Program-made: the position numbers and the translations under genes
Assembly (NCBI GenBank): GCA_028289815.1
Contig: JAPYNQ010000027.1
Location: forward strand, 1 to 56,235
DNA: 56,235 nucleotides
DNA from: Gammaproteobacteria bacterium
GTDB lineage: Bacteria; Pseudomonadota; Gammaproteobacteria; JAJDYQ01
Reading direction: 5' to 3'
Notes under the pieces: generated by a model
Told to the model about the DNA's origin: nothing
The model's input: the letters and a program-made list of their open reading frames with translations, nothing else
Databases searched by the model: none
Shown: positions 1-56,235 of the stretch, in pieces
How positions within the stretch are numbered: position 1 is the first letter of the stretch
How the letters are laid out: the number at the start of each line of letters is the position of its first letter

Positions 1-207
1 TGTCACCGGTATGTGAACGAGTTTGCTTTCCGGTTGAACGAAGGCAACTGCGAGGTCGATACCATTGACCGCATTCGTGCCTTGTTTGTCGGGATGTGCA
101 GTAAACGCCTGACTTACGCCGAACTGACTGCTTGGAAAACCGCAATGGCAATGAACAAGAAGATCGGTGCCAGTGAAAAACCGGTGGACTATTCGCACTC
201 CACGTGA
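1..207 (+). mobile_element. IS1595-family (ISXO2-like) transposase, C-terminal end
   Basis: The reading frame is open from the first base of the window and ends in TGA at 205-207, so the gene is cut by the window edge. The visible ~68 residues include YVNEFAFRLN, which matches the tail of DDE transposases of the IS1595/ISXO2 group, where a tyrosine-rich YVxEFxFRxN block closes the catalytic domain. The catalytic acidic residues lie outside the window. After the stop, an AT-rich stretch to about 250 (around ttatgcggataattccc) may contain the inverted repeat of the element, but the other end cannot be seen. Family assignment is from memory of the motif. Confidence 0.7.
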
Positions 208-373
208 GATTTATAACCGATGCTAATGCAGATTTATGCGGATAATTCCCATTTAAAGCCTAAGGATGGAGTTTCCGGATTAATTTAAGCCAGACGAACA
301 AGAGAGCGATAACGGACTTGGCGCACTAGGCAGCCCGTACGATTAAAATCGGGAAAGACCTCAGTGGCTTTTC

Positions 374-978
374 CTAGATACTCAAGAAGATCACCGTGGC
401 CAATTCGACAAGCATCTCCAGTGTATCGGTGACCGAGGTGCCGTGAAGGACATCACGCGGATACAGTGTGCTGCAATCGTCTTTTCTGCCACACCGACAG
501 ACTGCCCATTTGCCGGGATTCGCCCAAGCTGAATCGGTGCTTGTCCCCAGCAGCATTACCGCGACAAGCCCGCAGCCGACCCGATAGTCGCTGCCCCGGC
601 GCTGTAATAGGGACCGCGTTTGTTCAGATGATGCTCAAAGACGTTGAACCCATGAGCATCACACTTCACATTCTGGCAGGTCGCAAACGGCAGGCTCAGC
701 GAGAGGTAGTACTGGGCAATCGGACGCAGTGCCCGGTTCGATTTCAGGACAAAGGACTGGTCACAGTGCTTGCAGCAAAAGCGACCCTCAGCAGAAAGCC
801 GGTAACGCTCATGATTATCATCATCTTTATCCGCCGCAGACTTCTGATTTCCGACCGGCAACTCCCCGTTGTAAGGCACGCCGAAGTTTTTGCACATCGG
901 ATTGCGACACGTCGCCCAACTAAAGGAATGTCCGAACTCCGGTAAGTCAATCTCAATATTAGCCTTTGAAGAAGCCAT
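374..978 (-). pseudogene. Frameshifted zinc-ribbon, transposase-like gene
   Basis: A 140-residue frame starts at the ATG at 978. It shows paired cysteine motifs of zinc-ribbon type: CRNPMC, then CCKHC, then CQNVKC. The product reads well until GPYYSAG near 610, then runs into a stop at 556. In the neighbouring frame the sequence continues RRGSDYRVGC and stays open to 374, which is how such two-ribbon proteins usually continue, so one frameshift near 605-615 is the simplest reading. No DDE catalytic core follows, so the gene is also truncated. It lies beside an IS fragment. The zinc-ribbon pattern is seen; the link to transposases is inference. Confidence 0.5.
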
Positions 979-1165
979 GGCAAAATCCAGACAGCACACA
1001 ACTCCAGATCATGCCATTATTTTTTTCAACGAGATGAAAAACCGGAATCTAACTCTGATCGGCTGAATTTTAATAACTTACTGATTGATAACGATAAATC
1101 AGTAATATCTTGGATTATTGCTGTATAAAAAACTACAGAAAAAGTCCAAAAATTCCAAACGACTA

Positions 1166-1255
1166 TGGCGGAGAGAGAGGGATTCGAACCCTCGATACGT
1201 GTTAACGTATACTCCCTTAGCAGGGGAGCGCCTTCAGCCACTCGGCCATCTCTCC
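1166..1255 (-). tRNA. serV: tRNA-Ser (anticodon GCT), CCA encoded
   Basis: The minus strand gives a full class II tRNA. The acceptor arms GGAGAGA and TCTCTCC pair perfectly, followed by discriminator G and an encoded CCA at 1166-1168. The D arm (GGCCGAGTGGCTGAAGGC) and the anticodon loop CTGCTAA, giving GCT, match serine tRNAs. There is a long variable arm (TACGTTAACACGTA) and a T loop GGTTCGAATCC. It lies 17 bp downstream of csrA on the same strand. csrA followed by tRNA-Ser(GCT) is also found in Escherichia and Pseudomonas. Confidence 0.97.
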
Positions 1256-1272
1256 CGATTTTTCAACGGTGA

Positions 1273-1467
1273 TTATTTCCTGTTTTCATGTCGCTCGAGG
1301 GGAGGCTGATTGAGGATTTGGTCATGAATTTCCTTGCGGTGTATCGCTACATCATTCGGCGCATTCACGCCCAGCCGGACCTGATTTCCCCTGACTCTTA
1401 ATACTGTTACGGAAATATTATCCCCAATCATTAACGTCTCACCTGCTCTCCTAGTTAATATCAGCAT
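1273..1467 (-). CDS. csrA: Carbon storage regulator CsrA/RsmA
   Basis: A 64-residue protein that begins [10 protein letters not shown] and contains [10 protein letters not shown] and [18 protein letters not shown], the hallmark of CsrA/RsmA. These dimeric RNA-binding proteins recognise GGA in mRNA leaders and repress or stabilise messages for carbon metabolism, motility and biofilm formation. The start at 1467 is chosen over a longer frame because the family begins there and AAGGAG lies 7 bases upstream. The C-terminal tail ends ERHENRK. It sits between lysC and tRNA-Ser(GCT), an arrangement known from pseudomonads. Confidence 0.97.
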
Positions 1468-1608
1468 TACGCTTCTCCTTGCTCTCCGGAACGCCCCTAT
1501 GGTATGATATTTCCACCTTATCTGCTTCAAGTTTTTACCAAGCCACTCTTGATTTACTACAAACAATTAGTATCACTCAGCAGGCGAGCAAAGACCAATT
1601 ATAAATGC

Positions 1609-2826
1609 CTACTCTTGTTCAAGTTCAAATTTTTCATGCAGGGCACGCACTGCCAACTCCAGATACTTTTCATCAATCACGACCGAAATTTTGATTTCGG
1701 ATGTTGATATCATCTGTATGTTAATACCTTCATTGGCCAGCGATTCAAACATGCCACTGGCAATTCCGGCATGGGAACGCATACCAACACCAACGATGGA
1801 TACTTTTACAATTTTGGGGTCACCGGTCACTTCGCGTGCTCCCAGATCTGTAGCGACACGGCGTAGAACTTGCCGCGCCTTGTCGTAATTATTGCGATGG
1901 ACGGTAAACGTAAAATCAGTCATATCATCCTGCCCCACATTCTGCACGATCATGTCAACTTCTAGGTTATCATTCGCAATCGGTCCTAGTATGCGATATG
2001 CCACACCCGGATGGTCCGGCACACCGGCGATGGTCAGCTTGGCTTCATCTCGATTAAAGGCGATACCTGAAATTTTTGGTTGTTCCATTCCTGCTTCCTC
2101 ATAGCTAATCAATGTACCCTCGCCCTCTTCAAATGAGGATAGCACTCTTAATGGCACATTATACTTGCCCGCAAATTCAACAGCACGGCTCTGCAATATC
2201 CTAGAACCGAGGCTGGCCATTTCTAACATTTCTTCAAATGTAATGCGGGATAACCGGCGAGCTTCGGGAACAACCCGCGGATCGGTTGTGTACACACCAT
2301 CAACATCGGTAAATATCTGGCATTCATCGGCTTCAAGTGCAGCAGCCAGTGCCACTGCCGTTGTATCTGAGCCTCCGCGGCCCAGTGTGGTGACATTGCC
2401 ATTTTCATCAACTCCCTGGAACCCGGCAATCACAGTCACCCGTCCGGCAGCCAGATCTCTCTTTATTGCGGAGCTATCAATATTACGGATGCGTGCCTTG
2501 GAATGAACGTCATCAGTGAGGATACGCACCTGCCCACCAGTGTAGGAGCGTGCCGCCTGACCGCATTCCTGGAGCGCCATGCTTAACAGAGCGATAGTAA
2601 CCTGCTCGCCGGTAGAGACCAGCACATCATATTCGCGTGCCACAGGCTGCCTGCTGATCTCGTTAGCCAGACCAATAAGCCGATTGGTTTCGCCACTCAT
2701 GGCGGAAACCACGATGACCAAATCGTGCCCTTTCTTCCTGTAGCAGATAATTTTACTGGCTACCGCACGGATGCGCTCTGTTGTTCCTACCGAGGTTCCG
2801 CCATATTTTTGAACAACTAATGCCAA
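1609..2826 (-). CDS. lysC: Aspartate kinase (aspartokinase), LysC type
   Basis: 405 residues. It phosphorylates L-aspartate with ATP, the first step toward lysine, threonine, methionine and diaminopimelate. The kinase domain (about 1-245) opens with VVQKYGGTSVG and carries FTDVDGVYTTDPR. Two ACT domains follow (about 265-400), with IVGVGMRSHAGIA and INIQMISTSEIKISVV, where allosteric lysine or threonine binds in this family. Length and domain order match the monofunctional enzyme encoded upstream of csrA in pseudomonads. alaS lies 117 bp upstream on the same strand. The stop codon is TAG, which shows that amber terminates a normal gene here. Confidence 0.96.
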   Translation of the reverse strand: MALVVQKYGGTSVGTTERIRAVASKIICYRKKGHDLVIVVSAMSGETNRLIGLANEISRQPVAREYDVLVSTGEQVTIALLSMALQECGQAARSYTGGQVRILTDDVHSKARIRNIDSSAIKRDLAAGRVTVIAGFQGVDENGNVTTLGRGGSDTTAVALAAALEADECQIFTDVDGVYTTDPRVVPEARRLSRITFEEMLEMASLGSRILQSRAVEFAGKYNVPLRVLSSFEEGEGTLISYEEAGMEQPKISGIAFNRDEAKLTIAGVPDHPGVAYRILGPIANDNLEVDMIVQNVGQDDMTDFTFTVHRNNYDKARQVLRRVATDLGAREVTGDPKIVKVSIVGVGMRSHAGIASGMFESLANEGINIQMISTSEIKISVVIDEKYLELAVRALHEKFELEQE

Positions 2827-2943
2827 CGAATTTTCTTATATCTTATAACTGGTTTTTGCATCAAGGCTATATTGTAAAAACAGCGAGAGCATAAGCCAAT
2901 AAATAATGGGAAATTGAAAACCCTGATTCCATCAAAACACTCT

Positions 2944-5583
2944 CTATAATACCGGTTCGCCGATCAGGCGCCGCTCAACCCAGCCGGCTACCGACCGCAA
3001 GGCCTCCGGCAATGCATTGACATCGCTACCTCCCCCCTGCGCCATATCGGGACGACCACCACCACGGCCACCGACCTGTTCGGCCACCATGTTGACCAAC
3101 TCACCGGCAGGAATTCGCTTGCTGGCATCTTTGCTGACACCGGCAATCAAACGGACCTTACCTTTTTCGACACCAGCCAGGACAATAGCAGCAGTACCCA
3201 GCCGGTCCTTCAGCTGATCAACCGTCTCTCGCAACATTTTCATATCGGCATTGTCCAGAGTCTCAGCCAGTACCCTGATACCGGCAGTCTCGGTTGCCCT
3301 GTCAGCCATATCATTGCCCCGGGAACTTGCCAGAACCGACTTGATCTGTTCCAGCTCCTTGTCCACCACACGCAGGCGCTCCATCATGGAGCGCACACTG
3401 TTTGCGATATCATGACGCGGACCTTTGACAATGGATGAAACTCTATCCAACTCGGCTTCCGTGCGGTATATCACATCAAGCGCGGTATCTCCGGTGACGG
3501 CTTCAATACGGCGCACACCTGCTGCAATCCCTGATTCCTGAGTGAGTTTGAAGAAACCAATATCACCGGTTCGCGCTACATGAGTACCGCCGCACAGCTC
3601 CAAGGAGAAATCACCTAGGCTTAGTACGCGAACTTCATCATCATACTTCTCGCCGAATAGCGCCATCGCACCTTCGGCAATGGCATCATCAAGCATCATC
3701 AGTCTGGTCCGTGCCTCGTGATTGCATCGGATTTGCTGATTGACCATACGCTCAACGGTGCAGAGCTCATCCGGCCTGACTGGTTCCGGATGAGAGAAGT
3801 CGAAGCGCAAATGATCAGGCGCGACAAGAGAACCTCTCTGTGTCACATGGCCCCCCAATACCTGGCGCAACGCCGCATGCAGCAAGTGAGTTGCCGAATG
3901 ATTCAAGGTGATGGAGCGACGACGTTTGCGGTCAATGACCAGCTTTACCCGTTCACCGACATGCAACTCACCTTGCTGCAGCTTGCCAATGTGTACAATT
4001 GAATTCACCTGCTTGCGGGTATCCAATACCTCAAACAGGGCCGAGGCGGTCGCTATCGTACCCCGGTCACCAACTTGGCCACCGGACTCAGCGTAAAAAG
4101 GCGTTTCGTTCAGTACCACCGAGCCTTCCTGTCCACATTTCAGTTGGCTTGTGGCCTGCCCCTCGTATATCAGTACGGTAATCTCTGATGCACCGTCAAA
4201 GTGATCGTAACCGGTGAAGTCGGTCTTCATATCTGCACTGACTGCCTTATTATAGTCTGCTTTGAAGCTGCCCGCGGCACGGGCACGCTGACGCTGCTCG
4301 TCCATACAGGCCTCAAAACCTTCCATATCCATACCCAAATTGCGTTCACGAGCAATATCGGCCATCAGATCAACGGGAAAACCATAGGTGTCATAAAGCC
4401 GAAAAATTGTTGCCCCCGGAATATCGCCGGAAGACATACCATGAATATCCTGCTCAAGGATTTTGATGCCCTGCTCCAGCGCTTCGGCAAAGCGTCTTTC
4501 CTCCTGTTGCAGTACCTGTTCAACCTGGATGCGTGCCGCATTCAGCTCCGGATAGGCATCTCCCATCTCATGGCAGAGCGGACCAACCAGCTTGTAGAAA
4601 AACGGGCCTTTTGCGCCGAGCTGCTTGCCGTGGCGGATTGCACGGCGAATAATCCTGCGCAACACATAACCCCGGCCATCGTTGGACGGCAGCACACCAT
4701 CAACTATCAGATAGGAACAGCTGCGAATATGGTCGGCAATAACCCGCAACGATTTTTGCTGACGATTTTTAACGCCAATAACTCCAGCCGCCGCCTGTAT
4801 CAAGTTAATAAAGAGATCCGTTTCATAATTTTCATGAACACCTTGCAACACGGCAGCCAGTCGCTCCAACCCCATGCCGGTATCAACTGAAGGTTTAGGT
4901 AAAGGGTACATTTGGCCGGTTTCATCGCGATTAAACTGTATGAAAACAAGATTCCAGATCTCAATATAGCGGTCACCATCACCTTCTTCGGTACCGGGAG
5001 GACCTCCCTGACATTGCGGGCCGTGATCGTAGAAAATCTCCGTACAAGGGCCGCAGGGGCCAGTATCTCCCATAGACCAGAAATTATCGCTTTCATAACG
5101 CCTACCGCCGGGTTTATCGCCAATCCGAGAAAAACGCTCAGGGTCAACACCAATTTGCCGCAACCAGATATCGGCTGATTCATCGTCTTCTTCATAAACT
5201 GTTACCCACAGACGCTGCTCAGGCAAGCCGGCCTCCTCGATCAGAAAATCCCAAGCCAATCTGATCGCATCTTTCTTGAAATAGTCACCAAAACTGAAAT
5301 TCCCCAACATTTCAAAAAAGGTATGGTGACGGGCAGTATAACCAACATTCTCCAGATCATTGTGCTTGCCACCGGCACGCACACAGCGCTGGGAACTTGC
5401 TGCACGGAGATAGCCACGTTGCTCGTGCCCTAAAAAGACATCCTTGAAGGGCACCATTCCGGCATTGGTAAACAACAATGTCGAATCATTCGACGGCACC
5501 AGCGTAGCACTCGGAACGACTTCGTGGCCTCTGTCCCGGAAATAATTAAGAAACATCTGACGAATTTCTGCGCTGCTTTTCAT
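2944..5583 (-). CDS. alaS: Alanine--tRNA ligase
   Basis: 879 residues from the ATG at 5583. A longer frame reaches 5661, but the family starts at [12 protein letters not shown], equivalent to the Escherichia start. The class II catalytic core is N-terminal ([34 protein letters not shown]). The tRNA-recognition region comes next, then the editing domain with [12 protein letters not shown] and CGGTHV (zinc-binding His and Cys), and the C-Ala oligomerisation domain with the glycine-rich [15 protein letters not shown]. It charges tRNA-Ala and clears mischarged Ser/Gly. It lies between recX and lysC, as part of a recX-alaS-csrA neighbourhood. Confidence 0.98.
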
Positions 5584-5816
5584 AAACTGGTAAGTCCATA
5601 TCACTAACAGGCCATTGAAATCAGCCCATGCAAACATGGGACAAAACAAAAATGACTGCAAAAGAGCATTTTACATGTTACATGCGGTAAATGAGCATTT
5701 TGAGGACATTTTTAACGCCGTATCACGTTGCATGAATAGAATTTCAATAACCTGGTAAAAAAATGAGAACAGATTCTGACACAATTAGAATTACCAAACA
5801 GCCATTGCAACTTAAA

Positions 5817-6284
5817 TCAGGTGTCATCGTCACCAAAAACAGACCGAATCTGCTCACCTGAAAATCCTCGCTGTCTCAGAAACCCTGAGCGCTTTGCCTT
5901 TTCACTGTAATCAAGAGGCAGCCTATCGGCAAATTTCTTCTGATACACTCTGGCAGCCAACCCGCACCAGTCGAACTCTCTCGAGCTTAATATCTCCTCA
6001 ATCTGCATGACATCAATACCCCTCTGCTCTAATTGCATGGCAATCTTGAGCGGCCCATACCCGCACTCAAACCGTGACTGCGCATAGGATTCGGCAAAGC
6101 GCCGGTCACTCTGTAAGCCCTTTTCCACCAACCTCTGCAGGGCCTGTTCAATTTCCTTATCGCTGTAATCGCGTGCAGCAAGTTTGTGTCTTAACTCCTG
6201 CCTGGAATGCTCCCGGCGGGCCAGCAAACTCACCGCTTTGTGCAACACTGTAAAACCTTGCCTGAAACCTGCCGGCTTACCCAT
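5817..6284 (-). CDS. recX: Regulatory protein RecX
   Basis: 155 residues with the three-helix RecX repeats: LLARREHSRQELRHKL, then DKEIEQALQRLVEKGLQSDRRFAE, then GPLKIAMQLEQRGI, and a last repeat ending RQRGFSGEQIRSVF. RecX binds along RecA filaments and limits RecA activity. In many gammaproteobacteria it directly follows recA. Here pyrF lies 6 bp upstream on the same strand and no recA is visible, although alaS still follows as expected. No clear LexA operator was seen upstream, so expression probably follows pyrF. Confidence 0.93.
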   Translation of the reverse strand: MGKPAGFRQGFTVLHKAVSLLARREHSRQELRHKLAARDYSDKEIEQALQRLVEKGLQSDRRFAESYAQSRFECGYGPLKIAMQLEQRGIDVMQIEEILSSREFDWCGLAARVYQKKFADRLPLDYSEKAKRSGFLRQRGFSGEQIRSVFGDDDT

Positions 6285-6290
6285 TCGTTA

Positions 6291-6986
6291 CTACTCGACC
6301 AACTCTGCATTGATCATATTTAGAACCTGAACTGGCTCTTCAGCCTGATTAACCGGGCGACCAATCACCAAGTAACTGGCACCAGCCGCAATAGCCCGAG
6401 CAGGCGTCATAATACGTTTCTGATCGTTCATATCTGTTCCTTCAGGACGGATACCCGGCGTCACAAGCTCAAAACCGGCACCATGAGACTGTCGCAGGCG
6501 CTGCACCTCAAGAGCAGAACACACCACACCATCCAAACCTGCCTGCGCCGCTAATGCCGCCAGTCGATCAACATTTTCGGCAGGACCACCTACCAGACCT
6601 ATGCCCTGTAAATCGGAAGTGTCCAGGCTGGTCAGAATGGTTACCGCCAGACAGAGCGGACGTTTTTTGTAACCGGCAACTGCCTCCGCAGCTGCCTCCA
6701 TCATCTGTAAACCGCCCAAAGCATGGACATTTACCATCCATACACCCAACTCTGCAGCCACGCGACAAGCCGCCGCTACCGTATTCGGAATATCATGAAA
6801 TTTCAGGTCCAGAAAAACCTGAAAACCCCTGGATTGTATTGACTCGACAACCCGCGCTCCCTCCCGAACAAATAACTCCTTGCCTACCTTCAGCCGGCAT
6901 ATTGAAGGATCAAGCCGATTCACCAACGCGACAGCCGATGCCATGTCTGAAAAATCCAATGCGACGATTACTTTCGGGTCATCCAC
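6291..6986 (-). CDS. pyrF: Orotidine 5'-phosphate decarboxylase
   Basis: 231 residues from a GTG start at 6986. A TTG five codons upstream would extend the frame, but GGAG sits 9 bases before the GTG and the family begins DPKVIVALDF. It converts OMP to UMP, the last step of de novo pyrimidine synthesis. Seen are the N-terminal ALDF strand, the catalytic block FLDLKFHDIPNTV (Lys and Asp of the active tetrad), TPGIRPEG, and the phosphate-binding end YLVIGRPV. It is the first gene of an apparent operon with recX (6 bp gap) and is divergent from mfd. Confidence 0.96.
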   Translation of the reverse strand: MDDPKVIVALDFSDMASAVALVNRLDPSICRLKVGKELFVREGARVVESIQSRGFQVFLDLKFHDIPNTVAAACRVAAELGVWMVNVHALGGLQMMEAAAEAVAGYKKRPLCLAVTILTSLDTSDLQGIGLVGGPAENVDRLAALAAQAGLDGVVCSALEVQRLRQSHGAGFELVTPGIRPEGTDMNDQKRIMTPARAIAAGASYLVIGRPVNQAEEPVQVLNMINAELVE

Positions 6987-7200
6987 TACTCCCCACTCCA
7001 AGAAACCTTGCTCTATTCGAAGTTTCCCTTAATTCCTGAAAAATTTTATGTTAGCCGTTTATGCACAAAAAATCGCGATTGTTTCTGTCTAAGAAAACCT
7101 GCGACAAACCCGAGGCAATCCACGGGCCACCGAGCGGTTAAAGATGATCAACACATATGGGACAATACCAACTCCTGAATGATTCTGCTTAAGTCACATC

Positions 7201-10200
7201 ATGTCGTTGTTCATCGTACCCGAAATTCTCAACAAGCCTGACCACCAATATCAGTGGGGCCAATTATATGGTCCAAGCTACGGATTACTGCTACGACAGA
7301 CCGCCATAACGGTTGATGCGCCACTGCTGATTGTGGTCTCCGGCAGTCAGGAAGCTGATGAGTTACTCGGACAGCTTGACTTTTTTACCAACGACACGCT
7401 GCCTGTCCGCTACTTCCCTGATTGGGAGACCCTGCCCTATGATGTGTTTTCTCCCCACCAAGACATTACATCCGCACGCCTTGAGGTATTATCACAACTA
7501 CCCTCCCTCAAACGCGGCTTGCTGATTACAACAACCAGCACCCTGATGCAGCGGCTGGCACCTGTCGAGTATATACAGACCCATGCCATGATACTGAAAA
7601 ATGGTGACATGCTGGATATTGACACATTCCGCACACGGCTCGGTAATGCCGGATATTATGCCGTACCACAGACCACCCAGCATGGTGAATTTGCGGTGCG
7701 CGGTTCCCTGATAGATGTTTATCCGATGGGCTTCGAGTTCCCCTATCGAATTGATCTGTTTGACAAAGAAATTGAGTCTATCCGTATCTTCGATCCAGAA
7801 AGCCAGCGCACTATTGAGTCTGTCGAAGAAATTAGTCTGCTACCGGCCAGAGAGTTCCCTCTGGATGAAAATGGAATCCGGTTGTTCCGCCGGCAGTTCC
7901 GCCGCAAATTTGAAGGCAATCCCAAGAGCTGCCCTATCTATAACGATATCAGCGACGGTCTGGCCAGCGCAGGAGCAGAGTACTATTTACCTCTGTTTTT
8001 CGAAGAGACAGCCACTTTATTCGATTATTTACCCCCAAACACCATCATTACGCTCCTGGATGAAGCTATTGCCGGAACCGAAGGCTTTCATCAGCAGATT
8101 GAGGCACGTTACGAATCTTACCAACACGATATCACACGCCCTGTTCTTGCTCCGGAACAGCTTTACATGAATGCCGACCAATTAGATACAGCTATCCGTA
8201 ACCATGCATGCCTGAATTTGCAACACTACACCTGTGAAAAAGAAACTAAATTCATCAGGAATTTCAATACTGCGCCCATCCCGGATATGCACATTAACAC
8301 ACACGCAGAAGATCCGGCATCGGCACTCAGGCAGTTCATCAGAGACTTTCATGGCAGCGTACTACTGACCAGTGAAACCCGTGGTCAACGCGAAATACTG
8401 CTCGACCTGTTACGCGGTTGTGATATACGACCGGCACTGAGAGAGTCGTGGCATGACTTTATTACCAATCCGGCGCCGCTTTGTCTGACAGTATCAGACA
8501 TCAGCACCGGCATGATACTGAAAGGCAGGCAGATCGCGATTATATCGGATCAACAGATACTGAGCCAACGTACACACCAGCTATCTGGTCGTCGCCGCCG
8601 CCGAGATGCCGGTCAGGTATTTACAGATTTGGTAGAGCTGCATATCGGTTCGCCTGTCGTCCATGAGGGACACGGAATCGGACGCTACCTCGGCCTACAG
8701 ACACTGCATGTCAATGGTTATGACGAAGAATTTCTTGCCCTAGAATATGCCGGCAACAACAGGCTGTATGTCCCGGTCGCGTCTTTACACCTGATCAATC
8801 GTTACAGTGGTGGTCCGGAAGAGACCGCTCCGTTACATCACTTGGGCGGCGAACAATGGGCCAGAGTTAAACGCAAGGCTACCCAGAGGATACGTGACAT
8901 TGCAACAGAACTGCTCGACATCTACGCTCGCCGTGAGGCACGGCCCGGATACAGTCATATCCTTGACCATGTAGAATATGATACCTTTGCCGAGAGCTTT
9001 CCTTTTGAGGAAACTGAAGATCAACTCAATGCCATCAATAGCGTCATTGAAGATCTGCAATCCGGCCGACCTATGGATCGCGTGGTGTGCGGTGATGTCG
9101 GTTTCGGCAAGACTGAGGTCGCCATGCGAGCAGCCTTTGTTGCAACACAGTCCGGCAAGCAGGTCGCAATTCTGGTACCAACTACACTGCTGACCCAGCA
9201 ACACCTTCAAAACTTTCGTGACCGTTTTGCAGACTGGCCGATCAAAGTCGAGGCATTATCCCGCTTTCGCAGCACAAAGGAAGCCAGCACCATTATTAAA
9301 CAGCTAAAAAACGGCGAGATTGATATTATCATCGGGACCCATAAACTTTTGCAAAAAAGTATGCAATTCAAAGACCTCGGCCTATTAATTATTGATGAAG
9401 AACATCGCTTTGGGGTCCATCAGAAAGAAAAGATAAAGAAACTGCGCAGCCAGGTTGATATACTGACACTCACAGCAACGCCCATTCCCAGAACACTGAA
9501 TATGTCACTATCCGGACTACGAGACCTGTCTATTATTGCCACTCCACCAATGCAGCGACTATCAGTAAAAACATTCGTTAACGAATGGCGTGACCAGCTG
9601 ATCCAAGAGGCATGTCTGCGTGAAATCAAACGTGGCGGCCAAGTCTATCTCCTGCATAACGACATTAGCACGATTGAAAAAACGGCCGGCAAAATCCGCG
9701 AACTGATTCCCGAGGCGCGAGTCGAGATTGCTCATGGTCAAATGCGCGAGCGGAAACTGGAACAGATTATGCTTGATTTTTACCATCGCAAATATAATGT
9801 GCTGGTCTGTACAACCATTATTGAAAGTGGCATTGACGTACCAACGGCCAATACCATCCTGATGAATCATGCCGACAAGTTCGGCCTAGCGCAGCTTCAT
9901 CAATTGCGCGGACGTGTCGGACGCTCGCATCATCAGGCATATGCCTACCTCATTATTCCACCCCGCAAAACCATGACGGCTGATGCCATCAAGCGTATAG
10001 AAGCGGTAGAATCACTGGAAGATCTTGGTGCCGGATTTTCACTGGCAAGCCATGATCTGGAGATTCGCGGCTCGGGGGAACTGCTAGGAGAGGAACAGAG
10101 CGGTCAAATAACCGAAATCGGTTATGCCATGTACACCGATCTGCTGAAACGCGCAGTCAGTGCACTCAAGTCAGGGAAAATACCGGAACTGGACCAGCCT

Positions 10201-10656
10201 CTGCATCAGGCGCCAGAAATTAATCTGCACATACCCGCCCTGCTACCGAATGAATATCTGCCGGATGTTCATACCCGGCTGATTCAATATAAGCGCATTG
10301 CCAATGCTGAGGACAAGGCCGCCCTAAAAGATTTGCGAGTGGAAATGATTGACAGATTTGGCCTGTTGCCAGATGCTGCCAACAACCTGTTTGCTCTGGC
10401 CGAGCTAAAGATACAATCACTGCGACTCGGTATCCTGAAGATTACTGCCAACAATACGGGAGCGCGTATTGTATTTGATGAACAACCCAACGTAGATATC
10501 AATCACCTGGTTGAATTAATCCGACAATCTCCGGATATTTATCGCTTTGATGGTAAAAACAAATTCAGATTACATATAGAAATGCCAGAAGCAGAAGACC
10601 GCTTTAATGTAATTTCACAGCTACTAACCCAACTAGACATGAGAAAGGCCGCGTAA
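7201..10656 (+). CDS. mfd: Transcription-repair coupling factor Mfd
   Basis: 1151 residues, full length. Mfd removes RNA polymerase stalled at DNA lesions and recruits UvrA. The UvrB-like N-terminal region is seen (YFPDWETLPYDVFSPHQD, RGSLIDVYP). The RNA-polymerase-interacting domain contains VHEGHGIGRYLGL. The SF2 translocase has Walker A GDVGFGKTE near residue 631, DEEH near 732, LTATPIPRTL, and motif VI QLRGRVGRSHHQAYAY. The C-terminal TRCF domain starts around LPNEYLPDVHTRLIQYKRI. It is divergent from pyrF and is followed after 17 bp by a csiV-like gene, a pairing common in gammaproteobacteria. Confidence 0.98.
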   Translation: MSLFIVPEILNKPDHQYQWGQLYGPSYGLLLRQTAITVDAPLLIVVSGSQEADELLGQLDFFTNDTLPVRYFPDWETLPYDVFSPHQDITSARLEVLSQLPSLKRGLLITTTSTLMQRLAPVEYIQTHAMILKNGDMLDIDTFRTRLGNAGYYAVPQTTQHGEFAVRGSLIDVYPMGFEFPYRIDLFDKEIESIRIFDPESQRTIESVEEISLLPAREFPLDENGIRLFRRQFRRKFEGNPKSCPIYNDISDGLASAGAEYYLPLFFEETATLFDYLPPNTIITLLDEAIAGTEGFHQQIEARYESYQHDITRPVLAPEQLYMNADQLDTAIRNHACLNLQHYTCEKETKFIRNFNTAPIPDMHINTHAEDPASALRQFIRDFHGSVLLTSETRGQREILLDLLRGCDIRPALRESWHDFITNPAPLCLTVSDISTGMILKGRQIAIISDQQILSQRTHQLSGRRRRRDAGQVFTDLVELHIGSPVVHEGHGIGRYLGLQTLHVNGYDEEFLALEYAGNNRLYVPVASLHLINRYSGGPEETAPLHHLGGEQWARVKRKATQRIRDIATELLDIYARREARPGYSHILDHVEYDTFAESFPFEETEDQLNAINSVIEDLQSGRPMDRVVCGDVGFGKTEVAMRAAFVATQSGKQVAILVPTTLLTQQHLQNFRDRFADWPIKVEALSRFRSTKEASTIIKQLKNGEIDIIIGTHKLLQKSMQFKDLGLLIIDEEHRFGVHQKEKIKKLRSQVDILTLTATPIPRTLNMSLSGLRDLSIIATPPMQRLSVKTFVNEWRDQLIQEACLREIKRGGQVYLLHNDISTIEKTAGKIRELIPEARVEIAHGQMRERKLEQIMLDFYHRKYNVLVCTTIIESGIDVPTANTILMNHADKFGLAQLHQLRGRVGRSHHQAYAYLIIPPRKTMTADAIKRIEAVESLEDLGAGFSLASHDLEIRGSGELLGEEQSGQITEIGYAMYTDLLKRAVSALKSGKIPELDQPLHQAPEINLHIPALLPNEYLPDVHTRLIQYKRIANAEDKAALKDLRVEMIDRFGLLPDAANNLFALAELKIQSLRLGILKITANNTGARIVFDEQPNVDINHLVELIRQSPDIYRFDGKNKFRLHIEMPEAEDRFNVISQLLTQLDMRKAA

Positions 10657-10673
10657 GCGGACACAGTGCTGCC

Positions 10674-11366
10674 ATGAATAGAATAGTCACTATTCTGCTA
10701 TTATCCCTGTTTTGCTCTGCATCGGCCGATGCTGCCTATGATGGGCACTGGTACAAAGTAGAAATTATTATTTTCGCACACAACAACTCCGCTGCGCTTC
10801 GGGAAGAATACTGGCCACCAGAGCCGGGGCTTCCAGACATGTCTGGCGTGGTTTCACTTACCACCGGTATCACGGACTCCGAACAGCTGCCGAGCCGGAT
10901 AACAGGCTTTGAACAGCTGCCGATGCAAATGCTGAAGGGCGCACTATCCCGCCTGCAGGGCTCGAATCGTTATCGCATCATCCATGCTACGGCTTGGAAA
11001 CTGCCTGGACTGTCTCAAACAGCGGCCCCGCCCCTACGCATTCAGGCGGGCCATCGTCACCCCTTGCCGACAACGGTCACGTCCCTGACCCAAGGCACAC
11101 ACGCTCAACCCATTATTCGACAACAAGCCATTGACAGCATACTGTATGAAATTGACGGGCGAATTAAAATTTCGTTAAGTAAATACCTCAATGTTGACAC
11201 AGACCTGCTCTTCCATAACAATATCCTTCTACCCAACCCTGACGGTGTACCGGTACAAAGCCTGCGCACTTTTCGTCTAACCGAGTTCAGGCGCATGAAA
11301 AGCAATACCGTTCACTATCTCGATCATCCAATATTTGGTGTTGTCATCGGCATAGATCGCTTGTAA
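10674..11366 (+). CDS. csiV: CsiV-family secreted protein
   Basis: 230 residues. The N-terminus is a signal peptide (IVTILLLSLFCSASADA), then YDGHWYKVEIIIFAHN, the signature of the CsiV family. In Shewanella this family affects cell-surface integrity and a D-amino-acid stress response. The C-terminus LDHPIFGVVIGI, after a conserved FRLTEFRRMKSNTVHYLDHP block, is typical. The protein probably acts in the periplasm. The gene starts 17 bp after mfd and likely shares its transcript. No enzymatic motif is visible. Symbol transfer rests on the N- and C-terminal blocks and on synteny with mfd. Confidence 0.8.
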   Translation: MNRIVTILLLSLFCSASADAAYDGHWYKVEIIIFAHNNSAALREEYWPPEPGLPDMSGVVSLTTGITDSEQLPSRITGFEQLPMQMLKGALSRLQGSNRYRIIHATAWKLPGLSQTAAPPLRIQAGHRHPLPTTVTSLTQGTHAQPIIRQQAIDSILYEIDGRIKISLSKYLNVDTDLLFHNNILLPNPDGVPVQSLRTFRLTEFRRMKSNTVHYLDHPIFGVVIGIDRL

Positions 11367-11398
11367 CCACGGAAGAACAACTATCAGTATCAATTCAA

Positions 11399-12169
11399 TC
11401 AGGCTGTCTTAACGAGACACTCCAGGTTCGCCATCTGCCTGATTGTCGAACCGATAAGCTCACGCACTCTTTTCATGCCTTCATGCAGGTTTTTTCGAAT
11501 CTCAGCCAAGGTGATCTGGCCTTCACTGCGCCCGGCTGCCTTGTTTGCCACCACATTGATTGCTGCGTAGCAAAGATCAAGCTCCTTTGCCAGTGCCGCC
11601 TCCGGCATTCCCGTCATCCCTACCACCGTACAACCATCTTTTTCCAGCCTGTTTATTTCAGCTGCAGTTTCCAAGCGGGGACCCTGCATGGCAGCATAAA
11701 CCCCCTTATGAACCACCCCGACACCATTCGCCTCGGACCCATTGCAAATAAGTTGACGCAGCTGCGGACAATATGGTTCGGTGAAGTCAATATGGGTTAC
11801 CTGTGCTAAGTCATTTTCAAAAAACGTATGCTTGCGTGAATATGTGTAATCCATGATCTGATGAGGGATGACCAGCATACCAGGTTCCAGTCTGTCGGTA
11901 ATACCACCAACAGCCGCCACAGCTATAACATAGCTGACCCCAACCTGCTTCATCGCCCAGATATTCGCCCGGTAATTCACCTTATGCGGTGGAATGGTAT
12001 GACCATAGCCGTGGCGCGCAAAAAAAACGATTTCATGTCCATAAAATCGACCATGGATAAGCGGCCCGGAAGGTTCCCCGTAAGGAGTACGGATCATTTC
12101 CTTCCTTACAAGCTCCAAGCCACTCAGCTCAGTAAGACCGGTACCACCGATAATAGCCAGTCTATCCAC
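11399..12169 (-). CDS. S-methyl-5'-thioinosine phosphorylase (MTAP/PNP family)
   Basis: 256 residues from a GTG at 12169, giving (V/M)DRLAIIGGTGL. The 26 residues upstream in frame overlap hpt and do not fit the family. Seen are the phosphate-binding IGGTG, FFARHGYGH, MQGPRLET and MTGMPEAALAKELDLCYA. The base-binding block reads VNVVANKAAG-like (Asn, not the Asp pair of adenine-specific MTAP). This matches Pseudomonas enzymes that cleave methylthioinosine to hypoxanthine and 5-methylthioribose-1-phosphate. hpt, which would recycle the hypoxanthine, overlaps the start by 8 bp. The specificity is inferred from the motif and context; a methylthioadenosine enzyme is the alternative. Confidence 0.85.
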   Translation of the reverse strand: MDRLAIIGGTGLTELSGLELVRKEMIRTPYGEPSGPLIHGRFYGHEIVFFARHGYGHTIPPHKVNYRANIWAMKQVGVSYVIAVAAVGGITDRLEPGMLVIPHQIMDYTYSRKHTFFENDLAQVTHIDFTEPYCPQLRQLICNGSEANGVGVVHKGVYAAMQGPRLETAAEINRLEKDGCTVVGMTGMPEAALAKELDLCYAAINVVANKAAGRSEGQITLAEIRKNLHEGMKRVRELIGSTIRQMANLECLVKTA

Positions 12170-12743
12170 TTTGCTGTTCTTCCACAGCATAAATCGCATC
12201 CAGATTACGAAAATATCCCCTGTAATCCATACCGCAACCAAATACATATCGATCCTCTACAGACACACCGACATAATCAGCGGAAACAGTCGGAACACGC
12301 CTGTCATGCTCCTTTACGGCTAGGACTGCCGAACGCACACAGTTTGCACCCGCACTGATACAGGCATCGCGAATATTTTTCAGGGTCACACCCTCATCCA
12401 GAATATCATCGACCAACAATACATCCCTGCCTTTAACCGATTGCTCTGGGAAATATACCCAAGCAATTTCACCGCCCCGTGTTTCACCATGATAGCGCGT
12501 CACATGAGCATAATTCAGCTCCAGACAATGGCCGATACGCTTCAGAATTTCAACCGTCAGAAACAGCCCGCCACTCATAATACAAAGCACAAGCAAGTCT
12601 GCGCCGTCCAGGTCCTTCCCGATTTCCTCCGCCAAGTGCCCATAGACTCGCTCCATATGCCTAGCATCCCACAAACAATCAGCTGACTGTTTGACTTTTA
12701 ATAACTCCTCCACCATATTACTATTCACTGCAATAAACACCAT
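12162..12743 (-). CDS. hpt: Hypoxanthine(-guanine) phosphoribosyltransferase
   Basis: 193 residues of the type I PRTase fold. The PRPP-binding signature DVLLVDDILDEGVTL is seen, along with CIMSGGLFLTVEIL (hood and loop I region) and YHGETRGGE. It joins hypoxanthine or guanine to PRPP to make IMP or GMP. It is the upstream member of a two-gene unit: its stop overlaps the start of the methylthioinosine phosphorylase, so translation is probably coupled and the pair forms a salvage route for methylthioadenosine-derived purine. The start at MVFIAVNSNM is likely, with a second ATG nine codons in. It is divergent from the small gene at 12841. Confidence 0.93.
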   Translation of the reverse strand: MVFIAVNSNMVEELLKVKQSADCLWDARHMERVYGHLAEEIGKDLDGADLLVLCIMSGGLFLTVEILKRIGHCLELNYAHVTRYHGETRGGEIAWVYFPEQSVKGRDVLLVDDILDEGVTLKNIRDACISAGANCVRSAVLAVKEHDRRVPTVSADYVGVSVEDRYVFGCGMDYRGYFRNLDAIYAVEEQQSG

Positions 12744-12840
12744 TATTACTCAGAACCACCTTACACGATAACAGTTGAACACCCTTGCAGGAACCGATAA
12801 TATCGTTTCTAGATGAACATGCACCAAATGGAGATCAAAA

Positions 12841-13068
12841 ATGTTTTTTGGCCGCAGTAACAATAAACTGAAAGCACGCATTAAAGAACTTGAAGAGGAA
12901 AATAATCGGCTTCGTGAGGCGCTTAGATTCTATGCAGACCCCAAAAACTGGAGTGAAGGACATAAATACCGCGACGCAGATGATGCCACCATTTTTCAGG
13001 ATAGCGGTACAACAAGTGCTTCCGTGGATATGGGTGCAATCGCTTTACGTGCCTTGAAAAACAAGTAA
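12841..13068 (+). CDS. Small coiled-coil protein, unknown function
   Basis: 75 residues. Residues 8-30 (KLKARIKELEEENNRLREAL) form a heptad-patterned coiled coil. It is followed by RFYADPKNW, a block also seen in small phage- and plasmid-encoded proteins, an acidic linker DADDATIF, and a C-terminal helix GAIALRALKNK. No catalytic motif is present. GGAG lies 8-11 bp upstream of the ATG, a plausible ribosome binding site. It is divergent from hpt and 121 bp upstream of the receiver-kinase gene, so it may or may not belong with it. The gene looks real by its amino-acid pattern and end-to-end frame; the function is unknown. Confidence 0.6.
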   Translation: MFFGRSNNKLKARIKELEEENNRLREALRFYADPKNWSEGHKYRDADDATIFQDSGTTSASVDMGAIALRALKNK

Positions 13069-13189
13069 ATTAAGGCTTATCGGCCTAAGGTTGCGAAAAT
13101 TCACAGTAACTGTTCAAATTATAACCAACTCATGACAGATATCGTAATCATACCTGCCTGTGTTGGCGTACCTTTAATTTAAGGAATCC

Positions 13190-14563
13190 ATGCCAATAAA
13201 AATCCTCATAGTGGATGATTCGGTGTATCACCTCCGCGTGCTGAAAAAACTGATTCTGGCGAAGTGTCCCGATTTTCATATTGAAGGTTACGACCCTGTC
13301 GCCAAAGGAAAGCCGGATAAAGATTTTAACTGGGCAAACTATAATTTACTTATCCTAGATTACCAGCTTAACAATGGCACCGCCTTGGATTGGCTGCAAA
13401 CATACCGCAATCATCCGAACTTCCCGGCCACGATTATTGTTACCGGCGAAGGCAATGAATCCATTGCTGTGAGTGCCATTAAACTTGGTGCCAGCAACTA
13501 TCTGACAAAGAACGATCTAAGCCCACAACGTCTAAGTTCAGCAATACTGGAAGCCATTGAGGAAAAAACCCAGGAACTCACAGCTATCAATGGTGACACT
13601 GAACCAGCTACGATTCCCAATACTATCCCCTTCAATACAGCAGTATACAGATCTAGCCAAAACAACAGGAAGTCCAGCACAAGCGGACAAGGGTGGAGTA
13701 AGCTGAAAAGAGACATAGACGAAGTCACTCCGAACGAGTTACCGTTTACTCTTGATGATATTCTCGGTGGCAACGTAAAAATCAGGGACTACCGAATCAT
13801 TGGCTATATAGGTAAGGGCGGTATGGGCACGGTGTTCCGTGCCAAACGCAAGCATCAGGATGAAACCGTTGCGATTAAGCTGCTCCATGGCCGGAGAACC
13901 GATGATGCAACGGTCATACAGCGATTTATTGAAGAGTACAACATCATTGAAGAGCTAAATCATCCCGGCATCGTCAAAGTACATTCGCAGGGTTTCGCCG
14001 ATGATCATGCCTATATCATCATGGAATATCTACCCGCCGGTCACCTGAGGCAGGCTATAATACGTGGCATCGATCACAAACAGGCGATTGATTATGGCTA
14101 TAAAATCGTCTCCGCCCTAAATGAACTACATAAACATGGCATTGTTCATCGTGACCTTAAGCCGCTCAATGTTCTGTTTCGTGAAACCAATGTACCTGTG
14201 CTGGTGGATTTTGGTATCGCCAAGAACCTGACGCGCAGAGATCTGAATCTGACATCGGAAGGCACCATGGTAGGAACGCCGCTTTATTCAAGCCCGGAAC
14301 AAATCAAGGGAGAACCATTGGATCATCGCAGTGATCAATACGCATTTGGCGTCATTTTCTATGAGATGTTAACCGGATGCAGGCTTTTTACGGGTCCAGA
14401 TATCTCTGAGGTGACCCTAAAACACCTTGAAGATGAACCCCCTCCATTGCCGGATAATTATTCTGATTTACAGCCGATCATGGATAGGCTGTTGGCAAAA
14501 AAACCCCGAGGGCGCTTCAATGCCACCGAAGAATTAATGGTAAAACTGAATAAATTTCTATAG
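13190..14563 (+). CDS. Response-regulator receiver fused to a Ser/Thr protein kinase
   Basis: 457 residues. Residues 1-125 are a CheY-like receiver: acidic DD at 9-10, phospho-acceptor Asp57 in LLILDYQ, Thr/Ser switch region IIVTGEG (82-88) and Lys107 in YLTKND. A low-complexity linker follows (130-195). Residues 201-457 form a Hanks-type kinase: glycine loop GKGGMGTVF (208-216), VAIK Lys230, HRDLKPLN (320-327), DFG (340-342) and GTPLYSSPEQ (362-371). All catalytic residues are present. No membrane segment or sensor domain is visible, so it is probably a cytoplasmic kinase controlled by phosphotransfer to Asp57. An HPt protein is encoded convergently just downstream. Both domains are certain; partners and substrates are unknown. 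Confidence 0.95.
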   Translation: MPIKILIVDDSVYHLRVLKKLILAKCPDFHIEGYDPVAKGKPDKDFNWANYNLLILDYQLNNGTALDWLQTYRNHPNFPATIIVTGEGNESIAVSAIKLGASNYLTKNDLSPQRLSSAILEAIEEKTQELTAINGDTEPATIPNTIPFNTAVYRSSQNNRKSSTSGQGWSKLKRDIDEVTPNELPFTLDDILGGNVKIRDYRIIGYIGKGGMGTVFRAKRKHQDETVAIKLLHGRRTDDATVIQRFIEEYNIIEELNHPGIVKVHSQGFADDHAYIIMEYLPAGHLRQAIIRGIDHKQAIDYGYKIVSALNELHKHGIVHRDLKPLNVLFRETNVPVLVDFGIAKNLTRRDLNLTSEGTMVGTPLYSSPEQIKGEPLDHRSDQYAFGVIFYEMLTGCRLFTGPDISEVTLKHLEDEPPPLPDNYSDLQPIMDRLLAKKPRGRFNATEELMVKLNKFL

Positions 14564-14627
14564 GGAACTCCGAAAAACCATAACAACCACTACGAAGCAA
14601 AACAAGACATCTCTAGACAACAGATTT

Positions 14628-14945
14628 TCAGCAATCCCCTGATGTGTATTCGATTTCTATGCTATTCAGATAGGCTTTCAGATCCTCTATATTGCGATTA
14701 ATTCCCTGTTGATCTTTTACAATCGCGGCAGCCTCAATCAATGTACCGATATCGGTTATATGCTGAAAACCATAACTTGCACCACAACCTCTAAGGTTAT
14801 GTCCGGTAATACGAATACTTTCATAATCTTCCCGACTAGTCAGTTCAGTGAGCTTGAGAATATCTTGTCGGCGGTTTTCCAAAAAGTCCGGGATCAAGGG
14901 CGCGAACAAAGCATCCACAACCACAGTGATTTTTTCACTGTTCAT
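14628..14945 (-). CDS. HPt-domain phosphotransfer protein
   Basis: 105 residues, a stand-alone histidine phosphotransfer protein. The HPt signature is ITGHNLRGCGASYGF, with His49 as the phospho-acceptor, Lys replaced by Arg two residues on, and the conserved small residues and GF. The N-terminal helix LFAPLIPDFLENRRQDI and the following E/D-rich helix match the four-helix bundle. It would carry phosphate between receiver domains and sits tail-to-tail (64 bp) with the receiver-kinase gene, whose Asp57 is the obvious local partner. Such a relay could gate the Ser/Thr kinase. The domain call is firm; the pairing is inference from position. Confidence 0.85.
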   Translation of the reverse strand: MNSEKITVVVDALFAPLIPDFLENRRQDILKLTELTSREDYESIRITGHNLRGCGASYGFQHITDIGTLIEAAAIVKDQQGINRNIEDLKAYLNSIEIEYTSGDC

Positions 14946-15096
14946 TAACAGGCGCTACAGTACCGACAGTATGATACACAGCGAGCAAAAGCCTCTAAAA
15001 ATCTACTTACGCGAGATACCATAACAGCATTGTGGGAAAATGATCATATATTAACATATACGCTGCGGTCATCGCATTTTTCTCTGTAACCACACA

Positions 15097-16401
15097 CTAA
15101 GGCTTTTCACGGTTATCACTATAAGTTGCTTCTCCAAATAGAGGTCTATCAAATTCTGTAATATTCCTATTATAAAATATTACTGGCTTAAATTTTTTCT
15201 TATTGGTTGAGTGGCTGATTGTACGCTTCAAAACAAAATCAAAAAGCAGAGGGTTTACATCATAAATTTCTTTCAGATAGTATCTTTGATCCGCTGTAAT
15301 ATGCCCCGAATTCACCAAAGCATACATCTGGATAACAAAATTTACAGCCGGCAGCGGATAATCACTGCCGTTTACCAATTTATGATGAATATCGTCTGCA
15401 TCAAGTATCTTGTCCAAAGTAACAGGCTTTCGATTGAACAGAGTCACAGCTGATATATCCGCATACAACTGACCTTCGTAACGCTCATCCCGAAGCATTT
15501 CTATGGCAACATCAACATAAGGAGTATCCGGCTCGCAGGTCACGTTTTCGTCTTTATCGCACTTACCAAGACTGGCAGTATGGGCCATGATGACCCTGAC
15601 ACCCCTTGATAAGGGCCTCTTTAGATAAAGCGGGTTACCGAATCGCTGATATTCCGTAGCCTCAACCGCTTTTTCTTCGCCCGTATGGCTAATCAATGTC
15701 ATATCAAAACTGACCAGTGCCTTATAATAGTTATTGAGCTTTGCCGCTAACACAGGGTCCTGTGCATCCGGATTGATCCCCATGGCATTCGGTAGCCACT
15801 TTACAAACCGTACGCCCTGTTCCGCGTATTTCCTCAATTCGGAAACGGCATCATCACGATAGGGGTGCACAGAAATTATCGGAAAGAAATAACCTGGATA
15901 CTGCTGAACTATCTGCATTATTCTTTTATTAGGGACATGGAAGGTACTCAGTTCCTTATCCGGCCTGCCCTGCGTATCATGAAAATAATCGAAAGCCATC
16001 AAGCCAAATCGACCATGATACGGCAGATACTTAATCAATCTGACAAGCCGCTCCATATACTGCTCATCGGCCTTATCTATATCCTTGATATCCGCAGCAC
16101 TTTTATATACAACAAATCTTGTATAGCCCGGGATGTTCATCAGGCTTTGCCAACCCTCATTAACAAAAGTTCCGTATTTATGCGGATTTAGACCAAGCAC
16201 ATGAACGTGATAATCAGTTAATTGATTCGTGTCAATATCCCGATAAGATTCCTGCACCAGCGCCACTGCCCTTGGACTCAGCTTACCAGTATCCTCCGGC
16301 TGCCTCTCGAATGCGCCCCCCAGCCAGCGACAACCGCTTAGCATAAATAACATCAAAAGTGGCAAAAAATAAAGCCCCGATTTTGACAGGATGATGCTCA
16401 T
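15097..16401 (-). CDS. Amidohydrolase-family lipoprotein
   Basis: 434 residues. A lipoprotein signal peptide ends in LMLFMLSGC (lipobox LSGC), so the protein is probably membrane-anchored outside the cytoplasm. The rest resembles amidohydrolase family 2: DYHVHVLG (metal-binding HxH), IISVHPYR, GVRFVKWLPNAMGINP (the KWxP block), LISHTGEEKA, VIMAHTASLG and NGSDYPLP (metal-binding Asp near the end). These are (beta/alpha)8 metal-dependent hydrolases or decarboxylases. The substrate cannot be read from sequence. Neighbours are an HPt gene (upstream on the map) and nadA; a shared pathway is not apparent. Confidence 0.82.
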   Translation of the reverse strand: MSIILSKSGLYFLPLLMLFMLSGCRWLGGAFERQPEDTGKLSPRAVALVQESYRDIDTNQLTDYHVHVLGLNPHKYGTFVNEGWQSLMNIPGYTRFVVYKSAADIKDIDKADEQYMERLVRLIKYLPYHGRFGLMAFDYFHDTQGRPDKELSTFHVPNKRIMQIVQQYPGYFFPIISVHPYRDDAVSELRKYAEQGVRFVKWLPNAMGINPDAQDPVLAAKLNNYYKALVSFDMTLISHTGEEKAVEATEYQRFGNPLYLKRPLSRGVRVIMAHTASLGKCDKDENVTCEPDTPYVDVAIEMLRDERYEGQLYADISAVTLFNRKPVTLDKILDADDIHHKLVNGSDYPLPAVNFVIQMYALVNSGHITADQRYYLKEIYDVNPLLFDFVLKRTISHSTNKKKFKPVIFYNRNITEFDRPLFGEATYSDNREKP

Positions 16402-16436
16402 ATCTCAATTTGCCTCTACACAAATATCTGATAATT

Positions 16437-17486
16437 TCACTGCCGCGCAAAATCCAACATTTTCTGCGTTGACCTCAACGCTTCGACACGCACAGACTCT
16501 TTGACATAAACTTCGTTATCACCGGTTTCCAGAACATGTAACAAGTTATGCAGCCCATTCATAGCCATCCAAGGACAATGCGCACAGCTCTGACAAGTCG
16601 CGCCTTCCCCAAAAGTTGGTGCCTCAATCAATTTTTTACCCGGTGCCGCCTGACGCATCTTGTAAAAAATACCATTATCCGTAGCAACAATAAACTCCTT
16701 ATTGGGAAGCTCCCGTGTCGCGTTAATTAACCGGGTTGTGGAACCGACGACATCAGCAAGCGCGATAACCGACTCAGGCGATTCAGGGTGCACCAGAACG
16801 GCCGCCTGCGGGTGCTGCCCAACAAGTCGCTCAAGCGCTCGGACACGAAACTCACCATGAACAACACATTCCGCCTGCCAGAGAAGCATGTCGGCACCTG
16901 TCATTTTCTGTACATAGCGCCCTAGGTGGCGATCCGGTGCCCAAATCATTTTCTCACCTCTATCGTGCAGATACCGAACCACCTTTAATGCAATACCAGA
17001 TGTCACCACCCAGTCCGCCCTCGCCTTGACCTCAGCACTGGTATTGGCATAAACCACCACCGTTCTGTCAGAGTGTATATCGCAAAAACACACAAAATCC
17101 TCAGCCGGACAACCCAGATCCAGAGAACATTCAGCTTCCAGCGTGGGCATTAACACCCGTTTCTCCGGATTTAATATTTTTGCCGTCTCGCCCATAAAAC
17201 GAACACCGGCAACAACCAGCGTGGAAGCTGGGTGCGTATTACCGAATCTAGCCATATCAAGCGAATCAGAAACAAAACCACCGGTTTCCTCGGCAATTTC
17301 CTGCAACTCAGAGTCGGTATAATAATGCGCCACCAAAACCGCATCCTGCTCTATAAGCTGCCGCTTAACCTGCTCCCTGACAAATTCGCGGCGCTCGCCC
17401 AGATAATGCGGCACACAACCTTCAACCTGTGCTGTCACCGGAAAATTTACCACCGGAAAAAAAGGAATATCAACCTTCGCCCCCAT
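16437..17486 (-). CDS. nadA: Quinolinate synthase A
   Basis: 349 residues. It condenses iminoaspartate with dihydroxyacetone phosphate to quinolinate in NAD synthesis and needs a [4Fe-4S] cluster. The characteristic [18 protein letters not shown] and [13 protein letters not shown] are seen. So are the conserved cysteines in [29 protein letters not shown] and the C-terminal [13 protein letters not shown]. Length and block order match the proteobacterial enzyme. A putative lipoprotein gene lies 17 bp upstream on the same strand, so the two may be co-transcribed. No nadB or nadC is seen in the window. Confidence 0.97.
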
Positions 17487-17503
17487 AATACCCTCAACAC
17501 CTC

Positions 17504-18289
17504 CTAAATTGATGCTCCAGAATGAATACCTATGCCAAAATACCTGTAGGAATCAGGCAGCAAAAATAAATCCGCATCCACATGATAATCTACCTCCACA
17601 TTCTCCAGCGAACGCCTGTATCCGGTTGCGTCCCACTGCCGAACAGGAAAACCTTTACTCATATATGTTTCCGGGACATAAAGATAATTGGCAAGGAAAC
17701 AGGGTGTCTGCAGCTCCAACGGCGTCACCTCACGCACCTCCTGCTGCTGAGTGGCCAACAGGTTCTGATAAGCCACCAGCATCTCCGACACCTCCGGCAA
17801 AAAACCGTCCGCCGCAACAACGTGATAGCATAATCTGTCATCTGCAAAAAACCGAAAATACCGTGTAGGAATACCCGCTATAGCAGGCATATCCTCGTCC
17901 TCAACATACTCCTCACGCAATGCCAGATCCGCAGAGGCAGATATGTAAGAGCCCATTGGTTCCACCACAAATATCTGCCGATTATCCGGTAGCACACTGT
18001 AAACCCGGTTTTCAGCATGGTCATACAAAACAAAATCCGATGCATCCGGACCATCGTCAATCCGGATATACCGCTCGGTAACCAGCATCCTGACATTATA
18101 TGGCGCAACACCGGATTCTGCTTCCTCAAATAAAAGCAAAGTAGCCGCCACCGTACCAGATGCCTTCGCCACCTCGACCGCAACATCATGGACAGATTCA
18201 GATACCGACTGAAAATATGGCGTGTCACATCCATACAACCAAAGGCCGGAAATTAAAATAAACCAGTGCCAAAATTTCTTGATCATCAT
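17504..18289 (-). CDS. Putative lipoprotein, unknown function
   Basis: 261 residues from [10 protein letters not shown] at 18289, chosen because AGGAATCAGG lies just upstream. A longer frame to 18316 lacks a ribosome binding site and would spoil the signal peptide. The lipoprotein signal ends ISGLWLYGC. The mature part is acidic and beta-rich: it contains [34 protein letters not shown] and a C-terminal cysteine region [10 protein letters not shown]. The pattern recalls outer-membrane-lipoprotein folds that bind small molecules, but I do not recognise the family. The gene is 17 bp upstream of nadA. Confidence 0.7.
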
Positions 18290-19418
18290 TACCTGATTCC
18301 TGCTGTAAACAACCAAACTCGCGCACCCACAACAATATCAAAACAATCCGCGATATGCACATAGCGACTAAAAAACCTCACAGACAAGCCCTGCTATTTT
18401 CACACCTTCTATCCTGTTGCTACTACCTTTTTATACTCTGACTTGGTAGAACTCTGCCGTTAGGAAGGAAAGCGGGAGATTGATTTGATGAGGAAGAAAC
18501 CGGAAAACCAAGAAAGCGGCGCCAGATAACAGATGGCTGGCTAACTGTACACTCTCGCCAGAGTTGCTCACCCGAATCTCATACGCACTACCGGGGTACA
18601 AACAGCTCGACAATTAAAGGAGAGAACCGAATAAACCGGCATAAGAATTCTCCATCGATGTCCAAAGGTCGAGAGATACAGGTACAGCGCATTCTGGAAT
18701 ACGGGCTTCGCACTGAAAAGGCTACCCGGGTTCAGGTTTGAACATACCTACTGCCTGCAAGTGGCTGACCCGGCATATTGCAAGGGTTCAGATGGTTTGG
18801 TGAACAAACCCTCCGGAACACCTTCCCATCACACCAATGCACAGCGGCAGAAAAGAGCTGGCATACAACATCAGAAACAGCACACATACCAGTAAGTCAG
18901 CCGGATCGCCAGCGCGGTGCACCAGACCGTAGAACGCATCATGAAACGACCCCCGACCTCAGCCGGCTTTCCAGTCCCGGAACCGTCAGTGCCTGTCAGA
19001 TACCATATCTGCCCATACCACGGCAATAGGCTGCGCCGGGATAGCAGGCACCTAGAGTACCCTAGTCAACGCATCACTCACAATTCAGGTGGGCTTATCC
19101 GGTTGCCGGATGGGAATACGTGCATGCGCCGCCATCAGTGTTCATTCCCACTCAACCTCGCCCGCACACAGCGCCTGTGCCGTATTGTGTGCTACCCGGC
19201 TACTTCCAGCCCTCGCGGTACCACTTTCTTCCCGAGTAATGACCGACAATGATCCCTGCTAACGCTCAAAACGCTTCCGGCAATTACACCAACATTTGAA
19301 ACGGCACAACAACCGGCATCAATCACACAACAGCCTGCAATACCACATTCCTATTCAAACCTTGAGGGTTCCACTAGACAGTGTGATACGCTCTCATAGC
19401 TAATATTGCGACAGGCTA
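18290..19418. other. 1.1-kb stretch with no supported gene
   Basis: Only short, poorly patterned frames occur on either strand. A plus-strand frame at 18658 (MSKGREIQVQRILEYGL, then stops) and a minus-strand frame at 18431-18613 look slightly protein-like, but neither can be assigned. No tRNA fold, no tmRNA or RNase P signature and no direct-repeat array was seen. It follows the 5' end of a lipoprotein gene and the 3' end of a broken DUF302 gene. It may be the remains of a mobile element or an undetected structured RNA. Confidence 0.5.
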
Positions 19419-20095
19419 TTAAAAATCACCTTCCGCTGCCCGCTCCATTATATCGCGGATTGTGGCGCGCACACTCAGTGCCTCTTCTTTAAGATAGTCC
19501 GGCAACGTCGCACCGCCCCAAATCATCATATCCATGTCTAGGGCTATAACCAGAACTTGCCCTGTATCTTCAATCAGAGAGATTCTACAAAGCAGACAGG
19601 CTGAGTACGCATCGTTATGTTATACCATGTTCATGGTCGTTAACGGATTACAGAACATATAAATTTTCAAAAAGCGTTGCTGCTCTTCCGTCATCAGCTA
19701 AACCTGCTCGGACAAAGGCAACTCTCCGACATTTTTTATGTTGTGCTCGTTGGCTACGTTCTTCATGGATATTTCAACATCTTCGACCGTCAGGCCTGTC
19801 TCTACAGGAATTTTCCAAACGGTCACAGCAGCAGAGTTTTTGGTTTCGATCAGTCGATCCGGCATGGCTTTATACACTTGTGAGGCTTTGGGATTCAGCT
19901 CATCGCCAAACCGGATAAGGGCCGGAATATCCCGGTTTTCCATCGTCGCCAACATTCTTTCGGCATCAATTTCTTGCATGCGGGCCATCATGGGCTGTAT
20001 TCATCGTACATTGGCTTGTACTTTGAGTAAGCATAACCGCCGCCTATAAGGGCCAGCAGGCCGAGCATGGCCAGTATGTTGCGCAGAACTTCCAT
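19419..20095 (-). pseudogene. Decayed DUF302 membrane-anchored protein
   Basis: Pieces of one DUF302 protein lie end to end. From the ATG at 20095 (GGGAGA upstream), 35 codons encode a membrane anchor (LAMLGLLALIGGGYAYSKYKP), ending TGA at 19988-19990. An overlapping ATG at 19991 opens a 97-codon frame with VWKIPVETGLTVEDVEISMK and NIKNVGELPLSEQV, then TAG at 19698-19700. The same frame continues RFLKIYMFCNPLTT to a TAA at 19620-19622, then AYSACLLCRISLIED and LDMDMMIWGGATLP to the final TAA at 19419. The block order is that of intact DUF302 proteins. One frame change and two in-frame stops therefore separate the parts. DUF302 function is uncertain. Confidence 0.75.
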
Positions 20096-20141
20096 GAATT
20101 TCTCCCTAATCGAGCTTAGAAACCTGTGAATCTATCACGGG

Positions 20142-21152
20142 CTAGCGCAACGGAGCAAAGTGCTCCTGTAAGTTGTACGCCCGCTGTTGATCCAGACTAT
20201 GAATAATTTGCAGGGTGTTTCTGGCACGCGGGTAATCACCGTTTTTGAGTAACCGAACTATGGCTTGGGAGTACGCAGTAACGGCAAGCTCTGTTTGTCC
20301 AAGGGAAAAATAGATATTGCCCAGCTCTCCGGCAAAATCGGGGTGATTGCTGTATTCCCTCATAAGGTATTGGTACTGCTGAACAGCTTGCTGCACTTTG
20401 CCTCTGTGCCACGCCTGCCTTGCCGTCACCAAGCCGGCAAGGGCATTTTGTTTCCGCTGAGAGAACCCGCTTTCCGGCATAGTTGCCAAGGGGTGGGGCG
20501 ATTCACCGAAAGATGCCGTTGTGCGCCGGATTGCCTCGGTATGCCGCGGGTAGGCTGGCTTCTTATCCTGTGACTGTGTGACGTTTGTCGTATTTATTGC
20601 GAGCCCAGCCTCTGCGGACGCACTATTGACATCGCCGTCGCTCCGGCTCTGTGCAGAACTATCACCAGCCTGCGGACTACTCCGTGCAGCGGCCGCCACC
20701 CGACCTGCTTCATTACGAGCTTGCGCTGTCATCGGTCGCGACTGAGACAGGCCCGATTCCATGACTGTATCCTGCCCCTGTCGAGGTTGCGGAATTCTAG
20801 GCCGGCTTGCGGCATCAGGCCTGACTAGGGCAGCTGACGGGGGCAACACCGGCGGTTTTACCGGTTTTTCTACAGAGTCGGACTGCTGCAGAGCCGGTAA
20901 TTTTATGCCGGCCTTATGCGCTGGTTCTGCATTAACAACCTGATTATCCATCGTATCGGCAACCATCGCCATTCTCACCGGAGCCGTATCATTCGCGCTG
21001 GCAATATCTGATATCTGCGAGTGGTCGACCATGAGGCCGTTATATTGAACAATATCTTCTACCAACTTACGAAAGGCATCATGTTTTTCATAGGCTACCC
21101 AGCCGGCTATCAGCAGAATAATAAAGGCGATTAAATTTGCAACGATGTTCAT
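20142..21152 (-). CDS. Membrane-anchored TPR-repeat protein
   Basis: 336 residues from the ATG at 21152; a GTG four codons upstream is the alternative. The N-terminus is one membrane helix (NIVANLIAFIILLIAGWVAY). A long Pro/Ser/Ala-rich linker follows (about 90-215). A C-terminal helical repeat region contains GKVQQAVQQYQYLMREYSNHPDF, GELGNIYFSLGQTELAVTAYSQAI and GDYPRARNTLQII, which fit TPR motifs. It starts 14 bp after the ParA-type gene, so the two are surely co-transcribed. A membrane TPR scaffold that works with a ParA ATPase is a reasonable inference. I know no named homologue. Confidence 0.75.
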   Translation of the reverse strand: MNIVANLIAFIILLIAGWVAYEKHDAFRKLVEDIVQYNGLMVDHSQISDIASANDTAPVRMAMVADTMDNQVVNAEPAHKAGIKLPALQQSDSVEKPVKPPVLPPSAALVRPDAASRPRIPQPRQGQDTVMESGLSQSRPMTAQARNEAGRVAAAARSSPQAGDSSAQSRSDGDVNSASAEAGLAINTTNVTQSQDKKPAYPRHTEAIRRTTASFGESPHPLATMPESGFSQRKQNALAGLVTARQAWHRGKVQQAVQQYQYLMREYSNHPDFAGELGNIYFSLGQTELAVTAYSQAIVRLLKNGDYPRARNTLQIIHSLDQQRAYNLQEHFAPLR

Positions 21153-21166
21153 TATATTTACCACTC

Positions 21167-21787
21167 TTAATAAAGCTCTGCTGTGAGCGCCAGTATTTCG
21201 TTAGCCGCCTTGCTGCTCGGTTCAAGCTCGTAAACGGCCAGTCCCTCGCTGAAAGAACGTCGAAATGCGGTCCTTTGCCGCAACCTAGAGTTCAGCAACC
21301 GGATACCCGGCAATGTTGCCAATGCAGCGGCAGCCTCGTCCGACTCACGCACCGCATGATGTGTATCCGCACGGTTTATAAATGCGAGCAATTCCAGCAT
21401 GTCATCACCCTTCGCCTGTTCGATAATGCGGATAAACCGCTGAGTTGACCATATGTCAGCTTGGCTGGGCGGAACCGGGATAACAATTCTGTGACATACT
21501 GTTATCGCCTTTTTCATGCCATCAATGTTAGCCGACCCTACGTCTATCAGGACATCACCACTATGAGACAGCAGTTTGCCGGTCAGCTGTATGTCCGACA
21601 GGTAAACCGGAAACTGCGGTTTATAACCTTCTTCGGCACGGATTGAGGCGACATCATGGAGTGTTTTTTGCGGATCAAGGTCATAGGCAACAACAGTACG
21701 ACCCGCCATGGCAAGCCACACACCGATGTTAAAGGCTACCGTGCTCTTGCCTGCTCCGCCCTTCAAATTACCGATCACTGTAATCAT
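21167..21787 (-). CDS. ParA/MinD-type ATPase (orphan)
   Basis: 206 residues from the ATG at 21787; the longer frame overlaps the neighbouring secreted-protein gene and is rejected. The deviant Walker A motif GNLKGGAGKST includes the ParA signature lysine. It is followed by VAYDLDPQKTL (Walker A'), DVLIDVGSANI (Walker B region) and IPVPPSQADIWS. The C-terminal block LRQRTAFRRSFSEGLAVYEL is typical of small orphan ParA proteins. These ATPases position cargo by cycling on DNA or membranes. No ParB or parS is nearby. It lies between a small secreted protein (upstream) and a membrane TPR protein (downstream), which suggests a cargo other than the chromosome. Confidence 0.88.
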   Translation of the reverse strand: MITVIGNLKGGAGKSTVAFNIGVWLAMAGRTVVAYDLDPQKTLHDVASIRAEEGYKPQFPVYLSDIQLTGKLLSHSGDVLIDVGSANIDGMKKAITVCHRIVIPVPPSQADIWSTQRFIRIIEQAKGDDMLELLAFINRADTHHAVRESDEAAAALATLPGIRLLNSRLRQRTAFRRSFSEGLAVYELEPSSKAANEILALTAELY

Positions 21788-21827
21788 TAGCCGAGACTTG
21801 CATTTTTTATCATGGTTGCCATTGGTA

Positions 21828-22232
21828 TCACAGCCGGCCATACGGACCACAGTGCTGCTTTGGTCGCTGGGTATAGGGCACATACTGCATCTGCGGCAAG
21901 CCGGAGCTTCCATATCCCGGAGGCGACTGTACGGCAGGCACACCCCAATCCCACCAGTTTCTCTGAACTGGACCCGACTGCCGATTCGCATGCCCTCCAT
22001 ATTGCCGGGGATTACCTTCACAGTCCCCACCTTTCAGCAGCTTATCAGCGGTTTCATTAAAATTATCGGGCGACAGTATCGTCTGATCGGGAGCGACCCT
22101 CGGCAGAGACTCCCTCCGGGCCACATCATTTTCCAGGGACTGATACGGACCGGCTGGTGCCGGCGGCATGGCAACCAACAACGATGGTATAAGCGATAAT
22201 AGCGATATGGCTGTCAGTCTAAAGTACCGCAT
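21828..22232 (-). CDS. Small secreted proline-rich protein
   Basis: 134 residues from the ATG at 22232 (MRYFRLTAIS); the frame runs on upstream to 22274 without family support. A signal peptide ISLLSLIPSLLVAMPPAPAG is followed by a hydrophilic mature part with SPDNFNETADKLL, NWWDWGVPAVQSPPGYG and a Pro/Gln/Tyr-rich tail. There are two cysteines (DCEGNP and QHCGPY) that might form a disulfide. The family is not recognised. It is the first gene of the minus-strand group with ParA and TPR proteins (40 bp upstream of parA), so it may be part of the same system. Confidence 0.6.
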   Translation of the reverse strand: MRYFRLTAISLLSLIPSLLVAMPPAPAGPYQSLENDVARRESLPRVAPDQTILSPDNFNETADKLLKGGDCEGNPRQYGGHANRQSGPVQRNWWDWGVPAVQSPPGYGSSGLPQMQYVPYTQRPKQHCGPYGRL

Positions 22233-22375
22233 GGGAAACACCAGTGAGGAAATATCGTGCTCCCAGTGTAGCACAGGAGACCGCCCCTGTGATTGAAAAC
22301 CTTAGCCGGCGTATAAGGAACTTACGATGCTGTTCGTAGTCTTAGAGGGTCATCTTTACTGATCAGGTAGCCCAC

Positions 22376-22990
22376 ATGAAAAAGCATTTGGTCCACATGC
22401 TTCTGCTCTCCCTCATTACGGCATTTTCATCGGGCTTACTTGCGATGGAAGCAACAGCAAATCAGCGTACTGCCACCTTTGCAGGCGGCTGCTTCTGGTG
22501 CATGGAAAAACCTTTTGACACGCTGGAAGGTGTTATATCGACCACATCCGGCTATACCGGTGGACACACCGATAATCCGACTTACAGGCAGGTCACTTCC
22601 GGCAGTACCGGTCATACCGAGGCGGTACAGGTTGTATATGACCCCGACAAGGTTACCTTCGAAGAATTACTCAGGACTTATTGGGTCAATGTCGATCCAC
22701 TCACCGACAATGCCCAGTTTTGCGATCACGGCAACCAGTACCGTGCTGGAATCTTCTACCATGATAAAGATCAGAAACAGGCAGCCTTGGCTACCCGTGA
22801 GGACGTAAGGAGCAAATTCAAGGATAAGAAGGTTTATACCGAAGTCACCCAGTTTACCAAATTCTACCCTGCGGAAGATTACCATCAGGACTACTATCTG
22901 AAAAACGCCGTGAGATACAATTATTACCGCTGGCGCTGTGGCCGGGATGCCCGGCTGCAGGAGTTATGGGGTAAGGCAGCAAAACATTAG
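22376..22990 (+). CDS. msrA: Peptide-methionine (S)-S-oxide reductase, exported
   Basis: 204 residues. The first ~25 form a signal peptide (LVHMLLLSLITAFSSGLLAM), so this MsrA repairs oxidised methionine outside the cytoplasm. The catalytic cysteine lies in ATFAGGCFWCME. GYTGGHTDNPTYRQV, GHTEAVQVVYDP, QFCDHGNQYRAGIFYHD and FYPAEDYHQDYY are all family blocks. A C-terminal WRCGRD supplies a possible resolving cysteine. It is followed convergently by sixA with only 7 bp between the stops, and is divergent from the ParA group. No msrB is visible. Confidence 0.96.
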   Translation: MKKHLVHMLLLSLITAFSSGLLAMEATANQRTATFAGGCFWCMEKPFDTLEGVISTTSGYTGGHTDNPTYRQVTSGSTGHTEAVQVVYDPDKVTFEELLRTYWVNVDPLTDNAQFCDHGNQYRAGIFYHDKDQKQAALATREDVRSKFKDKKVYTEVTQFTKFYPAEDYHQDYYLKNAVRYNYYRWRCGRDARLQELWGKAAKH

Positions 22991-22997
22991 CAGGCTG

Positions 22998-23501
22998 CTA
23001 GATTTCCTTGGGCCGGTACAAGCCGACAAGCCGGCATTTTCCTGACTGTTCAAGGGCTTTCCGGGCCTCAACCCTGAAATGGGCGATTGCCGCCGTGACC
23101 ATGAGCTTACCGGGCTCGGCCAGATCAGGCATCTCAGCGGAAACACAACTCACAGCACGGTCCATACCAGGATTATGTGCAAGCACCATGATGCGCCTGT
23201 TTTTGTTTACACAAGCAGCTGCACTCTCCAATAGAACTTCTTCGTCCGCCAAGTACAGTTTTTCATCAATCAGCACTTGCTCTGGCCTTAATGACCAACC
23301 CTTGCTGAGGAACTTGAGCGTTTCTTGTGTGCGCCTAGCCGGTGAAACCAGAATACGGTCGGGAGTCAAAGCGTTTTCCTGTAAAAACATGCCCATGCGC
23401 TTTGCGTCCCGACGACCGCGCCTGCTTAGTGGTCGATCTATATCTGCCAAATCATTCTGCCAATCGGACTTTGCGTGTCGCATCAACAGTAACTCAAACA
23501 C
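22998..23501 (-). CDS. sixA: SixA-type phosphohistidine phosphatase
   Basis: 167 residues of the histidine phosphatase superfamily. The catalytic RHAKSD lies at residues 8-13, SPARRTQETLKFL holds the second arginine, and LAHNPGMD the second histidine. SixA removes phosphate from HPt-domain histidines in Escherichia (ArcB, and the nitrogen PTS). It could therefore act on the HPt protein encoded at 14628, although the two genes are 8 kb apart. It is followed on the same strand after a 21-bp gap (reading 3'-ward of the small gene at 23523) and is probably co-transcribed with it. Confidence 0.88.
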   Translation of the reverse strand: MFELLLMRHAKSDWQNDLADIDRPLSRRGRRDAKRMGMFLQENALTPDRILVSPARRTQETLKFLSKGWSLRPEQVLIDEKLYLADEEVLLESAAACVNKNRRIMVLAHNPGMDRAVSCVSAEMPDLAEPGKLMVTAAIAHFRVEARKALEQSGKCRLVGLYRPKEI

Positions 23502-23522
23502 AGCGATTTCCCCTTCGTCTCA

Positions 23523-23765
23523 TTACTCCAACCAGTCGAGCAAATAATAAAGCAATTGCCCTTCAGATGATTTTGATGGGCCATGGACGAGGGCTGCATA
23601 TTTTTTATTGTCGGGATCTGCTGCAATCAGTGCAGCTTGCTTGTCCTCTACCAGTTTAACCGCCCCGGCAGAAAAACGGTTACGGCTTTTGCCGGGGACA
23701 TAAACAACGGCATAACACTGCCGAGACACTCTGCCTGCTTTATCCGGCGGCACCATTCCTTTCAT
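23523..23765 (-). CDS. Conserved small protein, unknown function
   Basis: 80 residues. It contains SRQCYAVVYVPGKSRNRFSAGAV, ADPDNKKYAALVHGPSKSSEGQ and a final YYLLDWLE. The pattern is compact and well conserved in my recollection of gammaproteobacterial genomes, but has no named domain. It has no signal peptide or membrane helix. It lies 21 bp upstream of sixA on the same strand, which suggests a common transcript. An unidentified regulatory or binding role is possible. Confidence 0.65.
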   Translation of the reverse strand: MKGMVPPDKAGRVSRQCYAVVYVPGKSRNRFSAGAVKLVEDKQAALIAADPDNKKYAALVHGPSKSSEGQLLYYLLDWLE

Positions 23766-23887
23766 GATTTTTCCTGAACCGGGTCAAAGCCACTATTGCC
23801 ATGAGAGTAAATAATATATGGGAGCCCCGGCAACCTGCTATGTATTGTAATAGGGAATTATATCGCAAAGTGCCCCTCGCGGCGCGG

Positions 23888-24097
23888 TTATTTCCGGGCG
23901 CAGGGCTGCCGCCGCCGGACGTAGCGGACTTCGACCGAGGCAACGAAGGCGCGAACCATGTCCTCCGAGGTCACGCCGGGGAACTGCTCTGCGAGCGGCG
24001 GTAACACTTCCTCTACCTCCGCCTTGCTCGGCTGATAGCTCGGGTGCGTCAACTTGATGACGCGGCGTGGCGGGCGCCTAGCGCGTTGCCTGATCAT
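23888..24097 (-). CDS. Small GC-rich gene, unknown function (accessory)
   Basis: 69 residues, MIRQRARRPPRRVIKL, then LTHPSYQPSKAEVEEVLPPL, then FVASVEVRYVRRRQP. The block HPSYQPSKAE is familiar from small proteins of phages and genomic islands. The base composition (many cg and gcg triplets) is clearly richer in GC than neighbouring genes. The ATG overlaps the TGA of the upstream short gene (ATGA at 24094-24097), typical of translational coupling. I infer horizontal origin. The function is unknown. Confidence 0.5.
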   Translation of the reverse strand: MIRQRARRPPRRVIKLTHPSYQPSKAEVEEVLPPLAEQFPGVTSEDMVRAFVASVEVRYVRRRQPCARK

Positions 24098-24237
24098 GGG
24101 GTCGCTCCTTCGATTTCGCTGGCAGGGACAAGGCGGTAGTGACGTTCCTCTACGATCTTCACTGCGCCGTGCTTCATTGTTAGTTCGAACAGCGCAACTG
24201 TCTCGTCTGGCATGAATGCAGAATCATCGTCTTCCAT
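24094..24237 (-). CDS. Very small gene upstream of and overlapping the 23888 gene
   Basis: 47 residues if started at the ATG at 24237, or 39 from the ATG at 24213. The sequence MPDETVALFELTMKHGAV is followed by KIVEERHYRLVPASEIEG. The stop TGA at 24094-24096 overlaps the start of the next gene. It was recognised only because the frame is open, well patterned and coupled to its neighbour. A stop lies just upstream, so no longer gene is possible. It and its neighbour resemble short island or phage genes. The function is unknown. Confidence 0.4.
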   Translation of the reverse strand: MEDDDSAFMPDETVALFELTMKHGAVKIVEERHYRLVPASEIEGATP

Positions 24238-24330
24238 ACTCCCAACAAGTCCTGCTTCAAATCCGGGATAGGTCCGTCAGGGTTCGTTCGGACCATCCCT
24301 CTCAGCCACGGGGACGATATTCCCGTTATA

Positions 24331-25758
24331 ATGCCGAACATGAATCCACCCGCATCAACCTTCATGCCTCTGATACTGCTGATATTGCTGGTAAGCTGTT
24401 CTCCGGGTACCAGTCAAATCGAACGAATCAAGAAAGATAAAAAGCTCAGTGTTGTCACCCGGAATGGCCCTGCCACTTACTATGAAGGCCCATTTGGCCC
24501 GACCGGACTAGAGTATGATCTGGCTAGGGAATTTGCCGATTACCTAGAGGTAAAACTCGAAATCGTTACCGAGAGTAATCCGACCGATATGTTCCAGCGC
24601 CTGAAAGCCGGTGAGGCCGACATAGCCGCAGCCGGTTTAACTATCACAAAAGACAGAAAAAAATTTCTCCGCTTTAGTGCCAGTTATCTTGATGTCACAC
24701 CACAGCTGGTGTACCGCATACGAAGCGGTAACCGCAAGCCTGGGAAAATTGAAGATATCATCGACAAAAATATACAGATTGCCGCAGACTCTCCCTATAT
24801 TGAGGTACTCAAAAATCTGCGCAAAAGATATCCCGGTTTGAGCTGGTACGAAAACAATGAGTATAACGCCGGCGAATTGATGCGACTCGTCCAAGAGGAA
24901 GTTATTGACTATACGGTAGCTGGTTCCACCGAAATAAAACTCAAGCAGCATTTCTATCCGGGACTTGCGGTCGCCTTTGACCTGGGTAAATCCGATAAAA
25001 CCGGTTGGGCAATACACAAAAGTGCGGATTATGCCCTCCTGAACGAGATTCAGGCATTTTTTGCCCGAATCAATAGAAACGGCACTTTGGAAACCTTAAT
25101 TAGTAAACATCTGGAACGCGCACGCCCACTCAACTACGTTGGTACCAAGGCATTTATGCAGGATATTTCCAGCCGCCTTCCGAGCTACGTGGCGAGCTTC
25201 AAAAAATCGGCGGCAAAATACGAACTCGACTGGCGGTTACTGGCCGCAGTAAGTTATCAGGAATCCCACTGGAATGCACAGGCAGTATCCCCTACCGGCG
25301 TCAGAGGGCTGATGATGCTGACCAATAACACCGCAAATTTCATAGGCATAGAAGATCGTCTGGATCCGAAACAAAACATATACGGTGGTGCAAAATACCT
25401 GCGATACATGATTGATAAAATACCTTCACGTATCACGGAACCGGACCGCACATGGATGGCACTTGCCGCCTACAATGTAGGTTATGGCCACCTTGAAGAT
25501 GCACGAAAAATAACCCAAGGGCGCGGTAAAAGCCCGGACAAGTGGGACGATGTAAAAGAGAATTTACCGCTTTTAAGCAAGGAAGAATGGTATAGCCGCA
25601 CCCAACACGGCTATGCCCGCGGCAATGAACCTGTTGTTTATGTCTCGAACATTCGCAATTACCTTGACCTGCTTGTATGGTGGTACGAAGAATCAGACCT
25701 CAAACCCACAGAAGAGCTTCCTGATACCTCCTCTGACATCAGATCTCCACCACTGTAA
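24331..25758 (+). CDS. mltF: Membrane-bound lytic murein transglycosylase F
   Basis: 475 residues (or 472 from an ATG three codons on). A lipoprotein signal ends LILLVSCSP (lipidated Cys23). Residues 35-265 form a periplasmic-binding-protein-like domain (GLEYDLAREFADYL, AGEADIAAAGLTIT, FYPGLAVAF). Residues 285-470 form the SLT lysozyme-like domain with catalytic Glu311 in YQESHWN, GVRGLMMLT, NIYGGAKYLRYM and MALAAYNVGYGH. MltF cleaves peptidoglycan glycan strands with formation of 1,6-anhydro ends at the outer membrane. It is convergent with tadA, its usual neighbour in gammaproteobacteria. A perfect TATAAT lies 8-13 bp upstream of the first ATG. Confidence 0.95.
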   Translation: MPNMNPPASTFMPLILLILLVSCSPGTSQIERIKKDKKLSVVTRNGPATYYEGPFGPTGLEYDLAREFADYLEVKLEIVTESNPTDMFQRLKAGEADIAAAGLTITKDRKKFLRFSASYLDVTPQLVYRIRSGNRKPGKIEDIIDKNIQIAADSPYIEVLKNLRKRYPGLSWYENNEYNAGELMRLVQEEVIDYTVAGSTEIKLKQHFYPGLAVAFDLGKSDKTGWAIHKSADYALLNEIQAFFARINRNGTLETLISKHLERARPLNYVGTKAFMQDISSRLPSYVASFKKSAAKYELDWRLLAAVSYQESHWNAQAVSPTGVRGLMMLTNNTANFIGIEDRLDPKQNIYGGAKYLRYMIDKIPSRITEPDRTWMALAAYNVGYGHLEDARKITQGRGKSPDKWDDVKENLPLLSKEEWYSRTQHGYARGNEPVVYVSNIRNYLDLLVWWYEESDLKPTEELPDTSSDIRSPPL

Positions 25759-25936
25759 GAATCAACCCTTGCTGCACCGGCAATCCCGGCACATGATACA
25801 AGCCTCTGGGAACAGGGTTAATGCAAGTAGAATTGGCGGGACTGCTCGGCCTGTGAGACGTGAAATGGATAACCGGTCGCCTGTTGCGGATTTGGCATAT
25901 AGTGCCCATGACAATCTATTACTTAATTCATGGGAC

Positions 25937-26389
25937 TCACACCCGTTTATCTCTGAAAAACCGGGATAACATCTCTCCACACTCCGCTGCCAGGATCCCG
26001 GGCGTAACCGCTATTCGATGATTAAGAAATTCCTGCTTGAAGATATCCGGGTGACTCTTGATAGTCCCGGTTCTCGGATCGGACGCTCCGTAAACCAGCT
26101 TCCCTATCCTGGCATGAACCATGGCACCGACACACATCAAACAGGGCTCCAGAGTTACATACAAGTCACATCCAGGCAGCCGATAATTATCAAGCCTTAA
26201 TGCGGCATCACGCAATGCCATAACCTCCGCGTGTGCTGTAGGGTCGGAGTTGACTATCGGGCAATTATATCCCTGTCCGACAATCTCACCATCTTTTACG
26301 ACTACAGCGCCAACCGGAACCTCACCCTCATCACGCGCCCGGTATGCCATTTCCAATGCCTGTCGCATCCACCGTTCATCCATCGCCAT
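25937..26389 (-). CDS. tadA: tRNA-specific adenosine deaminase
   Basis: 150 residues of the cytidine/deoxycytidylate deaminase fold. The zinc-binding and catalytic residues are His53 and Glu55 in AHAEVMAL, and Cys83 and Cys86 in PCLMCVGA. It deaminates the wobble adenosine of tRNA-Arg(ACG) to inosine. The end, FFRDKRV after CGEMLSRF, matches the family. It is convergent with mltF. The upstream intergenic of 185 bp to secF shows no clear terminator. Confidence 0.96.
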   Translation of the reverse strand: MAMDERWMRQALEMAYRARDEGEVPVGAVVVKDGEIVGQGYNCPIVNSDPTAHAEVMALRDAALRLDNYRLPGCDLYVTLEPCLMCVGAMVHARIGKLVYGASDPRTGTIKSHPDIFKQEFLNHRIAVTPGILAAECGEMLSRFFRDKRV

Positions 26390-26574
26390 ATCAGCTATCA
26401 GAACGACTAACAGGCCGTTAAAATTTACTCAGGCCCATGTAAGACAAAAAAACATGACCGAAAAATGCAGTTTACTCGAGATAAATGAGCATTCTGGTAC
26501 CATTTTCAAACCGCATAAGGCCGCATGAACAGCATTCCTTCAGTCTGCTGAATACCAATGAAGAAAGAAAAATT

Positions 26575-27507
26575 CTAAGGGACATCGTCAACAACGGCAC
26601 CTTCTTTTTTAGGCTGAATCAAATCCTCTTTGCTCACGCCCAGAGCCAGTGCTGCGGCACTAGCGACATAGATTGACGAATAAGTACCGACGAAAATACC
26701 AATAATCAGCGCCAGCGCAAAACCACGGATAACTTCACCGCCGAGAAAAAATAATGCCAGCAACACCAGCAAAGTTGTTAAGGATGTCACGAGGGTTCTT
26801 CCCAGCATCTGGTTAATTGATGAATTAACTACTGCCAGCGAATCGGCCTTGCGCATCTTTCGGAAATTCTCGCGGATACGGTCAAAAACCACAATGGTGT
26901 CATTCAGAGAATAACCAATCACCGCGAGTATCGCCGCTAGTACAGTCAGATCAAAATCAAGCCGCATTATTGAAAAAGCCCCAACCACAAGAATCACATC
27001 GTGCGCCAAAGCAATCACAGCACCCACAGCAAAACGAAACTCAAACCGCAGGGTGACATAGGCCAGAATAAAAAAAAGCGCGTACAAAACTGCCAAGCCA
27101 CCCTGTTGTGTCAATTCCTCACCGACTTGAGGACCAACAAAATCTACCCGCCGCAGCTGCGGTTCACCCGTATCTTGTAGTGCATTCAGAATACGACCAC
27201 TCAGATCTGATTTATCCTGCCCCTCCACCGGGGCCAGACGTATCAATACATCCCTGGCAGTACCAAAATGCTGAACAACGTAATTACCAAATCCGGCGTC
27301 GCCAAGAGCTGAGCGTATCGACCTCAATTCAACAGCCTGTTCATAACCAACCTCAACCTGTGTGCCACCGGTAAAGTCAATGCCAAATTTCAATTGCTGT
27401 AGTACCAGCGAGGCAATAGCCACAGTGATCAGAACGACAGACAGTATCATTGCCAGCTTACGCTGACGCATGAAATCAATTCGGGTTACCTTTGTAAAAA
27501 AATCCAT
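26575..27507 (-). CDS. secF: Protein translocase subunit SecF
   Basis: 310 residues with six predicted membrane helices. Family blocks: FGIDFTGGTQVEVGYE near residue 35, RRVDFVGPQVGEEL at about 115, SLNDTIVVFDRIREN (the SecD/F hallmark) and a late GFALALIIGIFVGTYSSIYVAS. SecF works with SecD and YajC on the SecYEG channel, using the proton gradient to complete export. It follows secD after 14 bp on the same strand. The last gene of the queA-tgt-yajC-secD-secF run. Confidence 0.97.
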   Translation of the reverse strand: MDFFTKVTRIDFMRQRKLAMILSVVLITVAIASLVLQQLKFGIDFTGGTQVEVGYEQAVELRSIRSALGDAGFGNYVVQHFGTARDVLIRLAPVEGQDKSDLSGRILNALQDTGEPQLRRVDFVGPQVGEELTQQGGLAVLYALFFILAYVTLRFEFRFAVGAVIALAHDVILVVGAFSIMRLDFDLTVLAAILAVIGYSLNDTIVVFDRIRENFRKMRKADSLAVVNSSINQMLGRTLVTSLTTLLVLLALFFLGGEVIRGFALALIIGIFVGTYSSIYVASAAALALGVSKEDLIQPKKEGAVVDDVP

Positions 27508-27521
27508 TTGTTATCACCACC

Positions 27522-29378
27522 CTATATTGGGAGCTTACTGAGTCTTCTGCCGCCATAGAGTATATTGACAACGGCTCGAGTACCCATAATAGCGGTAAAC
27601 ATAGAAGTCACAATACCGATAGACAGGGTGATAGCAAAGCCCTTGATCGGACCAGTACCAAAAATAAATAGCACCAGTGCTGCAATCAACGTCGTCACAT
27701 TGGCATCGGCAATGGTCACAAAGGCTTTCCCATAACCAGCCTGAATACTGGCCTGAGGAGTATTTCCTACGGATAGCTCCTCACGTATGCGCTGAAAGAT
27801 CAGTACATTGGCGTCAACAGCCATACCAACCGTTAGTACGATACCCGCAATACCCGGCAGGGTAAGTGTCGCCTGCAACGTGGATAGTACTGCCACAATG
27901 AGGACCAGATTAAGAAACAACGCCACGTTTGCAATTAAACCAAATATCCGGTAGTACACCATCATAAAGACCAGCACCAACACAAAACCCGCCACCACAG
28001 ATCGAAAGCCCTGATCAATATTATCCTGCCCCATGCTTGGACCAACGGTGCGCTCTTCAACAATCTCGATTGGTACCGCGAGTGCCCCGGCACGTAATAA
28101 CAAAGCTAGGTCACGGGCCTCACGCGGACTATCCAGTCCGGTAATCTGGAAGCGCTTGGAAAGCCGCTCCTGAATCGTAGCGGTATTAATGACCTCTTGG
28201 ACAACGGTGCGCTTCTTTATTTTTTCTCCATCCTGCTCAATGGTCTCCACCCGTTTCTCAATGAAGACCACGCCCATAACCTGACCAACCAGTTCTCTGG
28301 TCGCCTCACTCATACGCTTGGCACCCTTGGAATCAAGGGTAATGAACACAGCGGGACTCGCACTGACCTGATCAAAACCGGAGTTGGCATCAATAATATA
28401 TTCACCCGTTAAAATGACCCGACGCTTCATCAGAACAGGCTCACCGCTACGACGCTCAAAAAGCAGGTTGCCGACAGGAATACGGCCGGTTTGTTGTGCT
28501 TCTTGTGCCGCGATACCGGCATCCGTTACGACCCGAAACTCCAATGTAGCCGTTGCACTCAGAATTTCGCGCATACGTGCAGAATCCTGTACACCAGGTA
28601 GCTGCACCACAATACGGTCTTCGCCTTGACGCGAAATATTCGGTTCGGCAACCCCCAGCTCGTTCACCCGGTTGCGTAGTGTCGTCAGATTTTGCTCGAC
28701 GGCAAATGTCCTGACTTCACGTATCTCTTGGTCGGACAACATCCCGGTCAGAAACAGATTCCCATTCGCCTCTTTCTCTGCAAGGGTCAATGCTGGAAAT
28801 TCTTCGCTGATCAACCGATAAGCCTTATCAACTTCCTCACGACCCCGAAGACGGACCTCCACCCCACCCTCGTCACGACGCTTTACCGACAGGTACTTAA
28901 CTCGGTTACTACGCAGCTCCGAGCGCATATCTTCAACATAACGATCTTCAGCCTTGGTAACAGCGGCCTCCATGTCAACTTCAAGCAACAGGTGTACGCC
29001 ACCACGCAGATCCAGCCCCAGATACATCGGGTCAGTACCGCGTAACCATCCGGGAGTCGCAGCAACGATGTTCTGAGCTACGGAGTAACCACGACCAAGT
29101 GCTTGGCGAATATCGCCATTTGCCCGTAACTGGTCTTCCGTATTATGGAAACGCACAACTAGGCGCCCATCCTCAAACGTCAGTTCCTTATGGTCAATAC
29201 CGGACTCAAGCAGGACATTCCTGACTGATGTCTCGGTAGATAAATCAACGATACTTCCAGCACGTGCCGAAACCTGTACCGCAGGATCATTCCCGTAAAT
29301 ATTGGGTAACGCAAAAAACAGCCCGGCCATAACAACACCGGTAACGAGCAGGTATTTCCAGGCAGGATAATAGTTCAT
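27522..29378 (-). CDS. secD: Protein translocase subunit SecD
   Basis: 618 residues from the ATG at 29378; a TTG two codons upstream is the alternative. Seen are the N-terminal helix (YPAWKYLLVTGVVMAGLFFA), LGLDLRGGVHLLLEVD, the periplasmic P1 domain, then GIAGIVLTVGMAVDANVLIFQRIREE and the tail helices with IKGFAITLSIGIVTSMFTA. It is the large partner of SecF in preprotein export. It sits 14 bp after yajC and 14 bp before secF, the usual operon. Confidence 0.98.
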   Translation of the reverse strand: MNYYPAWKYLLVTGVVMAGLFFALPNIYGNDPAVQVSARAGSIVDLSTETSVRNVLLESGIDHKELTFEDGRLVVRFHNTEDQLRANGDIRQALGRGYSVAQNIVAATPGWLRGTDPMYLGLDLRGGVHLLLEVDMEAAVTKAEDRYVEDMRSELRSNRVKYLSVKRRDEGGVEVRLRGREEVDKAYRLISEEFPALTLAEKEANGNLFLTGMLSDQEIREVRTFAVEQNLTTLRNRVNELGVAEPNISRQGEDRIVVQLPGVQDSARMREILSATATLEFRVVTDAGIAAQEAQQTGRIPVGNLLFERRSGEPVLMKRRVILTGEYIIDANSGFDQVSASPAVFITLDSKGAKRMSEATRELVGQVMGVVFIEKRVETIEQDGEKIKKRTVVQEVINTATIQERLSKRFQITGLDSPREARDLALLLRAGALAVPIEIVEERTVGPSMGQDNIDQGFRSVVAGFVLVLVFMMVYYRIFGLIANVALFLNLVLIVAVLSTLQATLTLPGIAGIVLTVGMAVDANVLIFQRIREELSVGNTPQASIQAGYGKAFVTIADANVTTLIAALVLFIFGTGPIKGFAITLSIGIVTSMFTAIMGTRAVVNILYGGRRLSKLPI

Positions 29379-29392
29379 GGACAAGACAAACC

Positions 29393-29722
29393 TTAATCAG
29401 CGGATTTAAGAGTGCCTTTCGGCATAAGATTCGATACTGCATGCTTCTGCACGCGAACGACCGTACTCGCCGCCACTTCAATTTCAACAAAACTCTCGCC
29501 AATGCGCGTAACTTTACCCAGCAGGCCACCGCTGGTGGTCACCTCATCACCCTTTTTCAGCTCCGCAAGCATAGTCTTATGTTCCTTGGTGCGCTTGGAC
29601 TGAGGCCGAATAATCAGGAAATAAAACACCACCGCAAGAAATATCATGGGAAGCAAAAGACCGGTAAACATATCCGGCTGTTGCGATGCCTGAGCATAGG
29701 CATCAGGTATAAAAAAACTCAT
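29393..29722 (-). CDS. yajC: Sec translocase accessory protein YajC
   Basis: 109 residues from the ATG at 29722, chosen over a longer frame to 29788 because AAGGA lies upstream and the family begins there. One membrane helix (LLLPMIFLAVVFYFLIIRPQ) is followed by SKRTKEHKTMLAELKKGDEV and TSGGLLGKVTRIG, both family blocks. YajC forms a complex with SecD and SecF. It is 14 bp upstream of secD and downstream of tgt. Confidence 0.96.
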   Translation of the reverse strand: MSFFIPDAYAQASQQPDMFTGLLLPMIFLAVVFYFLIIRPQSKRTKEHKTMLAELKKGDEVTTSGGLLGKVTRIGESFVEIEVAASTVVRVQKHAVSNLMPKGTLKSAD

Positions 29723-29852
29723 GTCAGATCCTTGGCCAAGAGAGTAATGAACCAGCGGGGACGGGGGGGCTTCCGACCCGGTCGTCATTCAAAAACAGCG
29801 CACATTATGACATACCGATACCCAATTCGGAATATCAAAATTGATTAAACAA

Positions 29853-30977
<1,125 letters not shown>

Positions 30978-31162
30978 TTACATTTATAGCAAAGCTCTAA
31001 ACCCCACCCTAGTTCCGTCAGGGCACAAACAGGAAAATATGATTTTTGTTTTCCCTGCAAAGTCATAAACTTCATAACATAGAGTAAAAAATAGTTAATG
31101 TTCGCTAAATTTATTATTTTAGTGACTTCCAATATTAGAATTTGCCCTTATAATGTTTTTCG

Positions 31163-31187
31163 TGATCGCCACATTGCGATCATTTTT
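31163..31187 (+). other. Short hairpin followed by a T run in the queA-tgt gap
   Basis: The arms tgatcgc (31163-31169) and gcgatca (31176-31182) are perfect complements with a six-base loop, then five T. In the plus direction this looks like a small intrinsic terminator, yet no plus-strand gene ends here. In the minus (tgt) direction it lacks a T run. It may be a leader hairpin of tgt or a terminator of an unseen plus-strand RNA. Confidence 0.35.
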
Positions 31188-31230
31188 GTCCTCCTTTGCT
31201 TTGATTAAGCGCGGCAGCATGCCTCCATCT

Positions 31231-32283
31231 TTAGCCGCGCTTCTTTTTACTTTCTTTCGCCGGCGGTTCAAGCCACATCGCATCCCCATAGCTGAAAAAC
31301 CGATAGCGCTGCCGCACAGCATATCTATATGCGGCCATGACTCGTTCATACCCGCCAAATGCCGTAACCAACATCAACAGGGAAGATTCCGAAATATGAA
31401 AGTTGGTGAGCAATGCGTCAATAACCCTGAACTTATACCCAGGATAAATAAATATCCGGGTACCACCCGTCGTTTCCTGAATCTGACCGGTGCGGGCCGC
31501 TGATTCCAGTGCGCGCACCGAGGTTGTCCCTACCGCAGCCACCCTGCAACCATTGCCCTTGGCGGCATTAACGCTGTCAACCACCTGCTGGCTGACCGCC
31601 ATCCATTCTTCATGTAATTGATGGTCCCTAATATGATTCACTCTAACCGGTTCGAATGTCCCTGCACCCACATGGAGGGTTACGCTGACTATTTTCACAC
31701 CCTTTTTCCGTAAACGTTGGAGCATTGGCTCATCAAAATGCAATCCGGCCGTTGGCGCAGCAACAGCCCCGGGCCGATCCGCATAAACTGTCTGGTATCT
31801 CGACAGATCGACAGAGTTTTCCGGTCGCCTTATATATGGCGGCAACGGCACATGACCGATCAGGTTCAATACGGTCGACAATGTCTGACCGGTAGAAACT
31901 TCCAATTCGAAAAAATCATCATGACGAACCACAATTTCCACCTTAAACCCCTGACCAAGCTCAATTTGAGTTCCTAGCTTAGGTGGCTTGCTCGCGCGAA
32001 TCCGGGCCAAGCAGCGGCAACTATCCAGCAGACGTTCAATCAGAATTTCAACTTTGCCACCGGTTTCTTTGCGGCCCCAGAGACGCGCCGGAATAACCCG
32101 AGTATCATTCACTACCAACAAGTCACCCGGGTTCAACAGTTCATGAAACTGGCTAAACTGACAATCCCTCGGTTCAGCATCCGCTGCCCCCAGACACAAC
32201 AAACGGCTGGCGCTGCGCTTATCAAGCGGTGTCTGAGCAATCAGTTCTTCCGGTAAATCAAAGTAAAAGTCACTACGCAGCAT
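31231..32283 (-). CDS. queA: tRNA preQ1(34) S-adenosylmethionine ribosyltransferase-isomerase
   Basis: 350 residues. It adds the ribosyl part of SAM to preQ1 in tRNA, making epoxyqueuosine. Family blocks: FYFDLPEELIAQTP at the N-terminus, NDTRVIPARLWGRKETGG, AAPTAGLHFD, VTLHVGAGTFEPVRV, and RALESAAR, then TNFHISESSLLMLVTAF. The C-terminus ends PPAKESKKKRG. It is the first gene of the queA-tgt-yajC-secD-secF run. The stop codon lies in the loop of a 7-bp hairpin (31209-31240). Confidence 0.98.
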   Translation of the reverse strand: MLRSDFYFDLPEELIAQTPLDKRSASRLLCLGAADAEPRDCQFSQFHELLNPGDLLVVNDTRVIPARLWGRKETGGKVEILIERLLDSCRCLARIRASKPPKLGTQIELGQGFKVEIVVRHDDFFELEVSTGQTLSTVLNLIGHVPLPPYIRRPENSVDLSRYQTVYADRPGAVAAPTAGLHFDEPMLQRLRKKGVKIVSVTLHVGAGTFEPVRVNHIRDHQLHEEWMAVSQQVVDSVNAAKGNGCRVAAVGTTSVRALESAARTGQIQETTGGTRIFIYPGYKFRVIDALLTNFHISESSLLMLVTAFGGYERVMAAYRYAVRQRYRFFSYGDAMWLEPPAKESKKKRG

Positions 32284-32407
32284 GAGCGCGGATCATAGCA
32301 GATGACGGGATAGATAATGATGCCGTTATCACCCCGGTCACTTGTACTGACTGCGGCTTTCCACGATACTATGCAGTCTGCGAAGATAGCTTTCCTCAGC
32401 TTCCGAT

Positions 32408-32494
32408 GCCAGAGTGGTGAAATTGGTAGACACGACGGACTCAAAATCCGTTGCTAGCAATAGCGTGCCGGTTCGAGTCCGGCCTCTGGTACCA
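32408..32494 (+). tRNA. leuX: tRNA-Leu (anticodon CAA), CCA encoded
   Basis: The acceptor arms GCCAGAG and CTCTGGT pair (with one G-T wobble at the first position), followed by discriminator A and CCA at 32492-32494. The D region (GGTGAAATTGGTAGACAC), the anticodon arm ACGGACTCAAAATCCGT giving CAA, the long variable arm TTGCTAGCAATAGC and the T arm GCCGGTTCGAGTCCGGC match leucine tRNA. It reads UUG. It stands alone on the plus strand, between the starts of queA and the end of prpE. It is close to Escherichia leuX, a well-known integration site, but no integrase is present here. Confidence 0.96.
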
Positions 32495-32541
32495 TTACAG
32501 GTACCTTTCTTGGTTTCAACCCACAAAAAACGAGGCCACAT

Positions 32542-34431
32542 TCAGGATAAGATTCCGGCCTCTTTAAGCGTCTCCTCAATTTCATCAAGACTGGCGGGAT
32601 CGTCAATCGTTGAGGGTACGGTATATTCCTCGCCCGCTGCAATCTGACGCAATACACGGCGCAGGATTTTTCCGGAGCGTGTCTTTGGCAGACGCTTTAC
32701 GATCAGGGTACGGTCATAACAAGCAATAGGCCCGATTTCACTGCGTACCAGCTGCTTCAACTCTTCACCCAAAGCATCCGAGTCAATATCCACACCATCT
32801 TTCAATAAAGCAAGACCAAGAGGCACCTCGCCTTTCAGCTCATCAGGGACACCAAATACGGCACACTCTGCCACAGCTGAGTGCTTGCCTACGATCTCTT
32901 CCATCTCACCCGTGGACAATCGATGTCCGGCAACATTAATGACATCATCAATACGCCCCATGACAAAGACATAGCCATCATCATCCACATAGCCGCCATC
33001 ACCGGAAACATAATAGCCCGGAAAACGCCTGAGGTAACCTTCGATAAATCTCGGATGATCACCCCAGATGGTTGGCAGGCAACCCGGCGGCATGGGTAAT
33101 TTCAACGTGATATAACCATGCTCGTTCGCTGCGAGTACGCCCCCATCCTCACCCAGAATATGAATGTCAAAACCGGGCGTCGGCATGGTTGCCGAACCCG
33201 GCTTCATTGTCATCTTTTCGATACCCTGCAGATTTCCCGCAATCACCCAGCCGGTCTCTGTTTGCCACCAGTGATCGACAACCGGCTTGCCGATTTTTTC
33301 TGTTGCCCATTCATATGTAGGCGGATCAAGCCGTTCGCCGGCCATAAAGATCGTCCGGATACAACCGATATCATATTTGCTGACAAATCTGCCATCGGGG
33401 TCAACCTTCTTGATGGCCCGGAAAGCCGTCGGTGCGGCAAAGATAGCACGGGCCTCATACTCCGAGGCAACACGCCAGAAAGCACCGGCATCTGGTGTCA
33501 TAATGGGCTTACCCTCGTAAAGTATCGTTGTACAGCCATACAACAGCGGCGCATAGACGATATAAGAATGCCCTACAACCCAGCCAACATCCGAGGCAGC
33601 CCAGAATACTTCTCCAGGATGAATGCCGTACATGGCGTTCATACTGTAACTCATAACGACCGCGTGACCACCATTATCACGAACCACGCCTTTGGGCTTG
33701 CCTGTGGTTCCGGATGTATAGAGGATGTAAAGCGGATCGGCAGCATTAACAAGCACACAACCCGTCGGTTCTGCCTTAGCAAGGGTATCGTACCAATCTT
33801 TATCACGCCCTTCGATTATCGATGCCTCCGCCTGTGGACGCTGTAAAATAATACAGGTTTGAGGCTTAAATTCCGCTATCTCGACGGCTTCGTCGAGCAA
33901 AGGCTTATACGCAACAACCCTACCGATCTCAATACCGCACGAAGCACTCAGCACCAGCCTCGGCTCAGCATCGTCAATACGAACGGCAAGCTCATTCGCG
34001 GCAAAGCCTCCGAATACAACCGAGTGAATTGCCCCAATACGGGCACAAGCCAGCATTGCAATCACAGCTTCGGGAATCATCGGCATGTAGATAATGACAC
34101 GATCCCCTTTACTAACGCCCTGCGCACCGATCATGCCAGCCATCCTTGCAACCTGGTCACGCAGCTCCCGATATGTAAACCGCTTTTTCGTATCCGTAAC
34201 GGGAGAGTCGTATATCAATGCCAGCTGGTCGGCGCGCCCATTCTCAACATGATGATCAAGCGCCATATAAGCGGTATTCATTTCACCGTCGACAAACCAG
34301 CGATCAATACCATTACCGTCTTTGCCGAGAATAGTCTGAGGAAACTTATACCAGGGTAGTGCCCGCGCCTTATCGCGCCAGAACTCTTCGGGCTGATCTA
34401 TGGATTGTCGGTATATTTGCTGATAGCTCAT
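32542..34431 (-). CDS. prpE: Propionate--CoA ligase
   Basis: 629 residues of the acyl-CoA synthetase family. ATP-binding YTSGTTGKPKGVVRDNGGH, the acetyl/propionyl-CoA ligase blocks SYSMNAMYGIHPGEVFWAASD and HWWQTETGW, GDGGYVDDDGYVFVMGRIDD and the C-terminal lysine block KTRSGKILRR are seen. It activates propionate and possibly acrylate or 3-hydroxypropionate to the CoA ester. It is the last gene of the prp run and is separated by 169 bp from acuI. Acetyl-CoA synthetase is the main alternative, but SYSMNAMYG and context favour PrpE. Confidence 0.93.
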   Translation of the reverse strand: MSYQQIYRQSIDQPEEFWRDKARALPWYKFPQTILGKDGNGIDRWFVDGEMNTAYMALDHHVENGRADQLALIYDSPVTDTKKRFTYRELRDQVARMAGMIGAQGVSKGDRVIIYMPMIPEAVIAMLACARIGAIHSVVFGGFAANELAVRIDDAEPRLVLSASCGIEIGRVVAYKPLLDEAVEIAEFKPQTCIILQRPQAEASIIEGRDKDWYDTLAKAEPTGCVLVNAADPLYILYTSGTTGKPKGVVRDNGGHAVVMSYSMNAMYGIHPGEVFWAASDVGWVVGHSYIVYAPLLYGCTTILYEGKPIMTPDAGAFWRVASEYEARAIFAAPTAFRAIKKVDPDGRFVSKYDIGCIRTIFMAGERLDPPTYEWATEKIGKPVVDHWWQTETGWVIAGNLQGIEKMTMKPGSATMPTPGFDIHILGEDGGVLAANEHGYITLKLPMPPGCLPTIWGDHPRFIEGYLRRFPGYYVSGDGGYVDDDGYVFVMGRIDDVINVAGHRLSTGEMEEIVGKHSAVAECAVFGVPDELKGEVPLGLALLKDGVDIDSDALGEELKQLVRSEIGPIACYDRTLIVKRLPKTRSGKILRRVLRQIAAGEEYTVPSTIDDPASLDEIEETLKEAGILS

Positions 34432-34600
34432 TGTTTTCTCCTGTCTTGGCCATCATGGGTGTCCGAGATTATGTGCCCGAGGAAGTCCTGATTAACTCCT
34501 TCATGCCGAACGACGATACTCTATCATAAACTTCCGGGCAGAACGGTCGGGGCCGAGTTGATGCTATTTCCAGCACAGCAAAACCTCAACGCCTGCCAAA

Positions 34601-35599
34601 TCAGGACTTGCTCAAATTCACAATAATCCGCCCACGGATTCTTCCGGCAAGCAGAGACTCACAGGCCTCACTTACTTCATTCAGACCAATTTCACGGTCT
34701 GTCAGCAACCGATTGAATTCACCATCAACATGCTCCGAGAGTAGATTCCAGGCACGTTCACGCAGGTCTGCAGGCGCGGTTACCGAGTTGACCCCTCGCA
34801 ATGTCACGCCCCTGAGAATAAACGGGAAGACAGTTGAATTAAGATCAACACCGCCCGCATTTCCACAGGCAGCAACCATGCCTTCCGAACAGGTCTGTGC
34901 AATGGCTGTCGCCAGCACTTTGCCGCCCACCGTATCGACAACTCCGGCCCAGGTTTCTTTTTCCAAGGGCTTGGCATCTCTTGACAGCTCCTCTCTGGCA
35001 ATTAGATCCCGGGCACCGAGTTGCTGCAAATAATCCTCTAATTCAGGGCGACCGCTCAGGGCATGTACCTGATAACCCAACCTAGACAACAGGCGCACCG
35101 CGACGCCGCCAACACCGCCACCGGCACCCGTAACCAGAAGTGCACCAGCATCCGGCTGAACATCTCCATCCTGAAGCGCCAAAACACACAGGGCGGCGGT
35201 AAACCCGCCGGTACCCATAATCATAGCCGACCTTGCATCAAATCCCGCGGGCAACGACAAAAGCCAATCGGCATCCAAACGGGCATACTGGCTCAAACCA
35301 CCCCAGAAACGCTCCCCAACCCCCCAACCGGTAGATACCACCCTGTCACCTGGTCTGAACATATCACTGGCAGACTCAACCACCTCTCCGGCCAGATCAA
35401 TTCCCGGGATCATCGGGAAATCACGAATAATGCGGCCCTTGCCCGTAATCGCCAGAGCGTCCTTGTAATTCAGAGTTGAGTACTCAACCCGAACCATCAC
35501 ATCGCGTTCCGCGAGTTCTGAAACATGTATATCGGAAACTGTGGCCTGTAAGCTACCATTGTCCTGCGTCAGCAGCAAGGCTCTGAATCTGTCAATCAT
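34601..35599 (-). CDS. acuI: Acrylyl-CoA reductase (NADPH), AcuI/YhdH family
   Basis: 332 residues of the zinc-free medium-chain reductase family. The N-terminal YSTLNYKDALAITGKG, the IPGIDLAGEVV block and WGVGERFWGGLSQYA are typical of AcuI/YhdH. The NADPH fold shows VTGAGGGVGGVAVRLL. It reduces acrylyl-CoA to propionyl-CoA, a step in dimethylsulfoniopropionate and 3-hydroxypropionate degradation. It lies between prpF and prpE (gaps of 115 and 169 bp), so its product would feed the methylcitrate cycle encoded by its neighbours. No lyase or dehydratase for a complete acrylate route is seen. Confidence 0.9.
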   Translation of the reverse strand: MIDRFRALLLTQDNGSLQATVSDIHVSELAERDVMVRVEYSTLNYKDALAITGKGRIIRDFPMIPGIDLAGEVVESASDMFRPGDRVVSTGWGVGERFWGGLSQYARLDADWLLSLPAGFDARSAMIMGTGGFTAALCVLALQDGDVQPDAGALLVTGAGGGVGGVAVRLLSRLGYQVHALSGRPELEDYLQQLGARDLIAREELSRDAKPLEKETWAGVVDTVGGKVLATAIAQTCSEGMVAACGNAGGVDLNSTVFPFILRGVTLRGVNSVTAPADLRERAWNLLSEHVDGEFNRLLTDREIGLNEVSEACESLLAGRIRGRIIVNLSKS

Positions 35600-35714
35600 A
35601 TTTTACTCTTTAATCCTTAAGGGAAAGCCCTGAACAACTCCATCCTGAAACTGTCGGAGCGCAAAAAAATCTGACTTTTGTATTCCTTTCAAAATCAAAA
35701 TTACAAGCAGCCGA

Positions 35715-36908
35715 TCATTCATCATGCACATACAGCACATCACTCGGCACATGCACCCACCCCTCCATCAGCACACGCGCACTTCTGCTCATAGACACCT
35801 TATCAATTCTCCACTCGCCATCCCGCTCACTTACCGCCGCACCCACTTTCAATGTGCCGGACGGATGCCCGAATGTTACGGCGTCACATGATCCGCCACC
35901 CGCAACCAGATTAACCAAGCTCCCCGGTATGGCGGCGGCACTCGCTATGGCAACTGCGACCGTTCCCATCATGGCATGATGCAACTTACCCATCGACAAT
36001 GCACGCACATTCAGGTCAATTTCACAAGCCGACACTTTTCTACCGCCAGAGGCATCATAATCCCGTGGTTCCGCACAAAAAGCAATCTTTGGCGTATGCT
36101 GGAGGCTGGTCGCCTGCGAAATATCCTGAACAAGTCCCATACATACCGCAGCATGTGCCCGTATGGTTTCAAGCCGTTGCAGGGAGTCTTCATCGGCGTT
36201 AATCGCTTCCTGCAACTCGGTGCCGATATAACCGATATCAGCCGCATTCAGAAATACCGTGGGAATCCCGGCGTTAATCATGGTAACCCTAAACCTGCCA
36301 ACTCCGGGTACATGCAGATCATCCGTCACATTTCCGGTGGAAAAGACCGCCTCACCGACATTGATCGGACTGATAAATTCGACCGGTACTTCAGCAGCCG
36401 GGAAAGTAACGCCATCAAGCCGAAAGCCACCGGTTTCCTGCACCTCGCCGTTGCAGACCGGCACACGATTGATAATTGTCTTGCCGATATTGGCCTGCCA
36501 AATACGCACCTCACAAGTACCGTTATCGGGAATACGGTTCGCCTCAATCAGTCCATGCCTGATCGCAAAAGCTCCCACAGCGGAGCTCAAATTACCGCAG
36601 TTACCACTCCAATCAACAAATGGCCTGTCTACGGATACCTGGCCGAACAGATAATCCACATCATGACCCGGTTTCTCACTCACAGAAATAATGACAGACT
36701 TACTGGTACTGGACGTTGCCCCTCCCATTCCGTCAGTATGCTTGCTGTATGGATCAGGGCTGCCAATAACCCGCAGCAATAACCGATCACGAACCTTACC
36801 GGGAACCTGAGCGGGCTCAGGCAGATCGAACAGATTAAAAAATATACCCTTGCTTGTACCGCCACGCATATAGGTGGCAGGAATCCTGATTTGAGGCAAT
36901 AAAGACAC
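35715..36908 (-). CDS. prpF: 2-methylaconitate cis-trans isomerase PrpF
   Basis: 397 residues of the PrpF family. The N-terminal IPATYMRGGTSKGIFF, then GNCGNLSSAVGAFAI (catalytic-lysine neighbourhood), GIPTVFLNA and the C-terminal VNLVAGGGSCDAVTFGHPSGTL are family blocks. PrpF isomerises trans-2-methylaconitate, made by AcnD, to the cis form used for hydration. It is 9 bp downstream of acnD, as in Shewanella and Cupriavidus. Confidence 0.96.
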   Translation of the reverse strand: MSLLPQIRIPATYMRGGTSKGIFFNLFDLPEPAQVPGKVRDRLLLRVIGSPDPYSKHTDGMGGATSSTSKSVIISVSEKPGHDVDYLFGQVSVDRPFVDWSGNCGNLSSAVGAFAIRHGLIEANRIPDNGTCEVRIWQANIGKTIINRVPVCNGEVQETGGFRLDGVTFPAAEVPVEFISPINVGEAVFSTGNVTDDLHVPGVGRFRVTMINAGIPTVFLNAADIGYIGTELQEAINADEDSLQRLETIRAHAAVCMGLVQDISQATSLQHTPKIAFCAEPRDYDASGGRKVSACEIDLNVRALSMGKLHHAMMGTVAVAIASAAAIPGSLVNLVAGGGSCDAVTFGHPSGTLKVGAAVSERDGEWRIDKVSMSRSARVLMEGWVHVPSDVLYVHDE

Positions 36909-36917
36909 TGTAATCAG

Positions 36918-39503
36918 CTAGGCCACCGCGAGGAAGTCCCGGGCAAAGCGCTGCAGCACACCACCGGCCATATAAGTACATACCTCTTCAGCGGTGTCCA
37001 GTCGGCAGATGACGGGTATCTCTAACGTTTCGCCACCTGTCCTGTGAACGAAAACGGTCAGTTCGACACATGATGCGATGTCACCGATAACTTCAAAGAT
37101 TTCGGTGCCATCGATATGGTAAGAGTAACGTGTCTGACCATCTTTGAACTCAAGTGGCAGCACACCCATGCCAACCAGATTGGTCCGATGAATACGCTCA
37201 AAGCCCTCGGCAATAATCGCCTCAACGCCCGCCAGACGCACACCTTTAGCTGCCCAGTCTCTCGACGATCCCTGTCCATAGTCAGCACCGGCAATAATAC
37301 AAAGAGGCTGATTGCGTTGCATATAAACTTCTATGGCATCCCACATACGCATAATCCGGCCTTCGGGCTCTAGGCGCGCCAGTGAACCCTGGATTATTTG
37401 GCCATTGTCATCCCTGCACATCTCATTAAACAGACCGGGATTGGCCAATGTGGCACGCTGTGCCGTCAGATGATCACCGCGATGCGTGGCATACGAATTG
37501 AAATCTTCCTCGGGCAGGCCCATTTTCGCCAGATATTCACCAGCAGCACTGTCTGCCAGAATCGCATTTGAAGGAGAAAGATGGTCGGTTGTAATATTAT
37601 CGCCAAGCACTGCCAAGGGACGCATACCAGTCAAGGTACGTTCTCCGGCCAACGCCCCCCGCCAGTATGGGGGGCAGCGGATATAAGTACTCGTCTCGCG
37701 CCAGTCATATAAAGGATTTTGTGTCTCTTTGCGAGCACCCAAGTCAAACATGGGATTGTAGATGGCACGGAACTGTTCCGGCCTGACATACTTACTGACA
37801 ATAGCATCAATCTCTTTATCCGACGGCCAGATATCTTTCAGGCTGACCGGGTTTCTTTCAGAGTCATACCCCAACACGTCATTTTCAATATCAAAACGTA
37901 TTGTACCGGCGATGGCATAGGCCACCACCAATGGTGGTGAGGCAAGAAAGGCCTGCTTTGCATACGGATGGATGCGACCATCAAAGTTACGATTACCGGA
38001 CAATACTGCCGTGGTATAGAGGTTCCGGGCTGCGACCTCCTGTTGAATCTTCGGATGTAATGCGCCACTCATACCGTTACAGGTAGTACAAGCATAAGCC
38101 ACTATACCAAAACCGAGCTTCTCCAGTTCAGACAATAACCCAGCCCCTTGCAGATACAGCCTAGCCACCTTGGAACCCGGTGCGAATGAAGATTTCACCC
38201 AAGGCTTACGCGCCAAACCAAGTTTATTTGCCTTACGGGCAAGGAGACCTGCCGCAACCACGTTGCGCGGGTTGGATGTATTGGTGCAGGAAGTAATGGC
38301 CGCAATGATAACTGCGCCATCGGGCATCTCTCCGGGCTTTTCCCGCCATTGGCCGGCAATCCCGCGTGCCGCCAGCGCAGTCGTCGGCAAGCAACGATGA
38401 GGGCTGGAAGGCCCCGCCATGGTGCGCTCGACTTTTGATAAATCAAATTCCAGCACTCGCTCATACTCGGCCTCCTGCAGAGTATCCCCCCACAATCCCG
38501 CCGTTCCTGCGTAGTTCTCCACCAACGCAACCTGCCCAGCATCACGTCCGGTCAATTTCAGGTAATCAATCGTTTGACGGTCGATGTAAAACATGCCGGC
38601 CGAGGCACCAAACTCCGGTGTCATATTGGAAATCGTGGCACGGTCACCGATGGTCAGACCGGCGGCTCCCTCACCGAAGAACTCTAGGTAGGAAGACACA
38701 ACCCTCCGGCTGCGCAGAAACTCGGTTAATGCCAGTACAATATCGGTAGCGGTAATGCCGGAGCGGCGTTTACCGGTCAGTCTGACGCCGATAATTTCCG
38801 GCAGGCGCATCATCACCGGACGCCCCAACATCACCGTTTCGGCCTCCAGACCACCCACGCCAATGGCAATCACCCCCAGACAATCAATATGCGGAGTGTG
38901 CGAATCAGTACCGACACAAGTATCCGGAAAGGCCACTCCTTCGCGACACTGGATTACGGGAGACATCTTCTCCAGATTGATCTGATGCATGATGCCATTT
39001 CCGGCAGGTATGACATCGACATTGTCAAAGGCGGTCTTCGCCCATTCAATAAAATGAAAACGATCCTCATTGCGACGATCCTCAATGGCACGATTTTTTC
39101 GGAATGCTTCCGGGTCATGTCCGGCATATTCAACGGCCAGCGAATGATCAACAATTAACTGTGTCGGGACAACCGGGTTGATCTGCGCCGGGTCACCACC
39201 CTGCTTGGCAATAGCATCCCGAAGGCCAGCCAGATCAACCAGCGCGGTCTGGCCTAATATGTCATGGCACACGACACGCGCCGGATACCAGGGAAAATCC
39301 AGCTCTCGCTTACGTCCAATGATTTGGTCGAGCGCTTCCGACAGCATCTGCGGCTCACAACGGCGTACCAGCTGCTCCGCAAGCACACGTGAGGTATAAG
39401 GTAATTTGCTATAGGCACCCGGTTGAATCGACTCGACCACTTCACGGGCATCAAAATAATCCAACCCGGTACCCGGCAATGGTTTACGGTAGCTTGTGTT
39501 CAT
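36918..39503 (-). CDS. acnD: 2-methylcitrate dehydratase, Fe-S dependent (AcnD)
   Basis: 861 residues from the ATG at 39503; the frame extends to 39611, but MNTSYRKPLPGTGLDYFD is the family start and it lies one base after the prpC stop. This is a large aconitase-type enzyme. The 4Fe-4S cluster ligands are in ITSCTNTSNP and ACTTCNGMSG, with VGTDSHTPH and GADYGQGSSRDWAAKG near the active site. It dehydrates 2-methylcitrate. The pairing with prpF indicates the AcnD/PrpF variant rather than PrpD. General aconitase (AcnA) is the alternative. Confidence 0.95.
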   Translation of the reverse strand: MNTSYRKPLPGTGLDYFDAREVVESIQPGAYSKLPYTSRVLAEQLVRRCEPQMLSEALDQIIGRKRELDFPWYPARVVCHDILGQTALVDLAGLRDAIAKQGGDPAQINPVVPTQLIVDHSLAVEYAGHDPEAFRKNRAIEDRRNEDRFHFIEWAKTAFDNVDVIPAGNGIMHQINLEKMSPVIQCREGVAFPDTCVGTDSHTPHIDCLGVIAIGVGGLEAETVMLGRPVMMRLPEIIGVRLTGKRRSGITATDIVLALTEFLRSRRVVSSYLEFFGEGAAGLTIGDRATISNMTPEFGASAGMFYIDRQTIDYLKLTGRDAGQVALVENYAGTAGLWGDTLQEAEYERVLEFDLSKVERTMAGPSSPHRCLPTTALAARGIAGQWREKPGEMPDGAVIIAAITSCTNTSNPRNVVAAGLLARKANKLGLARKPWVKSSFAPGSKVARLYLQGAGLLSELEKLGFGIVAYACTTCNGMSGALHPKIQQEVAARNLYTTAVLSGNRNFDGRIHPYAKQAFLASPPLVVAYAIAGTIRFDIENDVLGYDSERNPVSLKDIWPSDKEIDAIVSKYVRPEQFRAIYNPMFDLGARKETQNPLYDWRETSTYIRCPPYWRGALAGERTLTGMRPLAVLGDNITTDHLSPSNAILADSAAGEYLAKMGLPEEDFNSYATHRGDHLTAQRATLANPGLFNEMCRDDNGQIIQGSLARLEPEGRIMRMWDAIEVYMQRNQPLCIIAGADYGQGSSRDWAAKGVRLAGVEAIIAEGFERIHRTNLVGMGVLPLEFKDGQTRYSYHIDGTEIFEVIGDIASCVELTVFVHRTGGETLEIPVICRLDTAEEVCTYMAGGVLQRFARDFLAVA

Positions 39504-39504
39504 T

Positions 39505-40665
39505 TCACCGGCTAATCTGACCACGTTCATCAAGAGGAATAAATTCGAGATTTTCAGGCCCCGTATAGTTGGCAGACGGACGGATAATCTTGCCATCCTG
39601 ACGCTGTTCAATCACATGCGCCCCCCAACCGGCGGTACGGGCAATCACAAACAACGGGGTAAACATATCAGTCGGCACACCCATCTGATGATAGGAAACC
39701 GCTGCAAACCAATCCAGATTGGGAAACATATTCTTCACTTCTTTCATCACCGATTCCAGACGTTCAGCCACATCATACATCAACATACTGTCATTCTCTT
39801 CGGACAGCGACTGCGCCAACTCTTTGATGACTTCATTACGAGGGTCGGAGATAGTATAAACCGGATGACCAAAACCGATGACAATCTCCTTGCGGGCCAC
39901 ACGCTCACGGATATCCGTTTCCGCCTCATCCGCCGAACTGTAACGACTCTGAATGCGGAAAGCCTCTTCGTTGGCGCCACCGTGCCTAGGACCACGCAAG
40001 GCACCAACTGCACCAGTTAATGCCGAATACATATCCGAGCTGGTACCTGCGATGACGCGCGCAGTAAATGTAGATGCATTAAACTCATGCTCCGCATATA
40101 AAATCATTGAGGTATGCATGGCATGTACCCAAGAGCTCCGGGGCTTCCTGCCGTGCAGAAGTTCAAGAAAATGTCCGCCCAGGGAATCCTGGTCGGTTTC
40201 CACATCAATCTCGACACCGTTAATGGCATAGTGATACCAGTACAGCAACATGGAACCCGATGATGCCATCAGGCGATCAACAATATCACGAGACTCATTT
40301 TCCGAGTGCGACTCCTTCTCCGGCACACACGAACCCATAACGGAATAACCGGTGCGCATTACATCCATTGGGTGAGTTGTCGGCGACAGCGCACGCAGTG
40401 CCTGCTTGACGGCCATAGGCAAACCACGCAGTGACTTTAATTTGCTCTTATAGGCCACCAGCTGTGCGCGATTCGGCAAATATCTGTGAATAAGCAGACA
40501 AGCAATCTCTTCAAACTCGCACGCCCCGGCGAGATCCAGAATATCATAGCCGCGATAATGCAGATCATTACCGGTACGTCCTACCGTACATACCGAGGTA
40601 TTGCCGACCACAGTACCGGACAAAGCCACAGATTTTTTCACTTTGGGCAAGATTTGCTCAACCAT
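39505..40665 (-). CDS. prpC: 2-methylcitrate synthase
   Basis: 386 residues of the citrate synthase family. It joins propionyl-CoA and oxaloacetate. The short N-terminus with [12 protein letters not shown] and the active-site blocks [17 protein letters not shown] (His), [14 protein letters not shown] and [13 protein letters not shown] (His, Asp) match methylcitrate synthases rather than citrate synthase. The C-terminal [17 protein letters not shown] is present. It lies one base from acnD and 27 bp after prpB. Confidence 0.97.
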
Positions 40666-40692
40666 TATGCTGTTCTCCTAACTTGATTGGAA

Positions 40693-41568
40693 TTACTCTG
40701 CATCGCGTGCAAAGAGTGCATCCAGTTTTTGTTCATACCCCTGATAATCCAGAAAATCATACAACTCCATGCGGGTTTGCATATTCTCCACCACAGCCTG
40801 CTGTGTACCCTCTTGCAGTATATGCCGATAAACATTCAATGCAGCCAGACTCATGGCACGGAAGGCACTCAATGGAAACAACTGTATCCTGATACCGACC
40901 GAAACCAGTTCCTTGGCGGTGAACAGAGGGGTAGCTCCAAACTCGGTGATATTCGCCAGACAGGGAACACCAACGGCATCGACAAAAACAGCATACTGCT
41001 CAAGCGTACTCACCGCCTCCGGGAAAATCATGTCTGCCCCAGCTTCCACACAGGCAACAGCACGCTCCACCGCACTGGTCATACCCTCCACTGCCAACGC
41101 GTCGGTACGCGCCATAACGACGAAATCAGGATCGGTTCTGGCATCCACAGCGGCCTTTATGCGGTCCACCATTTCACTCCGGGAGACGATGGCCTTGTTC
41201 GGACGATGACCACAACGCTTTTGCATCACCTGGTCCTCAATATGAACAGCAGCTGCTCCGGCGCGCATCATTTCCCGCACACAACGGGCGATATTAAAAT
41301 TACCACCCCATCCCGTATCAATATCGACCAGTAACGGCAGACTCGACGCATCAGTGATACGGCACACATCTTCCAGTACATCCTTCATGGTGGTGATCCC
41401 CAGATCCGGGATGCCGAATGAACATGCCGCAACCCCGCCGCCGGACAGATAAACAGCCCTGTGCCCGACCTTTTCTGCCATAACCGCGCTATAGGCATTG
41501 ACTGCTCCCACCACCTGAAGCAGATTATGCTGCTCGACAGCCTGTCGGAATTTCATTCCTGGCGTCAT
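40693..41568 (-). CDS. prpB: 2-methylisocitrate lyase
   Basis: 291 residues of the isocitrate lyase superfamily. The active-site block [11 protein letters not shown] is present, as are [29 protein letters not shown] and [12 protein letters not shown]. It splits 2-methylisocitrate to pyruvate and succinate, the last step of the cycle. Its ATG overlaps the stop of the regulator gene (ATGA at 41565-41568), so the operon probably starts with the regulator. prpC follows after 27 bp. Confidence 0.97.
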
Positions 41569-42233
41569 GTGTTCTCACCTATACAATGCTGCAGGGTCAG
41601 ATACGCACCCTGGATATGGCGGCGCATTAAAATTTCAGCAAGCTCACCATCTCGGGCCTGAATGGCATCAAAAATCCGCTTATGCTCATCAAGGGCAAGA
41701 GTGGCACGTGCCGGGCACAGCCTGGATTGACGACGATACATGAGAATAAGCTGATAAAGATCTTCACCCATCAATTTATACAGGCGAATATTACCGCTAC
41801 CCTGCAAAACTCGCAAGTGAAAATCAAGATCGTCCTGCTGCTTGAAATATAATTCGCCATCGCTGCCATAGACCTCAGACTCATGCAGTCTGAGTAGCTC
41901 ATCCAGAGAGCAGATATCTTCATCCAACATATTTTCACATGCCAGACGTGCCGCCATACCCTCAAGAGCCTCGCGAATCGTGAATATTTCACGCAACTCC
42001 GCGCAATCAAGCGAAATAACCCGCACTCCGGCATGCGGACGCCGCTGCACCAGCCGCAGACCCTCAAGACCACGAATAGCCTCACGTAGCGGTCCTCGGC
42101 TGACACCATAACGAGAGGCAAGCGCCGTTTCGCTGATCTTCGTACCTTGAGGGATCTCGCCATCAATAATGGCTGTAACCAGCTTTTCCCTCAGATTATC
42201 GGCCAGCGTGGTACCGGAAATATGTGCTACCAT
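41565..42233 (-). CDS. GntR-family (FadR/FCD) regulator of the prp operon
   Basis: 222 residues from the ATG at 42233; a TTG two codons upstream is possible. The N-terminus holds a winged helix-turn-helix ([52 protein letters not shown]). The FCD ligand domain spans 90-220 with [26 protein letters not shown] and [14 protein letters not shown]. The metal-binding His pattern suits an organic-acid ligand, perhaps methylcitrate. It is the first gene of the prp run; autoregulation through the palindrome at 42254 is likely. Similar regulators head prp operons in Pseudomonas. Confidence 0.92.
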
Positions 42234-42253
42234 TGACAAATTAACGCCTCAGA

Positions 42254-42265
42254 ATTGTCGACAAT
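42254..42265. promoter_or_regulatory. Candidate operator of the GntR-type regulator
   Basis: The perfect 12-bp palindrome ATTGTCGACAAT lies 21 bp upstream of the regulator start codon. GntR regulators of the FCD group bind short palindromes of the TTGT...ACAA kind. A second copy with 10 of 12 matches, ATCATCGACAAT, lies at 42514-42525, close to the divergent sulfhydrylase gene. The location supports autoregulation. The binding protein is inferred. Confidence 0.6.
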
Positions 42266-42314
42266 GTTACTCAAATATACCCGCATAAACTAAAATATCC
42301 AGATCTCAAGACAG

Positions 42315-42346
42315 ATATTGTTTACAATTTACTAAATAAACAATAT
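42315..42346. promoter_or_regulatory. 10-bp inverted repeat in the divergent region
   Basis: The arms atattgttta (42315-42324) and taaacaatat (42337-42346) are perfect complements separated by 12 bp. The sequence is AT-rich and contains candidate promoter elements. It may be a second regulator site or part of the promoter region. It is too AT-rich and lacks a T run in the right place to be called a terminator. Confidence 0.45.
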
Positions 42347-42588
42347 AGACACAGGCTATATTTACTCTGTCTGATATGCAGGAAACTTTGGGTCCCGGTT
42401 AAAGCTGCCGGACCAGCGGCGATCTGTCCGAACCTTGAGGTCGGGCGCAAATTCACAGGCACCCGGCCCATGAATTTCACGCTCTGCATATGCCTGAAGC
42501 CGGATAAAATGCTATCATCGACAATAAAGGATGCTCCGAATAGCCGGATTTTCTTAAACAATAACCTTGTTTACACTTGGAACAGCAT
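42347..42588 (+). other. Leader of the sulfhydrylase gene with potential RNA structure
   Basis: No ATG-started gene fits here. Three possible pairings can be seen: atatgcag (42374-42381) with ctgcatat (42484-42491); ggtcc-gg (42391-42398) with ccggacc (42408-42414); and ccgaacc (42428-42434) with ggtcgg (42439-42444) around a TTGA loop. The first would enclose the other two, as in a riboswitch-like fold. I do not recognise any SAM, SAH or cobalamin consensus. The plus frame is also open without a start for about 70 codons before the gene, so a decayed gene is an alternative. Confidence 0.35.
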
Positions 42589-43854
42589 ATGAAACTGGAA
42601 ACGATTGCAATACATGCCGGATACGAATGCGAGACAACGACACGTGCCGCAGTCACGCCGATTTATCAAACGACCTCTTATACCTTCAGAGACACACAGC
42701 ATGGAGCCGATTTATTCGACCTCAAAGAAGCTGGCAATATCTATACCCGAATCATGAATCCCACGACCGACGTGCTGGAAAAACGCGTCGCCGCCATGGA
42801 AGGCGGGATAGGGGCATTAGCTCTGTCATCCGGGATGGCAGCTACCACAAATACGATACTTACCATTGCCGATAGCGGCGACAACATTATTTCAACAAGC
42901 CGTCTGTATGGTGGAACCTATAATTTATTCGCCCATACACTGCCACGCCTAGGCATAGAAGTACGCTTTACCGAAGATGAACAGATAGCAGATTTAATTG
43001 ATGAAAAAACCAAACTGGTTTTTTGTGAATCGCTGGGCAACCCGGCAGGCAATATATGTGATCTGGCGACACTTGCCAGGACCTGCCATGACAACGGTAT
43101 CGCACTGGCCGTTGACAATACGGTACCGACCCCTCACCTGTGTCGACCCTTTGAACACGGTGCCGATATCGTCATGCACTCCCTGACCAAATATATGGGA
43201 GGACATGGCAACAGCATCGGCGGCATTATCGTTGACTCGGGACGTTTCCCTTGGCAGAAACATACCGACCGTTATTCCATGTTGGTAGAACCCGACCCGT
43301 CTTATCACGGCGTCAGCTATGTGAAAGAAATGGGTGAAGCTGCTTTTATTACTAGGGCGCGCGTTGTACCGCTGCGCAATATGGGTTCCGCCCTGTCTCC
43401 GATGAACAGCTTTTTGATTTTGCAAGGCCTAGAGACCATGCCGTTGCGCGTCCGGCAGCACTGCGATAACGCGCTCACCGTTGCCCGCTATCTGCAGGCA
43501 CACCCGCGTGTACAATGGGTAAATTATGCCGGTTTGGAAGACCACCCACAAAAACCGCTGGCAGACCGCTATCTGAATGGCAAGGCATCCGGCATCCTGA
43601 GCTTCGGCATCCGGGGCGGAGCCAAAGCAGGTGCCGGATTCATAGATGCCCTGCAACTTATACTACGCCTAGTAAACATAGGTGATGCCCGCTCACTGGC
43701 ATGCCATCCTGCCACCACAACTCACCGCCAGTTATCAAAAGCAGACCTGAAACGCGCCGGCGTATCCGAAGACCTTATCCGACTATCAATAGGCATAGAA
43801 CATATAGACGATATTATCGCCGACATAGATCAGGCACTTGAAAAAGCCGCATAG
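42589..43854 (+). CDS. metY: O-acetylhomoserine aminocarboxypropyltransferase (sulfhydrylase)
   Basis: 421 residues from the ATG at 42589; a TTG four codons upstream is the alternative. A PLP enzyme of the Cys/Met family. N-terminal ETIAIHAGYE and TPIYQTTSYTF, YTRIMNPTTDVLEKRVAAMEGG, ALALSSGMAA, AVDNTVPTPHLCRPFEHGAD, and the PLP lysine in HSLTKYMGGHG are seen. The C-terminal ACHPATTTHRQL and LSIGIEHIDDIIADIDQAL end the fold. It makes homocysteine from O-acetylhomoserine and sulfide. It is divergent from the prp operon and alone on its strand. Cystathionine gamma-synthase is less likely given the length. Confidence 0.93.
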   Translation: MKLETIAIHAGYECETTTRAAVTPIYQTTSYTFRDTQHGADLFDLKEAGNIYTRIMNPTTDVLEKRVAAMEGGIGALALSSGMAATTNTILTIADSGDNIISTSRLYGGTYNLFAHTLPRLGIEVRFTEDEQIADLIDEKTKLVFCESLGNPAGNICDLATLARTCHDNGIALAVDNTVPTPHLCRPFEHGADIVMHSLTKYMGGHGNSIGGIIVDSGRFPWQKHTDRYSMLVEPDPSYHGVSYVKEMGEAAFITRARVVPLRNMGSALSPMNSFLILQGLETMPLRVRQHCDNALTVARYLQAHPRVQWVNYAGLEDHPQKPLADRYLNGKASGILSFGIRGGAKAGAGFIDALQLILRLVNIGDARSLACHPATTTHRQLSKADLKRAGVSEDLIRLSIGIEHIDDIIADIDQALEKAA

Positions 43855-44072
43855 TGTGACCTTGCCGGAGAGTGCCTCCTGTGAAAAGCACTAATCGGCG
43901 GAAAGGTTGGCAACAGGACTATACTCGTGAGCAAGAAACACGAACTTGTACAAACCAAGAACCCACGTACCAATAAATACATCAAAACTGATCGTCCTGA
44001 AGAAAAGATCATTTCCCATAAAAGACATCTGGCCTACACAAGGATATTCGTATCGTTGGGGAAAAAGCCGGT

Positions 44073-46646
44073 TCACAGTTTTCCCAGCTCCTCCCTCATC
44101 GAATACAACAGATTCAATGCCTCACGAGGAGAAAGCTCATCAATATTGATTGACTCCAGCATGGTATTCAACGGATTTTCAGGCATGGTCTTTTCTTTAC
44201 TTGCGAACAGATTCAGCTGTGACTGAGTAGTAACCTGCGACTGGCTTTCCAGCTCATCAAGACGTTGCTGAGCCAGTTTGATGACATGCGTCGGAACTCC
44301 GGCAAGCCCGGCAACCTGCAAGCCATAACTCTGGCTGGCAGGTCCGTTATTAACGGTGTACATAAACACAATACGGTCACCATGCCCAACGGCATGTAAG
44401 TGAACATTACTGATATGGGCGTATTGCTCAGACAGAATAGTCAATTCAAAGTAATGCGTCGCAAACAGAGTAAAGGCCCTGAGCCGAGTGGCCAGATCAA
44501 TCGCACAAGCCCAAGCGAGTGACATACCGTCATATGTACTGGTGCCACGACCGATTTCATCCATAAGAACCAGCGAGTTCTCCGTAGCGCTATTGAGTAT
44601 GCTGGCTGTTTCCGTCATCTCAACCATAAAGGTTGAACGCCCGCCAGCCAGGTCATCAGACGCGCCGATACGTGTAAAAATACGATCAATCTGTCCGATC
44701 CGACACGAGGCCGCCGGTACAAAACTACCGGTATAGGCAAGTAACGCAATCAGTGCCGTCTGTCGCATATAGGTGGATTTACCTCCCATATTCGGCCCCG
44801 TGATTAACAACATACGATGCTCGTTATTAAGTAGCGTATCGTTAGCAATAAAATCTGCCTTAAGCGTCTGCCTGATAACCGGATGCCAACCCTGTAAAAT
44901 TTCAATGCCGGACTCATCGACAAACTCAGGTTGGCTTAAATTCAATGCTACTGCACGCTCCGCGAGATTACTCAGAACATCCAGAGTGGCAAGTGCAGCG
45001 GCAAGCTGTTGAAGTGCCATCAAATGGGGTTGCAGCCAACTCAGCAACTCCTCATAAAGATGTTTTTCCTTACTCAACGCACGTTCCCGACTGGAAAGCA
45101 CCTTATCCTCAAATTGCTGGAGCTCCGAGGTAACAAAACGTTCGACGGCTTTCAGGGTTTGACGCCGGATATAGTGCATGGGCACCTGTTCGCTTTGCGC
45201 ACGACTTAATTCTATGTAATAACCAAAGGACCGGTTATAACCGAATTTGAGTGTCGGAACGCCCAACCTTTCACGTTCATTAGTCTCCATATCAACCAGA
45301 ACCTGATCGGTATTATCCCGTATGCTTTTAAGCTCATCAAATTCCGAATCGTAACCACTCGCTATCACGCCGCCATCGCGTATCAACATGGGTGGCTGCT
45401 CAACAATGGCTTTTTCAAGTTTCTGCTCAATATCGGAATGCGGCTTTATGCGGGCCAGAGCAGGCTCGAACTCCAGCAAACCCGTTGGCTCAATCAGTTC
45501 CTGTATCCGTTTCACGAATGCTAGGCTGTCCCGCAAAGCAGCCAGATCTCGCGGGCGGGCGGATTTCAGGGCGATGCGGGCGGCAATGCGTTCAATATCA
45601 CCGATTCCACGCAATAAATCTTGCAACGACTCATTGATACCGGTCTCGATCAAACCGTTAAGACACTGATGCCGTCGCCTCAAAGCCGGGATATTACGAA
45701 CGGGCTGAGAGATCCACTGACGCATCAATCGCCCCCCCATCGCCGTTATAGTGCTATCAATCACCTGTAACAAGGTATTATCCCTGCCACCCTGCAGATT
45801 ATGGCTGATCTCCAGATTTCTCCGTGTGTTCGCATCGAGCACCAAAAAATCATCATCGCTCTCAACACAGATTCCCTGCAAGTGACTTAATGCGTTTTGC
45901 TGAGTTTGCCGCACATACTGCAACAGACAACCTGCAGCCGAGGCTGCAAGCGGCAGCTCCTCCAATCCAAACCCGACCAAGTCATGGACATGAAACTGAT
46001 CGCATAATAGCTGGCGGCAGGCCTCACGATCATAGTGCCATGAAGGCCGCTGACGCTGCACACACTGCGTCGATAATGTTACCGGCACATCACCGTCTTC
46101 AGAAAAAAGAAATTCAGCAGGATGCAGGCGTTCAATCTCGGCAGCCAGCATACTCAGAGAGTCAGCCTCCCTCGCGATAAAATGACCGGTACTCAGATCA
46201 AGGCTTGCTAGGCCATATCGATTACTCTGCTGATACATGCAAGCAAGCAGGTTTTGCTGACGCTCTTCGAGCAGAGACTCATCTGTAGCCGTGCCCGGCG
46301 TAATAACCCGCACAACCTTGCGCTCAATCGGACCTTTACTGTTGGCGGGATCCCCAAGCTGCTCGCAGATAGCCACTGATTCGCCCCGACGGATAAGTCT
46401 GGCGATATAATTCTCCGCCGCATGATAAGGAACACCCGCCATTGGTATCGGCTTGCCTGCGGATTTACCGCGCTGCGTCAGATGAATATCAAGCAGCTTC
46501 GCCGCCTTGCAGGCATCGTCGAAAAACAACTCATAAAAATCGCCCATACGATAGAAAACCAGAACATCCGGATACTCTTCCTTGATAGACAGATACTGCG
46601 CCATAACCGGCGTGTGCTGGGACCACTTGTCGATTGATCTCGCCAT
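44073..46646 (-). CDS. mutS: DNA mismatch repair protein MutS
   Basis: 857 residues, full length. The N-terminal mismatch-recognition domain starts [35 protein letters not shown], which contains the stacking Phe-Tyr-Glu motif. The ATPase has Walker [15 protein letters not shown] near residue 615, then [14 protein letters not shown] and the [12 protein letters not shown] block. The C-terminus has the helix-turn-helix region and a tail for dimerisation. It finds mismatches and recruits MutL. No mutL is adjacent. A 7-bp GGGAAAA/TTTTCCC hairpin overlaps the stop and could aid termination. Confidence 0.98.
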
Positions 46647-47037
46647 ACACTATAGTTTAGTCAAACCTGCTGAAAATGCGCACAAAAAACAAAGCTGATA
46701 ACCGGTAAAAAATATTCAGAACGCGAACGTTAAACATGGCACGAAAACATACCTCTCTCCTGTCCGGTACAAAAATATTCTCTGGCACCAAAACAAACAG
46801 TCATAAACCATCATAAAAAATATCGTCTGCAGGCAGACAGCTCTACCGAAAACATAAATCACATCGAATGTGCGTATCAGCTATCCCATCCGTAATCAAC
46901 ATATATTCCTGCCTTGCGCAGCACCCGGAACAAAGAACAAACTGCATCACGATCACCCTGCCGCCCGACTCTCCATATCCATAAATTCGGCGAGCTGCGA
47001 GCAGATCTGATCCGTTTCAAAAATTCTATAGCAGCGA
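46647..47037. other. Intergenic region, 391 bp, nothing recognised
   Basis: AT-rich sequence between the mutS start and the end of the permease gene. A small perfect dyad gtctgc-ag-gcagac occurs near 46830. The mutS promoter should lie here on the minus strand. No gene, tRNA or repeat array is visible. Confidence 0.4.
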
Positions 47038-47826
47038 CTAAAGCAACGGCCATAACATTCGACCAGCTATAAACAATAAAAACAGTGAAAAAAATATATC
47101 CAATGCCCGTTCGGGTATAGCATGAGTCAGCTTTGCGCCCAATGGGGCAAACAGAAAGCTGGCAGAAACAACGCCCGCAAAAGACGGCAAATTAATATAA
47201 CCGATACTGCTTTCCGGGATACCGAACTCATCCAGGCCCATGATGGCATAAATGATAGCGGATACAAAGGCCAACGGCATTCCTGCTGCCGCCGCCGTTG
47301 CGACCGCATTCCGAACAGGCATCGAACAATAAGTGAAAAAAGGCACATTCATAACACCGCCGCCGATTCCCATCATGGAAGAAATAATGCCATTAACAAA
47401 CCCCATACCCACCATACCCTGCAAACCGGGTAATTTACGCCGCCCCCCGACCGTACCGATAGCCGCACGCAAAGCAGCGATAACAAGAAACACCACAAAA
47501 GCAATGTACAAAACCCTGCCCGGCAATAAATCAACGGTTATCGCACCGATTACCGTACCCAACAATATCCCGGGCATAAGCTGCCAAAAGACAGGCCACT
47601 CTATCGCACCTTGGCGATGATGAATATAAATTGAGGGAAGCGCGCTTACCGCGATAGTAGCTAAAGATGTGCCAACGGCGACTTTAATCATAACGTCAGC
47701 AGACACGCCTTCGGCGCCAAGGACAATAACGATAACAGGCACAATAATTGTGCCGCCGCCAATGCCAAGCAAGCCCGCAAGCGTTCCGGCAACCGCGCCC
47801 GCCAGCAATAAACTCGTTACATCCAT
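47038..47826 (-). CDS. TauE/SafE-family membrane permease
   Basis: 262 residues from the ATG at 47826; an upstream frame to 47886 does not fit the family. It has about eight membrane helices and two inverted halves, each with a glycine-rich block: GTLAGLLGIGGGTIIVPVIV near the N-terminus and GIISSMMGIGGGVMNVPFF in the middle. This is the TauE/SafE pattern; members move sulfite, sulfoacetate or other organosulfur anions. The substrate is unknown here. Neighbours give no hint. Confidence 0.88.
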   Translation of the reverse strand: MDVTSLLLAGAVAGTLAGLLGIGGGTIIVPVIVIVLGAEGVSADVMIKVAVGTSLATIAVSALPSIYIHHRQGAIEWPVFWQLMPGILLGTVIGAITVDLLPGRVLYIAFVVFLVIAALRAAIGTVGGRRKLPGLQGMVGMGFVNGIISSMMGIGGGVMNVPFFTYCSMPVRNAVATAAAAGMPLAFVSAIIYAIMGLDEFGIPESSIGYINLPSFAGVVSASFLFAPLGAKLTHAIPERALDIFFSLFLLFIAGRMLWPLL

Positions 47827-47929
47827 TCTAAAAAAGCATCGCTGACACCATCTCTCAATACACAGCAGGCCGATCCTGAAATACAAGACCGACCAAGGCT
47901 TAACGACACCCCTCAGCCGGTGCGCAACA

Positions 47930-48206
47930 TTATAACAGCTTGATCAGCGCAACCACCAAACCACCTTGAGGAAAGCAAGGTCCGCTTGGTTTCCTAGCGC
48001 AGGGCTTCTGTCTCGCGAACTTTGTCTCCTGTCACAGAACCTCTGCGTCCGTTCGGAGACGTTCAATATCAACCCTGGTTGCAAGATTGGTGTTGAGCAT
48101 CACAATCTGCCCATTGACCAATACCTCAACCTGTTTGCTCGATAAAATCGCCCTTTATCAGGCGCTTGACAAAACGATGGGTGTCAAATGCAATCAATTC
48201 TTTCAT
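47930..48206 (-). pseudogene. Decayed DUF1640-type coiled-coil gene, copy A
   Basis: The ATG at 48206 opens MKELIAFDTHRFVKRLIK, the usual start of DUF1640 coiled-coil proteins. It ends at TGA after about 26 codons. The neighbouring frame then gives VEVLVNGQIVMLNTNLATR and DIERLRTDAEVL, followed by TGA, and the terminal LVVALIKLL before TAA at 47930-47932. So at least one frameshift, a stop and a shortened coil are present. It is similar in sequence to the copy at 55923-56235, including the downstream cctcagccgg flank. The gene family is usually membrane-anchored at the C-terminus. Confidence 0.7.
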
Positions 48207-48305
48207 GGTCGAACCATAACCCCTTACCGGGTGCAGAGCAATGTACTTTTGAACATAAGTCGCCCAACACCGCGAATCGGCTACCTGAACCCGGCTTTGA
48301 GACAC

Positions 48306-48335
48306 CCGTCATTCCTGCGAAAACAGGAATCCGGG
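48306..48335. repeat. REP/dRS3-like palindromic repeat
   Basis: The sequence attcctgcgaaaacaggaat (48311-48330) is a perfect 7-bp dyad with a CGAAAA loop, flanked by CCCG and CGGG that also pair. It strongly resembles the widespread CCGTCATTCCCGCG-type intergenic palindromes and the Neisseria dRS3 repeat ATTCCC-N8-GGGAAT. It ends two bases before the rimI stop and may also act as a 3' hairpin for that message. Confidence 0.7.
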
Positions 48336-48336
48336 C

Positions 48337-48816
48337 TTATCTGCCGGAATTATTTTTCAGTCTTCTGGCGTAAAGGATGGCGTGTTCGCGTTTTTTGTCG
48401 GACGGATAATAGTTTCTGCGTTTACCGAATCGCATGAAGCCGCTTTTTTGATAGAGACGGCGGGCTGCTTGGTTTCCTGCTCTGACTTCCAGCTAGGCTA
48501 TGGCACCTCTGTGTCTGCCGGCCATTTCGAGCAGGTGGTGGAGCAACCGGCTTCCCTGCCCTCGGCACTGCCAGCCAGGGTGTATACACAGGTTGAGGAT
48601 ATGCGCTTCCTGCAACGTGCAGGACATAATACCATAGCCGATAATCCCGCACCGTTCTATGCGGGCGCTGAAAAAATATGGTTCGCTCAGGCAGTCTGCT
48701 ATGAATTGCCGGGTCCATGGATATCGGTATGCGGCGCGCTCTATGTGCATGATATCTTTCAGGTCGGTCGGCATGACCGGCCTGAATCCGTTGTGTGGCT
48801 GGTGTGCAACGTTCAT
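48337..48816 (-). pseudogene. rimI: rimI (ribosomal protein alanine N-acetyltransferase) with internal amber codon
   Basis: The frame from 48816 encodes a GNAT protein: MHIERAAYRYPWTRQFIADC, YGIMSCTLQEAHILNLCIHP and HPGWQCRGQGSRLLHHLLEMA (acetyl-CoA loop QCRGQG). A TAG at 48493-48495 ends it after 107 codons. The very same frame goes on LEVRAGNQAARRLYQKSGF, then RNYYPSDKKREHAIL, to TAA at 48337. This is exactly the missing C-terminal half of RimI. In Escherichia the aligned residue before LEVRASN is Trp, so TGG to TAG is the likely change. The total length of 159 codons matches the family. It overlaps the udg stop by four bases. Confidence 0.85.
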
Positions 48817-49535
48817 CCGGCTTGGGCCTTAAGGCGCTTCAGGTCCTGCCAACTCTTACGTTTTTCGCGGGGGGAGCGCAACAGGTAGGCCGGATGGTAG
48901 GTTACGATAACGGGAATATCCAGAGGTGCATAGCTGTACAGCTTGCCGCGCATCTTTGAGATTGGCTGGTCAATCTTCAGCAGGTCCCGGGCCGCTATTT
49001 TGCCAACCGCAAAGATAACCCTGGGAGCTACCAAGGCTATTTGCCGCTGCAGATAGGGGGCACAGTGATACGCCTCTTCCTGCAGCGGATTGCGATTGGC
49101 CGGTGGTCGGCATTTTATGATATTGGTTATGTAAACCTGTTCGCGTTGCAGTCCGATTGCTTTGAGCATTTCATTAAGCAACCTGCCCGCACGCCCGACA
49201 AAGGGTTCGCCGCGAACATCTTCTTCGGCGCCAGGGGCCTCTCCTATGACCATGATACGGGCATTCGGGTCGCCGGTTCCGAATACCGTTTGTGTGCGAT
49301 CTGCATGAAGATCGCAGGCAGTGCAGCTTTGTACCTTTGCTTCGAGTGCAGGCCAATCCGATTGCGCAGTGACAGGTGCTCGGGTGTTTTCGGTTTGCTG
49401 TTGTAGCTGTGCATCGGCACCGGCCTGCTGTTCCGGCAGATGGCGTTGTCGGGATAATTGCGGTGCAAAATCACTGGGCACCCAGATGCGAATGCCCAGT
49501 GTTTTCAGATAGTGCAGTTGTTGCTGCGTGTCCAC
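48813..49535 (-). CDS. udg: Uracil-DNA glycosylase, family 4
   Basis: 240 residues. A variable N-terminal region (1-85) is rich in Gln. The catalytic domain then has [10 protein letters not shown] (Fe-S cysteines), the [20 protein letters not shown] uracil-binding motif, [21 protein letters not shown] (Fe-S cysteine) and the C-terminal [10 protein letters not shown]. It has a 4Fe-4S cluster and removes uracil from DNA. It starts 3 bp after leuA and overlaps rimI, a common udg-rimI order in gammaproteobacteria. Its upstream half is sometimes fused in DNA-polymerase-related proteins. Confidence 0.94.
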
Positions 49536-49538
49536 AGA

Positions 49539-51089
49539 TCAGACATCACCCAGCTGAGGATGAGTTTTGTCGGGCACGGCATAAATCGTATTAATCGCAT
49601 TCAGATATGCCTTGGCCGAAGCCACAACGATGTCGGTATCGGCACCCTGTCCGTTGACAATTCGACCTTGCCCGGCAAGCCTTACGGTTACCTCGCCCTG
49701 AGAGTCGGTACCACTGGTAATACTGTTGACCGAGTACAGCTGCAAGTCAGTATCCGATTTGACTATGGTCTCTATGGCTTTGAAGGTGGCATCAACAGGC
49801 CCACTACCGGCAGCATAACCACGCCGTTCGTCACCATCTATTGACAGAGTGACCGTTGCATCCGGGGTTTCCCCGGTTTCCGAGCAGACTTTGAGCCATA
49901 TCAGCTTGTATTTTTCATCCATGTCTGAAGCCGATGCCTCGGAAACCAGTGCTTGCAGGTCCTCATCAAATATCTCATGCTTTTTATCGGCCAGTACCTT
50001 AAAGCGATCAAAGGCATGATTGAGTTCTTCGTCGGATTGAAAATCGACGCCCAGTTCCGCAAGGCGGGTTTTGAAGGCATTGCGTCCGGAATGTTTACCC
50101 AATACGATTTTATTAGCCGCCCAGCCCACATCTTGGGCCCGCATGATTTCATAGGTCTCGCGGCTTTTGAGTACGCCATCTTGGTGAATTCCTGATTCAT
50201 GGGCAAAGGCATTCGCCCCGACAATCGCCTTGTTAGGCTGTACGGGAAATCCGGTTATGCCTGACACCAACCGAGAACAAGTCATAATTTGCGTGGTGTC
50301 CAGCCCGACATCACACGCAAACGTATCTTGGCGGGTGCGCACTGCCATAACTATTTCCTCCAGTGAAGCATTGCCCGCACGTTCACCAAGTCCGTTGATA
50401 GTACACTCCACCTGCCTAGCTCCGTGCATCACTGCCGACAAGGAATTGGCTACGGCAAGCCCCAAGTCGTTATGGCAATGCACGGAAAATACCGCTTTAT
50501 CCGCGTTCGGAACACATTCAATCAGTTCACCGACCAAGGCACCAAAGCGATGTGGCAGATTGTAGCCCACGGTATCCGGGATATTGATGGTAGTCGCGCC
50601 CGCATCAATAACGGCCTCAATTACCCGGCAAAGAAAATCTGTCTCCGAACGTCCGGCATCTTCTGGCGAAAACTCAATGTTGTCGGTGTATCTGCCTGCA
50701 AATTTGACGGCATGGACCGCCTGCTCAACGACCTGTTGAGACGACATTCGCAGTTTTTCCTGCATATGTATAGGTGAGGTCGCTATAAAAGTATGTATGC
50801 GACCAGAGGCCGCCGGTTTCAGTGCCTCACCGGCACGTTCTATATCACCGTCAACTGCTCTGGCCAAGGCACAAACGGTGCTGTCCTTGATAGTACCGGC
50901 AACCGCCTTGACGGAATCAAAGTCTCCAAGGCTGGCGACGGGAAATCCCGCCTCAATAACGTCAACCCGCATTTTTTCCAGGGCCCTGGCAATACGAATC
51001 TTTTCATCACGTGTCATGGAGGCGCCGGGGCTTTGTTCTCCATCGCGTAACGTGGTGTCGAATATAACTAATGGTTCACTTCTGGACAT
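49539..51089 (-). CDS. leuA: 2-isopropylmalate synthase
   Basis: 516 residues. It condenses 2-oxoisovalerate with acetyl-CoA, the first committed step to leucine. The N-terminal TIM barrel holds [24 protein letters not shown]-like [18 protein letters not shown] and the metal-binding [28 protein letters not shown] and ESGIHQDG follow. The C-terminal regulatory domain (about 395-510) binds leucine. A strong ribosome binding site AGGAGAGC precedes the ATG at 51089. It is first in a leuA-udg-rimI run. A leucine-rich short ORF and a good promoter lie upstream. Confidence 0.97.
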
Positions 51090-51199
51090 TGCTGCTCTCC
51101 TGTCTTTTCAGGATAGTGGATAGGGAGCTCTGATGAGTACGGAACTTCCCTAAAATATATTCAAGTGCGTATTCCCTCGCCAGGGTAACCGTATCTGCC

Positions 51200-51289
51200 T
51201 CACGGCAGCAGGGACAGCAAGAGCAGGCCACTGGCAGCCAAGCCGGCAGTGGGTAAGAGATATGCGAAATTGCCGATAAACCATTGCAT
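51200..51289 (-). CDS. Leucine-rich short ORF, candidate leu leader peptide
   Basis: A 29-codon frame MQWFIGNFAYLL...LLLLSLLP lies 110 bp upstream of leuA. It holds nine leucines, with four in a row (CTG CTC TTG CTG) near its end, similar to leuL leader peptides used for attenuation. A perfect CTGCC-GTGA-GGCAG hairpin overlaps its stop codon. No Shine-Dalgarno sequence is visible, and the likely transcription start falls close to the ATG, so it might be read as a leaderless message. No intrinsic terminator with a T run was found between it and leuA. A single-helix membrane peptide is an alternative. Confidence 0.4.
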   Translation of the reverse strand: MQWFIGNFAYLLPTAGLAASGLLLLSLLP

Positions 51290-51295
51290 AATGTA

Positions 51296-51324
51296 AATAT
51301 AGCCGGTATTTAAAAAATTGCCAA
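51296..51324 (-). promoter_or_regulatory. Likely sigma-70 promoter of leuA
   Basis: On the minus strand TTGGCA (51319-51324) and TATATT (51296-51301) are separated by exactly 17 bp, close to the sigma-70 consensus. Transcription would start near 51288, just at the short leucine-rich ORF, and leave a leader of about 200 bases before leuA. Confidence 0.6.
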
Positions 51325-51367
51325 TACTGCAAAAAAACCTGATCCGTGCGCTCCTCGTGATTCAAAC

Positions 51368-51601
51368 ATGATTAAGGTAACCGTACAAGCCGACCAGCTA
51401 TCTCATGCGATTTTTGCCGGGCATGAGCAAGGCCGGATGCTTTGTTTCGAGTGCCCGGATGCCTTCGGGGTGTTTTGGATGGATGGCCGGGTGGCGGTGT
51501 CTTCTGAGGGAAATTATGTAGCAAAATGCACGGCGAGTGCATTCATCTGGAGTGTATATTTATGGAGAAAACGATACAGCAGGGACGGTGAGTATTGTTG
51601 A
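51368..51601 (+). CDS. Hypothetical small protein
   Basis: 77 residues, MIKVTVQADQLSHAIFAGH, then LCFECPDAFGVFWMDGRVAV, then a basic tail. Its first ~55 residues look protein-like and the tail looks less so. It is divergent from leuA. I do not recognise the family, no partner is evident, and it may be a fragment of a larger decayed gene. Confidence 0.3.
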   Translation: MIKVTVQADQLSHAIFAGHEQGRMLCFECPDAFGVFWMDGRVAVSSEGNYVAKCTASAFIWSVYLWRKRYSRDGEYC

Positions 51602-51825
51602 GTTATTCCGGCAATTCTCCGGATTATATTCGCACGGAGGCGCATACCCATAACATTGAGTCCGTCCGGGAGAGACCCAAGTGTGCCATTCATGGCACCC
51701 GGCATCACATCTCCACCAAACACCCGGAGTACTATCTCAACTGGTGAAATAACTCCATCCGGGATGGTCAACCTCTACCTGCCCCTCCTAGTTATCATAA
51801 CATCTTTTGCATTTTGCTGCATAAG
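51602..51825. other. Intergenic, no supported gene
   Basis: Frames exist on both strands, such as a minus-strand one with LPDGLNVMGMRLRANIIRRI, but none has a ribosome binding site or a recognised motif. The region separates the leuA side from the restriction-modification cassette and may be an insertion border. Confidence 0.3.
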
Positions 51826-51854
51826 TTGCGCTATTTGGTTGGCTTCGGTATAAT
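51826..51854 (+). promoter_or_regulatory. Promoter of the ribbon-helix-helix/methyltransferase genes
   Basis: TTGCGC (51826-51831) and a perfect TATAAT (51849-51854) are separated by 17 bp. Just downstream, between the -10 box and the first gene, tatgt...acata arms form a short dyad that could be bound by the ribbon-helix-helix protein for autorepression. Confidence 0.5.
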
Positions 51855-51911
51855 CGGTGTTATATCACATATGTTACATGACATAGGCAATAGTTATATT
51901 GTGGGCAGCTG

Positions 51912-52118
51912 ATGGCACGAGGAAAATCAGGCAGGATAGTACTGGAAATAGATCCGGAATTGAAGCGTCAGCTATATACCACGTTAGAAAACAGGCAGCA
52001 AACCATGAAAGAATGGTTTATTCGTGAAGCTGAAGGTCTTGTTTGCAGCGGGAAACAGCCCTCCCTTTTTGATGTGCCGGAAAAAATCCAAACCAACAAA
52101 ACCGGTGGTGAGAAATGA
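51912..52118 (+). CDS. Small ribbon-helix-helix-like DNA-binding protein
   Basis: 68 residues. A short strand region GRIVLEIDPELKRQL is followed by the helix TTLENRQQTMKEWFIREA, which is the ribbon-helix-helix pattern of Arc/ParD-type repressors. The tail is polar. The final codons overlap the methyltransferase start (ATGA, 52115-52118), which shows translational coupling. It may regulate the restriction-modification genes, as small controller proteins often do. A toxin-antitoxin role is the alternative, but no toxin gene is adjacent. Confidence 0.6.
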   Translation: MARGKSGRIVLEIDPELKRQLYTTLENRQQTMKEWFIREAEGLVCSGKQPSLFDVPEKIQTNKTGGEK

Positions 52119-53755
52119 ATTTCAAGGAAAACGAGTCTGCGCAAAAACTAAGAGGGGGCTACTACACCCCATATGATCTGGCTCACTACTTATCTAAATG
52201 GATTGCAGAAACAAACCCTGAAACCGTACTGGAACCTGCCTGCGGAGATGGGATATTCCTTGAATCTTTATCTGCTTCGCTTGCGGTGCGTACCTCAATT
52301 ACCGCAATAGAGCTTGACCGCGCAGAAGCCAAACTCGCAGCAGAAAGAGCAAGCGTGCTCAAAAATTCGAACATCAGTGTTATATGTGCCGATTTTTTAG
52401 AATGGCATTTAACTTCGGAACAGAAAAACTCCCAATATGATGCCATAGTAGGCAATCCTCCATTCATAAGATACCAGTACTTATTAGAGAAAGATCAAGA
52501 ATTTTCAGAGCAGATTTTTAAGCAGCACAATCTCCGCTTTACAAAGCATACTAACGCTTGGGTTCCTTTCGTTATTGCATCGCTGTCAATGCTTCGCCCT
52601 GGCGGAAGACTGGCAATGGTTCTGCCATCGGAAATATTGCACGTTCTTCATGCCCAATCCCTTCGATTTTATATCGGGCAACAATGCAAGAAACTAGTCA
52701 TTATTGATCCGGAGGAAATCTGGTTTGATGGAACGTTACAAGGTGCTGTCTTATTGCTTGCGGAAAAGAAGAAAAATATTAATGAACATACTACCGGATT
52801 AGGCATTATCCAGACTAAAGGGAAATCGTTTTTAGGTCAAAGCCCCAGTAATTATTTTAATAAAACCAACTTTATCAATGGCAAGGCCGTTGAAGGAAAA
52901 TGGACAAGGGCAATATTAACTAGGAAGGAACTGGACATATTCGATGGAGTAATTAACAGTGAAAATGTTCATCAATTCACAGACATTGCCGAAGTTGATG
53001 TTGGACTTGTAACCGGGGCGAACAACTTTTTCTTGGTGAATGATGAAACTGTCGATAACTACAATTTAGAAAAATGGTCATACCCGATGTTCGGCAGAAG
53101 TGAGCATTGCCCCGGTATTCTCTATGACGAGAAACAGCATCAGAATAATTCTGATGCCGGCCTTCCATCTAATTTTCTCTGGTTTGATGTAAACGATGTT
53201 TCTGAGCTTTCTAATAGTGCCCACGAATATATTCGCCTGGGAGAGAGTGAAAATTTACATACGCGCTACAAATGCAGAATACGTAAACCGTGGTTCAAAG
53301 TACCGTCTGTATATGCCACTCAGGTTGGCATGCTCAAACGTGCCCATGATATGCCTCGACTCATATTAAATGAAGTTGGCGCTTACACTACCGATACTGC
53401 ATACCGCATTACAACCAAAAATGTTGACGCAAAGAAATTTGTTTACTGCTTCATTAACTCTTTTACCGCGCTTGATTCGGAACTTGAAGGCAGGTACTAT
53501 GGCGGGGGAGTACTGGAGCTTGTGCCTTCAGAGATTGAAAAGCTATACGTACCTATTCCGGCACAGACTCGTACCGCAATGAAAACCCTTGACAAGATGA
53601 TAAGAAATTCTTCATCGAGTCAGGTATTAGCCTTCCAAGATAGCAGAGTATTAGGAGACCTGGGCTTAACCACGGATGAGATCGTATGCCTTCACGCAGC
53701 ATGGGATAAACTGCGTAACAGACGCCAACGGGCATCCGGTGCCATTAGTCAATAA
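52115..53755 (+). CDS. Adenine-specific DNA methyltransferase (Eco57I/TaqI type)
   Basis: 546 residues. GGYYTPYDLAHYLSKWI starts the domain, SAM-binding motif I is VLEPACGDGIFLESL (38-52), and the N6-adenine catalytic NPPF is at 114-117 (IVGNPPFIRY). MLRPGGRLAMVLPSEILH is a further family block. The C-terminal half (about 260-546) has GLVTGANNFFLV and GRYYGGGVLELVPSEIEKL, the target-recognition part of TaqI-like enzymes. It transfers a methyl group to adenine in a specific DNA site. It overlaps the upstream gene by 4 bp and the convergent nuclease gene by 11 bp. Confidence 0.93.
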   Translation: MNFKENESAQKLRGGYYTPYDLAHYLSKWIAETNPETVLEPACGDGIFLESLSASLAVRTSITAIELDRAEAKLAAERASVLKNSNISVICADFLEWHLTSEQKNSQYDAIVGNPPFIRYQYLLEKDQEFSEQIFKQHNLRFTKHTNAWVPFVIASLSMLRPGGRLAMVLPSEILHVLHAQSLRFYIGQQCKKLVIIDPEEIWFDGTLQGAVLLLAEKKKNINEHTTGLGIIQTKGKSFLGQSPSNYFNKTNFINGKAVEGKWTRAILTRKELDIFDGVINSENVHQFTDIAEVDVGLVTGANNFFLVNDETVDNYNLEKWSYPMFGRSEHCPGILYDEKQHQNNSDAGLPSNFLWFDVNDVSELSNSAHEYIRLGESENLHTRYKCRIRKPWFKVPSVYATQVGMLKRAHDMPRLILNEVGAYTTDTAYRITTKNVDAKKFVYCFINSFTALDSELEGRYYGGGVLELVPSEIEKLYVPIPAQTRTAMKTLDKMIRNSSSSQVLAFQDSRVLGDLGLTTDEIVCLHAAWDKLRNRRQRASGAISQ

Positions 53756-54881
53756 CAATCACAAAATCAGTTGAATTTTTCTTAAACAATCTCAGCGTGC
53801 TATCTAACAGTTCGCATTTTGCGATTAGATGCCTTACCTCACCCCACCTGATTTTAGTCATGGTGTTTCCCTGCCTATAACTTTTCGTATTAGTTTTTGG
53901 ATTATGAGTAACCTCCAGTGTATAAACTCCATGTGATATATTTTTTATCACTATCTCGGCATTAATTGTTGCACGTTCAAGATGTGGGCTCCTTGCTCTA
54001 GGGTCCGTACTCCAGTTCAAATCAGAGAATACCTTTTCCCGAAAATAATGCTGAAAGTCTATACCCTCCATTAAACCCTGCCCCAGATTTATATCACCTG
54101 TTATGTTGGTGCTCGCTCTGTGGGGGATATTCAGACTTCGTTTTGTAAGCGGCTTGCTTTCCCATACGAGAATACCCGTGTTAGCAACTATTTCGGCTTT
54201 GCGGATCCTTGCGACTTTATTTCGGCCCGGCTTTCTTTTCTCAAATGTCGGTATTGGCTTTAGCCTGTCTCCAGCCTTGTTACCATGCGCTTTACCGGTT
54301 ACAGGTGGTAATTTTACTAAACGCTCATCTTCCAACCGCCCCTCATGTAGCAGTTTAACAGTTTGCCTAGGGTTGGTAATTTGAAATACATGATCGGGGT
54401 ATGTCTCTGGAAGCCGGGTAATCGTCGTAACAAGCTCTTGAAGATAAGCATCATCTGACTGTCGGCTTCTATCCAGCTTGAGAGATGAACTCGCTTCTAT
54501 ATTCTGATTCAGGCCACCAAATGTTAAATTGGCACTGCCCAGTACCACAAATGCTTTAGTTTCACTATACACCGCATATATTTTCGGATGAAGTATCTTT
54601 TTACTTGAAGCTGTATCTACAACATATGGGTTAATCCCGATTTTTAATAAAGCAAAAATACTCTGTGCAGAAGTAATCCCGTTTCTGATACCAATAAATA
54701 CCTTCGATTTGTCTGCTACATTCCTTAAATTGTTTTTGATTCTATTGACCCCGCCTTTTCGTGTAAAGGCAAGGCCAAATAAAAAGTTATCTGTAGCAGG
54801 GGTTGTTAACAGCTCATTGACTACCGTTTCATGATCATAATCCTGCCTTAATCCCTGCAGGATCATTTTAAGCTCAGCCAT
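53745..54881 (-). CDS. PLD-family nuclease, probable restriction endonuclease
   Basis: 378 residues. The N-terminal half (about 20-135) is a phospholipase-D fold: HPKIYAVY (His98, Lys100 of the HxK motif), FVVLGSANLTFGG (Asn117) and NIEASS (Glu129). One such motif per chain suggests a dimer, as in the BfiI nuclease. The C-terminal part is basic and beta-rich and may hold DNA specificity. It is convergent with the methyltransferase, and the 3' ends overlap by 11 bp. The pair fits a type II restriction-modification system in which methyltransferase and nuclease are transcribed toward one another. Family assignment to BfiI/NgoFVII-like is inference. Confidence 0.8.
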   Translation of the reverse strand: MAELKMILQGLRQDYDHETVVNELLTTPATDNFLFGLAFTRKGGVNRIKNNLRNVADKSKVFIGIRNGITSAQSIFALLKIGINPYVVDTASSKKILHPKIYAVYSETKAFVVLGSANLTFGGLNQNIEASSSLKLDRSRQSDDAYLQELVTTITRLPETYPDHVFQITNPRQTVKLLHEGRLEDERLVKLPPVTGKAHGNKAGDRLKPIPTFEKRKPGRNKVARIRKAEIVANTGILVWESKPLTKRSLNIPHRASTNITGDINLGQGLMEGIDFQHYFREKVFSDLNWSTDPRARSPHLERATINAEIVIKNISHGVYTLEVTHNPKTNTKSYRQGNTMTKIRWGEVRHLIAKCELLDSTLRLFKKNSTDFVIVID

Positions 54882-55582
54882 CTTCCTACTACCAGTTCCT
54901 GTATTCTGCCGTATAAGTCCCTTATTGAAATAGCCTCCGAAAGGAGGGGCGGCATACTACAACGAAACTCTGCTTGACCCTCATCATTGATAAAAGCAAC
55001 ACTAGTGATTGTTCCATTCAGGGCCAGTGATGCCGCAGGAACAGCGAGAGATGAATCGTCGCCCAAAAGCTCACGAGCTGCTAATACTCCGGGAGTACCG
55101 TCCGGGTTTGTGCCGGTCCAGATGACCCGGCCCTCGGGTACGGTAAAGGCCGTGCCCGATTCACTCCGGCGCGCATTGCTGTCCCAGCTGCCGTCATACA
55201 AATCGGCATAGTTATCGGCGGCTTTGTCGCCGCCCAGCCAGTAGATGGCGGCATCGGTATCCGAGGCGCCGGTCTGTGTGTTGGTGCGTGCATTGACCGT
55301 TGTGGTGGAGCCGATGACCCGGAACGCATCGCCGCAGCTATCGCTGATCGACATATGGCCCGCCTTGGCACGGGTCTGCACAAAGCTGTTGTAGTGACTG
55401 ATGCCAGCTTGACCTGCATCGGTTCTAGCTGAGGTCACAAACAGCAATCGGAACTTGGCGCCGACAGCCAGGCCGGAAGGTATCAATGGCCAGTCAGACC
55501 GCGCATTATAGGAGCCGTCAGCATTGGCGGTATTGCATTCAACTGTCTGCGCCTGCGCCTCGCCGGCAGTCAAGGCCAGCAT
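54863..55582 (-). CDS. Secreted repeat-domain protein, probably truncated
   Basis: About 239 residues from the ATG at 55582; the frame extends to 55747 without a clear start. After LTAGEAQAQTVECNTANADGS the domain has SDWPLIPSGLAVGAKFRLLFVTS, YNSFVQTRAKAGH, IYWLGGDKAADNYADLYDG and VIWTGTNPDGT. This domain occurs in large secreted or surface proteins of marine and host-associated bacteria, where several repeats and Ig-like domains follow. Here there is one domain and a short tail. The signal peptide is degenerate. Its 3' end overlaps the nuclease start by 19 bp, so the cassette border probably cut the gene. Confidence 0.55.
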   Translation of the reverse strand: MLALTAGEAQAQTVECNTANADGSYNARSDWPLIPSGLAVGAKFRLLFVTSARTDAGQAGISHYNSFVQTRAKAGHMSISDSCGDAFRVIGSTTTVNARTNTQTGASDTDAAIYWLGGDKAADNYADLYDGSWDSNARRSESGTAFTVPEGRVIWTGTNPDGTPGVLAARELLGDDSSLAVPAASLALNGTITSVAFINDEGQAEFRCSMPPLLSEAISIRDLYGRIQELVVGRWLSLK

Positions 55583-55922
55583 CGGGTTCCCGTGTAACGG
55601 GAAATACCGGCAGCCTGTGCATCGGCAATGTTGGTCGAGGCCCGTAATGGGCACTTTGAATATCGATACCGGATTGAGTCGGGGAAGACTCCCACAGCAA
55701 CGGCATTTTTGTTGATTCCATCGTTTCGTTATCCTCTCACGGTACACATTTCAGTTCTGTCTCTATCACGATAGTGCCAGCCCCGGCCATACTCTGCCTC
55801 CCTGTCCGACAGACACTCTCGCTCCACTATCTTAGAAACAACCCGCTGCCTTTGTCAATAAGCAGCGTAAAAAAAATTCAGGCAGCCCGACAGGGACACT
55901 CGCCTCAGCCGGTACACAGCAT

Positions 55923-56235
55923 TTACAACAGCTTGATCAGCGCAACCACCAGTCCCCCCTAGGCAATGAGTGCCCCAACCATCGCCTTGAGCAAATCGGC
56001 CTTGACCGAGGCAATCCCGGACCGGGTTTCTTGCCGCAGCAGCTCTATCTCAAACTTGATCTCCTGCCGCAGGGATTCTACACCGGCTTGAACTTTTTCT
56101 ATTTCAACCCGGGTTTCCTAGCGCAGGGATTCTACACTGGCCTGAACTTTTTCTATTCCAACCCGGGTTTCCTGGCGCAGGGATTCTATCTCAGACTTGG
56201 TTTCCTGCCGCAGAATCTCTGCATCTGTTCGGAGT
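55923..56235 (-). pseudogene. Decayed DUF1640-type coiled-coil gene, copy B (runs off the window)
   Basis: On the minus strand a long heptad-repeat frame runs from the window edge: repeats of the type SLRQETRVEIEKVQAGVE, then SVKADLLKAMVGALIA and GGLVVALIKLL before TAA at 55923-55925. Two TAG codons interrupt it in frame, at 56118-56120 (where the repeats read LRQE) and 55959-55961 (just before the terminal hydrophobic segment). No frameshift is needed. Copies A and B share the 3' end and flank. The missing 5' part lies outside the window. Confidence 0.7.

What the first reader, a model, noticed from the sequence alone, without database searches (positions are those of the whole stretch)
51912..54881. 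Compact restriction-modification cassette with a ribbon-helix-helix controller
A coupled ribbon-helix-helix protein and Eco57I/TaqI-like adenine methyltransferase face a PLD-fold nuclease whose gene overlaps the methyltransferase 3' end. It has its own promoter and dyad, and an island-like border at a truncated gene. A PLD nuclease with a gamma-type methyltransferase and a ribbon-helix-helix regulator is an uncommon set.
Basis: partly seen in the sequence, partly recalled or inferred. Interest (0 to 1): 0.6.

Follow-up and report, generated by a model that had tools for sequence, protein, structure and literature searches.

The report
RHH-controlled PLD-nuclease restriction-modification cassette
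This is a small horizontally acquired bacterial DNA-defence unit (a DNA-marking enzyme, a BfiI-like DNA-cutting enzyme and a tiny repressor), and its repressor belongs to an apparently undescribed family that sits, mostly with the same palindromic DNA switch, in front of many otherwise unrelated DNA-methylating defence systems.

Summary
RHH (51912-52118 +) is coupled by a 4-bp overlap to a gamma-class N6-adenine methyltransferase (52115-53755 +; Pfam M_Eco57I_C, E 6e-96), which faces a PLD nuclease (53745-54881 -) with an 11-bp 3' overlap. The nuclease has one HxK..N..E site, invariant in ten methyltransferase-nuclease cassettes, and matches BfiI best by sequence and fold. The pair co-evolves (Mantel r 0.59, p 0.007). 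The full three-gene cassette recurs in a planctomycete MAG and three viral contigs, so it is rare but not unique. GC (42% against 50%) supports acquisition; no clean empty site was found. The RHH protein is the new part. Its family has no Pfam model. It precedes a palindrome, TATGTNACATA (at most 1 mismatch in 7 of 8 upstream regions; shuffles mean 0.25, maximum 3; absent from 9 methyltransferase genes lacking it), often doubled at 9-bp spacing. Related RHH genes, mostly with the ATGTNACAT core, lead D12, m5C and N4/N6 methyltransferases; a distant one leads DUF499/DUF1156 operons. Best reading: a Type II (BfiI-like) R-M system with an autorepressing RHH controller of the methyltransferase operon. 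This is a new variant of a known kind. Nothing was tested at the bench.

The parts
51849..51854 (+). Perfect -10 hexamer TATAAT of the probable RHH-MTase promoter (weak -35 TTGCGC 17 bp upstream)
   Evidence: Read from sequence; not reported by the consensus scan because the -35 is poor.
51861..51880 (+). Operator: two overlapping palindromes, TATATCACATA (51861-51871) and TATGTTACATG (51870-51880), centres 9 bp apart, at the expected transcription start
   Evidence: TATGTNACATA with at most 1 mismatch in 7 of 8 RHH upstream regions (shuffle mean 0.25, max 3 of 8), best of all 1,024 such palindromes, absent from 9 MTase upstreams lacking the RHH gene; flanks not alignable.
51912..52118 (+). 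Small ribbon-helix-helix protein (68 aa), probable autorepressor/controller
   Evidence: 15 invariant residues across 11 homologues; two-helix model; all ten weak PDB matches are RHH proteins: AmrZ, CdbA, Arc, MatP, TacA, ParD.
52115..53755 (+). Gamma-class (M.Eco57I-family) N6-adenine DNA methyltransferase, 546 aa; motif I LEPACGDGIF, motif IV NPPF; starts inside the RHH stop (ATGA)
   Evidence: Pfam M_Eco57I_C 5.6e-96, N6_Mtase 2.3e-16; PADLOC MTase_II 1e-199; BseCI 7qw5 5.5e-12; alignment A2.
53745..54881 (-). PLD-superfamily restriction endonuclease, 378 aa, convergent with and overlapping the MTase 3' end by 11 bp
   Evidence: fold match to BfiI 2c1l E 2.6e-10 and NgoAVII 4rct 1.1e-7.
54495..54590 (-). 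PLD active-site motif H98-P-K100 ... S-A-N118 ... E129 (one per polypeptide)
   Evidence: All four residues invariant in ten cassettes; aligned with the BfiI motif.
53748..54167 (-). C-terminal domain (residues 239-378), inferred sequence-recognition domain; also occurs alone beside related MTases
   Evidence: no match in Pfam, PADLOC or PDB profiles.
54863..55747 (-). Truncated secreted/adhesin-like gene at the cassette's right border (overlaps the nuclease start by 19 bp)
   Evidence: 49% identity over residues 71-219 to a G001 gene with a 1,033-aa open frame.

Best explanation
A mobile Type II restriction-modification system. The MTase methylates an adenine target in the host's own DNA; the PLD nuclease, probably a homodimer with a single shared HxK/N/E active site and a separate C-terminal recognition domain, cuts unmethylated foreign DNA, probably without metal as BfiI does. 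The RHH protein is co-translated with the MTase and represses their common promoter by binding tandem TATGTNACATA palindromes at the transcription start. In a newly entered cell there is no RHH protein, so MTase is made in a burst; as RHH accumulates the operon is throttled to a maintenance level. The nuclease has its own promoter not controlled by RHH, and its mRNA is opposed by convergent MTase transcription across the overlapping 3' ends, which would delay cutting until the host is methylated. Shown by sequence: gene identities, catalytic residues, recurrence and co-evolution of the pair, conservation and placement of the operator. Inferred: activity, recognition site, repression, timing, antisense effect.
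For: M and R families by profile and structure; active site invariant in ten pairs; nine of ten pairs convergent, with 3' ends overlapping or within about 50 bp; M and R distances correlated, Mantel r 0.59, p 0.007; RHH gene overlaps or lies within 22 bp of the MTase gene in all eight RHH cassettes; operator statistics with non-alignable flanks; no operator upstream of ten nuclease genes; an Xre-type HTH occupies the same slot in G069, as expected if the slot is for a controller; low GC and plasmid/provirus relatives. Kpn2I is a studied precedent for a controller that inhibits the M promoter while R has a weak constitutive one (PMC6237814).
Against: No biochemical data. The RHH fold rests on a monomer model (pLDDT about 90 only in the helices) and weak fold scores. 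Five of the ten M+PLD pairs lack this RHH protein, so it is not essential. The window's operator copies each have one mismatch and the planctomycete copy has two. No nuclease promoter was identified. The C-terminal domain is not shown to be B3-like or to bind DNA.
Confidence: 0.8

Rival explanations
1. Orphan methylation module: the MTase is active for anti-restriction or epigenetic reasons and the nuclease is a decaying passenger.
For: Several phage contigs keep this MTase without the nuclease or with only its C-terminal domain (L032, L033, L037, L038); one plasmid copy is broken by IS1380 (L010).
Against: In the window the nuclease is full length with all catalytic residues, and M and R co-diverge.
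Confidence: 0.1
2. The small RHH protein is a plasmid-partition (ParG-like) or toxin-antitoxin relic that happens to precede the MTase and does not regulate it.
For: In Roseobacter, Yoonia and Psychrobacter plasmids the gene upstream of the MTase is a ParG-like partition protein behind parA; RHH proteins are common antitoxins.
Against: The RHH family here is distinct, has no parA neighbour in the window, overlaps the MTase gene in seven of eight cassettes, and travels with its operator in front of several unrelated MTases.
Confidence: 0.06
3. The nuclease is part of a multi-gene PLD system (DISARM DrmC-like, or NgoAVII/CglI with a helicase subunit) rather than a stand-alone restriction enzyme.
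For: Weak DrmC (best 6.1e-7) and ZacB (6.2e-8) PADLOC hits and an NgoFVII Pfam hit (0.0044).
Against: Pfam and NCBIfam scores are below curated cut-offs; no drmA/B or helicase gene is adjacent in the window or in the full cassettes.
Confidence: 0.04

Closest known systems
BfiI / BmrI (Type IIS PLD restriction enzymes, ACTGGG)
   Same: One PLD motif per chain with H, K, N and E; N-terminal nuclease plus C-terminal second domain; similar length (358 against 378 aa); best fold match and best single-sequence match.
   Different: C-terminal domain not detectably related by sequence profile; partner here is a single M.Eco57I-type MTase; specificity and metal independence unknown.
NgoFVII / NgoAVII / CglI (PLD nucleases; GCSGC- or GCCGC-type sites)
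   Same: PLD nuclease fold (4rct E 1.1e-7).
   Different: Pfam RE_NgoFVII below cut-off; no helicase subunit adjacent; the MTase here is an adenine enzyme (cytosine partner of NgoFVII recalled from general knowledge).
Eco57I / AcuI-type systems (M.Eco57I + Type IIG enzyme)
   Same: Same MTase family; relatives 52-53% identical on E. coli and Acinetobacter-type plasmids carry the same RHH leader and operator.
   Different: There the restriction partner is a roughly 1,000-aa Type IIG protein; here it is a 378-aa PLD nuclease.
C proteins of Type II R-M systems (HTH controllers, e.g. C.Kpn2I, C.PvuII)
   Same: Small protein gene next to R-M genes with palindromic boxes; Kpn2I is a precedent for repression of the M promoter.
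   Different: RHH instead of HTH fold; no operator at the nuclease gene, so no direct activation of R is indicated.
Omega / PaaR RHH repressors of three-gene toxin-antitoxin operons
   Same: RHH repressor gene preceding the antitoxin gene with repeated operator units at its own promoter (review PMC3874152).
   Different: Controls a methyltransferase, with the 'toxin' (nuclease) gene convergent and outside the operon.

Membership tests
Type II restriction-modification system | Adjacent DNA MTase and restriction nuclease genes conserved as a pair | tested here: met
   Ten M + PLD-R pairs, correlated divergence p 0.007.
Type II restriction-modification system | Nuclease and MTase share a recognition sequence | not testable with these tools
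   Needs methylome and cleavage data.
BfiI-like PLD restriction enzymes | Single HxK...N...E PLD motif in an N-terminal domain | tested here: met
   H98, K100, N118, E129 invariant in ten sequences; aligned to BfiI.
BfiI-like PLD restriction enzymes | C-terminal B3-like DNA-binding domain | tested here: inconclusive
   Fold search aligns over 377 columns to BfiI but with 17.7 A rmsd and low C-terminal confidence; no profile match.
BfiI-like PLD restriction enzymes | Metal-independent cleavage | not testable with these tools
   Biochemical property.
NgoFVII family (Pfam RE_NgoFVII) | Score above the Pfam gathering cut-off | tested here: not met
   16.8 bits against 23.8.
DISARM DrmC | NCBIfam DrmC cut-off and drmA/drmB neighbours | tested here: not met
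   16.2 bits against 133; no such neighbours.
M.Eco57I-family N6-adenine methyltransferase | M_Eco57I_C domain plus NPPF/Y and SAM motif | tested here: met
   5.6e-96 against M_Eco57I_C; NPPF and LEPACGDG present and conserved.
HTH C-protein (R-M controller) | Helix-turn-helix (Xre-type) fold | tested here: not met
   No HTH family match; model's fold matches are RHH. G069 has an Xre-like protein in the slot instead.
RHH (MetJ/Arc) transcription factors | Beta strand followed by two helices, dimer binding a palindromic operator | tested here: inconclusive
   Two helices 15-27 and 32-45 after a strand-like GRIVLEID segment; all ten fold matches are RHH but each weak; palindromic sequence conserved upstream.
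ParG partition proteins | Adjacent parA | tested here: not met
   No parA beside the window or L004 copies.

The most novel reading that the evidence does not exclude
The 60-70-aa RHH proteins with the signature SGRIVxExxPxxKxxLYxxLxxxxxTxKxWF are an undescribed, exchangeable class of controller for methyltransferase-based defence. They bring their own palindromic operator (core ATGTNACAT in most groups) and are found in front of Eco57I-type, D12, m5C and N4/N6 MTases, with a distant variant before DUF499/DUF3780/DUF1156 (BREX-related) operons, so that independently mobile defence systems in one cell could cross-repress or cross-time each other, as C-protein incompatibility groups do.
Probability: 0.55. 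Interest if true: 0.66.

Novelty: new variant of a known kind. Interest (0 to 1): 0.5.

Why it matters
Timing of methylation before cutting is the central regulatory problem of mobile R-M systems. The textbook solution is the HTH C protein. A conserved RHH family with a recognisable operator gives a second, testable solution. It predicts operators directly from sequence, it marks methyltransferase-based defence operons now annotated behind 'hypothetical proteins', and it raises the possibility of cross-regulation between different defence systems carried on plasmids and prophages. The PLD nuclease with its unclassified recognition domain is also a plausible source of new restriction specificities.

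Tried and rejected
Rejected: NgoFVII family and DISARM DrmC membership (below cut-offs); plasmid ParG identity of the RHH gene; use of TAG as a sense codon in this genome (TAG ends 11 of 29 long ORFs). Literature: the searches of the held library aimed at this point found no RHH controller of an R-M system; a 2013 review names HTH C proteins for R-M systems and RHH repressors only for toxin-antitoxin operons (PMC3874152), a 2025 review has no mention of RHH, and a 2026 survey of DUF499 systems does not mention an RHH leader. Subscription papers and REBASE were not searchable, so novelty is provisional.

Full report
WHAT IS THERE. Three open reading frames occupy 51912-54881: a 68-aa protein (51912-52118 +), a 546-aa protein whose ATG overlaps its stop (52115-53755 +), and a 378-aa protein on the other strand whose last codons overlap the second gene's 3' end by 11 bp (53745-54881 -). 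GC of the cassette is 0.422; no other 2,970-nt stretch of the first 51 kb is below 0.430 (mean 0.499, z -3.65). The left neighbour is leuA. The right neighbour is a truncated secreted-protein gene: residues 71-219 match (49%) a sister-genome gene with a 1,033-aa open frame, whereas the window ORF ends at the nuclease start. In the two sister genomes the sequence 5' of leuA is unrelated, so the region is variable, but no clean empty site exists. The window is the whole contig C20.

THE METHYLTRANSFERASE. Pfam M_Eco57I_C 5.6e-96, N6_Mtase 2.3e-16; PADLOC MTase_II 1e-199; closest solved relative M.BseCI. SAM motif LEPACGDG and catalytic NPPF are conserved in nine aligned relatives. It is the only close family member in its genome, and such members occur in 2 of 369 sampled genomes of its class at E <= 1e-60.

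THE NUCLEASE. Sequence hits are PLDc_2 (1.7e-4), RE_NgoFVII (0.0044, below cut-off), BfiI 2c1l (1.3e-4 single sequence; 8.5e-8 by profile) and SauUSI 7clg (1.5e-8 by profile). A model (mean pLDDT 65) finds BfiI first (E 2.6e-10), then SauUSI and NgoAVII. H98, K100, N118 and E129 are invariant in ten nucleases. The C-terminal 140 residues form a conserved domain with no match in Pfam, PADLOC or PDB profiles. It also exists alone next to related MTases (Lysinibacillus plasmid L011, provirus L025, phage contig L032). Its role as the recognition domain is inferred by analogy with BfiI.

RECURRENCE. MTase plus PLD nuclease pairs: the window, a Planctomycetota MAG (L004; 65% and 57% identity), two Rhodobacterales plasmids (L005, L006), G069 (L017), and viral contigs L025, L026, L031, L034 and L035. 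Nine of ten are tail to tail; L026 is in tandem. M and R distances correlate (Mantel r 0.59, p 0.007). The full RHH+M+R cassette is present in the window, L004, L025, L031 and L035. On E. coli, Klebsiella and Acinetobacter plasmids the same kind of RHH+MTase pair is found, with a Type IIG enzyme facing it in the two examples read; the E. coli RHH+MTase segment is near-identical in 28 of 5,426 E. coli genomes. The RHH gene therefore goes with the MTase. In G069 the slot holds an Xre-type protein; in some plasmids it is simply the plasmid's ParG.

THE CONTROLLER AND ITS OPERATOR. The RHH proteins share the pattern SGRIVxExxPxxKxxLYxxLxxxxxTxKxWF and have no significant Pfam, NCBIfam or PHROG match. 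The AlphaFold model has two helices after an extended N-terminal segment; all ten PDB fold matches are RHH proteins, though each is individually weak. In the 60 nt upstream of eight RHH genes, TATGTNACATA with at most one mismatch occurs in seven (1,000 dinucleotide shuffles: mean 0.25, maximum 3). It is the best of all 1,024 palindromes of that shape, and in 300 shuffles no palindrome exceeded four. In five of the eight (window, L008, L010, L025, L031) a second, sometimes weaker copy lies 9 bp from the first. The motif is absent within 300 nt of nine MTase genes lacking the RHH gene and within 250 nt of ten nuclease genes. Sequence from -160 to -60 is not alignable between any two cassettes (all |z| < 2), so shared ancestry of the upstream DNA does not explain the motif. 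In the window the two copies (51861-51880) lie 6 bp past a perfect TATAAT (51849-51854), where a repressor would block initiation.

THE FAMILY IS WIDER. A viral-contig search with the RHH alignment found the same leader before two D12 adenine MTases (L112), a large N6/m5C protein (L113, L114), two m5C MTases (L115), an N4/N6 MTase (L119) and an unclassified 867-aa protein (L116). Most of these carry the core AATGTNACATT; several look like related proviruses, so they are not all independent. Two class genomes carry it, with perfect or one-mismatch TATGTNACATA, ahead of a small SAM methyltransferase (L123, L124). Pseudomonas plasmids carry a more distant version directly before DUF499-DUF3780-DUF1156 operons, with a different upstream repeat; those operons were described as BREX-related without mention of an RHH gene (PMC12839542).

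MECHANISM. Most likely RHH dimers bind the tandem palindromes and autorepress the RHH-MTase operon: unrestrained MTase synthesis on entry, then a capped steady state. The nuclease appears unregulated by RHH, and convergent overlapping transcription may oppose it early. A controller that inhibits the MTase promoter while R is constitutive is known in Kpn2I (PMC6237814), and tail-to-tail overlapping R-M genes are described as uncommon (PMC3346939). Repression, timing and antisense effects are inference.

NOVELTY. PLD restriction enzymes are known and 'far from rare' (PMC4081073), as are Eco57I-type MTases. New, as far as the held library shows, are this particular partnership and above all an RHH class of R-M controller with its operator. 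Absence from the library is not proof; REBASE and subscription journals could not be searched.

Noticed in passing
L112, L113, L114, L115, L116, L119 (viral contigs), RHH starts near 5001 (4851 in L115): The same RHH leader with an ATGTAATGTAACATNNATNACATTACATTGTCAC-like dyad precedes unrelated DNA methyltransferases (D12 pair, m5C pair, N6/m5C, N4/N6) and usually diverges from other genes, often an uncharacterised one starting MARYSEHDTxKIYQAADxFR.
   Followed up: partly
L127:3992-4165, L128:3986-4165 (Pseudomonas/Stutzerimonas plasmids): A distant RHH relative lies about 20 bp before DUF499-DUF3780-DUF1156 anti-phage operons, annotated only as hypothetical protein.
   Followed up: partly
L123, L124 (genomes G196, G306): RHH gene with TATGTAACATA operators ahead of a small TehB-like SAM methyltransferase; in L123 a PLD-like protein follows.
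   Followed up: partly
L025:5860-6300; L032:7587-8033; L011:2441-2875: The nuclease's C-terminal domain encoded alone beside the same MTase family; in L025 in addition to a full-length nuclease. Function unknown (spare specificity, inhibitor or remnant).
   Followed up: partly
window 55930-56235 (- strand): Coiled-coil frame with two in-frame TAG codons where the repeats have CAG; looks like a pseudogene. TAG is a normal stop in this genome, and a 49-bp stretch at 47911-47958 is 90% identical to 55903-55951.
   Followed up: partly
L032, L033, L037, L038 (viral contigs): M.Eco57I-family MTases without an intact nuclease in phage contigs, possibly self-protection against this kind of R-M system.
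   Followed up: no
L010:3501-6792 (Sphingobium plasmid pl6): A relative of the RHH-MTase-nuclease cassette broken by an IS1380-family transposase inside the MTase gene.
   Followed up: no
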